From Flavobacteriales bacterium (GTDB lineage: Bacteria > Bacteroidota > Bacteroidia > Flavobacteriales_D > Sanyastnellaceae): a stretch of 38,690 bases of DNA. Positions 1 through 38,690 of the stretch are shown one piece after another; the first letter of the stretch is position 1; the number at the start of each line of letters is the position of its first letter. The stretch is taken from positions 1 to 38,690 of the forward strand of contig JAKVAX010000028.1 in the NCBI GenBank assembly GCA_022447625.1. The letters are read 5' to 3'. The notes under the pieces were generated by a model. The model saw only the letters and a program-made list of their open reading frames with translations, was not told where the DNA came from and made no database searches. The position numbers and the translations under genes were made by a program.

Positions 1-48
1 ATAGAGTCCTGAGTACTTTAATGATTACTCACAAGGATAGACTTCGAA

Positions 49-106
49 TCCAATGACACACTTAACTGAACATAACCTCCAATGACACACTTAACTGAAC
101 ATAACC
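49..106. repeat. 29-bp unit, two perfect tandem copies
   Basis: Copies occupy 49-77 and 78-106, begin TCCAATGACACAC and end GAACATAACC, and are identical and back to back with no spacer. This is a recent tandem duplication. With only two copies and no spacers it is not a CRISPR array. Confidence 0.9.
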
Positions 107-272
107 CACATTCTCCATCTTATTCTCATTTATATTCTCCCTCTCATTCTTCCTCCTCCTCTTCCTTTGCTTCTACTCGTCCTTTAAACCGCCAGGGTAG
201 CTTGTCTCCATTGCTTAAGTGGAAGCCCATTATTTTGTTGATCGGTAGGTTTTGGTGGCCTTTGTGGCAACA

Positions 273-581
273 TCAGATTTTGAACTTGTAAATGCTGTTT
301 TTAACGCGTGGGCCTTTGAGATAGCCACAGATGAAGTGAGGATCATTCGTTATGGTCTTGATAATGAAGACCGAGTCACTTTCGCCAATATATCTGAAGT
401 AAATTATACTCCGTGTTCGGATCGTGGGTAAGTTGCCAAGACGTTGAACAAAGGAGTCGGCCACGAGCCCTCCGCTGGTTTCACGGAAAGTCATTGAAGT
501 CTCTTTAAGCGCCGCAGTTCGCGTTCCGCCGTAGGCGAAAAGAAGAGTGCAGGAATAATTAGCCATTGAATCATGGAACAA
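273..581 (-). CDS. Doubtful small hypothetical protein or gene remnant
   Basis: A 102-residue frame with no recognised family. The C-terminal half (FRYIGESDSVFIIKT, then GYLKGPRVKN, ending in a basic tail) has the alternating character of a real beta-rich protein. The N-terminal part has no signal peptide or clear domain. It sits alone in a repeat-rich stretch, divergent from the Mrp gene. It could be the surviving 3' end of a decayed gene or a chance frame. The start at 581 is only the first ATG available, so I cannot assign a function and hold the call weakly. Confidence 0.25.
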   Translation of the reverse strand: MFHDSMANYSCTLLFAYGGTRTAALKETSMTFRETSGGLVADSFVQRLGNLPTIRTRSIIYFRYIGESDSVFIIKTITNDPHFICGYLKGPRVKNSIYKFKI

Positions 582-625
582 GCTAGCAGGGGGAGATGTT
601 AATCGGGTTAAATGAAAAGTTAAAG

Positions 626-714
626 CCGGCGTCCGGCGTCCGGTTTTTAATAGTGGCGGGAGTGGTTCTGCTTCACGAATAAATTTTCGGAAGCCGGACG
701 CCGGATACCACTAT
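626..714. repeat. Interleaved GC-rich inverted repeats before the Mrp promoter
   Basis: CCGGCGTCCGG occurs in two overlapping copies (626-636 and 633-643). Its exact reverse complement CCGGACGCCGG is at 694-704. A second pair, ATAGTGG (650-656) and CCACTAT (708-714), is interleaved with the first, so the order is A-B-A'-B'. The right arm of B overlaps the -7 promoter element. It could be a terminator for something upstream, an operator, or a dispersed repeat. Confidence 0.6.
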
Positions 715-719
715 CTTTG
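712..719 (+). promoter_or_regulatory. Bacteroidota -7 element for the Mrp gene
   Basis: TATCTTTG matches the Bacteroidota -7 consensus TAnnTTTG exactly. It ends four bases before the ATG at 724, so the expected transcription start falls on or next to the start codon and the mRNA would be leaderless or nearly so. No TTG -33 element is seen at the usual distance. Confidence 0.55.
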
Positions 720-723
720 CACT

Positions 724-1854
724 ATGCCCAAGAAAGAAGTCAATCGTGAGCATGTTTTGGAGGCACTTCAAAATGTGATCGAACCTGATCTGAAGAAAGA
801 TATTGTCACCTTGAATTTGGTAGAAGATCTGAAGATCGAAGGGAACAAGGTGACCTTCAATGTGAAGGTGAGCAACCCAGCTATGCACAGCCGAAAGCGT
901 ATGGAAGAAGCATGTGAATTTGCGATTCAGCGTGTATTTGGAGATGATGTGGAGACAGATATTCGTGCAGTAGCCCTTCCGAAACAGGAGCAGACATCGG
1001 AAACGCGTCGTACCCTGCCAGGAGTGAAGCACATCATTGCCGTAGCTTCTGGTAAAGGTGGCGTAGGAAAGTCTACTGTTGCAGCGAACCTTGCAGCCGG
1101 TCTGGCAGCCAACGGATTCCAAGTTGGTTTGGTAGACGCAGATATTTACGGACCAAGCGCCCCGTTGATGTTTGACCTTTTGCATGACAAGCCGAGAGCG
1201 GTTGAAATAGGAGGGAAGCAGTACATCGAACCACTTCGCAATTACGGTGTGAAGGTGCTATCCATTGGTTTCTTTGCGGATGTGTCACAAGCGATTGTGT
1301 GGCGAGGGGCGATGGCTACGAAGGCCTTAACGCAATTATTCAATGACGCTTACTGGGGTGATCTGGATTACATGATCGTTGACTTGCCTCCAGGTACTGG
1401 TGATATTCACCTTTCTGTAGTGCAAGCAGTACCATTGACTGGGGCGGTGATTGTCAGCACGCCACAAGAGGTGGCTTTGGCTGATGCGCGCAAAGGGGTA
1501 AGTATGTTCCAACTTGATAGTATCAATGTTCCTGTGTTGGGGATCATCGAGAACATGTCGTTCTTCACCCCTCCAGAATTACCTGAAAAGAAATACTACC
1601 TCTTTGGAGAGAACGGAGCGAAACAGCTTTCAGAGCAATTGAATGTACCTTTCTTAGGAGAACTACCAATTGTACAAAGCATTCGTGAAGCAGGTGATGT
1701 TGGGCGTCCAGCAGTGCTCCAAGAGGGTACCGTTGCCAGCGAAGCTTTCCAGGGAATTATCAGTAACTTTGTTCAATCAGTTGATGATCGCGTAAGCAAC
1801 CTTCCGCCAAGTCAAACTGTTAATGTCAAAATGCAATATCCTAAGGAGGGATGA
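724..1854 (+). CDS. mrp: Mrp/ApbC-type Fe-S carrier P-loop ATPase
   Basis: Mrp/NBP35-family scaffold or carrier that binds and transfers [4Fe-4S] clusters to apo-enzymes in the cytoplasm. Residues 1-85 form the MIP18/DUF59-like domain. The deviant P-loop SGKGGVGKST spans 109-118 and the Walker B-like MIVDLPPGTGD spans 217-227, typical for the family. The 376-residue length is normal. The segment where many Mrp proteins carry the cluster-binding CxxC reads ENMSFFTPPELPEKK here, with no cysteines, a variant I associate with Bacteroidota. The stop overlaps the start of the NifU-domain gene (ATGA at 1851-1854), so the two are translationally coupled, and the partner supplies a CxxC. The start is the ATG just after the -7 element. 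Confidence 0.93.
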   Translation: MPKKEVNREHVLEALQNVIEPDLKKDIVTLNLVEDLKIEGNKVTFNVKVSNPAMHSRKRMEEACEFAIQRVFGDDVETDIRAVALPKQEQTSETRRTLPGVKHIIAVASGKGGVGKSTVAANLAAGLAANGFQVGLVDADIYGPSAPLMFDLLHDKPRAVEIGGKQYIEPLRNYGVKVLSIGFFADVSQAIVWRGAMATKALTQLFNDAYWGDLDYMIVDLPPGTGDIHLSVVQAVPLTGAVIVSTPQEVALADARKGVSMFQLDSINVPVLGIIENMSFFTPPELPEKKYYLFGENGAKQLSEQLNVPFLGELPIVQSIREAGDVGRPAVLQEGTVASEAFQGIISNFVQSVDDRVSNLPPSQTVNVKMQYPKEG

Positions 1855-2120
1855 AAGACCTAAAAGAAAAGATCGAACACTCACTTGAAGAACTTCGTCC
1901 ATTCCTTCGTGGAGATGGAGGAGACATCTCACTAGTTGAAGTCACTGATGACCTCCGTGTACTAGTGGAGCTTCATGGTGCCTGTTCGAACTGTTCAATG
2001 AGTATGATGACCATGAAGGCTGGAGTTGAAGAAGCGATTCGTAGTGCAGCCCCTGAGGTGAAATCTGTCGAGGCTGTTAACCTACCTGATCCAGAAACTG
2101 CTACTCCTTTCGGGCAGTAA
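1851..2120 (+). CDS. NifU C-terminal domain Fe-S protein
   Basis: Small (89-residue) stand-alone NifU-like C-terminal domain, expected to bind a [4Fe-4S] cluster, probably at a dimer interface, and donate it to clients. The ligand motif GACSNCSMSMM gives Cys45 and Cys48, preceded by the family signature LRPFLRGDGGDI. It overlaps the Mrp gene by four bases, so the proteins are made together and likely form a carrier/scaffold pair. The purine-rich AAGGAGGG that encodes the last Mrp residues abuts the ATG with no spacing, so it is probably not a working ribosome-binding site. The gene ends five bases from the convergent haem operon, with no clear terminator between. Confidence 0.92.
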   Translation: MKDLKEKIEHSLEELRPFLRGDGGDISLVEVTDDLRVLVELHGACSNCSMSMMTMKAGVEEAIRSAAPEVKSVEAVNLPDPETATPFGQ

Positions 2121-2125
2121 GCTAT

Positions 2126-3097
2126 CTACGGTTGTAATTTTTGATATTCAAACTGAGGATTCCCCTTATCACCGTCTTCGTTGTAAAATGAGGTGAATTT
2201 GATCTTGAACAGATTTCCTTCTACGTCTTCGACGATGAACGTGCGCGTGTCATCAGTAATGAAGCCTAAGTCAAAATCATAGTACTTCCAATCATAACCG
2301 ATTTCATCGATGTCATTCGTGCGTTCGTAAGTACTAGCAATTTCGTAATCTACTTCATCGTAACTATGTTCTAAGGCCTCTGCTACTGTTACGCCGTGCG
2401 AATTCACAAGGCATCCGGTCACTTGGTAAGGGAAAGGGGCCGTCTCTGGATCGAAAATGTGCAGGTAATGAGTAAATACGATATCCCAATCTTCTTTTGA
2501 TGGCTCGACACTGTGAACACCATCGACTAGGTTAACGTGTTGGAAATTATAATCTCCATTTACATCGAAGGTCTGTACCACCTCGTTTGAGCCATTCATG
2601 TCTGCTGATGTTACGGTATATTGCCCATTGTCAAATACCACCATGAATTTCTTCATGCCTAAAGGCTGGGCAGTTTCATCAACTCCGCGGTCAAGGATAT
2701 AAACATTCTCGGCAAAGTTACTGCCGATGTAGTAATCACGTTCTCCTATCATATCGTAGCCCATTTCTGCGCTGGTCGAAGCATTCGTGGAAGACCAATC
2801 ATTTGGAGAAAGTGCAATTCGTAGACCAGAGATGGATTGATTCATCACTACGAATGGTGAGTCATTCACCAATCCAATATCCCAGAGATACTTAGAAACA
2901 TTTGCTTTGGCTTCATTGTCGTTCAAGTCGAAGTACGCTTGGTAGGTATATTCACTACCCATTGATACTTGGTTGATACGAGGACCGTACTCTTCGTTTA
3001 AATTGATCTCACCATCGAGTATTTCACCGTATTTGTCGTCCTCTTTTTTACATGAGAACAACACAACCAACAAGAGGAATGGAATGAGCTTTTTCAT
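2126..3097 (-). CDS. hmuY: HmuY-family haem-binding lipoprotein
   Basis: Last gene of the haem operon. It starts MKKLIPF and has a lipobox LFSC with Cys16 as the lipidation site, so the mature protein should be anchored in the outer membrane and hand haem to the TonB receptor. HmuY-like features include the EYTYQAYFDLNDNEAK opening, a central DMNGSNEV segment and the DWDIVFTHY strand. The ATG at 3097 overlaps the receptor stop (3094-3096) as ATGA, which decides this start over the longer in-frame one at 3109. The predicted 323 residues exceed the roughly 220 of Porphyromonas HmuY. It is a clear paralogue of the T9SS-tagged protein that begins the operon. Which residues bind haem cannot be read with confidence. 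Confidence 0.85.
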   Translation of the reverse strand: MKKLIPFLLLVVLFSCKKEDDKYGEILDGEINLNEEYGPRINQVSMGSEYTYQAYFDLNDNEAKANVSKYLWDIGLVNDSPFVVMNQSISGLRIALSPNDWSSTNASTSAEMGYDMIGERDYYIGSNFAENVYILDRGVDETAQPLGMKKFMVVFDNGQYTVTSADMNGSNEVVQTFDVNGDYNFQHVNLVDGVHSVEPSKEDWDIVFTHYLHIFDPETAPFPYQVTGCLVNSHGVTVAEALEHSYDEVDYEIASTYERTNDIDEIGYDWKYYDFDLGFITDDTRTFIVEDVEGNLFKIKFTSFYNEDGDKGNPQFEYQKLQP

Positions 3098-5298
3098 AGG
3101 ATATCCCAACTTAGGTTGACAAAAAAGGCACGGCCTAAACTCACGGGAGTAGAGTTACTTCCGCCTGTATGGGCGCTTCCTTGTGTCGCACTGTTAATAT
3201 TCTGTACATCCAACAGGTTACGAACCCCCAATCTGAGGTCCACTTTGTTCATGAATCTTTTAGAAATAGACACGGTCAGCATGGTGTACGGATCTCTAAT
3301 CAGTTCTGTAATTTGGCCATCATTCGTGAAGAATTGCTGCTCTCTTCCGAAGTAGTTCAACTGTGTATTGAATTGGATATCGTGTTTCGGGAATGTATGG
3401 TTTACTGATCCAGAAAGTTGAATCGTATTTCGTTCGCGTTCATCATCTTCACGACTGAAGGCAGATTCCTGCTCGAAGTAATTCAAATTGTATCCTAATT
3501 TCCAGCGGTTTGCAACGAGGTCTTGACCAAATTCAATTCCTACAACTTGTTGACGTGAAATATTGACATAGCTGTACAACAGATCATTGATATCAACTAA
3601 GGCCAAACTGATCATGTTACTCACGTCGTTGAAATACCCGCGTACTCTGGTATCAAGTATCGCCTTGTCAAATGAATTTCGCTTCGTGATAGATGCCTGC
3701 ACCGCATCTGAAGATTCAGCTTGAAGATCGGTGTTTCCTTGGATGTTGTGATTCGAGTCTACAAAGTAGAAATACAACTCCTTCATATCTGGAGCTCTGA
3801 AGCCTTTTGCGTAGCTCGCACGAAGAATCCATTGCTTCATCTTATACCTCACATGAACGGATGGAATCAAAGGTGCATCGAACACACTGTTGTACTGATA
3901 GCGGATGCCAGGACGAACTTGGAGCCTTTCATTTTCATAAACGAGAGAAGCAAATCCAGCCAAGTTGAGGTAGTCTTCTTCACTTCCTTGGAAACGCTTC
4001 CCTTCAGCAATGTCGTAACTTGCGTCGTATCCAATAGTTATGTCGTATCTTCTATCAAATGTGACAGAACTTCTCGATGAGTAGCTGACAAAAACAGACG
4101 TATCATGATCTGCTGTATTTGGGGTAATTACTTCTGACAGGCTTGTGAGATCTACACGTCGGGTCAAACGTTCCCTTTCGTAATAGTTGGGGGCAACAAA
4201 CCCTCGGAATGAGACTCGAGGTTTGAGTTTTCCTTTGGCACCAAATCGCCCGTCAATACGACGCGTTTTAAAGTCGGTATCCAGAGCAAAAGGGCGCTGA
4301 AGGATTTGAACTATGGAATCGTTGATTTGCTGTTGGACCGTTTGGTACTGAACATCTCCATCATTCCAAAGGGTCTCTTGGAAATACCCAACACCCAAGC
4401 TGTACTGTATTTGTCCAATTTGCTTGGTCAAATCGAGATTTACATTGTAGTGCTCTTTTGGTTGCCAGAAATACCCACGATCATCATCATTTAGCTTACT
4501 CCCTCCGAAGAAAGCTCTACGAGCGTTCAACTTGGCAATGATTGGCCCAAGTTCTGATCGAGTCATCACCTGAACGTCTGATCGATCTGTCGTTTCATAA
4601 GAACCACCCACTCGAACCACCCGTTGGGTTTCATTTCTTGAAGTGATGATATTAATAGTTCCGCCAATAGCATCAGTACCGTACTCTACGCTCATCGGTC
4701 CTTCAATGACTTCGATTCGTACAACATCCGTCAAGGAGAGTTGATCTAAGTCGATGTTTCCATCGAGCCTTCCAATGACCGGAACACCATCAATCATAAT
4801 TTTGATGTGCTTCCCGCGCATTCCTGCAATAGTAATTTGATTACCCAAGGCAGGATCATGAATTATCTGAACCCGAGGGTTTAATGACAGAGCCTCTGAT
4901 ACTGTGCGAGCTCCCACTGCTTTCATTTCTTCTCTTCCGATTACCGTTACATTTTGCACAGCATCACGGGCAATCATCTGTTGATTTTGTCCGGTAACCA
5001 CCACTTCATCAATTTCATAAGAAGTAGGCGTCAGTTTGACCTCTTTTCTTTCTCCTTGTCGATAGATGATCTCTTGAGGCAAGTATCCAAGATGGGTCAA
5101 GTAGATGCTGCTGCTCATCCGGATTTCAATGAGACCTTCTTTATCGCTGAACAGATAGTCAGGTTGTCCGGTCGATGTGATGTATCCCGCTGCGACACCT
5201 TCAAGCGGGTTTCCTGAAATACCATCAACGATGATAATCTGCGCCTCGATTTGATACAAGCCCAAAAGGCAAAGAACAATGGTAATCAGTTGTTTCAT
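3094..5298 (-). CDS. hmuR: TonB-dependent outer-membrane haem receptor
   Basis: A 734-residue TonB-dependent receptor: signal peptide to EAQ (residue 20), a carboxypeptidase-regulatory-like domain (about 21-95), a TonB-box-like segment IDEVVVTGQ (96-104), a plug domain (about 110-220, including NVTVIGREEM and EALSLNPRVQI), then a beta-barrel ending in the aromatic/hydrophobic NLSWDIL. A FRAP motif at 500-503 is followed by His517 and GNTDLQAES. This resembles the FRAP/NPNL region with an intervening histidine that marks haem receptors, which together with the neighbours supports haem or haemoprotein as substrate. ATGA overlaps with the flanking genes show tight coupling. Energisation would need TonB-ExbBD, not in this window. 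Confidence 0.9.
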   Translation of the reverse strand: MKQLITIVLCLLGLYQIEAQIIIVDGISGNPLEGVAAGYITSTGQPDYLFSDKEGLIEIRMSSSIYLTHLGYLPQEIIYRQGERKEVKLTPTSYEIDEVVVTGQNQQMIARDAVQNVTVIGREEMKAVGARTVSEALSLNPRVQIIHDPALGNQITIAGMRGKHIKIMIDGVPVIGRLDGNIDLDQLSLTDVVRIEVIEGPMSVEYGTDAIGGTINIITSRNETQRVVRVGGSYETTDRSDVQVMTRSELGPIIAKLNARRAFFGGSKLNDDDRGYFWQPKEHYNVNLDLTKQIGQIQYSLGVGYFQETLWNDGDVQYQTVQQQINDSIVQILQRPFALDTDFKTRRIDGRFGAKGKLKPRVSFRGFVAPNYYERERLTRRVDLTSLSEVITPNTADHDTSVFVSYSSRSSVTFDRRYDITIGYDASYDIAEGKRFQGSEEDYLNLAGFASLVYENERLQVRPGIRYQYNSVFDAPLIPSVHVRYKMKQWILRASYAKGFRAPDMKELYFYFVDSNHNIQGNTDLQAESSDAVQASITKRNSFDKAILDTRVRGYFNDVSNMISLALVDINDLLYSYVNISRQQVVGIEFGQDLVANRWKLGYNLNYFEQESAFSREDDERERNTIQLSGSVNHTFPKHDIQFNTQLNYFGREQQFFTNDGQITELIRDPYTMLTVSISKRFMNKVDLRLGVRNLLDVQNINSATQGSAHTGGSNSTPVSLGRAFFVNLSWDIL

Positions 5299-6362
5299 TG
5301 AACAGTGTTTATCAAGGCATTTCTCCAGGCAGGAAGCTCTGGGATACCAGGCTTTCTCTTTCCGAAGATTTGTACAATCATTTCTTCTTTTTCGTCAAAG
5401 ACTTCAAGGCTTGTTACCATGCCGTCTTCAGTTGGCTTGTTCACCACCCACGTTCGGTGCACATGATCCATGTTGAGGTGAAGATTGAAACGCTTGTCCA
5501 TCACATTAAACCATTGATCGTAATCCACAAGATTCTTCACGGGACCAGTATGGATTTGAATGTTACCTCTGTTTCCAACAAACACCATAATCTCAATCTC
5601 TTCGTCCCGAGCTGCTTCAAAAAGCTGACGTAAGATGGTTGTTGGTTGTTCAACAGCATAGTGATCAAACCATTCCTCTTCAGGGCCCTTTGGGCTCAAC
5701 TCAAGCGCCTGCATGCGCGTTACTTTGTACTTGTGGAGCAGCGGGAAAAAGTCATGCGTGTCCTTAAGGTCGATCCACTTTTGTTGAAATTCAGCGATTT
5801 GATCTTCATTCAAATGGGCTCTCTTAGGTTCCTTCTTTTCCGTTGGTGCGATATGAACCGGCTGTTGTTCGCTAGCGCGGAATCGATCCACGAAGTCATG
5901 GTAGGCTTGCACCTTACTGTCTTTGATCCAATACACCTTAAATACAGCATCTCCATGATTATCGAAGAATTGTATGCTCAGACGGTCTTTACCGCGACTT
6001 GTTACCGTTACTGCGGCAGCGTATGTCCAAACAGAAGGGAAAAGTCGGATGTCAATTTCATCATTGACAAAAAGCGCCACATGATTATTAGGCTGGCTGA
6101 AGTTTTTGAAATGTCCTTTACGCTCATGCACCACCGCTGCATTCCGCGTTAGCGCCATTAGATCACCGGCAGCTTCAAATGCACGCATCATCTCACCAAA
6201 TTCGAAGTTGAGGATGGCAGTTTTATTGTCAGGACAAGCACTGGTCAACAACTCAAATTCTGAAACCTCAAGCTCTTGCGCTGCATTGCGAATTCTCATT
6301 GGCTTTTCTTCAATGAGCGCCTGCCATTTCTGGAAGAGTGGTGATTTTACTTCTGTATTCAT
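5295..6362 (-). CDS. hmuS: HmuS/HemS-like cytoplasmic haem-handling protein
   Basis: A 355-residue member of the HemS/ChuX fold, made of two repeated halves. The N-terminal half carries AVVHERKGHFKNFSQ and the C-terminal half VGNRGNIQIHTGPVKN, the paired GxF and NxGxxQIHTG signatures of haem-degrading or haem-trafficking factors. Such proteins receive haem from the ABC importer and release iron or store haem; whether this one opens the ring cannot be read from sequence. There is no signal peptide. It lies between the ATPase gene (17-nt gap) and the receptor gene (ATGA overlap), which fits a role just inside the inner membrane. Confidence 0.88.
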   Translation of the reverse strand: MNTEVKSPLFQKWQALIEEKPMRIRNAAQELEVSEFELLTSACPDNKTAILNFEFGEMMRAFEAAGDLMALTRNAAVVHERKGHFKNFSQPNNHVALFVNDEIDIRLFPSVWTYAAAVTVTSRGKDRLSIQFFDNHGDAVFKVYWIKDSKVQAYHDFVDRFRASEQQPVHIAPTEKKEPKRAHLNEDQIAEFQQKWIDLKDTHDFFPLLHKYKVTRMQALELSPKGPEEEWFDHYAVEQPTTILRQLFEAARDEEIEIMVFVGNRGNIQIHTGPVKNLVDYDQWFNVMDKRFNLHLNMDHVHRTWVVNKPTEDGMVTSLEVFDEKEEMIVQIFGKRKPGIPELPAWRNALINTVQ

Positions 6363-6379
6363 TTGGATCGTGTAAGGTG

Positions 6380-7195
6380 TTAGTTATGATCTAGTTTGGA
6401 GCAGCTCATAGGAGAGTTTTCTTCTCTTCCCTGACTTAATGCGGAAGAAACTTCAATTAACCGGTGCACTCCATTTTCTTCAATAAGTCGTTGTGTTTTT
6501 ATTCCAAATTGGTCGTGTACGAATTCTTCAGTTAAGACAACCTTTGGATCGCCCTGTTCCACGATTTTTCCGTGGGAGAGCACTGCAATACGGTCACAAA
6601 GTTGGAGTGCTTTATCCAGGTCATGCAACACGATTATAATTCCTATTCCTTGAGAAGTCATTTTTCGAATGCGTATCATCAACTCTTTTTGATTGATCGC
6701 ATCTAGATTATTCAAGGGCTCATCTAAGAACAGAAACTTTTGATTTACCGTGCTTAGTTCAAGCTGATATGACACCATAGCCATCAGTACCTTTTGTTGC
6801 TCTCCTCCCGACAGTGTGTAAAAACTTCGGTGTCGGAATTGGCTGATTTCAAAATCTTGAAATAGTTCTTTCTTCGGAAGTGAAGTTCCTCGAATATTAC
6901 CCAAAGCCACGATGTCTTCGACGGTCATAGCTAGGTTGAGGTTATTTCTTTGTTGAAGAAAGGCGCGATGTTCTGCTAATTCAATTGGGCTGAACGCCGG
7001 AATGGCCAATCCGTTGTAGAGTACATCGCCTTCTACTGGTGGCTTCAGTCCGGCGAGAACTTTCAGTAATGTCGATTTTCCAGACCCATTCTTGCCAATT
7101 ATCCCTGTGCCCTCGCCATCTTCAGCAGAGAAACCCACAGATTCTAGGATTTTGTGCTCTCCAAAGCTAAATGCTATGTTATGCGCTGAAATCAC
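6380..7195 (-). CDS. hmuV: Haem ABC transporter ATP-binding protein
   Basis: ATPase of the haem importer, 271 residues. Walker A GKNGSGKST at 34-42, a Q-loop in FLQQRN, signature LSGGEQQKV, Walker B FLFLDEPLNNLD and H-loop VLHDLD are all intact, so it should be active. The start is a GTG at 7193-7195 that overlaps the permease stop (GTGA), which supports both the rare start and coupled translation. A tail of about 20 polar residues follows the usual end of the domain. It works with HmuU and HmuT encoded just upstream. Confidence 0.92.
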   Translation of the reverse strand: MISAHNIAFSFGEHKILESVGFSAEDGEGTGIIGKNGSGKSTLLKVLAGLKPPVEGDVLYNGLAIPAFSPIELAEHRAFLQQRNNLNLAMTVEDIVALGNIRGTSLPKKELFQDFEISQFRHRSFYTLSGGEQQKVLMAMVSYQLELSTVNQKFLFLDEPLNNLDAINQKELMIRIRKMTSQGIGIIIVLHDLDKALQLCDRIAVLSHGKIVEQGDPKVVLTEEFVHDQFGIKTQRLIEENGVHRLIEVSSALSQGREENSPMSCSKLDHN

Positions 7196-8223
7196 TGTGC
7201 GAGTGCCAATTTTTTACGTTCACGAATAATCAAGGTGACAAATACTGGAGCTCCAATGATAGCTGTAATGATACTGATTGGCAGCTCCTGTGGTAAGACG
7301 ATGGTTCGCGCAAGCGTATCTGCAACCAAATTCAAAAAGCCGCCGAAGATCAAACTTGCTGGAATCAAGTAACGGTGATTGTGACCGATCCATAGTCTCA
7401 TAATGTGCGGTGCAACGAGTCCGATGAAACTCACAACACCACAAAAAGCCACGGTGGCTCCAATGCCGAGTGTAGTTACAAGAATAACTTTCCTTTTCAA
7501 TGATTGTGTATCAACTCCCATTGAATAAGCTTGGTCCTCGCCCAATTGTATCTTATTTAGTTTTCCTGCAATACGCGGATAGTAAATGAATCCAGGCATG
7601 ACGAACAATGCAAGGATGGTGATGTTGGTCCAGGTTATATTCGACATACTACCCATCATCCAAAAGGTAACGTTGCGCAACTCTTGGTCATTCGATGTGA
7701 AAATCATCAGACTGGTCAAAGCTGCAGCCATAAATTGAAGCGCGATACCTGATAGGAGCAATATTGACATATCTGCTCGCCCATTATTCAATGACATCCG
7801 GTAGGCAATGATTGCTGTTATTAACGCACCGATAAAAGCGGCAACGGGAAGGGTATAATAGCCAACCTGCAATCCAAAGAGAGCCAAACTGGTGGCACCC
7901 ATGGAGATTATGAAAACAGCAAATGCCGAAGCGCCAGATGAAATTCCAATGATTGAAGGGTCAGCAAGAGGATTGCGAAATAAACTTTGCAACGCAATCC
8001 CACCTCCAGCTAAAGTTGCTCCTACGACAATGGAACCTAGTATTCTCGGGGAACGTACAGACAAGAGCACGTACTGTTGAATAGAAGCTTGATGGTCAGG
8101 GGTGCTAGAAAAAAGAGAGGCGAGGTCTGACCAATTGATCGAGACTCCGCCAAAGAAGAATGAAGCTATGGTGGTGGCCACCAAGCCTACAAATAGCAAT
8201 ACTATCTGAACATGAGGGCTCAT
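7192..8223 (-). CDS. hmuU: FecCD/BtuC-type haem ABC permease
   Basis: Inner-membrane permease of 343 residues with many hydrophobic helices, typical of the iron-siderophore/haem/B12 (FecCD) family. Seen: the N-terminal membrane segment, SVRSPRILGSIVVGATLAGGGIALQ (residues 53-77, the conserved R-x-PR region), FRNPLADPSIIGISSGA, and late GLVAPHIMRLWIGHNHRYLIP, which couples to the ATPase. It overlaps both neighbours by four bases. As usual for the family, it probably acts as a homodimer. Haem as substrate is inferred from the operon, since vitamin B12 and siderophore permeases look alike. Confidence 0.92.
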   Translation of the reverse strand: MSPHVQIVLLFVGLVATTIASFFFGGVSINWSDLASLFSSTPDHQASIQQYVLLSVRSPRILGSIVVGATLAGGGIALQSLFRNPLADPSIIGISSGASAFAVFIISMGATSLALFGLQVGYYTLPVAAFIGALITAIIAYRMSLNNGRADMSILLLSGIALQFMAAALTSLMIFTSNDQELRNVTFWMMGSMSNITWTNITILALFVMPGFIYYPRIAGKLNKIQLGEDQAYSMGVDTQSLKRKVILVTTLGIGATVAFCGVVSFIGLVAPHIMRLWIGHNHRYLIPASLIFGGFLNLVADTLARTIVLPQELPISIITAIIGAPVFVTLIIRERKKLALAQ

Positions 8224-9074
8224 TCTTTCAGTAATTCATGTAAGCTGTTTAGGTGTTGGCAATATTTGAGACCGAATCCACTAATCGCGTGGGCAGGGAA
8301 TGAAATCACATTTTGATCTTTTCCCGCTTTTGTTTTTTCCAATCCAGGTATTGCCAGCACACCATCAATTCCTCCCATAGCATGGAATCCATGCTCGAAC
8401 ATAATCAAGCATTCTGGGTCATATTCAACAAGTGCCTCCGGTGAAAGCGGCTTGAACCCATCAACTTCTTCAGCTACGTTTATACCGCCAGCTTCAACGA
8501 TCATATGTCCTACTGAGGTATTCCCTCCCCCTACAAGGAGATTTCCACCACCAGCAGCATAGACAAACAAACACTTGCGATCTGTAGCTCCGGGATTCTG
8601 CTCACAGCTAATCGCTGAAAGTAACTGAGGCTTCATCTCGGCATTTCCGAAGTAAGAGCAGATAGAATCAATGGCTGCTTTTGTGTGCTCAATTGACTCC
8701 GGTTTTTGGAACGTAACCACATCCACATTCGCTGATCTAATTTGATTTAGTAGCTCAGGCTTGAGCGCATCCGAACCAAAAACGACTGTAGGCTTAGCGT
8801 TCAGAATGGCTTCAATATTAAAGCTATGTCGGTCTCCAGCAAGTGGAATCATAGTAGCAGCTTCCGGTGTTACGGAAGTAACGTCTCGAAGCACAATGTG
8901 CTCATTCATTCCTAAGGCAAAAAGGATTTCGGTGGACGTTGGATTCAGCGTAACGATTGTATGCTTAATCTCTTCTTCTTGAACGTTCTTAGAATCGTCA
9001 GAAGAAGCAGGCTGCTGATCACACGAAGTGATCAGCAGCGCTGCGAACAAAAGTACAGTAAGAAGTCTGTTCAT
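8220..9074 (-). CDS. hmuT: Haem ABC transporter substrate-binding lipoprotein
   Basis: A 284-residue BtuF/HmuT-type binding protein. Lipobox ITSC gives Cys18, so in this diderm it is probably tethered to a membrane facing the periplasm. The domain begins TIVTLNPTSTEILFALG and contains the usual LAGDRHSFNIEAILNAKPT and FAYAAGGG-like segments of cluster A-II binding proteins. The lipobox codons lie inside a perfect 12-bp hairpin (9011-9039) that could affect early translation. The stop overlaps the permease start (ATGA), and the start follows ten bases after the T9SS HmuY-like gene. Confidence 0.88.
   Translation of the reverse strand: MNRLLTVLLFAALLITSCDQQPASSDDSKNVQEEEIKHTIVTLNPTSTEILFALGMNEHIVLRDVTSVTPEAATMIPLAGDRHSFNIEAILNAKPTVVFGSDALKPELLNQIRSANVDVVTFQKPESIEHTKAAIDSICSYFGNAEMKPQLLSAISCEQNPGATDRKCLFVYAAGGGNLLVGGGNTSVGHMIVEAGGINVAEEVDGFKPLSPEALVEYDPECLIMFEHGFHAMGGIDGVLAIPGLEKTKAGKDQNVISFPAHAISGFGLKYCQHLNSLHELLKE
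9011..9039 (-). repeat. Perfect 12-bp hairpin over the hmuT lipobox codons
   Basis: GCTGCTGATCAC (9011-9022) pairs exactly with GTGATCAGCAGC (9028-9039) around a five-base loop. On the coding strand it spans codons 12-23, encoding the lipobox and the first mature residues. It is a possible mRNA structure near the start of hmuT, where the operon passes from a secreted binding protein to the ABC genes. Confidence 0.75.
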
Positions 9075-9083
9075 GACGCGAGC

Positions 9084-10319
9084 TTACCGTATGATCAATG
9101 GGCGAACGTTTTCGCCGTCAACCGTGGAGATCTTCAAGATGTACGTTCCGGCATTGAGCGAAGCGTTGTTCAAATTAAGAGTCTGTACACCTGCTGATAA
9201 GTTGACATTCGTCGAATGTGCAATCTGTCCTGTTACATTGTAGATCTCTAGCGATGCTTGAGTAGCTTTAGTAGTTTCAATACGAACGTTTAGGTTACCT
9301 GAAACAGTTGGGTTTGGATAAACGACCATGTCCGTTACTCCGTTGATTTCCCCAACAGAAGATCCTGAAATGAGCTCAACGTTGTAAGCGATATCCCCTG
9401 TTCCTGTTCCTCCGAATGAAGTGAAGGTCACCTGGTAAACATCACCAGCTGCATTCTTCACGAAGTATGTGCGGTCTGCAACGATCTCCCATACGAATTC
9501 CATGTTGAGGTTTTTCCAATCGTTACCGACCAATCCAATATTGTCTGTGGTCCAAGTATAGTCTGTGTAAATTGCGTCATCTGGATTTACGCCATCTACA
9601 CGAATCAATTCAACTCCTGAATTGGCGAGGGTGCCTGTGGTTGCCCCAGGGCCAAAAGCGGTCATTCCGAAATAACGTGTAAATACCAAATCCCAAGAAC
9701 CTGAAGCAGGCTCTCTGTCAATGAGTTCGTTGGTGACTACATTGAAGTAAGCGAAGTTCCTGTCAGCATAGTCTCCCATTCCGAATGTGGTTTCTACTTC
9801 ATTGCTTCCATCAAGATCGGCAGTAGTGAATGTCCATGCTCCAGCGTCGAGTTTATCGATACGGAATTTCTTGAACGAATCTCCTGCTTGGATGATGTAC
9901 AAGGAGTCACCAACAACATCGTGAAGTGGATCTCCGGTATAGTAGCCCCAGCTGAAATCAGAAGGGTCACCGCTGTATGATTGGTTCAATGCTCCGTTAT
10001 CCCAGCTGTCTGTTAGATTGTGTAGCGCAGGCCAAGAAATAAAACCAGTGGTGTCAAGAGCGTCCCATGCGGAGATGTCTCCGTTATTGTAGTTCTTAAT
10101 CGTTGTTCCATGTCCGTCATTCACGCGGATGGCAACAGAGAATGGATTTCTGACATCGAAGGCAAGGTGCCAATCAGTGGCATCAACTGTAGAAACTTCT
10201 CCTGTTTCCATCGAAACGTAAACATCTGAAACGTATGAAGTACTCATGGAAATATTGACTTCCTGAGCGTTCAAGCTGATGGAAGAAATGAGTACAAGAA
10301 CAAGTAAAGTTCGGCGCAT
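9084..10319 (-). CDS. T9SS-exported HmuY-like protein
   Basis: First gene of the haem operon, 411 residues. The signal peptide ends near SISLNAQ (residues 13-19). The middle (about 100-310) is HmuY-like and clearly related to the lipoprotein encoded last in the operon; compare DLDGSNEVETTF and SWDLVFTRY with the corresponding segments there. The C-terminal 75 residues are a T9SS type A sorting domain: VVYPNPTVSGNL, then LEIYNVTGQ, ending GTYILKISTVDG and IIR. It should therefore be secreted or fixed at the cell surface, where it could capture haem as a haemophore. That role is inferred from family and position. Confidence 0.85.
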   Translation of the reverse strand: MRRTLLVLVLISSISLNAQEVNISMSTSYVSDVYVSMETGEVSTVDATDWHLAFDVRNPFSVAIRVNDGHGTTIKNYNNGDISAWDALDTTGFISWPALHNLTDSWDNGALNQSYSGDPSDFSWGYYTGDPLHDVVGDSLYIIQAGDSFKKFRIDKLDAGAWTFTTADLDGSNEVETTFGMGDYADRNFAYFNVVTNELIDREPASGSWDLVFTRYFGMTAFGPGATTGTLANSGVELIRVDGVNPDDAIYTDYTWTTDNIGLVGNDWKNLNMEFVWEIVADRTYFVKNAAGDVYQVTFTSFGGTGTGDIAYNVELISGSSVGEINGVTDMVVYPNPTVSGNLNVRIETTKATQASLEIYNVTGQIAHSTNVNLSAGVQTLNLNNASLNAGTYILKISTVDGENVRPLIIR

Positions 10320-10349
10320 CTTTATTTAGATTGATTTTAAATAACGATG

Positions 10350-10424
10350 CAAATGTGAGGTAAGATGTCGACCTAGCTCCTACCTGATTTATGGTATTCG
10401 CCCGAATCATAAACAAAATACCAT
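10350..10424 (-). promoter_or_regulatory. Haem operon promoter/operator region
   Basis: An 8-bp inverted repeat ATGGTATT (10391-10398) / AATACCAT (10417-10424) flanks an inner ATTCG-cc-CGAAT palindrome (10396-10407). About 35 bases closer to the gene, the minus strand reads CACATTTG (10350-10357), one mismatch from the Bacteroidota -7 TAnnTTTG. I see no good TTG -33 element. The dyads are candidate operators for an iron- or haem-responsive regulator; they do not resemble a classical Fur box. Confidence 0.4.
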
Positions 10425-10485
10425 GAATCTGGTATAGAGCATTGTGATGGTTAAGAGGTTGTAATACAGTGTTTAAGGTGTGGGT

Positions 10486-11259
10486 TTACACCGTTTGGGA
10501 AGCAAGTCGCTCACGGTCCTGTTCCCAAAGCATCTTTTCTAGTCCTGAAAGTTTGGATACTACCATACCTGCAAGAATGCATCCAAAAACCCCATGAATT
10601 GTTGCTGACAAAATGCTAAGCATAGACATGGTTTTGAGTCTTTGATACAGGACGTGGTCATTCAGAAATGAGGAGGTATAAATTGATGGGGCTCCAAGGA
10701 CTGAGTAGATGCCATAAGCGAGAGCGATAGTTAGCAATATAAAGCCACCAATATATGCCACCCACCACAGGGTTATCACCGCGTCAGATTCTCTTAGACG
10801 TTCATTGATATTTAGGTTATCCTGAGTCTCTTTCCAGATTCTCCTCATCAATAAATAGGGAATAAAGAGGTTGAGTATAGGAACAAACCATGACCATGCA
10901 CAGGCAGCATTCGTATACGGGAGTGTAGATTGTGCGACTTGTTCAATGTTGTAATAAGCTCGTCTCATCCACATAATCCAGAATACGATGAGTAGAATTG
11001 ATGCGATCATTGACAAAGGACTTGTCACAAATGATAGAGCATTCCATAATTCAGCGTTGCTGCTCTGAGTGTATCGTAGAGTGTATTCATTAAGGTTCTC
11101 AGATTCTGAAAGGGCGATGAACTCAGCTATTGATGGTAAGAGTGCAAGAAACTGCAACACACCGTATATGTACAAAACCACCATAACCGATTTCGCACGC
11201 TGGGCGTTATTCCAAAGGCTTTTGCCTCGGAACCCATCGTCAATGATTTCTAAACTCAC
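10486..11259 (-). CDS. DUF4328 multipass membrane protein
   Basis: A 257-residue membrane protein of the DUF4328 family, function unknown. The N-terminal KSLWNNAQRAKSVMVVLYIYG is typical. About five hydrophobic segments are visible, near residues 24-50, 75-100, 115-135, 160-185 and 210-235, with the family's WMRRAYYN and WSWFVPILNLFIPY segments. Translation starts at a GTG (11257-11259) that overlaps the stop of the upstream hydrolase gene (GTGA), so the two are coupled. The C-terminus is polar and basic. Confidence 0.8.
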   Translation of the reverse strand: MSLEIIDDGFRGKSLWNNAQRAKSVMVVLYIYGVLQFLALLPSIAEFIALSESENLNEYTLRYTQSSNAELWNALSFVTSPLSMIASILLIVFWIMWMRRAYYNIEQVAQSTLPYTNAACAWSWFVPILNLFIPYLLMRRIWKETQDNLNINERLRESDAVITLWWVAYIGGFILLTIALAYGIYSVLGAPSIYTSSFLNDHVLYQRLKTMSMLSILSATIHGVFGCILAGMVVSKLSGLEKMLWEQDRERLASQTV

Positions 11260-12506
11260 TGAATAATCACCTTGCGATGGATTGCTTGGTCATTAGCAAC
11301 AACGACAAATGTGTAGGTTCCTGATGGAAGGCCGCTCAGTTCTTTTGTGAGAATCGCGCGATCAATGCGCTGCTCTTCAACTAACTGACCAAGGTTGTTG
11401 TAAATCTGAAGGTTCTTCCCTTCCAAGCCTGGTACTTCGATGTTGACGATGTCATTCGCTGGATTCGGGAATACTCGGAATGAGTATTGGTTGGTAATCT
11501 CTTCCACATTCACACCACTAGTTAGTTCACGGTATTCGCAGTTCAATTCAAATTGAGGACAAGCTAAATGGCCTAAGAAGCTAGCTGCGAATGAGCGTGT
11601 TGTGTCATAGTAGGCTTCGTTTTCTACATGCGGCACGTGTCCTTGACCTTCATAGATTTCAAAACAGTGGAGGAGTCCTTTTTCTTCTGCTGCTTCATGG
11701 ATAGACGAACTTCCATCTACTTCTACTACGTCGATGGCTCCGAATAGCTGAAGTACATCGCTTCCAAATGGCACAACGGTATCACCCGTTCCATGAAGAC
11801 TCAATACTGGAACATCATTCTCGTTTATGTATGCAGTGTCGGCCAACGCTCCAGCGATATTCACAATGCCATGAATTTCAGAAGAGTATCCTTCGGTTCC
11901 ACTTTCTCCTTCAACACCTCCGCCTAGTCCAGGCAATGTCTGATCCACAACTGCTGGGATTTCAGAAACATCATCTAGGTAAGCGTTATGAAGAGCCACG
12001 AATCCTCCGGCACTCACACCTAACATGTAAATGCGGTCTGGATCGATACCATATTGATTTCCATTTTCCGCAACGTCTTTGCGGAAGTAACGAACGGCTG
12101 CTTTGCCATCGTGGAAACCACGAACTACAGCACTCGTTGCACTGATTTCAATGTCTTGAAGCAAGCTGATGCCCAAACGGTAGTTAATCGAGGCAACTAC
12201 GTAGCCCATCTTCGTCAGGTCTTCACTGATTGGAACAACATCTACTTCGTCTTTACTACCAGCAATAAAAGATCCACCGTGCACCACGATAACGAGAGGG
12301 CGAAGCGCTTCTGTATCACCGTTTGGAGTGTACACATCCAATAGAAGTTCTTGGCTAATGCCGGTACTATTGATGTTTTCACCATAGACGATGTCTTCTA
12401 CTTCTGTAAATTCTTCAAATACAAAGTTGAAGTAACGATCTCCGTCACATTGTCCGTAAGTCAAGGCTGGCGCAATGAATAGCGCAAAAAGGAATAGTTT
12501 TCTCAT
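11256..12506 (-). CDS. Secreted alpha/beta hydrolase with T9SS sorting domain
   Basis: A 416-residue exported esterase/lipase-like hydrolase. I chose ATG 12506, which gives the signal peptide MRKLFLFALFIAPALTYGQ; the longer frame to 12569 adds a tail unlike a leader. Catalytic features are the oxyanion segment VVHGGSFIAG, nucleophile elbow GVSAGG, an acid in GTGDTVVPFGS and a late histidine in YEGQGHVPHVE. The order matches carboxylesterase/BD-FAE-like enzymes. Residues from about 345 form a T9SS sorting domain (RVFPNPANDIVNIE, ending TYTFVVVANDQ and KVIIQ). The enzyme should act outside the cell; the substrate cannot be read. It is the first gene of a two-gene unit with the DUF4328 protein. 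Confidence 0.88.
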   Translation of the reverse strand: MRKLFLFALFIAPALTYGQCDGDRYFNFVFEEFTEVEDIVYGENINSTGISQELLLDVYTPNGDTEALRPLVIVVHGGSFIAGSKDEVDVVPISEDLTKMGYVVASINYRLGISLLQDIEISATSAVVRGFHDGKAAVRYFRKDVAENGNQYGIDPDRIYMLGVSAGGFVALHNAYLDDVSEIPAVVDQTLPGLGGGVEGESGTEGYSSEIHGIVNIAGALADTAYINENDVPVLSLHGTGDTVVPFGSDVLQLFGAIDVVEVDGSSSIHEAAEEKGLLHCFEIYEGQGHVPHVENEAYYDTTRSFAASFLGHLACPQFELNCEYRELTSGVNVEEITNQYSFRVFPNPANDIVNIEVPGLEGKNLQIYNNLGQLVEEQRIDRAILTKELSGLPSGTYTFVVVANDQAIHRKVIIQ

Positions 12507-12604
12507 GATTGTATTCTCGTGAGGTGGTAAGATACAACTTCGAACATTAACACGCTCGACTTGTTCCACTGACGCAAGTCAACTCATGGCAAGTCCATTT
12601 TGAG

Positions 12605-12612
12605 TAAGTTTG
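12605..12612 (+). promoter_or_regulatory. -7 element for the flavoprotein-ferredoxin pair
   Basis: TAAGTTTG is an exact match to TAnnTTTG and ends 16 bases before the ATG at 12629, predicting a leader of about ten bases. No TTG -33 element is seen at the usual distance. Confidence 0.45.
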
Positions 12613-12628
12613 CCCAAATTTTGAGAGA

Positions 12629-13633
12629 ATGATCGAAACAGATATCCTGATCATTGGTGCAGGACCAGTTGGACTGTTCACAGTGTTCGAAGCGGGATTG
12701 CTGAAATTGCGTTGTCATTTGATTGATGCACTGCCACAACCCGGTGGACAATGTGCTGAGATCTATCCGAAGAAACCTATCTACGATATTCCTGCGTTCC
12801 CGGAAGTATTGGCCGGCGACCTTGTAGATAACCTCATGAGACAAATTGAACCGTTCAAGCCAGGGTTTACCCTCGGAGAGCGTGCGGATCAAATTGAAGA
12901 AACAGAGGATGGCCACTTCATTGTGACAACGAATCGTGGAACAGTTCACAAGGCCCCTGTAATTGCTATTGCAGCAAGACTTGGAAGCTTTGAGCCACGT
13001 AAACCACCTGTTCCAAACCTCGCTGATTTCGAGGATAAAGGAGTAGAGTACATCATCAAGGATCCTAACTTCTATAAAGGTAAGAAGGTGGTGATCTCTG
13101 GGGGTGGAGATTCAGCTCTTGACTGGACGATCTTCTTAGCTGAAGGTGTTGCATCTGAAGTAACGATGATTCACCGACGCAACTCATTCCGTGGACACCC
13201 TGATAGCGTTCAGAAAGTTCTTGATATGGCTGGTGCTGGCAAGATCAATCTGATGACTGAAGCAGAGGTAGTTGGTATCGATGGAGACGTTCACGTGGAA
13301 GGTGTAGTTGTGAAGACGAAAGAAGGTGAGAAGAAGATTAGCACTGATCACTGGGTTCCGTTGTTCGGGCTATCGCCGAAACTAGGACCGATTGCCGACT
13401 GGAAGTTGAACATATCTAAAAATGCCATCGAGGTGAATACCTTCGATTATAGCACGAATGTTCCTGGCATTTATGCGATCGGTGACATCAATACCTACCC
13501 TGGTAAGTTGAAGTTGATCCTTTGTGGTTTTCACGAGGCGACGTTGATGGTACAGTCTGCATTTAAGCGCATTTACCCAGATAAGAACTACGTGCTCAAG
13601 TATACCACCGTAAACGGTGTTAACGGATTCTAG
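12629..13633 (+). CDS. Ferredoxin-NADP reductase-like flavoprotein (TrxB fold)
   Basis: A 334-residue NAD(P)/FAD oxidoreductase of the thioredoxin-reductase-like ferredoxin-NADP reductase group (YumC type). FAD-binding GAGPVG is at 10-15, the NADPH-domain GGGDSA at 158-163, and HRRNSFR (from 182) supplies arginines for the NADPH phosphate. The FAD tail motif GIYAIGDINTYPGKLKLI is present. The CxxC redox pair of true thioredoxin reductases is absent, which separates the two. The next gene, two bases downstream, is a ferredoxin, strongly suggesting that this enzyme passes electrons between NADPH and that partner in the cytoplasm. Confidence 0.9.
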   Translation: MIETDILIIGAGPVGLFTVFEAGLLKLRCHLIDALPQPGGQCAEIYPKKPIYDIPAFPEVLAGDLVDNLMRQIEPFKPGFTLGERADQIEETEDGHFIVTTNRGTVHKAPVIAIAARLGSFEPRKPPVPNLADFEDKGVEYIIKDPNFYKGKKVVISGGGDSALDWTIFLAEGVASEVTMIHRRNSFRGHPDSVQKVLDMAGAGKINLMTEAEVVGIDGDVHVEGVVVKTKEGEKKISTDHWVPLFGLSPKLGPIADWKLNISKNAIEVNTFDYSTNVPGIYAIGDINTYPGKLKLILCGFHEATLMVQSAFKRIYPDKNYVLKYTTVNGVNGF

Positions 13634-13635
13634 AT

Positions 13636-13959
13636 ATGAGTATCATTAAAGTAACGATCGTCGATCGTGACGGCACATCTCATGAGCTAGAGGCCCCAAC
13701 AGACATGGGGATGAACATGATGGAGTTATGCAAAAGCTACGAACTTCCGGTAGAAGGAACATGCGGTGGAATGGCCATGTGTGCTTCTTGCCATATGTAC
13801 ATCCAGTCTGATCACGAACTCCCTGAAATGTCGGAAGATGAAGAATCCATGCTAGATTCAGCATTCTTCGTTGAAGATAATAGTCGCTTGGGATGTCAAA
13901 TCCATCTTGCAGATGATATGGATGGATTAACGGTGAAGTTGGCGGAAGTAGGAGACTAG
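13636..13959 (+). CDS. Adrenodoxin-type [2Fe-2S] ferredoxin
   Basis: A 107-residue electron carrier. The four cluster ligands follow the adrenodoxin pattern C-x5-C-x2-C...C: Cys43, Cys49, Cys52 and Cys87, in GTCGGMAMCASCH and RLGCQIHL. An acidic segment (LPEMSEDEE) between ligands 3 and 4 is a typical partner-docking surface. There is no signal peptide. Directly behind the reductase-like flavoprotein, it is probably its redox partner, delivering electrons to a monooxygenase or to Fe-S cluster assembly. The final acceptor is not encoded here. Confidence 0.93.
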   Translation: MSIIKVTIVDRDGTSHELEAPTDMGMNMMELCKSYELPVEGTCGGMAMCASCHMYIQSDHELPEMSEDEESMLDSAFFVEDNSRLGCQIHLADDMDGLTVKLAEVGD

Positions 13960-13975
13960 TCTACTAGGCGTTAAT

Positions 13976-14725
13976 CTAGAGGAGGATGCAGTTTTTCAGC
14001 TTTCCACTTGCCATGACATCATGAATTGATGGGAGACGGCGTGCTTGGTCGAGCAGATCTAAGTGCCCGTGATGGTGGCAATCTGTGGAAATGAAGTCAA
14101 CGAGGTTTTCTTTGACCAACCATTCAGCGGCTTTTTGGACTCCTGGGGAGTAGGTGCCTGTGAATGAACCAATGTTCACTTGGAGCAAGATGTCGCGGTC
14201 TGCGAGGTCTCTAATCTTCTGTGGCTCTTTATGCCAGTATGGGTAACGTTCTGGGTGAGCGAGGATAGGTCGGTAGCCTGCCATTTGAAGCTTGAAGAGG
14301 GTGCTTTTGAGCATGTCTGGTTCAGCCATGAATGGGAGCTCAAAAAGGACATTTTTATTCCCAAAAGTCAAGACATCTTCAGCTTCGATAAGTTTGTCGA
14401 AATGCTCATCGAGATAGTATTCCGCAGCCGCGTCAAGTTCAAGGTTGATTCCTGCTTTAGCAGCATGTTCTTTCACACGCTCTATTCCGCTGCGAATGAT
14501 GGCGCTGGTGTTGCGGTAGTAATCACTCATGATATGCGGAGTAGTGATGACCTTCTTGTACCCCGCTTTTTCAAATCGACGAAGTAAGTCGAGAGTAGTA
14601 CGCATGTCAGGTGACCCATCATCAATACCAGGGATGAGGTGTGAGTGCATATCTACCTTGAGCGGGGAAAGATCGATCGGCTCCAGCACTTTGTTCTTCC
14701 GGAATAGTTTCGTGAAGATCGACAT
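13976..14725 (-). CDS. CpsB/YwqE-type tyrosine phosphatase (PHP fold)
   Basis: A 249-residue PHP-domain metal-dependent phosphatase of the CpsB/CapC/YwqE group. Metal-binding motifs are DMHSHLIPGIDDG (about 25-37), ITTPHIM, ELPFM, PILAHPERYPY and ISTDCHHHG. Family members dephosphorylate the tyrosine kinase that controls capsule or exopolysaccharide export, so it probably regulates the products of the same operon. It is the last gene of the nucleotide-sugar cluster, 19 bases after the RmlB-type gene. A -7-like element sits four bases before its ATG, so it may also have its own transcript. Confidence 0.9.
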   Translation of the reverse strand: MSIFTKLFRKNKVLEPIDLSPLKVDMHSHLIPGIDDGSPDMRTTLDLLRRFEKAGYKKVITTPHIMSDYYRNTSAIIRSGIERVKEHAAKAGINLELDAAAEYYLDEHFDKLIEAEDVLTFGNKNVLFELPFMAEPDMLKSTLFKLQMAGYRPILAHPERYPYWHKEPQKIRDLADRDILLQVNIGSFTGTYSPGVQKAAEWLVKENLVDFISTDCHHHGHLDLLDQARRLPSIHDVMASGKLKNCILL

Positions 14726-14729
14726 GTTG

Positions 14730-14737
14730 TAAAGATA
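14730..14737 (-). promoter_or_regulatory. Possible internal -7 element before the CpsB-like gene
   Basis: The minus strand reads TATCTTTA, one mismatch from TAnnTTTG, with four bases to the ATG at 14725. This is the same geometry as the exact element before the Mrp gene. It would give a leaderless transcript for the phosphatase. Confidence 0.35.
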
Positions 14738-14744
14738 GCCTACT

Positions 14745-15806
14745 CTAGCGATTCAAGTAGTGACGCTCGTAGTATTCTTGATAAGATCCTGAAGTAACTT
14801 CCTCTAACCAAGCCTGGTTGTTGAGGTACCACTCTGCTGTTTTTCGCAACCCTTCTTCAAAAGTCAATGAAGGTCTCCAACCGAGTTCGGTGGCAAGCTT
14901 GGTGGCATCAATAGCGTAACGTAAATCGTGGCCGGCGCGGTCTTTCACAAAGGTGATCAACTGTTCCGCGCTAGCGTCAGGATGACCTAAAAGAGCGTCC
15001 ATTACCTTGCAGAGAAGCTTCACTAGGTCAATATTTCGCCATTCATTCTCACCGCCGATGCAGTAGGTTTCGCCTTCGATTCCCTTGTGGAAAATAACAT
15101 CAATGGCCGAAGCATGATCTTCAACGAAAAGCCAATCGCGAACGTTGATGCCTTCACCATAAACAGGAAGCGGTTTTTCTTGAATGATGTTGCGAATCAT
15201 CAATGGAATCAGCTTCTCAGGAAACTGATGGCTTCCGTAGTTATTCGAGCAATTCGAAATCACCACTGGCAAGCCGTAAGTGTGATGGTAGGCGCTTACA
15301 AGGTGGTCTGATGAAGCCTTTGAAGCCGAATAAGGGCTACGCGGATCGTATGCTGTAGTCTCAGTGAAGAAACCTTCAGCTCCCAATGATCCGAACACTT
15401 CATCGGTAGAAACGTGGTGGAATCGCTTGCCTTCGAAGTTGCCTTTCCAGTGCTGGCGACACGCATTCATCAATACTCCTGTACCGAGTACGTTGGTGCG
15501 AATGAAGGCCAAAGGATCTTCAATACTGCGGTCAACGTGACTTTCAGCAGCTAAATGGATGATGCCGTCAGGTGAATACTTATCAAAAGCCTCGTTGACA
15601 TCGGAAGGAGAGGTAATGTCTCCTTTGAAGAAGAAGTAATTCTCCTTCGATTCACTGTCGTGAAGGTTCGCAAGATTCCCCGCGTAGGTAAGCGCGTCAA
15701 AATTGACAAAACGCGTTTGCGGGTATTTGTTGACCATCAAACGCAGCAGATGGGACCCAATAAAGCCGGCGCCGCCGGTAATGAGGATCGTGCGTTCAAA
15801 AGTCAT
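14745..15806 (-). CDS. rfbB: dTDP-glucose 4,6-dehydratase
   Basis: A 353-residue extended short-chain dehydrogenase of the RmlB/RfbB type, converting dTDP-glucose to dTDP-4-keto-6-deoxyglucose. It has GGAGFIGSH for NAD binding (11-19), the STDEVFG catalytic segment (133-139) and Tyr159-x3-Lys163 in PYSASK. The family's HVDRSIEDP and NNYGSHQFPEKLIP segments are intact. No rfbA, rfbC or rfbD lies in the window, so the thymidylyltransferase and later steps must be encoded elsewhere. The product could lead to rhamnose or to an amino- or deoxy-sugar. It lies 12 bases after the UDP-HexNAc dehydrogenase gene. Confidence 0.93.
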   Translation of the reverse strand: MTFERTILITGGAGFIGSHLLRLMVNKYPQTRFVNFDALTYAGNLANLHDSESKENYFFFKGDITSPSDVNEAFDKYSPDGIIHLAAESHVDRSIEDPLAFIRTNVLGTGVLMNACRQHWKGNFEGKRFHHVSTDEVFGSLGAEGFFTETTAYDPRSPYSASKASSDHLVSAYHHTYGLPVVISNCSNNYGSHQFPEKLIPLMIRNIIQEKPLPVYGEGINVRDWLFVEDHASAIDVIFHKGIEGETYCIGGENEWRNIDLVKLLCKVMDALLGHPDASAEQLITFVKDRAGHDLRYAIDATKLATELGWRPSLTFEEGLRKTAEWYLNNQAWLEEVTSGSYQEYYERHYLNR

Positions 15807-15818
15807 ATGCTGTTCGAA

Positions 15819-17120
15819 TTATAAGCTCCAGTAAACGAGGTCAGTGATGTCATCACGAAGGATACCTTTCACATCAACCAAGACACCTTTGTCATCGCGC
15901 ATGAGCGACTTGAAGTAATCTTGATCGAAGCCCATGTACTCTTTGTGGTTCACGGCAACAATAACCGCATCGTATCCACCTTTTTCTGGCTCTGCTACTA
16001 GATCGATATCGTACTCGTGCTTCACTTCTTCTGGATCAGCGTGAACGTCAACAACGTCTACGTTTACTGAGAATGAATCAAGCTCTTGAATAACGTCAAT
16101 TACCTTGGAGTTACGAATGTCGCTCACGTTTTCTTTGAAAGTCATACCCATTACCAAAACGCGTGCGTCCAGTATGTTCTTCCCTTGATCAAGAATACGC
16201 TTCACTGTTTGCTTACCTACGTAGAAGCCCATGCTGTCATTTACGTAACGACCACTATTGATCACTCGTGCGTGGTAACCTAGTTTCTTCGCTTTGAAGG
16301 TCAAGTAGTAAGGGTCAACACCTATACAGTGTCCGCCTACAAGACCAGGAGTGAAGTTCAAAAAGTTCCACTTTGTCTTTGCACATTCCAATACATCGTA
16401 GGTGTTGATACCTACGCGGTTTAGGATGATTGAAAGTTCGTTGATCAAGGCGATGTTCACATCACGCTGCGTGTTTTCAATCACTTTTGATGCCTCAGCT
16501 ACTTTAATATTTGCCGCACGGTGAACACCTGCGTCGATAACGATCTCGTAAGTCTTCGCGATCTCTTCTAGTGCTTCTTCGTCAGAACCAGAAACAACTT
16601 TCACAATCGTACGGATTGTGTGTTGCTTGTCACCTGGATTGATGCGCTCTGGAGAGTATCCTACCTTGAAATCTTCATGGAACTTCAGTCCAGAAACTTC
16701 TTCAAGAACAGGAACACAATCGTCTTCCGTACATCCTGGGTAGACTGTTGATTCATAGATCACGTAGTCTCCCTTTTTCAAGGCAGCACCTACACTGCGT
16801 GAAGCAGCCAAAACAGGACCTAAATCAGGCTGGTTGCTAGAGTTGATCGGAGTTGGTACCGCGATCACGAAGAAGTTAGCCTTCTTCAATTCATTAATAT
16901 CAGCCGTGAACTCAATGTCACATCCTTCAAAGGCAGAAGAAGGAAGCTCATTCGACGGGTCAATGTTATTGCGCATCATGTCAACGCGCTTCTGATTGAT
17001 GTCGAAACCAATCACTTTGATGTCGCGAGCGAACTCAAGTGCGATTGGTAGTCCAACGTATCCTAGTCCTACCACGGCCATCGTGGCTTCTTTGTTGCGT
17101 AGTTTATCGTAGATCATCAT
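15819..17120 (-). CDS. UDP-HexNAc 6-dehydrogenase (WbpO/TviB-like)
   Basis: A 433-residue UDP-glucose/GDP-mannose dehydrogenase superfamily enzyme of the UDP-N-acetylhexosamine branch (WbpO/VipA/TviB-like). GLGYVGLP at 18-25 binds NAD. YESTVYPGCTEDDCVP and the active-site segment GLVGGHCIGVDPYYLT carry the catalytic cysteine. It oxidises C6 of UDP-GlcNAc or UDP-GalNAc to the uronic acid in two steps. The gene starts directly after the acetyltransferase stop with no gap, at ATG ATG, so either methionine could be first. Sequence alone does not decide between GlcNAc and GalNAc. Confidence 0.9.
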   Translation of the reverse strand: MMIYDKLRNKEATMAVVGLGYVGLPIALEFARDIKVIGFDINQKRVDMMRNNIDPSNELPSSAFEGCDIEFTADINELKKANFFVIAVPTPINSSNQPDLGPVLAASRSVGAALKKGDYVIYESTVYPGCTEDDCVPVLEEVSGLKFHEDFKVGYSPERINPGDKQHTIRTIVKVVSGSDEEALEEIAKTYEIVIDAGVHRAANIKVAEASKVIENTQRDVNIALINELSIILNRVGINTYDVLECAKTKWNFLNFTPGLVGGHCIGVDPYYLTFKAKKLGYHARVINSGRYVNDSMGFYVGKQTVKRILDQGKNILDARVLVMGMTFKENVSDIRNSKVIDVIQELDSFSVNVDVVDVHADPEEVKHEYDIDLVAEPEKGGYDAVIVAVNHKEYMGFDQDYFKSLMRDDKGVLVDVKGILRDDITDLVYWSL

Positions 17121-17702
17121 CTAATTGCTTGGTGCAAGTTTATGGACTTTTCCGTTTTCCAGCTTGTATTTGTCATCACTCTCTGGACAAACGGCCATAT
17201 TATCGTTACTAAAATCAAGTTTGTGCCCAAATTCACTCATCCAACCTGACTGTTTACCAGGGTTTCCGATGATGAGTGCATAGGCCGGGACATGCTTGGT
17301 CACTACTGACCCTGCCCCGATGAAGGCGAATTCCCCAATGTCATTTCCACACACGATGGTCGCGTTGGCTCCAATACTGGCGCCTTTTTTGACTACGGTG
17401 GTGGCGTATTGACCACGGCGGTTCACAGCTGATCTTGGGTTGATCACATTGGTGAACACACAGCTAGGTCCGAGGAATACGTCGTCTTCACACGTTACTC
17501 CCGTATAAATTGACACGTTGTTTTGCACCTTCACATTATTGCCAAGCACGACTTCAGGTGAGATCACGACGTTTTGGCCAATGTTACATCGTTGGCCAAT
17601 TACCGCATTCGGCATAATGTGTGAGAAGTGCCAGATCTTGGTTCCATTACCAATTTGACAGCCCTCGTCAATAACAGCAGTTTCGTGTGCGAAGTAATCC
17701 AT
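17121..17702 (-). CDS. WbpD/WlbB-like sugar N-acetyltransferase
   Basis: A 193-residue left-handed beta-helix (hexapeptide repeat) acetyltransferase. Repeats run from about residue 8 to 155 (for example IGNGTKIWHF, IGQRCNIGQN, IGANATIVCG, IGEFAFIGAG). It most resembles WbpD/WlbB, which N-acetylate the 3-amino group of UDP-2-acetamido-3-amino-glucuronate. It shares one base with the upstream decarboxylase gene (TGATG) and abuts the UDP-HexNAc dehydrogenase. Together with the aminotransferase at 20024-21166, it indicates synthesis of a di-N-acetylated uronic acid. Confidence 0.88.
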   Translation of the reverse strand: MDYFAHETAVIDEGCQIGNGTKIWHFSHIMPNAVIGQRCNIGQNVVISPEVVLGNNVKVQNNVSIYTGVTCEDDVFLGPSCVFTNVINPRSAVNRRGQYATTVVKKGASIGANATIVCGNDIGEFAFIGAGSVVTKHVPAYALIIGNPGKQSGWMSEFGHKLDFSNDNMAVCPESDDKYKLENGKVHKLAPSN

Positions 17703-18688
17703 CAGGAGCGAATGTAAGAGTCGAAGCTCTTATGTTCTTTTTTGTAGAGTTCTTCTTTAGGTAGCGACTTGAAGTATTCATAAGTGATCTTCAGTCCTTC
17801 TGAACGCGATACTTTCGGTTCCCACCCAAGAATCTCACGTGCCTTGGTGATGTCTGGCTGACGTTGCTTCGGGTCATCTGCAGGAAGGTCTTTGTAGATC
17901 ACTTTCTGATCTGTACCTGTCAGCTTGATGATTTCTTCAGCGAAGTCTCCGATAGTGATTTCATCGGGGTTTCCAACGTTCACTGGCTGTGCGTAGTCAG
18001 AAAGAAGTAGACGGTAAATACCTTCTACCAAGTCATCTACATAACAGAACGAACGTGTTTGAGAACCATCACCGAATACTGTGAGGTCTTCTCCTCGCAA
18101 AGCCTGTCCGATGAAGGCAGGAAGCACACGTCCGTCATTTAGACGCATGCGAGGTCCGTACGTATTGAAGATGCGCACGATGCGTGTCTCCAATCCGTGG
18201 TAGGTATGGTAAGCCATGGTCATGGCTTCTTGGAATCGTTTTGCTTCGTCGTAAACGCCACGAGGTCCTACTGGGTTTACATTCCCCCAGTAATCTTCTG
18301 TTTGTGGATGTACCAATGGATCACCGTAAACTTCAGAAGTTGAGGCAATCAACAGGCGAGCGTTCTTCGCTTTCGCCAATCCTAAACAGTTGTGGATTCC
18401 TAGGGAACCTACTTTCAATGTTTGAATAGGAATCTTCAGGTAGTCAATCGGACTCGCTGGAGAGGCGAAGTGAAGTACGTAATCGAGGTCTCCTGCTACG
18501 TGAACGAATTTAGATACATCGTGGTGATGGAACTCGAATCGTTCGAGAGGCATCAGGTGCTCGATGTTCTTCATGTCGCCGGTAATCAGGTTATCCATAC
18601 CAATGACATGGCAACCTTCAGCGATAAAGCGGTCACATAAGTGGGAACCAAGGAAACCGGCAGCTCCGGTAATAAGAACTCGTTTCAT
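17702..18688 (-). CDS. UDP-glucuronate decarboxylase (UDP-xylose synthase)
   Basis: A 328-residue extended SDR closely matching UXS-type UDP-glucuronate decarboxylases: GAAGFLGSH (8-16), the [20 protein letters not shown] segment, [16 protein letters not shown] with the Tyr-x3-Lys pair, and [18 protein letters not shown]. It turns UDP-glucuronate into UDP-xylose, which matches the UDP-glucose dehydrogenase encoded four bases upstream as the preceding step. The pair supplies UDP-GlcA and UDP-Xyl for surface polysaccharide. No epimerase acting on UDP-xylose is seen nearby. Confidence 0.92.
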
Positions 18689-18692
18689 TCAA

Positions 18693-20027
18693 TTAGTTTG
18701 TAGGAACTTCCGAACGGTTGTAGATCGTTTCACGACCAATGCTCTTGTAGTGGAAGCCATTGTCGCGCATCTTGTCTAAATCATATAGATTCCGACCATC
18801 GAAGATGACTTGGTTAGTCAATCGGTCAGCAACTGCTTTGAAATCAGGATTGCGGAAAATGCTCCATTCAGTGCAGATCAACAAAGCATCTGCCCCATTC
18901 AATGCGTCGTATTCATTCTCTGCGTAAGAGATACGATGTCCGAGCAGTTTCTCAACGTTACCCATAGCTTCTGGATCGTAGGCAACTACCTCAGCTCCTT
19001 GAGATGTGAGTTTCTCGATCATGTACAATGACGGTGCTTCACGAATGTCATCCGTCTCCGGTTTGAAGGCAAGACCCCACAACGCAATTTTTACTCCTTT
19101 GAGGTTTCCTCCGAAGTAATCTTTAATCGCAGGGAAGAGAATTGTCTTCTGCATATTATTAATGCCCATCACTGCTTCGAGAATTTCGAACTCGTGACCA
19201 GCTTCACGTCCTGATTTCGCAAGTGCTTGAACGTCTTTCGGGAAACAAGAACCACCATAGCCAATTCCTGGGAATAGGAAACGCTTTCCGATTCGTGTAT
19301 CTGTACCCATTCCAAGACGAACCTTATCTACGTCAGCTCCAACAAGCTCACAGAAATTCGCGATTTCATTCATGAAGGTGATCTTTGTCGCCAAGAATGA
19401 GTTAGCTGCGTACTTTGTAAGCTCAGCTGATTTTTCATCCATAAAGATGAGTGGGTTTCCTTGACGAACGAAAGGCTTGTATAGCTCTTCCATTGCCTTA
19501 CGTGCACGTTCAGAGCTTACTCCTACAACCACACGGTCAGGCTTCAAGAAATCATCCACGGCAAATCCTTCACGAAGAAATTCAGGGTTGCTAACAACGT
19601 CAAATGGAACATTCGCATTGGCTGCAATGGCATCGCGAACTTTCTCTGCTGTACCCACAGGAACTGTACTTTTGTCTACAACTACTTTGTAGTCTTTGAT
19701 GATACGGCCCAGGTGATCAGCCACGCCTAGTACATATGATAGATCAGCAGATCCATCTTCTCCTGGAGGTGTTGGAAGTGCCAAGAAAATGATCTCAGCG
19801 TCTTCAATAACTTCTTCAATATCTGTGGTAAAGCGCAGACGTCCGGCATTTACGTTGCGTTCAAAAAGAACGTCAAGGTGTGGTTCGTAAATCGGTACTT
19901 CACCATTGCGCATGCGATCGACTTTATCTTTATCGATATCGACACATACAACGTTATTTCCTGTTTCGGCAAAGCAAGTACCCGTAACGAGTCCTACGTA
20001 ACCTGTTCCAATAACGGCGATATTCAT
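18693..20027 (-). CDS. ugd: UDP-glucose 6-dehydrogenase
   Basis: A 444-residue UDP-glucose dehydrogenase. GTGYVGLVTG (7-16) binds NAD, VDKSTVPVGTAEKV and NPEFLREGFAVDDF are family blocks, and GYGGSCFPKDVQAL holds the catalytic cysteine. It oxidises UDP-glucose to UDP-glucuronate, feeding the decarboxylase encoded next. Its start overlaps the aminotransferase stop (ATGA). It is distinct from the UDP-HexNAc dehydrogenase in the same operon, so the cluster makes two kinds of uronic acid precursor. Confidence 0.94.
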   Translation of the reverse strand: MNIAVIGTGYVGLVTGTCFAETGNNVVCVDIDKDKVDRMRNGEVPIYEPHLDVLFERNVNAGRLRFTTDIEEVIEDAEIIFLALPTPPGEDGSADLSYVLGVADHLGRIIKDYKVVVDKSTVPVGTAEKVRDAIAANANVPFDVVSNPEFLREGFAVDDFLKPDRVVVGVSSERARKAMEELYKPFVRQGNPLIFMDEKSAELTKYAANSFLATKITFMNEIANFCELVGADVDKVRLGMGTDTRIGKRFLFPGIGYGGSCFPKDVQALAKSGREAGHEFEILEAVMGINNMQKTILFPAIKDYFGGNLKGVKIALWGLAFKPETDDIREAPSLYMIEKLTSQGAEVVAYDPEAMGNVEKLLGHRISYAENEYDALNGADALLICTEWSIFRNPDFKAVADRLTNQVIFDGRNLYDLDKMRDNGFHYKSIGRETIYNRSEVPTN

Positions 20028-21166
20028 TGGTTTCGATGTTTTTCAAGGAAGCTGATTAGTGTAGTGGCAATGCGCTCCAGCTGTTCCTCAGTTAGTTCTG
20101 TATGCATTGGCAGGCTAATTACCTGCTCACAAAGCATTTCTGTTGTAGGAAAGTCTCCCTTTTTTCCTTCGAGATGTGCGAACGCTTCTTGTAAGTGCAG
20201 TGGCACAGGGTAGTAGATCATTGCTGGGATGCCACTATCCATCATGTGTTTCTGCAGAGCGTCACGATCAGCTCCTTCCACCTTAAGGGTGTATTGATGA
20301 AAGGTATGCGTTGTTCTTGGATCGCGGTATGGAGTTGTGAGCTCCGGTACGTTCACGAAGTAATTGTCATAAGTGTCAGCAGCTTTACGACGGCGATCAC
20401 AGTAATCGTTGAGTTCGCGTAGCTTGATGCGAAGAATCGCCGCTTGGATACTATCAAGACGAGAATTCACCCCTACCATGTTGTGGTAGTAGCGAACCTT
20501 CATTCCGTGATTGGCAATCTGACGTGCCTTCGCAGCGAGTTCGTCATCATTCGTATACAAGGCTCCTCCGTCTCCGTAACAACCCAGGTTTTTTGACGGG
20601 AAGAAGCTCGTGCATCCAAAGTCACCCATGGTTCCTGCCATGTGCTTCTCTCCATTGCTGAACGTGAAGTCGCTAGAGATAGCCTGCGCTGTATCTTCAA
20701 TCACAGCGATGCCATGCTCTTTGGCAATGGCTAGAATCTCCTCCATGTTGGCACATTGACCGAACAAATGAACAGGAATAATAGCCTTGGTCTTTGGAGT
20801 AATCTTACGACGAATGTCTTCAGGGTCGATGACGAATGAATCTTCAGTCACGTCAACAATTACCGGTTTGAGGCTCAACAAAGCTGAAACCTCAGGTGTG
20901 GCAATGAAGGTGAAGTTCGGCGTGAGCACCTCATCTCCAGGTTCTAATCCAAGGGCCATCAATGCGATTTGTAGCGCATCAGTACCATTGGCACATGGAA
21001 TCACGTGTTTTACGCTGAGGAATTCCTCAAGCTCGGCTTGAAATTTCTTTACTTCTGGTCCGTTGATGTAGGCAGAAGAAGCTACAACATCAAGAATTGC
21101 ACTGTCAATCTGTGACTTGATGCGGTTGTATTGACCCTTGAGGTCAACCATTTGGATATCACTCAT
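20024..21166 (-). CDS. WbpE-like DegT/DnrJ sugar aminotransferase
   Basis: A 380-residue PLP enzyme of the DegT/DnrJ/EryC1/StrS family. CANGTDALQIALMALGLEPGDEV forms the cofactor pocket, and Lys192 in FFPSKNLGCYGDGG is the Schiff-base lysine. The overall pattern, from VDLKGQYNRIKSQID to the HYPIP-like YYPVPLHLQ segment, is close to WbpE, which aminates UDP-2-acetamido-3-keto-glucuronate. It is the first gene of the operon, behind the promoter at 21190-21218. The WbpB-type 3-dehydrogenase that would make its substrate is not in this window. Confidence 0.88.
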   Translation of the reverse strand: MSDIQMVDLKGQYNRIKSQIDSAILDVVASSAYINGPEVKKFQAELEEFLSVKHVIPCANGTDALQIALMALGLEPGDEVLTPNFTFIATPEVSALLSLKPVIVDVTEDSFVIDPEDIRRKITPKTKAIIPVHLFGQCANMEEILAIAKEHGIAVIEDTAQAISSDFTFSNGEKHMAGTMGDFGCTSFFPSKNLGCYGDGGALYTNDDELAAKARQIANHGMKVRYYHNMVGVNSRLDSIQAAILRIKLRELNDYCDRRRKAADTYDNYFVNVPELTTPYRDPRTTHTFHQYTLKVEGADRDALQKHMMDSGIPAMIYYPVPLHLQEAFAHLEGKKGDFPTTEMLCEQVISLPMHTELTEEQLERIATTLISFLEKHRNQ

Positions 21167-21189
21167 ATGATAGGTGGATGAAATCGCGG

Positions 21190-21218
21190 CAAATATACGT
21201 CAATTGTAACAGACCCAA
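21190..21218 (-). promoter_or_regulatory. Promoter of the nucleotide-sugar operon
   Basis: The minus strand reads TTG (21216-21218), an 18-base spacer, then TATATTTG (21190-21197), a perfect match to the Bacteroidota TTG / TAnnTTTG pattern at an accepted spacing. The -7 element ends 23 bases before the ATG at 21166, predicting a leader of roughly 15-20 bases. It is the best promoter in the window and fits transcription of all seven genes down to 13976. Confidence 0.7.
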
Positions 21219-21268
21219 GGGTTCGTTAACAATGATTTACCCACTGTCAACGGTTCATGGATACTCAC

Positions 21269-21276
21269 TAACTTCG
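21269..21276 (+). promoter_or_regulatory. Possible -7 element for the outer-membrane protein gene
   Basis: TAACTTCG has one mismatch to TAnnTTTG and ends seven bases before the ATG at 21284, again implying an extremely short leader. It is divergent from the operon promoter 50 bases away. Confidence 0.3.
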
Positions 21277-21283
21277 CAGAAGT

Positions 21284-22054
21284 ATGAAGGTGAAAACGAT
21301 TCTCTCATTTTTGACATTGACCTTTGGAGTGTTACTGCTGTCCGATTCCGCGCTAGCGCAGCGAAACGTAGCAGACTCATTGGTATTCTCTCCTCAAATT
21401 TCATTCAACTACGGATACCAGATTCCGGCAGGTGATATGGCGCAACGCTTTGGGAATAATTCCAGCATTGGATTGAGTTTTCATATCAAAGACGATAAGA
21501 ACTGGTTTTATGGGGTAGAAGGTGTTTACATTTTCGGAACCGATGTTACTGAACCAGGTCTGTTACAAAACCTGTTGACGGAGAATGGCGAAATCATTTC
21601 TAACCAAGGTGAGATTTCTGAAATCCTGATTCAAGAACGTGGCTTCATGGTCACTGTGAATGGAGGGAAACTGTTTTCATTGAAAAAGACCAATCCGAAC
21701 TCGGGAATCTTGATCAAGGGGGGGATTGGTTTTATGCAACACAAGATTCGTATTGAGAATCAGATCCACACGATCACTCAGCTTGAAGACGAATACCTCA
21801 AAGGCTATGATCGGTTGACCAATGGCCTAGCGCTATCTGAGTTTGTGGGCTACTACCATATGAGCGACAACCGTCTGGCGAATTTCTACGCAGGTTTTGA
21901 ATCGTATCAGGCCTTTACGCGTGGTCGTCGCGATTTCAATTTCGATACCCAAACGGTGGATGACCAAGCACGTTTCGATATGCTGATTGGTGTTCGCGTA
22001 GGATGGGTGATCCATATCTACAAACGCACCGGCAGAGAATACTACTACGATTGA
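21284..22054 (+). CDS. Outer-membrane beta-barrel protein
   Basis: A 256-residue protein with a signal peptide ending near SDSALAQ (residues 20-26), followed by alternating hydrophobic strands such as PQISFNYGYQIPAGDMAQRFG, SSIGLSFHIKDDKNWFYGVEGVYIFG and, near the end, DMLIGVRVGWVIHIYKR. This pattern and the aromatic C-terminus (EYYYD) fit a small outer-membrane beta-barrel. No specific family is recognised. It overlaps the Kdo transferase gene (TGATG at 22052-22056), so it may serve envelope or LPS assembly, which is inference from position. Confidence 0.75.
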   Translation: MKVKTILSFLTLTFGVLLLSDSALAQRNVADSLVFSPQISFNYGYQIPAGDMAQRFGNNSSIGLSFHIKDDKNWFYGVEGVYIFGTDVTEPGLLQNLLTENGEIISNQGEISEILIQERGFMVTVNGGKLFSLKKTNPNSGILIKGGIGFMQHKIRIENQIHTITQLEDEYLKGYDRLTNGLALSEFVGYYHMSDNRLANFYAGFESYQAFTRGRRDFNFDTQTVDDQARFDMLIGVRVGWVIHIYKRTGREYYYD

Positions 22055-23286
22055 TGCGCCTCATTTATTCTTTAGGTGTTCGGTTGTACGGAGCGGTTAT
22101 TCGTATCATTTCTCCTTTCAATTCAAAGGCGCACAAATGGGTGGCCGGACGAAGAAATTGGGAGAAACGCTACCGCGAAATACTCGAAAATTGTGAGGGC
22201 GCTGTATGGATGCACTGCGCGAGTTTAGGTGAGTTTGAGCAGGGGAGACCCGTGCTCGAAGCGGTAAAGGTGCAGTATCCAGATCGCAAGATTGTTTTGA
22301 GTTTCTATTCTCCAAGTGGTTATGAGATTCGAAAAGATTGGAAAGGAGCTGATGCTGTCATTTACTTGCCGCTAGATACCCCTTCGAATGCGCGAAAGTT
22401 GGTTTCGATGATGAGGCCTTCGCTGGCAATTTGGGTCAAGTATGAGTTTTGGTATCATCATTTTCAAGCCCTCCGGGCGGAACGCGTTCCGCTTATTTTG
22501 GTGAGCGGAATTTTTCGTCCTTCTCAAGTCTTTTTCAAACCTTGGGGTGCTTGGTTCAGAAAGCAACTCAAGCAGATGGACGTACTGTTCGTTCAAACCG
22601 ATGATAGTCGTGAGTTATTGAAACAGCACGGAATTCCATCCAAAGTAGCAGGCGATACGCGATTTGATCGGGTCATTACCTTGGCCGAAAATGCTCATTC
22701 TGTTAGTCCTGTCAAAGAATTTGTAAATGGTCACCCCTGTTTGGTCATGGGAAGTAGCTGGGGACCTGATGAAAAGCTCATGGCCAGTTATCTAGCGAAA
22801 GACCCTAAGTTGAAGGTGGTGGTGGTTCCGCATGAAGTAGACGAGGGACATATCGCTAGCATTGAGTTGCTGTTTGAAGGGAAGTCTATTCGCTATTCGC
22901 AGTTGACGCCTGCTTCCCCAGAATGCCAGGTCCTCATCGTTGATCAAATAGGCCTACTCGGTCGGATTTATAAGGAAGCTGATATCACCTACATCGGTGG
23001 TGGTTTCGGTGTAGGAATTCACAATACCTTAGAAGCGGCGGCCTATGGTGTTCCGATTGTATTTGGGCCGAACCACGAGAAGTTCAATGAGGCAATTGGA
23101 TTAATTCAAGCCAACGCCGCATGGATTATCTCGGATCAAACATCCTTTAATGATGTAATAAACTTGTTACGTACGAATGACACAATACGCGTTGATGCTG
23201 GTCGGAACGCGGTGGTTTATGTAGAAAGCCACGCGGGAGCAACAATTGAAATCATAAGCTATATCCAGTCAATTCGACGATTGTGA
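22054..23286 (+). CDS. waaA: Kdo transferase (WaaA/KdtA)
   Basis: 3-deoxy-D-manno-octulosonic acid transferase, about 410 residues, family GT30, which adds Kdo to lipid A precursor at the cytoplasmic face of the inner membrane. The N-terminal hydrophobic helix (MRLIYSLGVRLYG) is followed by MHCASLGEFEQGRP with the likely catalytic glutamate, LSFYSPSGYEIRK, WVKYEFWYHHFQAL, VSGIFRPSQ, GDTRFDRV, and the C-terminal YIGGGFGVGIHNTLEAAAYGVP and FGPNHEKFNEA nucleotide-sugar motifs. I chose the ATG at 22054, which overlaps the preceding stop, over the longer frame from 22003. Confidence 0.94.
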   Translation: MRLIYSLGVRLYGAVIRIISPFNSKAHKWVAGRRNWEKRYREILENCEGAVWMHCASLGEFEQGRPVLEAVKVQYPDRKIVLSFYSPSGYEIRKDWKGADAVIYLPLDTPSNARKLVSMMRPSLAIWVKYEFWYHHFQALRAERVPLILVSGIFRPSQVFFKPWGAWFRKQLKQMDVLFVQTDDSRELLKQHGIPSKVAGDTRFDRVITLAENAHSVSPVKEFVNGHPCLVMGSSWGPDEKLMASYLAKDPKLKVVVVPHEVDEGHIASIELLFEGKSIRYSQLTPASPECQVLIVDQIGLLGRIYKEADITYIGGGFGVGIHNTLEAAAYGVPIVFGPNHEKFNEAIGLIQANAAWIISDQTSFNDVINLLRTNDTIRVDAGRNAVVYVESHAGATIEIISYIQSIRRL

Positions 23287-23306
23287 GAATTCGCAGGTTC
23301 ATTTTC

Positions 23307-25181
23307 TCATTTCAATAGTAACCTCTTGGTGTGGTTATGAAGGTTATTACGAAGAGTTACGACATAAAGTCCGGCGGGGAAACCTCGAAGATCAATGGAG
23401 TTTGTTTCAGCGTCCATTCGAATGTCTTGAATTAATTGACCTCTTGAATTGTGAATAATGCATCGGCTTCCTATTTCTTGGGAGGTCACTTGCACTTGGA
23501 TCAAGCCATCGCTGGGGTTGGGGATGAGCTTAAATAGCGGATGATTCAATGTCGGAATCCATGTAGGCATCACATCAACATCAATGCACACCTGTTCCCC
23601 AATGCAATCCTCGGAGGAGCTCTCGGTAACACAAACTGAACCTATCCCGATGCTGTTCCAATTCACATTGATGCTATTGGAGCCTTGACCGCTCAGAATT
23701 TCAGCACCAACAACATCCCATGTGAAGTTATTCTGAATATCACCTGGGTAAGTGTATTCCTCGTTGGTTGCGAGTGTGCTCATTAATTCACCTTGAATAT
23801 CAACGACTTCAATGTATTCACATGTACCATCATCAACAGTGGCTTCGGGATGGTAATTACATGCCAAAGGGTCTGTACATCCTTCAATCATCAAAACTTC
23901 GCCTAAGCGCAGAATGCTAACATCTTTTAATCCTGCGTTTTCCAAGATATCGCCGTCTGACTCAAAATGCTCGCCGATAACGATCAATCCATTTTCATCA
24001 GGTATCACATCTTCTCCACCATCGGCTAGACTACCTCCAAAGGTTTGTTCCCAATTCACAATCAGCTCTTCATCGATACTAACCACGTAGTAATCACTGC
24101 CGCCAAGGCCGCCAAAATCTGCACTGGCCTCAGTATTTCCAAGACAAACGAGGTCTCCCTCTTGATCAAGGGTAATGGAGTAGAAGTAGTCATTGGAGGT
24201 TGTGCCTACATTCAGATGGCTGAGGAATTGACCCTCTGCCGAGAACAGGGTTATAGTCGCATCACGACTACCTATATTGTTTTGAATATCGCCATCAATT
24301 GAATTAGAAAAACCAACGACTGCAATGGACTGGTCCTGCATGAGGATGAGGCTTTCGGCTTGGTCAGTATTGCTTCCTCCGTAACTTGAACTCCAGATCA
24401 CTTCACCATTCAAATCAACTTTAAATACCCAAGCATCTAGGTCACCCATGTTCGACTCTAAATGACCGTCAGAACTTGAAGAAATAGCGGTGATCACATA
24501 TCCGTTGCTGGTTTCAATTAAATCCGTCGGACGATCAAATTCTGATCCTCCGTAATTACCACTCTACACTAGGTTCATTTCATTATCTAATTTGACTAGG
24601 AATACATCATTTGACCTTAAGTGAGTGCCAAATGGATTGGAGGTGCTGGTAGTAAAACCAGTGAGAAGTAGACCGCCGTCGGAAGTTTCGATCAATGCGG
24701 TCCCTTCGTCGACCAAATTGCCACCAAAGCCATGCTGTTGGGTAATATTGAGTTCATCATCGAGAATACCTAGCCAACAATCGGTGGAGCCCTCATCCGA
24801 AATGGTGATATCTTCGTCATGTGCTCCAACCAAACCAATAACGGCAATCCCGCCTTGTGAGCGCACCACGACATCATTTGCTTCGTCATAACCAGACGAT
24901 CCTATGGTGCGAATTAGATCGATATTGCCATTGATGTCTATGGTGGTAATAAACATGTCATAACCTGGGAGTGTCTCGGAAAAATCTCCCAATTCAGAGT
25001 CACTATATCCACAGATAACATATCCAGAAGGTTGTTTGTCGATACCCCCTGCCCATTCCGTAGATTCTGCACCTATGGTTTGTTGCCAAGTTATCCCCTC
25101 GGGTTGTGCAAGGGCTGTATGATTCGTAAATAATGCCAAGCATGCGAAGAATATATGCAGACAAGTGGTAAGACTTTTGAT
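23307..25181 (-). pseudogene. T9SS beta-repeat secreted protein, interrupted by TAG
   Basis: One continuous minus-strand frame of about 624 codons broken by a TAG at 24564-24566. Reading through gives NLV-stop-SGNYGGSEFDRPTDLIE; sister repeats read VIWSSSYGGSNTDQAESLI and NWEQTFGGSLADGGEDVI, so the stop replaces an expected tryptophan (TGG to TAG). The N-terminal frame starts only at a TTG (25139), but in-frame codons above it encode a good leader, KSLTTCLHIFFACLALF...TALAQ, preceded by ATC (25179-25181) where an ATG would be expected. Product if intact: signal peptide, beta-propeller-like repeats, a CTDPLACNYHPEATVDDGTC module (near 23860-23890) and a T9SS sorting domain (LIPNPSDG...KRLLLK). 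The two lesions suggest a recent pseudogene; sequencing error is possible. Confidence 0.75.
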
Positions 25182-25452
25182 TTTGGCGTTAGGTGTTGCT
25201 TTGAGATGGTTAGGAGGAATCCATTTTGAAATCTTTGTTTTCTTAATTACAAGGTGTGCTGAGCTCTTTTTTCTATTCTATCGACTCTTCCAGACAAAAG
25301 AAACGCTCAAAAGGCAGAAATATGCATTGCTTAAATCAGCTGAAAGTATGTGGTTGCTGTAGGAGGCCGTAATTAATTTGGCTATATTCGGAAATGGTTG
25401 AAGCTTAGCCAAGTAAGGTTCGAAACCACCGGAGAATCTAGTAATCCACTTC

Positions 25453-27246
25453 ATGAAAAACAAATTTACACGGGCCATGTTTCGGTATAATATGTACTTG
25501 ATCCTGAGTGTACTCACCTTGTTCCTTTACTCATGTGACCAGCATTCTGAATCCGAAGAACCATATGCTGAGGTAGAAACAGTGTACTTGAATGGAAGCA
25601 TCTTGACCATGAAGGGAGTCTCTCCCGAATATGTTGAATGCATTGCCATCGCCGAAGGTGAGATTGTTTATGTTGGAGATGAGCCAGAGGTAGCGGAGAC
25701 ATTTCCTCAAGCAGAAATTGTTGATCTCCAGGGGAAAACAATGTTACCTGGTTTCATTGACGCGCATTGCCATTTTGCAGGGTTCCCTGCTCAAGGGGTA
25801 GGAGCGAAAATTTTACCTCCACCCGATGCAACAGTAGATTCCATTGATGAGCTCGTCCGTGTTCTGAAGGAATGGGCCACACCCGAGAATATAGAGCTTA
25901 CCGGTTGGATTTTTGGTATGGGATTGGATGATAGTGTGATTAGGCCAGTAAAAGTGATGGGGGTTCAAGATGATATGCAACCTCAAAGTGTCATGCCGAC
26001 GAAAGACGACCTAGATAGGGTGTCAATGGAATATCCGGTCATCGCTATTCATATATCAGGACATCTCGCTGTTGTCAATTCAAAAGGCTTGGAGGAACTA
26101 GGTATTGATGAAAATACAGCTGACCCTCCAGGGGGTAAAATACGTAGAGTCCTGGGTACGATGGAACCCAATGGTGTTCTTGAGGAATTAGCAATTATTC
26201 CGAAGATGGCAGAGATTGTGAATCCATCAACACCCGAGGCAGCCAAGGTGTTTCTCGACTCAGGTATTGAGTTAGCGCTCTCGTATGGCTATACAACAGT
26301 CCAGGAGGGCAGGGCTTTTCTTACTTCGCATCAATTTTTGAGCAGCGCAGCAGAGTATAATCAGCTCCCTATGGATGTAGTCTCATATATTGATTACTCG
26401 TGTGATTCTTTGCTTCTGAGTGATTGGTATTCTGACAGCTACAAAAATAATTATCGGATTGGAGGAGTGAAATTAACATTAGATGGTTCTCCGCAAGGTA
26501 GAACAGCATGGTGTTCTCATCCCTATCTTATTCCTCCTGATGGAGAATCAGCTGAATACAGCGGATACCCGGTCATTGCGAATGACTCCATTGTTAAAGG
26601 TATCTATGATAAATGCTACAAAAACAATTGGCAAATTCTTACACATTGCAATGGAGATGCAGCCATGGATCAAATGATTCGCACGTTGTCACCTGTGGTA
26701 GAAAAATATGGGGTTGCTGACCGTCGTACAGTTTTGATTCATGGTCAATACATCCGCAAAGATCAACTGGCTCCTTTCGATAGTATGAATGTAATCGCCT
26801 CTCTTTTCCCAATGCACACCTACTACTGGGGAGATTGGCACCGGCAACTCATCGGAGATAGCCTAGTTCAATTCATTAGTCCGACGCGTGCTGTTTTGGA
26901 AAGAGGAATGCGCCTTACGATTCATTCTGATTCTCCGGTGGCACTGCCTAATATGATGAGACTCGTAGGGACGGCAGTAAATCGAACGAGTAGAAGCGGG
27001 AGGATTGTTGGGCCAGATCAGCGACTAACCCCCTATGAAGCGCTGAAATGTATCACTGAGTGGTCGGCTTATCAACATTTTGAAGAAGACATGAAAGGTA
27101 CTATCGAGGTCGGAAAAGTGGCCGATCTGGTGGTGCTAGATCAAAATCCACTGAAAGTACCGGTAGAATCCATTGAAGATATCACTGTGACTCACACCAT
27201 AAAAGAGGGGAAAGTGATTTATACGAGCCTACCTGAAAACCGATAA
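25453..27246 (+). CDS. Amidohydrolase lipoprotein (YtcJ-like)
   Basis: A 597-residue metal-dependent hydrolase of the amidohydrolase_3 group. The leader ends in a lipobox LYSC (Cys28 with the start used here), so it is probably a membrane-anchored lipoprotein. Metal and active-site features are FIDAHCHFAGFP, HCNGDAAMDQ, IHGQYIRKD and HSDSPVALPN. The N-terminal beta-sandwich strand VYLNGSILTMKG and C-terminal GKVADLVVLDQNPL complete the fold. Relatives hydrolyse various N-acyl or amide substrates; none can be chosen here. Several methionines precede the leader, so the start could be any of the first three. The next gene follows after two bases. Confidence 0.9.
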   Translation: MKNKFTRAMFRYNMYLILSVLTLFLYSCDQHSESEEPYAEVETVYLNGSILTMKGVSPEYVECIAIAEGEIVYVGDEPEVAETFPQAEIVDLQGKTMLPGFIDAHCHFAGFPAQGVGAKILPPPDATVDSIDELVRVLKEWATPENIELTGWIFGMGLDDSVIRPVKVMGVQDDMQPQSVMPTKDDLDRVSMEYPVIAIHISGHLAVVNSKGLEELGIDENTADPPGGKIRRVLGTMEPNGVLEELAIIPKMAEIVNPSTPEAAKVFLDSGIELALSYGYTTVQEGRAFLTSHQFLSSAAEYNQLPMDVVSYIDYSCDSLLLSDWYSDSYKNNYRIGGVKLTLDGSPQGRTAWCSHPYLIPPDGESAEYSGYPVIANDSIVKGIYDKCYKNNWQILTHCNGDAAMDQMIRTLSPVVEKYGVADRRTVLIHGQYIRKDQLAPFDSMNVIASLFPMHTYYWGDWHRQLIGDSLVQFISPTRAVLERGMRLTIHSDSPVALPNMMRLVGTAVNRTSRSGRIVGPDQRLTPYEALKCITEWSAYQHFEEDMKGTIEVGKVADLVVLDQNPLKVPVESIEDITVTHTIKEGKVIYTSLPENR

Positions 27247-27248
27247 TC

Positions 27249-27950
27249 ATGAGTATTTCTAATCGTTCAATCCTCGTCTTTTTGACAGTAACTCTGGCCT
27301 TAACAGCATGTAAGAAAACGGATTCGTCTGATATTCAAGATGAAGTTCCTATATACCAGGACTATTACGTCAGGTACGATAAAACAGAGAATGTTACAGT
27401 GGCAAAAGCGACCTTTAAAACCAATGGTGATAATGGCGACCGCTTAGTCTTGAGCGGTGAAAGTAGTGTGGAGTGCAACGATATTGTAGGCGAATACAAT
27501 TCAAACGTAACCAACTACTTTTATCGATGGGAGTTTGAGAACTTTATTGACTGTTCTTTTGTCTATGTCAAAAATACGACAAGTACCTACTCAAATACGC
27601 TGAGCTTTGATCAAGGCGTCGATATTTCTTTTCCCGAAGAGACGGCTTCTTTTAGCCTCGGAGAGACAGCGTCTTACGAATGGGAAGAAGGTCCGTTACA
27701 GGCAGGTGAGTCCATTACTTTCTATTTGACCCAAGGGTTGAATTCAGGTAGTGTTATATACGATGCTGAGGTTGGTCTAGAAGGGGTTCCATTCGGACCA
27801 AGTCTGATGTCTTCTTTGGTTGAGGGAGCTGCTACACTTCATATTACACGGTGCAAAGTAATTGATGGCGTTGATCAAGATGACATGTCCGCAGGCGGAC
27901 AGCGGGTGATTGAGGTCAAATTGACGAAAGATGTGATGTTGACTGACTAA
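27249..27950 (+). CDS. Hypothetical lipoprotein
   Basis: A 233-residue protein not recognised as a known family. The leader MSISNRSILVFLTVTLALTAC ends in lipobox LTAC (Cys21), followed by KKTDSSD, typical of Bacteroidota lipoproteins. The rest is beta-rich and acidic, with a WEFENFIDCSFVYVKNTTSTYSN region and two further cysteines (in VECND and FIDCSF). It starts two bases after the amidohydrolase gene and probably shares its transcript, so it may be an accessory envelope partner. Confidence 0.75.
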   Translation: MSISNRSILVFLTVTLALTACKKTDSSDIQDEVPIYQDYYVRYDKTENVTVAKATFKTNGDNGDRLVLSGESSVECNDIVGEYNSNVTNYFYRWEFENFIDCSFVYVKNTTSTYSNTLSFDQGVDISFPEETASFSLGETASYEWEEGPLQAGESITFYLTQGLNSGSVIYDAEVGLEGVPFGPSLMSSLVEGAATLHITRCKVIDGVDQDDMSAGGQRVIEVKLTKDVMLTD

Positions 27951-28118
27951 CGGTCCAGGTTAATTCAAGGATCAAACCCAAGTTGGATGAAGATCCGGTC
28001 TAACGAAGGTTGTTGTGTGAAAATTAGCGAGCGCCACTTTGAGCGTTTTGTTCAGTTCACATTTTTGCCATCAATGCCATAACAAGTAATACATCCCAAG
28101 GTTCTATCAGTATTTGCG

Positions 28119-29276
28119 TTACTGGATGAGGAGTTTATGGCTGAAATAAGTATAGCCATTAGAGATAGACAGAACGTAAACCCCTGGAGTTTCAATAAAA
28201 TCTAAGGCCGCTATTTGTGGTTGGCTAATGGTTTTTTCCTGGATAATGTTGCCAGTTAGATCCATTAATTGCAAGGTCACTTGTTCATGGATACTTGACA
28301 AATCAACGAAAACATTGCCCATTGATGGGTTTGGGAAAATGTGGGTCGCTGGGAGTTCGATAGTTTCTGTGTTTGAGGATGTGTTAGTCATCGCTAATTT
28401 AATGCCTACAGGTCGATGGTCTGATATGTAGTAGTCATAATCATACCATCCATCTGACATAAACTCATCGATTTTTAATGTGACTACTTCGGAGCCTGAG
28501 CTAGACAAATCATCAAATAATTCATTCGTAACCAAGATGTGGTCAAGGTGTGAAGGCCATCCATAGAAAGACCAATTCTCGGAGGTGCCTGATGCAATGT
28601 CGTAATCTGCAAAACTGTAATTGGAAGGATCATTTAAGAACATTTGGAACACATTGTGTTCATTATCGTCGATGAGTAGGTCATTTAAGTCACCGATCAC
28701 CAGAACCTTTGCTAATGGGTGGTATTCGTCAATGTATGTTTTGAGTAATTGGCTAGCTTCAAAACGGCGGTTTTCTTCGTCGCCAGAATCGTCCATGTCT
28801 AATAGGCCATCTCCACAGCATTTGAAATGATTATTGATGACAATGACGTCATTACCTTCAAACGAAAACTCAATCACTAACGGGGATCTAGGGAAGACAT
28901 TCCAGTAAGGAGATGTGTCATAAATTTTATAGATGCTTTGGACATCTATCGCGCTTGTTTTGTAGACGTATGCGAGTCCTCCGAACCATTCATTGTCCAT
29001 AAAAAGTTCGTAGCCTGGTAGATCGTCAATCATTTGACGACAGGCAATCGTATCATCAATTTCTTGTATCCCGATGAGATCGGCATCTAGGCTTTCAATG
29101 ATCTTTCCAACGGAATCAACGGTTAACATTCCGTTTTTCGGAAACCACTCTATATTCCAGGTGATTACTTCAAGCGTGGAGTCAGTGCCAAATGATATTT
29201 CGCCTAAGTCCTGGCCTAGAATGATCAAAGGCGACATATACATGCAAATTATCAATGTGATGAATCGATGTGCCAT
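28119..29276 (-). CDS. Secreted endonuclease/exonuclease/phosphatase-fold protein, T9SS
   Basis: A 385-residue exported enzyme. The signal peptide ends near SPLIILGQ (about residue 21). The EEP domain shows EVITWNIEWFP, LIGIQEIDDTI (catalytic Glu), VLVIGDLNDLLIDD (Asp/Asn pair) and ISDHRPVGIKL (final Asp-His), all in order. A T9SS sorting domain fills about the last 75 residues (HIFPNPSMGNVFVDL, LQLMDLTGNIIQ, GVYVLSIS, KLLIQ). The substrate may be extracellular DNA or a phosphodiester; sequence does not decide. It stands alone. Confidence 0.9.
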   Translation of the reverse strand: MAHRFITLIICMYMSPLIILGQDLGEISFGTDSTLEVITWNIEWFPKNGMLTVDSVGKIIESLDADLIGIQEIDDTIACRQMIDDLPGYELFMDNEWFGGLAYVYKTSAIDVQSIYKIYDTSPYWNVFPRSPLVIEFSFEGNDVIVINNHFKCCGDGLLDMDDSGDEENRRFEASQLLKTYIDEYHPLAKVLVIGDLNDLLIDDNEHNVFQMFLNDPSNYSFADYDIASGTSENWSFYGWPSHLDHILVTNELFDDLSSSGSEVVTLKIDEFMSDGWYDYDYYISDHRPVGIKLAMTNTSSNTETIELPATHIFPNPSMGNVFVDLSSIHEQVTLQLMDLTGNIIQEKTISQPQIAALDFIETPGVYVLSISNGYTYFSHKLLIQ

Positions 29277-29401
29277 AAGTGAAAGACAGAATGTAATCGT
29301 GATACTCTGCCAAGTTAAAATATTGAGAACAATTATAAGGAAGTCAATCTAACTGAACTTTATTCAAACTCTATCCTAGAGATGGGGAGCATCTCATAAG
29401 C

Positions 29402-29845
29402 TCAATATTCAATAAGGTACTCGTATTGCTTTCTCAGCTTTAACGCTCTTTCGCGAACCATATACAATCCAAATTCTGCGCGTTCATCGAAATTTCTTTC
29501 ATTCATTTCCAAATGGTAAAACACGTTGATAAAGTCACACTCGTTTTCGAAATGTTCGACCCAAGTATCTTGACTTTTCTTCAGTATTTCGGCAGTTTCC
29601 GTCGAAAGGGTGTCTGCCAGTAGAGTGTAGTAATGATTCATTTCAATCTCCCATTCAACCCAAGCGCGGTTGATACACTCAACTGTTCCCACCATTGTGT
29701 AATTGGAATCTACTTCTAGGCATTGTTTGTAGCTTAGGTCAATTGGGTGAATATCATCTTGAGAGAAACAGTCGGTTGCAACGACGCAGAAGAGTAATAC
29801 TAGCAACGGTATGAGGCGTATATTATAAATCATAGTTCTTCGCAT
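29402..29845 (-). CDS. LprI-like (DUF1311) secreted protein
   Basis: A 147-residue protein with a leader ending near ATDCFSQ. The mature part has the short alpha-helical DUF1311/LprI pattern: YKQCLEVDSNYTMVGTVECINRAWVEWEIEMNHYY, then WVEHFENECDF and ERALKLRKQYEYL. The spaced cysteines and TVECINRAW-like core are the signature. Some relatives inhibit lysozyme, but many have no tested role. The MRRT start (29845) gives a better charged leader than the internal MIYN (29833). It lies 45 bases from the next upstream gene, which has the same orientation. Confidence 0.7.
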   Translation of the reverse strand: MRRTMIYNIRLIPLLVLLFCVVATDCFSQDDIHPIDLSYKQCLEVDSNYTMVGTVECINRAWVEWEIEMNHYYTLLADTLSTETAEILKKSQDTWVEHFENECDFINVFYHLEMNERNFDERAEFGLYMVRERALKLRKQYEYLIEY

Positions 29846-29890
29846 TAAGCGTTTAGATGTTGGTGTTGAAAAGGTGCTTCAAGGGTAAGT

Positions 29891-30406
29891 TTACTCTTGG
29901 TTCAATAAATACGTGAAGTCTCGATAAAGAGAATGATAATCTTCAACGGAGAGCGCAATAGTATCTTTTTTTACGGCTTCTAGCCGGATGAGATCTTCCT
30001 TCATCAGCTCTTCCGAAGTCGTCTTTAGGGTATGTGTCGTTTTCTGACCTGTAAGTTCATCTGAAAAATAGTACTCAGTGCATGTCAAGCTGTAATCATC
30101 AGGGGCCATTCCATCCCATGAGAGTTCGAAACGATATAAGTAAATCAGTTTGTTATCAACGGAATAGTAATCACTGGTACTGCTGCCGTAACTACCGCTA
30201 TCATTTTCTTTCAAAATCCGCATTTGCGTTTTTGTACTGTCTCGGTAGAACGTAATGATTCCTTCTGCATCTCCGTAGGAGTATTCCAATTCTTTGAAGG
30301 CGATGAGGGATTGTTCTATGGCCAAGACTTGGGCCTTACGTTGAGAGATTAAATCAGCTACCTGGTAGTTAAGTGAGATGAATAAAATGAATACTGCCAG
30401 TTTCAT
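29891..30406 (-). CDS. Hypothetical secreted or periplasmic protein
   Basis: A 171-residue protein with no recognised family. The N-terminal hydrophobic stretch MKLAVFILFISLNYQVA looks like a signal peptide, followed by a helical segment RKAQVLAIEQSLIAFKELEYSYGDAEG and then beta-rich sequence containing EGIITFYRDSTKTQMRILKEN. It probably shares a transcript with the LprI-like gene downstream. Both encode small exported proteins, but no functional link can be shown. Confidence 0.6.
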   Translation of the reverse strand: MKLAVFILFISLNYQVADLISQRKAQVLAIEQSLIAFKELEYSYGDAEGIITFYRDSTKTQMRILKENDSGSYGSSTSDYYSVDNKLIYLYRFELSWDGMAPDDYSLTCTEYYFSDELTGQKTTHTLKTTSEELMKEDLIRLEAVKKDTIALSVEDYHSLYRDFTYLLNQE

Positions 30407-30943
30407 ATGGTGTCGCTATTCGGGGAATGAGTTGATCTTCAAGTATTGAAATCAATAGCACAAAATTTACGCCAAACTAGACAGTGAAATGTCCCACAAC
30501 TATAATTTGCAGAGCATTCAGTACCCTCTACGGATAGGTTCTCGAACTCTTTCCGTGAAAATCTAGGTGAGCTGTGGGATCTGCGTAAGGTGCTAGCTAC
30601 AGAGTGTTTGATGGATGAACTAGGTTGTATGATTAGCAGGTCCAAAACTGAGACTGATTCAGATATTCAACTGGGGAGATGAACGAATGCAATGAGGGTG
30701 GTGGCGAAGATCAAGGTGTTCACTTTCAGGTACATACAATCCCTCTGTAACTTCTGGGAATTTTGATTTTTCTAGACGGCCAATTCTCACAGACCACTTC
30801 GAATCCAATAGATCACAATTATATAGTCAGAGAACTTATTCCAATCTGAGCTGTCGATTTTTTTGCCGTAGGCTGCAACCCTATAGGAAAATATTGTGTC
30901 TAGAGACAGAGCAGAACTGATTTAATTTAACCTTTCATAACCA
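30407..30943. other. 537-bp intergenic region, no gene seen
   Basis: Divergent intergenic space between the hypothetical secreted protein (- strand) and the small T9SS protein (+ strand). The short frames present lack leaders, family features and consistent coding bias. I see no convincing promoter, tRNA or hairpin here. Confidence 0.5.
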
Positions 30944-31507
30944 ATGAACTCCTTAAAACTACTTTTCTGTATTTGTTCATTACTAGTGTCCAATTTGTTG
31001 CTTTCTCAAGACTGTTCTTTCAGTATTAATTATGAGCAACAGTCTTGTTCAGAGTACCATCTGTTCGCAACAGGTGAAGAAATCCTTGACTGGTATGTAG
31101 ACAATGTCTTTCAAGTGACAAGCACTGAATATGATTTTAATCCAAGCACCGCAGGCACCTATGAAATCTGCGCTGTGAACGAGGGCTGTCCGCCAGAAAC
31201 GAATGTTTGCGAAACGTTTGTAATCACTGAGGATTGTTTAGATAGTTTCACACTTGTGAGTGAGAATGAAATAAGTGACTTATTCAGTGTTTATCCAAAC
31301 CCATCAAAAGGAGCAGTTAATATTGCAGGCAATGTTGAAATCTTAGATAAGATCCACATTCGGGATGCCCTGGGTAGCCTGGTCTACTTATCAAATGATC
31401 CTTCAAATGAAGCTATCTCCCTTGCTGATTTACCTTCCGGAACATACTTTATATACTTTTCATCAGCTGAAGGAGTCTTTGTGGAAAAGTTGCTGCTAAA
31501 CAAATAA
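30944..31507 (+). CDS. Small secreted protein with T9SS sorting domain
   Basis: A 187-residue exported protein. The signal peptide (MNSLKLLFCICSLLVSNLLLSQ) is followed by a short cysteine-containing beta domain resembling a PKD/Ig-like unit (residues about 23-95, with EILDWYVDN and GTYEICAVNEGCPPET). A T9SS sorting domain runs from VYPNPSKGAVNIAG through IHIRDALGSLVYL to SGTYFIYFSSAEG and KLLLNK. It is very short for a T9SS cargo, with little beyond one small domain and the tag. The early coding region contains a perfect 10-bp inverted repeat (31007-31016 / 31038-31047). Confidence 0.8.
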   Translation: MNSLKLLFCICSLLVSNLLLSQDCSFSINYEQQSCSEYHLFATGEEILDWYVDNVFQVTSTEYDFNPSTAGTYEICAVNEGCPPETNVCETFVITEDCLDSFTLVSENEISDLFSVYPNPSKGAVNIAGNVEILDKIHIRDALGSLVYLSNDPSNEAISLADLPSGTYFIYFSSAEGVFVEKLLLNK

Positions 31508-31737
31508 CGGGCATTTAGAAATCGGTGGGAGTGCATAATGTACTCTTGGCAAAAAGGCTACAATGACGAAAATGAGTTCATCGCTCGTTCTCAGTCGCTG
31601 CGCATCATAGCCACCCCGCTATCCGTAACTACGCCTCCAAATTTCGATCAAGCAGACGCTACCAAATTTACTCTTCGAAGACAAAGCGAAGCATTTGTGA
31701 TCGCTCTCGTCGAAGAAAGGAAAAGAGTGGGAAACGA

Positions 31738-31800
31738 CGTGAGAGCGAAGAAAATCAGAACAAGAAACTTCGCTCTCACGATGTTTCTCGTTCTGATTTG
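31738..31800. repeat. Interleaved inverted repeats (A-B-A'-B')
   Basis: CGTGAGAGCGAAG (31738-31750) pairs perfectly with CTTCGCTCTCACG (31768-31780). The loop segment AAAATCAGAACAAGAAAC (31751-31768) pairs at 16 of 18 positions with GTTTCTCGTTCTGATTTG (31783-31800). If transcribed, it could form either of two hairpins or a pseudoknot. A further TCGCTCTCGTCG (31701-31712) is complementary to part of arm A. Confidence 0.7.
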
Positions 31801-31916
31801 TGCCTGGGGCGGGGTTACTTCCTGCGGTCGCGCTTCTCCGCTCCATTTATGATACTCATTTCGCTCCGAGGTGAAACCACATTCACTCCCAATTCATCGA
31901 AACACCCACAATAGAA

Positions 31917-31950
31917 AAAAGGCCTCCGCTCAAATGAGCAAAGGCCTTTT
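31917..31950. terminator. Bidirectional terminator-like hairpin
   Basis: AAAAGGCCT (31917-31925) and AGGCCTTTT (31942-31950) form the outer stem, and GCTC (31928-31931) with GAGC (31936-31939) the inner stem around an AAAT loop. A six-base A run on the left gives a T tract on the minus strand; the + strand ends in TTTT. It separates the T9SS gene side from the HTH operon side. Confidence 0.75.
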
Positions 31951-32020
31951 CAGTACCCATGGACTTCCAGTTATCGAACTCTCTTGTAGAGGGATTTCGT
32001 AAGATATACCAATTAAAGGG

Positions 32021-32125
32021 GATTCTAGAAGAATCTGGCTATGACAACAGTCTATACCACAATTTCACAAGTCCTTGATTGGACTTGTATTCTTCTACAC
32101 TATAGTACATGAACTATACTGAAGA
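32021..32125. promoter_or_regulatory. Three consecutive dyads upstream of the HTH gene
   Basis: Three inverted repeats in 105 bases: GATTCT-aga-AGAATC (32021-32035), ACAAGTCC-ttgatt-GGACTTGT (32067-32088), and TCTTC/TATAGT with ACTATA/GAAGA (32091-32095 and 32101-32106 with 32113-32118 and 32121-32125). The middle one is a perfect 22-base dyad of the size expected for a dimeric HTH regulator. They are candidate operators for autoregulation by the product of 32230-32445. Confidence 0.5.
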
Positions 32126-32202
32126 AGAGGGCTTTGCAAAAACAAACCATCCATCTACTGTAAAGACGTATCCAGAATATCTAAATATCCATTCGGATTT
32201 CG

Positions 32203-32210
32203 TACATTTA
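32203..32210 (+). promoter_or_regulatory. Possible -7 element of the HTH-GHKL operon
   Basis: TACATTTA has one mismatch to TAnnTTTG and lies 19 bases before the ATG at 32230. There is no TTG at the expected distance, so the call is weak. Confidence 0.3.
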
Positions 32211-32229
32211 CCCCATTCAAAATTCCAAT

Positions 32230-32445
32230 ATGACAGAACTGGGCAAATACCTTAATAAGAAATCGGTAAACAAAGCGGAAATCTCGAGGCGTACAGGAAT
32301 AAGTCCATCTAGGTTAAGTGAGTTGTCATTGAATAGTTCAACTAAACTTCGTGCAGATGAAATTTATTTGATTGCCCTGGCAATTGATATTTCCCCAGGT
32401 CAAGTCTTAGAGGAAGTCTGTGGTCATTTAACTATAAACTCTTAG
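32230..32445 (+). CDS. Small Xre-like HTH regulator
   Basis: A 71-residue DNA-binding protein. The Cro/C1-type helix-turn-helix is seen in VNKAEISRRTGISPSRLSELS, followed by the usual LRADEIYLIALAIDISPGQVLEEV helices. It has no added sensor or peptidase domain. It starts an AT-rich operon three bases before the GHKL gene and sits downstream of three dyads, so it probably controls the transcription of the whole unit, as such regulators commonly do in restriction-modification and defence loci. Confidence 0.85.
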   Translation: MTELGKYLNKKSVNKAEISRRTGISPSRLSELSLNSSTKLRADEIYLIALAIDISPGQVLEEVCGHLTINS

Positions 32446-32448
32446 CTA

Positions 32449-34779
32449 ATGGAAGAAAACAATGACATCGAGAAGCTGAAAGCAAAGTTAAACGAAGCAC
32501 TTCAAGGAACAGAAGTTGACAATGATTTAATCATACAGTTATCTCAACAAATTGCGAGTCTTGACAAATCTAAAGTTAGATTTTCAATTGATGCTGGGGT
32601 AATTGATAGACTTGGGAAAGAACTAGTAGCAAGGCAAGAAACGGCGGTTTCTGAACTTGTTAAAAACGCCTATGATGCAGATGCTCTGGAAGTATCTTTA
32701 ACCTTCGAAAACTCAGACTCGGTTGGTGGAGATTTGACAATTTCAGACGATGGTGATGGAATGACGAGAGAGGAATTAGTTAATGGATTTATGAGGATTT
32801 CGTCAACTACAAAAATCCATAATCCTGTCTCTAGAAAATATAAGCGTCAACGAGCTGGAAAGAAAGGTATAGGACGATTTGCTGTTCAGAGGTTAGGTGC
32901 AAAATTGACAATAATAACTCAAACATCTAATTCTGAGAATGCTCTAAAACTATCAATAGACTGGGATGAGTATAAAAAAGACTTGAATTTAATGTCCATC
33001 TCTAATTCTTTAGAAGTTGTTCCGAAAGAAAAAGAGAAGGGAACGACGTTAATCATAGAAAACCTTAGAGATAAATGGTCAGTTGCGTCTATAAAGAGGA
33101 TATACAGATACGTGTCGGATATTATTCAACCTTTCCCCCTTTCGGATAATCACAAAGTATCCAACGCAACAAGGATTGAAGAAACTGGCGATACAGGATT
33201 TAAATCGGTCTTTTACAAAAAAACGAAGGAAAATATCGAATTAATTGCTGACAACGACAGTGAAATATTTGATTTTGCCATTGCTAAAATTGAAGGTTGG
33301 CTAGATAATAACGGAATAGGTCTATACTCTATAAACAGTGAAAAACTGGACATTAATGAAATTAATGAGATAGGAAATGACGAGGACGACAATTCTATTC
33401 CTTTTGAAAAAATTAAGAATGTAAATTTCATTGCATATTACTTCATTCATGAAAAATCTCTTATCCCAACTCTGCATTCAACTAGAATCAAGAAATTGGC
33501 CAATACAAAAGGAGGTATTAGACTATACAGAAATGGGTTTAGAGTTCTTCCTTATGGAGAACCTGCCGATGACTGGTTAAAACTTGATAAATCGCAACGT
33601 CAGCGCTCAATTCTACCGCAACATGGTAACAACAACTTTTTTGGTTTTGTTGAAATCAATGACCAAGAATCTATTTTCGAAGAAACCTCCAGTAGAGAAG
33701 GATTAACCGAAAACGAAGCTTTTATTGAATTACAAAACCTTGTCTATAGAATGTTAATGTCTGCGGTTGTGAAAGTCGCAAACACAAGAAAGATTAAGGT
33801 TCGATCAGGGCAAGAGAAAGACGAAAAAGGAGACTGGGTTCCAGTTGATGTAAGGATTTCGAATATTGCAAAAACCATTGAGGAACTCGAAAAAGAGCTG
33901 GAAGACGGCAATCCAGAATCTTCAAGGAGAAGAAGAAGGAGAGTCAAAAGAATAAAAGATGATATAGACGAACTCGCTGAACTTCAGAAGTCAGAACAAG
34001 CTAAATACATAAAAGAGCGCTCCATGCTCAGAGTTCTTAGCAGTGTAGGGCTCTCAATTGCTCAGTTCATACATGAGATCAAATACTATTTAGGAAATAT
34101 GAATAGTGATGTTCAGTTCCTTGTAGATAATCTTGAAAAGGACTCCGAAACCCTACTAAGAAGTAGTATTCTAAAAGATAATTTTTCGTCGTTTAAAACT
34201 TATACAGCCTATTTTGACGATGTTGTTTCCAAAAATGTAATTCGAGAACTTATTCCTATTAACATGGAGGAGACAATTACTGAATTTGCTAGTTCAATAA
34301 GCTCTGAAACAGAAAGAACTGGTGTTGAAATAATCACAGGAGAGTTCCCTGCCTATCGCATATTTACTAAGCCAATGCACCCATCTGAATGGTCTTCAAT
34401 CCTTTTCAATTTTTACACTAATTCGAAAAAGGCAATAGATAGAGCAAAAGTAAACGAAGGTAAAGTGCTCATTGAGGTTGGTGAGGCTGACAACTTGGTT
34501 TATGTAGAGTTTTCAGACAATGGTGATGGAATCCCATCGGAAATAGAAGAGAAAATTTTCGATGAATTTTTTACTACGACTACACAAAAAAGCTTTGATG
34601 AGCTTGATTCGAGTTCAGAAATACTAGGAACAGGGCTGGGGCTGAAAATTGTTAAAGACATCGTTAAAAGTTATAGAGGAAGTATTTCTGTGGTATCCCC
34701 AAAAGAAGAATATTCAACTACTATTAGAGTTGAGATACCTATGGCAACTGAAAAAGACTATGAAAAATATGACCTATAA
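32449..34779 (+). CDS. Double-GHKL ATPase with histidine-kinase-like core
   Basis: A 776-residue cytoplasmic protein with two ATP-binding Bergerat folds. The first (about 43-200) is Hsp90/MutL/MORC-like: VSELVKNAYDADA (Asn73), ISDDGDGMT (99-105) and GKKGIGRFAVQRLG (from 137). A middle region follows, then an arginine-rich coiled coil (about 470-525). Next is a DHp-like helix pair with a candidate phospho-accepting His542 in FIHEIKYYL. The second fold (about 640-770) is histidine-kinase-like: ILFNFYTNSKKAID (Asn654, Asn658), SDNGDGIP (689-696), FDEFFTTT and GTGLGLKIV (727-735). There are no membrane segments. It overlaps the receiver gene, a likely phospho-transfer partner. Phosphorylation and ATPase roles are inferred from motifs. 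The gene is AT-rich and probably transferred. Confidence 0.88.
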   Translation: MEENNDIEKLKAKLNEALQGTEVDNDLIIQLSQQIASLDKSKVRFSIDAGVIDRLGKELVARQETAVSELVKNAYDADALEVSLTFENSDSVGGDLTISDDGDGMTREELVNGFMRISSTTKIHNPVSRKYKRQRAGKKGIGRFAVQRLGAKLTIITQTSNSENALKLSIDWDEYKKDLNLMSISNSLEVVPKEKEKGTTLIIENLRDKWSVASIKRIYRYVSDIIQPFPLSDNHKVSNATRIEETGDTGFKSVFYKKTKENIELIADNDSEIFDFAIAKIEGWLDNNGIGLYSINSEKLDINEINEIGNDEDDNSIPFEKIKNVNFIAYYFIHEKSLIPTLHSTRIKKLANTKGGIRLYRNGFRVLPYGEPADDWLKLDKSQRQRSILPQHGNNNFFGFVEINDQESIFEETSSREGLTENEAFIELQNLVYRMLMSAVVKVANTRKIKVRSGQEKDEKGDWVPVDVRISNIAKTIEELEKELEDGNPESSRRRRRRVKRIKDDIDELAELQKSEQAKYIKERSMLRVLSSVGLSIAQFIHEIKYYLGNMNSDVQFLVDNLEKDSETLLRSSILKDNFSSFKTYTAYFDDVVSKNVIRELIPINMEETITEFASSISSETERTGVEIITGEFPAYRIFTKPMHPSEWSSILFNFYTNSKKAIDRAKVNEGKVLIEVGEADNLVYVEFSDNGDGIPSEIEEKIFDEFFTTTTQKSFDELDSSSEILGTGLGLKIVKDIVKSYRGSISVVSPKEEYSTTIRVEIPMATEKDYEKYDL

Positions 34780-35833
34780 AATTCTATACATAGAAGATTT
34801 AAATCCTGACTCGATAATGCAAGAGCTTTCCAAAGAACCATCGTTTGATGTAGTGCATTGGAAACCTGATACCATTGAAGACATCGACACCAAGATTGCA
34901 GATGTGAATGCTATTGTCATGGATTTCAGATTAACTGAAGGTGAAACCAAGTTGGACGGTTCTAGCTATGCGCAAGCTATTAGAACAATTGGCTCGGACA
35001 TCCATAAAAACTTACCTATAGTTCTATTCTCCGATGAGGATAAGATTACGGACTATTATAAAGATTTCACTAGTCAGGACTTGTTCGATTTTTCCATACC
35101 AAAGGACTCATTCAGGGCAAATCCAGAAAAATATAACACACGCATTCTTTCCCTATTAAATGCCTATCGCAAAATAGAAGATGACAACAGAGATTTAGCC
35201 AAAATTCTCGGAGTTAATGACGTTACGGAAATTGACTATCGAATTGATTTCACGTTAATGAAAGAAACTTATGCAGAAGACGTTTACCCTTATTCTAGAT
35301 TCATTTTACAGAACATGATCCGTTCTATAGGATTATTGATAGGAGAAGATATTTTATCAGCACGTCTTGGTATTTCAAAAGATTCTGGAAATTGGGAAGA
35401 TTTGAAAGCACACCTCGAGGAGTTTAAATACACAGGAATTTTTTCGGATTCATACAACAGATGGTGGGCAAAAGACATCTCCAATTGGTTTAACTCTAAA
35501 AGCGAAAATAACTCATCCCTAAGAAGACTTGCTGCTTCTGAGAGATGTGAAGCTATCAAAAAAATAACTGGATTGTCTGAGTTAGATCCTTTGACTCAAA
35601 TTGATGAAAGAGGTTATAAAGCCAAAAGCTCCAAATTCTGGACAATTTGTAAGGCAACGCACAGAGCAATTGACTACTCGGACGGATTTGAATTATACCT
35701 AAGGGATTTAAAACCTTGGCAAGAGCCAGAGTTCATTTCGTTTTTGGGAATCTCTAATGGTTCCTTAATGTCTTCAGTGAAACCAGCTGACAAGGCTAGA
35801 ATTAGAAAAATTGAGCAAAGTCTAAGGTCATGA
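34769..35833 (+). CDS. Receiver-domain protein with unknown C-terminal half
   Basis: About 354 residues. The N-terminal 120 residues form a response-regulator receiver: acidic Glu9-Asp10 (YIED), phospho-acceptor Asp52 in IVMDFRL, Ser88 in VLFSDED and Lys112 in SIPKDSF, all at expected places. The C-terminal 200 residues have no recognised DNA-binding or enzymatic domain; they are mostly helical and include RWWAKDISNWFN and FWTICKATHRAIDYSDGFELYLRDLKPWQEPEF. I chose ATG 34769 (MTYKILYIED), overlapping the GHKL gene by 11 bases; ATG 34760 is also possible. Its partner is probably the adjacent histidine-kinase-like protein. The missing DNA-binding output suggests it acts on another protein of the operon. 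Confidence 0.82.
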   Translation: MTYKILYIEDLNPDSIMQELSKEPSFDVVHWKPDTIEDIDTKIADVNAIVMDFRLTEGETKLDGSSYAQAIRTIGSDIHKNLPIVLFSDEDKITDYYKDFTSQDLFDFSIPKDSFRANPEKYNTRILSLLNAYRKIEDDNRDLAKILGVNDVTEIDYRIDFTLMKETYAEDVYPYSRFILQNMIRSIGLLIGEDILSARLGISKDSGNWEDLKAHLEEFKYTGIFSDSYNRWWAKDISNWFNSKSENNSSLRRLAASERCEAIKKITGLSELDPLTQIDERGYKAKSSKFWTICKATHRAIDYSDGFELYLRDLKPWQEPEFISFLGISNGSLMSSVKPADKARIRKIEQSLRS

Positions 35834-36585
35834 GTTGGGAAAAAGAAGATTTTTTATTCGACATAAAGACCCTAAATAGGCTCATAACTAGACATGAAAT
35901 AAAAGTTATTGGTTCGGAACTAAGTAATCTCGAATCGAACTTAGAATGCAACTATGAAGAGGACTCATGGTCTCATGTTGTAAAGAATATTGAATTGGTA
36001 TTGGAGGAATCTATTTCTGGTACGATACCAGTTGATATTGAAGAGTTTCATTTCTTCTTAACAGTTCATTTTATAATGGATGAAGCTAAAGATTGTACAA
36101 CTCATGATCCATTTTACAATGGTAAAGTAAACTTCAAAGGCGAAGAAGGAATTGACGCTTATTCCCTACAAATTGAAATTGAAGGACATTCACTGGAAGG
36201 AGAATATACTAATACATGGCACCTAGATAGACATATTACAGGAGGTGGTGTCGCAAAGGTGGTTCATCCATTCTATCATTTTCAAAATGGGGGGCATAAA
36301 ATAGAAGAAAAGCCTGTAGATACCGGAAAAATTGTTTTCACTGGGGCTCCCAGAATACCTCATCCTCCAATGGATATTATTTTAGGATTTCACTTCATTG
36401 TGAACAATTTCTTTAATAAAAATTCATCCCAGAATATATCTAACCTTTTAGGAGATACAGAGTACGAAGAGTTAATTACTAGGGCTCAAAATAGAATGTG
36501 GAAACCTTATTACAATGCATTTAATGGTGGAAATCATAATGATTATACAATAGACAATATTACACCGCTTTACACGGTTCATTGA
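35830..36585 (+). CDS. Unrecognised histidine-rich protein
   Basis: A 251-residue protein with no family I can name. The N-terminal 70 residues are helical and acidic. The middle has beta strands with a histidine-rich core: NTWHLDRHITGGG, then HPFYHFQNGGHKIEE, then GAPRIPHPPMDIILGFHFIVNNFF. The clustered histidines with aspartate and glutamate could bind metal or form an active site, but no known catalytic motif is evident. The PRIPHPPMD block looks strongly conserved in style and would be a good search seed. It overlaps the receiver gene by four bases (ATGA) and the methylase gene by one (TGATG), so it is an integral part of the module. Confidence 0.7.
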   Translation: MSWEKEDFLFDIKTLNRLITRHEIKVIGSELSNLESNLECNYEEDSWSHVVKNIELVLEESISGTIPVDIEEFHFFLTVHFIMDEAKDCTTHDPFYNGKVNFKGEEGIDAYSLQIEIEGHSLEGEYTNTWHLDRHITGGGVAKVVHPFYHFQNGGHKIEEKPVDTGKIVFTGAPRIPHPPMDIILGFHFIVNNFFNKNSSQNISNLLGDTEYEELITRAQNRMWKPYYNAFNGGNHNDYTIDNITPLYTVH

Positions 36586-38432
36586 TGGATAGGAACGTCT
36601 TTAAATACATAAAAAATCATATCTCAACGAAGCCTTTTGACGTTGACCGTCTCATCGTGTCTGCTTTTTTACGGAGTAATGGAACTTCCGTTAAGAATAA
36701 CAAATTCATACTCAACTATATTATATCCAAAGAGAATGACGAAGAACATTCGATTCTTGAAGATTTTATTGGACTCTTTGATAAGCCAATAAGCTTCGAG
36801 AAATTAATTGAGTTATTTGAGTTTGTAATATCTCCAAAAGAAAAAATTGTCACAGGTGCAGTATACACTCCTGAATATGTGAGAAACTACATCGTAAACA
36901 GCTGTTTAGACAAGGTAGATATAAATAATTTACCCAAAATATGCGATCCTGCTTGTGGATGTGCAGGTTTCCTATTTTCGGCTGCTTTAAAGCTTAAAGA
37001 AGACACTCAACTTTCCTTTGCAGAAATCTATGAGAAGACACTATTTGGCCTAGATATTGAAAATTACTCAATTACTCGCTCTAAGCTGTTACTATCGTTA
37101 TTAGCAATAAATCACGGAGAGGATATAGAAAGCTTTAACTTCAACTTACATCAAGGTAATGCCCTAAACTTTAACTGGTCGGAGAAAATAAGGCACTTTG
37201 AGGGATTCACTCACATTTTAGGTAATCCGCCTTATGTTTGTTCCAGAAACATCGATGAGGGATCGAAGAAACTCTTGTCGAATTGGCAAGTTTGCTCAAC
37301 TGGTCACCCTGACCTCTATATTCCATTTTTTGAAATTGGAATGAGTCTTTTAAAGAAGAATGGTATTCTTGGCTACATTACGATGAATACATTTTTCAAA
37401 AGTGTCAATGGTAGAGCGTTAAGAGAGTATTTTAACAAGAGTAAATTCAATTTCAAAATTCTTGATTTTGGTTCAAACCAAGTTTTCGGATCAAAGTCCA
37501 CATACACATGTATCTGCTTGATAAGGAACACTTATTCATCATCAATTTCTTATAAGGAATTATCTAGGAGTGAAATTACACTCGATAAGAAAGTTATCTT
37601 GAATAAAATCTCTTACGATTCATTGAGCCATGAGAAAGGTTGGAATCTTAAAGAGCACGAAATACTTAACAAAATTGAAAATAGTGGGAAGCCATTCGGG
37701 ACTTTATTTAAATCTAGAAACGGAATAGCAACACTGAAGAATAAGCTCTACATCTTTGCACCGATCAAAGAAGATGAGAAATACTATTATCTGAAAAATG
37801 GGAAAACTTATGCCATAGAAAAGGAAGTTTGTAAGGACATAATAAACCCGAATAAACTAATTAAAAGCACCTCTATTGAAAACATTAAGATGAAGGTGAT
37901 TTTCCCGTATGAAACAGAAAAGGATAACGTCAAGCTTATTAAAGAAAAGAACTTCACTGAAAAATATCCCAAGGCGTATGCTTATCTGAAAGATAAAAGG
38001 AAGATTCTAGCTACTCGAGACAAGGGTAAAGGAAACTATGAAAATTGGTACGCATTCGGAAGAACTCAATGCTTGGAAAATCTAAAGTACAAGTTGTTTT
38101 TTCCTCACATTACTCCAAAAATTCCAAATTTCATTTTAAACTCAGACGACAATCTACTTTTTCATAATGGTATTGCATTAATTGGAGAGAGTGAAAATGA
38201 ACTTCAATTTGCAAAAAAGATAATGAGCTCGAGGTTATTCTGGTTTTACATTACAAACTCAAGTCGTCATTATGGTTCTCAATACTATTCATTAAGTAAA
38301 ACATACTTCAAAAACTTTGGAGTATTTGACTTCTCACAGAAAGAGAGAGAATATATTATAAACGAAGAAAATTGGGATAAACTGAATCAATTTATCGAAA
38401 GTAAATATCAAATTGAGCTAAATGAACTTTAG
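36585..38432 (+). CDS. Eco57I/TaqI-class N6-adenine DNA methyltransferase
   Basis: A 615-residue gamma-type adenine methyltransferase. Motif X-like TGAVYTPEYVRNYIV (90-104), motif I DPACGCAGF (121-129, S-adenosylmethionine binding), an acidic FGLDIEN (154-160) and catalytic motif IV NPPY (214-217) are intact. The C-terminal half (about 340-600) fits the TaqI-like target recognition domain, with SRNGIATLKNKLYIFAP and a late LLFHNGIALIG. The N-terminal 90 residues show no PD-(D/E)xK or other nuclease motif, unlike type IIG enzymes of this class, which are usually much longer. The start is ATG 36585, overlapping the previous stop. It is the last gene of the AT-rich operon. It could mark self DNA for a partner, or directly report DNA state to the GHKL/receiver proteins. 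Confidence 0.88.
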   Translation: MDRNVFKYIKNHISTKPFDVDRLIVSAFLRSNGTSVKNNKFILNYIISKENDEEHSILEDFIGLFDKPISFEKLIELFEFVISPKEKIVTGAVYTPEYVRNYIVNSCLDKVDINNLPKICDPACGCAGFLFSAALKLKEDTQLSFAEIYEKTLFGLDIENYSITRSKLLLSLLAINHGEDIESFNFNLHQGNALNFNWSEKIRHFEGFTHILGNPPYVCSRNIDEGSKKLLSNWQVCSTGHPDLYIPFFEIGMSLLKKNGILGYITMNTFFKSVNGRALREYFNKSKFNFKILDFGSNQVFGSKSTYTCICLIRNTYSSSISYKELSRSEITLDKKVILNKISYDSLSHEKGWNLKEHEILNKIENSGKPFGTLFKSRNGIATLKNKLYIFAPIKEDEKYYYLKNGKTYAIEKEVCKDIINPNKLIKSTSIENIKMKVIFPYETEKDNVKLIKEKNFTEKYPKAYAYLKDKRKILATRDKGKGNYENWYAFGRTQCLENLKYKLFFPHITPKIPNFILNSDDNLLFHNGIALIGESENELQFAKKIMSSRLFWFYITNSSRHYGSQYYSLSKTYFKNFGVFDFSQKEREYIINEENWDKLNQFIESKYQIELNEL

Positions 38433-38690
38433 CTATTATTTAACTTTAGAAAAATGACAAATAAGATATTTAATAAGCGTAGTAATTTATAAGACAAAAG
38501 AAATAAAAGAAGACATATCAAGATAAAGTAGCGTAGCCGTATTCTAGAATCAGAAATCGCCAAATTTTAGAACAACCAAGAATACAGTATACAAGCTACG
38601 TCCTCATGGGCGTGGTCTGTTCTGTTTGGTTGTGGGTGTTTGGCGATACCCTGATTCTCTCGGTTCAGTTCCACGCCTTCTTTTTTACAT
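38433..38690. other. Intergenic region after the methyltransferase
   Basis: No reading frame is supported. The first 95 bases are very AT-rich. The rest holds the compound inverted repeat described at 38528-38677 and an abrupt change to more balanced base composition, consistent with a structural element or an element boundary at the window edge. Confidence 0.5.
38528..38677. repeat. Compound interleaved inverted repeats
   Basis: Three pairs interlock. Pair 1: GTAGC (38528-38532) and GTATTC (38539-38544) with GAATAC (38580-38585) and GCTAC (38595-38599). Pair 2: AGAATCAG (38546-38553), TCGCCAAA (38557-38564) and ACAACCAA (38572-38579) with TTGGTTGT (38626-38633), TTTGGCGA (38639-38646) and CTGATTCT (38651-38658), in mirrored order. 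Pair 3: GGCGTGG (38609-38615) with CCACGCC (38671-38677). It is consistent with a structured RNA or a recombination site; the class is unknown. Confidence 0.7.

Follow-up and report, generated by a model that had tools for sequence, protein, structure and literature searches.

Classical restriction systems are understood as pairing one modification with one effector. Kinase-receiver logic has been proposed for phage defence in Detocs, where effectors are triggered by a receiver; Detocs is not known to have a DNA modification partner, and its sensor and effector differ from the proteins analysed here. The closest described relatives, a double-GHKL kinase and a receiver encoded beside DNA methylases (HEF_HK/Response_reg_2, PF19191 and PF19192), were described in silico in 2021, with the authors speculating that this related kinase-receiver pair controls restriction-modification (R-M) systems (PMC8011034). 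GHKL proteins in R-M operons have likewise been described in silico (PMC2292703), and VcSduA, a GHKL-nuclease protein, has been tested experimentally in phage defence (PMC12137116). DUF2290 is a protein of the tested helicase + DUF2290 (Rst) anti-T7 system (PMC9122126), and DUF262 (GmrSD_N) is an SspE-type domain (PMC10952713).

The window, the whole stretch of 38,690 nucleotides that was analysed, carries a locus that we read, with a probability of roughly 0.6, as an accessory, modification-coupled restriction-type defence operon in which a phospho-relay would license action on unmarked DNA. Five + strand genes at 32230–38432, spaced by gaps or overlaps of a few bases as a preliminary description of this DNA had it, encode an HTH_26 (Cro/C1-type) small protein (32230–32445, 71 aa; Pfam HTH_26, 1.7e-8), a kinase-like protein (HK; 32449–34779, 776 aa), a receiver protein (RR; 34760–35833, 357 aa), a protein here called D (35830–36585, 251 aa), and an Eco57I-type N6-adenine DNA methyltransferase (36582–38432, 616 aa). 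The gap between HTH and HK is 3 bases, HK and RR overlap by 20 bases, taking ATG 34760 as the RR start and not TTG 34649 of the ORF list (RR residues are counted from this ATG; the conservation alignment numbering is +37), RR and D overlap by 4 bases, and D and the methyltransferase by 4 bases, or by 1 if the latter starts at ATG 36585. GC content is 0.350 in 32230–38432 and 0.444 leftward, where the lowest of 105 equal-sized windows reaches 0.416, in agreement with the reported AT-richness. The placement of the locus between repeat-rich blocks did not hold: TRF returned 4 tandem arrays over the whole window and none beyond 15.9 kb, the 27 direct families (20 listed) and 22 inverted pairs found in 31000–38690 consisted almost entirely of two-copy matches that were short or imperfect, a kind often due to chance, and no second copy of 31530–32229 or 38433–38690 was found in the genome. 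Clear local hairpins lie at 31724–31799 and 31917–31950; to the right of the locus the contig ends after 258 bases, which limits that flank.

For HK, the double-GHKL call was borne out by Pfam, with an N-terminal HATPase_c_3 GHKL ATPase (1.9e-23), and a C-terminal HATPase_c (7.4e-25) preceded by an H-box at His542. Hardly any variation was seen at the phospho-acceptor residues or at the two ATP sites (H542 58/58, E543 56/58, and E69, N73, N654 and N658 each 57/58). The GHKL motifs are thereby conserved, GHKL being one part of the GHKL plus S5 module that marks the MORC/paraMORC proteins of R-M systems. The N-terminal region (residues 44–216) is similar to the NCBIfam BbrUII/HgiDII restriction enzyme model (2.3e-25), over model positions 2–177 of 659 and with 89 bits, the cut-off being 550; the match stops at residue 216, whereas HK runs on into a histidine-kinase core. 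PADLOC returned mainly general restriction-enzyme and methylase matches for HK and the methyltransferase (for the latter, among 25 of 40 matches listed). For RR, Pfam gave no receiver match in the window protein, but the AlphaFold2 model (pLDDT 94.5) has a REC fold over approximately residues 5–137, with structural matches at Z up to 13.2, and D13, D55, W236 and C297 are invariant (60/60), with K115 at 57/60, upholding the assignment of this gene as a receiver. W236 and C297 belong to an unassigned C-terminal domain. A single-member DpnII-MboI match to RR (0.14) was taken as chance.

HK and RR share with the HEF_HK/Response_reg_2 pair a HATPase_c_3, H-box and HATPase_c kinase adjoining a receiver, and DNA methylases nearby (PMC8011034). 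They differ in that neither matches PF19191 or PF19192 at E ≤ 1 (a search in which HMMER filters drop weak matches), in a C5-methyltransferase partner there and an N6-type methylase here (N6-methyltransferase or SspBCD in relatives), and in the third gene, which here is DUF2290-like. PF19192 was also absent from the 25 families listed, out of 30, for 58 RR members, and hhalign of RR against three Response_reg_2 proteins gave Prob 26.6, with a part of the receiver aligned. The preliminary description knew of no named system with this gene order; RR, D and HTH all lacked a PADLOC match at E ≤ 1, which agrees, although the general kind was already published in 2021. The DUF2290-like gene, the swap between N6-methylation and phosphorothioation, and archaeal members are new relative to the account of the pair in PMC8011034.

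Gene D, previously listed as an unrecognised protein, is conserved (H131 and D133 57/59, H150 59/59, R175 58/59, H146 at least 90%) and co-occurs with its neighbours, but is not wholly unrecognised. The window protein had no Pfam, NCBIfam or PADLOC match at E ≤ 1; profile-profile comparison by hhalign aligned D with DUF2290 at Prob 91.7 and E 7.7e-7, a score above that of 100/100 column shuffles, with D133, H146, H150 and R175 aligned to identical residues that are invariant across the 8 DUF2290 proteins compared. Pfam PF10053 was matched by 2/55 D members (best 0.038), and the PADLOC DUF2290 model also by 2/55 (best 7.3e-4), in neither case including the window protein. D thus appears, by profile comparison, to be a remote relative of DUF2290, the protein of the helicase + DUF2290 (Rst) system; that system differs in its helicase, none being found by Pfam among nine window proteins at 28.1–38.4 kb, and in 6/6 plasmid records the gene before DUF2290 encodes an ATP-binding domain-containing protein. 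The predicted D model (pLDDT 86.7) gave nothing convincing against solved structures (Foldseek best E 0.36; VIA best Z 4.4, CapZ, rmsd 5.1 over 119 residues) and was therefore not used for function. An E2-like reading, considered from an HPxYH motif, was dropped, with no E2 among the 50 listed rows of Foldseek or VIA, and single-member matches to REase_II (0.006) and HEAT_CxxC_PDDEXK (0.0063) were taken as chance. In none of HK, RR and D did a nuclease domain give a confident match. With Type II R-M systems the locus has a DNA methyltransferase in common.

Related loci were collected by an HK-only genome scan, and locus counts rest on the best 80 of 550 confirmed stretches, with D and RR detected by profiles iterated from three sequences, and ORFs called by a simple longest-ORF script, so that start positions are rough. 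Of the 64 loci in which sequence extends 2.5 kb or more downstream of HK, 54 carried both RR and D; the 16 loci with less than 2.5 kb after HK were excluded from the 64 (RR in 5, D in 2). The ten loci without the pair were L050, which has a short HK frame, L067, where RR is followed by a 235 aa gene unrecognised as D and without a Pfam match, and eight distant loci (L079, L080, L081, L082, L088, L089, L092, L093). Among distant loci, a C5-methyltransferase is found instead (cluster 4, 7 loci, of which the L079 member was scanned), adjoining HKs without recognised RR or D; the L079 RR matches PF19192 at 2.1e-5, slightly under its cut-off, and the L081 RR had no Pfam match at 0.01. The conserved core is HK, RR and D, and these co-occur with a modification gene across phyla, in bacteria and archaea, whereas rare co-occurrence would have refuted the proposed module; the five-gene module stands to that extent, without HTH as a member. 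A window-like HTH gene was found in 4/58 upstream regions, the window counted and HTH genes of other families not counted, so a role as conserved controller was rejected, and the gene is incidental to the core, its product likely a local regulator. At E ≤ 1e-60, HK had no match in any of 39 further genomes from relatives, of which two belong to the same genus and 32 reach 90% completeness or more with contamination of 5% or less; the locus is accessory rather than core and syntenic in close relatives.

These observations bear on a purely regulatory two-component system, in which HK would sense cell state and RR would control transcription of the modification gene with no restriction involved. 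The receiver with its conserved Asp and Lys, the HTH gene at the head of the window operon, and the R-M control speculated for the related pair (PMC8011034) are consistent with it, and the RR C-terminal domain could act on a promoter instead. However, no DNA-binding domain was recognised with confidence in that C-terminal part (weak single-member matches only), the window-type HTH is missing from 54/58 upstream regions, and both the conservation of D with its DUF2290 kinship and the association of one core with two unrelated modification systems are left unexplained, and we consider this account unlikely.

For the modification partner, the adenine-type assignment of the window methyltransferase was supported by Pfam (Eco57I 1.4e-27, N6_Mtase 4.7e-12), PADLOC (MTase_II 1.5e-107) and an NPPY motif at residues 215–218. 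Complete loci numbered at least 59, of which 45 have an N6-adenine methyltransferase, 11 have the phosphorothioation genes SspBCD, and 3 have neither in view (L055, L066, and L060, the last with 602 bp to the contig end); the G324 partner was entered by hand in this count. N6 identity was assigned by Pfam for the window, L074 and 10/11 upstream methyltransferases (L085 being the exception), and otherwise by clustering, and Ssp genes were named by PADLOC for G324 and by clustering with its genes elsewhere. The modification gene lies within 200 bp of the core in 52/59 loci (51 computed, plus G324), and every modification-gene profile match in the available flanks lay within 5.5 kb of the core; the methyltransferase is 4.3 kb off the core at L083, where the HK frame is split, and 0.8 kb off at L086, and a second methyltransferase cluster is present at L074, L077 and L078. 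The proposed tie between phospho-relay and methylation subunit therefore stands as a linkage to modification (56/59), but the partner is SspBCD and not a methylase in 11/59. SspABCD systems share these genes with the 11 relatives, whereas the window has a methyltransferase and no SspB, SspC or SspD by profiles.

HK and methyltransferase distances were correlated (Mantel r 0.72, 0/1000 permutations as high, 42 loci). In the HK tree (58 rows, L083 left out; quick search with SH-aLRT support only, long branches at L086, L064 and L058, odd composition in 13 rows), the Ssp-linked HKs are confined to a single group of 13 rows with SH-aLRT 100 (11 Ssp, 2 without), and partner labels require 3 changes, compared with 13.2 after shuffling (0/200 as low). 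Since the Ssp-linked HKs form one group among methylase-linked ones, the modification chemistry has been swapped with the core retained (the tree is rooted at its midpoint, and the swap is read here in either direction), and the partner, N6-methyltransferase or SspBCD, is exchangeable. A view of core and modification enzyme as separate modules that do no more than sit in the same defence islands could draw on the general clustering of defence genes and on L048, L052 and L062, where SspBCD is encoded on the other strand, 0.1–1.1 kb away; the close spacing, the correlated divergence and the confinement of the swap to one HK group speak against it, and it is disfavoured as very improbable.

A relay core beside a DNA-marking enzyme, with one branch using another chemistry, suggests restriction-like defence, the reading preferred above. 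Defence genes among the neighbours of related loci, AbiE-type genes included, speak for it, as do the GHKL proteins of R-M operons and VcSduA; the three complete loci with no modification gene in view, the D model without a convincing structural match and the failure to recognise a nuclease domain with confidence weigh against it. In the course of events that we infer, from the sensed signal through phosphotransfer to D as effector and anti-phage activity of the locus, the methyltransferase (SspBCD in relatives) would mark host DNA, and the Hsp90/MutL-like N-terminal ATPase of HK would act as a clamp on DNA or on the modification complex. On meeting unmarked DNA, the C-terminal kinase would autophosphorylate His542, the phosphate would pass to Asp55 of RR, and phospho-RR, via its own C-terminal domain, would switch on D, a likely effector acting on DNA. 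A more specific version is offered tentatively, as possible rather than probable: the His-Asp phosphorelay would license restriction with an interchangeable self-mark, HK-RR-D reading the absence of N6-methyladenine or phosphorothioate via the modification complex, and not the mark chemistry, before firing a DUF2290-type DNA effector. HK-RR-D need not be the effector in the Ssp loci, since other restriction genes can occur there, the G324 Ssp locus carrying PbeA and PbeC-like genes. DUF262 matches were found in 9 of the 11 Ssp genomes, at 25 places, none beside the core among the 20 places checked (Ssp loci span approximately 7 kb downstream and 2.5–10 kb upstream of the core), and there were none in genomes G324 and G436, the latter only 1.7 Mb.

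The same relay could alternatively serve abortive infection, detecting a phage-borne signal such as an inhibitor or modification loss, with D as a restrained toxin and the modification enzyme as a guarded or protective partner instead of a self/non-self mark. Receiver-triggered effectors are known from Detocs, seven loci have AbiE-type genes immediately upstream of HK (assigned by clustering, with representatives scanned), and the linked modification partner would fit this too; yet no toxin domain was recognised with confidence in D (Pfam, PADLOC), the N-terminal domain of HK is similar to that found in restriction enzymes, and Pfam recognised no ligand-binding domain in HK. We regard this as improbable, and rank it behind transcriptional control of the modification gene.

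With the restriction-type reading, HK-RR-D would tie a two-component relay, in bacterial and archaeal hosts alike, to the discrimination of self from non-self DNA, and one signalling core with two chemically unrelated DNA marks would contrast with the view of one modification for one effector. Comparing N6-methylase and Ssp operons would give a direct way into mark-independent recognition of the unmarked state by an effector, and DUF2290, to which the passages on it in PMC9122126 and PMC10952713 assign no role, gains a second context and candidate active-site residues. Beyond cellular genomes, viral contigs yielded 23, 31 and 180 pattern matches to the D, HK and RR profiles, respectively, with 0 confirmed, phages had no D match, and E. 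coli genomes had no DNA match to the locus. Among plasmids, one record, from Hymenobacter, carries a relative, and the related locus L011 has a class II pAgo and an MmeI-type enzyme as neighbours.

The window, one complete contig of its genome (G000:C21), carries at its right end (32230-38432) the five same-strand genes reported in the preliminary description, separated from their neighbours by 3 bases or overlapping them by 1–20 bases. First is an HTH_26 protein (71 aa), followed by a histidine kinase with two GHKL domains (HK, 776 aa), a receiver protein (RR, 357 aa, 34760-35833), a third protein (D, 251 aa), and an Eco57I-type N6-adenine methyltransferase (MTase, 616 aa) whose translation, read by eye, contains NPPY and DPACGCAG motifs. 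The operon was likewise confirmed to be AT-richer than the sequence to its left (GC 0.350 vs 0.444), and the repeat-rich blocks said to flank it were not found in repeat searches of the flanks. To the left (28119-31507) lie genes for two Por_Secre_tail sorting-domain proteins and an LprI-type protein, which point to a Bacteroidota-like host and are unrelated to the operon.

Seed alignments were built from HK, RR and D of the window, of G324 (a genome of the same class), and of a Hymenobacter plasmid, and a collection described by the tool as comprising 84,980 genomes was scanned once with the HK N-terminal part alone; the best 80 loci of 550 confirmed stretches were used, as a sample rather than a census. 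Among these 80, 64 loci extended 2.5 kb or more past HK, and 54 of the 64 had RR and D. Complete loci, having all three genes, numbered 59 (window, G324, plasmid, and 56 of the 80 scan loci), with hosts, some of them metagenome bins and assigned to phylum as binned, that include Bacteroidota, Pseudomonadota, Campylobacterota, Bacillota, Chloroflexota, Acidobacteriota, Verrucomicrobiota, Planctomycetota, and archaea. A single-sequence search found D in 2 of 395 genomes of the phylum, the window's own among them, so close relatives are rare. HK-RR-D is a real, conserved, accessory unit.

The modification partner was an N6-methyltransferase in 45 complete loci (32 downstream and co-directional, 11 upstream, 2 downstream in opposite orientation), the phosphorothioation genes SspBCD in 11, and neither in 3. 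In 52/59 loci, no more than 200 bp separated the core from a modification gene. Of the 11 upstream methyltransferases, ten were scanned; each matched Eco57I, N6_Mtase, and the C-terminal model of M.Eco57I, two of them falling below the cut-off of the M.Eco57I model. HK and MTase divergence were correlated (Mantel r 0.72, 42 loci; 0/1000 permutations as high). The HK tree placed the 11 Ssp-linked kinases, together with those of two loci with neither partner, in one group of 13 (SH-aLRT 100) amid methylase-linked rows. Of all the results, this one suggests most strongly that the core operates with a DNA mark without being tied to the mark's chemistry. In the slot just upstream of HK, these two loci carry a DpdB/DndB-like gene (L066:8641-9879) and an HNH nuclease gene (L060:8874-9917); the third, L055, has genes that are DruA-like and weakly SspF-like.

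Within HK, His542 is invariant (58/58) and followed by Glu in 56/58, and Glu69 and Asn73 of the N-terminal GHKL domain, as well as Asn654 and Asn658 of the C-terminal one, are each pair kept in 57/58. In domains of the MutL/Hsp90 type, a Glu like Glu69 contributes to ATP hydrolysis; the conserved C-terminal residue set is that of histidine kinases. The N-terminal part resembles its counterpart in BbrUII/HgiDII restriction enzymes. RR residues ~5-137 adopt a REC fold in the predicted structure (Z up to 13.2, rmsd ~2–3.6, single-domain matches), with Asp13 and Asp55 conserved in 60/60 and Lys115 in 57/60. Pfam receiver models matched few of 58 RR members, and weakly (iREC 7, Response_reg 4); iREC denotes inactive receivers, and the conserved Asp and Lys speak against inactivity. 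The C-terminal part of RR, residues 150-357, was modelled with confidence as a domain that belongs to no recognised family; Trp236 and Cys297 are invariant in it, and it may be the output domain.

D of the window matched no curated family. Profile comparison with DUF2290 gave Prob 91.7, E 7.7e-7, and score 50.2 over 68 aligned columns, covering part of the protein; two unrelated pairings gave Prob 0.2 and 0.1, the reversed profile scored 22.7, and 100 column shuffles scored at most 27.5. Four residues of D, Asp133, His146, His150, and Arg175, match DUF2290 Asp137, His150, His154, and Arg164 in the alignment, which are invariant among the 8 DUF2290 proteins used, and His131 pairs with an invariant Arg. 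We interpret these residues as a candidate active site.

HK-RR-D with its modification gene is probably a restriction-type system (probability roughly 0.6); R-M operons are known to include GHKL proteins (PMC2292703). The parts and their conservation are observed, and every signalling step is inferred: the HK N-terminal part would clamp DNA or the modification complex, an encounter with unmarked DNA would switch on the kinase, phosphate would pass to RR, and RR would license D.

Neither HK nor RR of the window matched the models of the HEF_HK/Response_reg_2 pair published beside C5-methylases (PMC8011034). By clustering, seven more distant loci of the HK scan carry a C5-methylase gene (L079 member scanned), and these may be nearer to that pair than the window's locus: RR of L079 matched PF19192 (Response_reg_2) at 2.1e-5, just under its cut-off, though RR of L081 had no Pfam match at 0.01. 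In the open-licence literature covered, descriptions of the HK-RR-D set, its DUF2290 link, or its SspBCD pairing were not found, and subscription papers or preprints could hold them; the main text of a phosphorothioation survey (PMC10853773) lacks the terms receiver, GHKL, DUF2290, and phosphorelay. The legend of one predicted-systems figure in DefensePredictor (PMC13092281) defines HATPase and REC, so that work may show a related candidate. HK-RR-D extends the known two-component-like, modification-linked pairs by a third protein and an exchange of partner, features that make its function testable.

Other genes were noted nearby. Beside more distant double-GHKL kinases, L079, L081, L091, and L092 (cluster 11) have an HhH-GPD DNA glycosylase-type third gene after a receiver-like gene (member scanned, L081:13347-14009), and in L079 a HerA-type helicase gene precedes HK. 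Ssp-linked L047, L048, L052, and L062 share, by clustering, a protein of 796–810 aa, whose L048 member (L048:7445-9835) gave only a sub-threshold HATPase_c_3 match and no PADLOC match. In G324 (L012/L013), HK-RR-D lies between SspB-SspC-SspD and SspA-PbeA-PbeC-like genes, named by PADLOC model matches, and nearby relaxase-like and TraG-like genes, named from reading ORFs, suggest a conjugative element. On the Hymenobacter plasmid (L011, NZ_CP014303.1), genes for a class II pAgo and an MmeI-type enzyme adjoin the HK-RR-D-MTase operon on the opposite strand. Seven loci (L016, L017, L033, L035 and L034, L050, L075) have, by clustering, an AbiEii-type gene and a DUF6088 or AbiEi-type partner immediately before HK; the L016 and L034 members were scanned.
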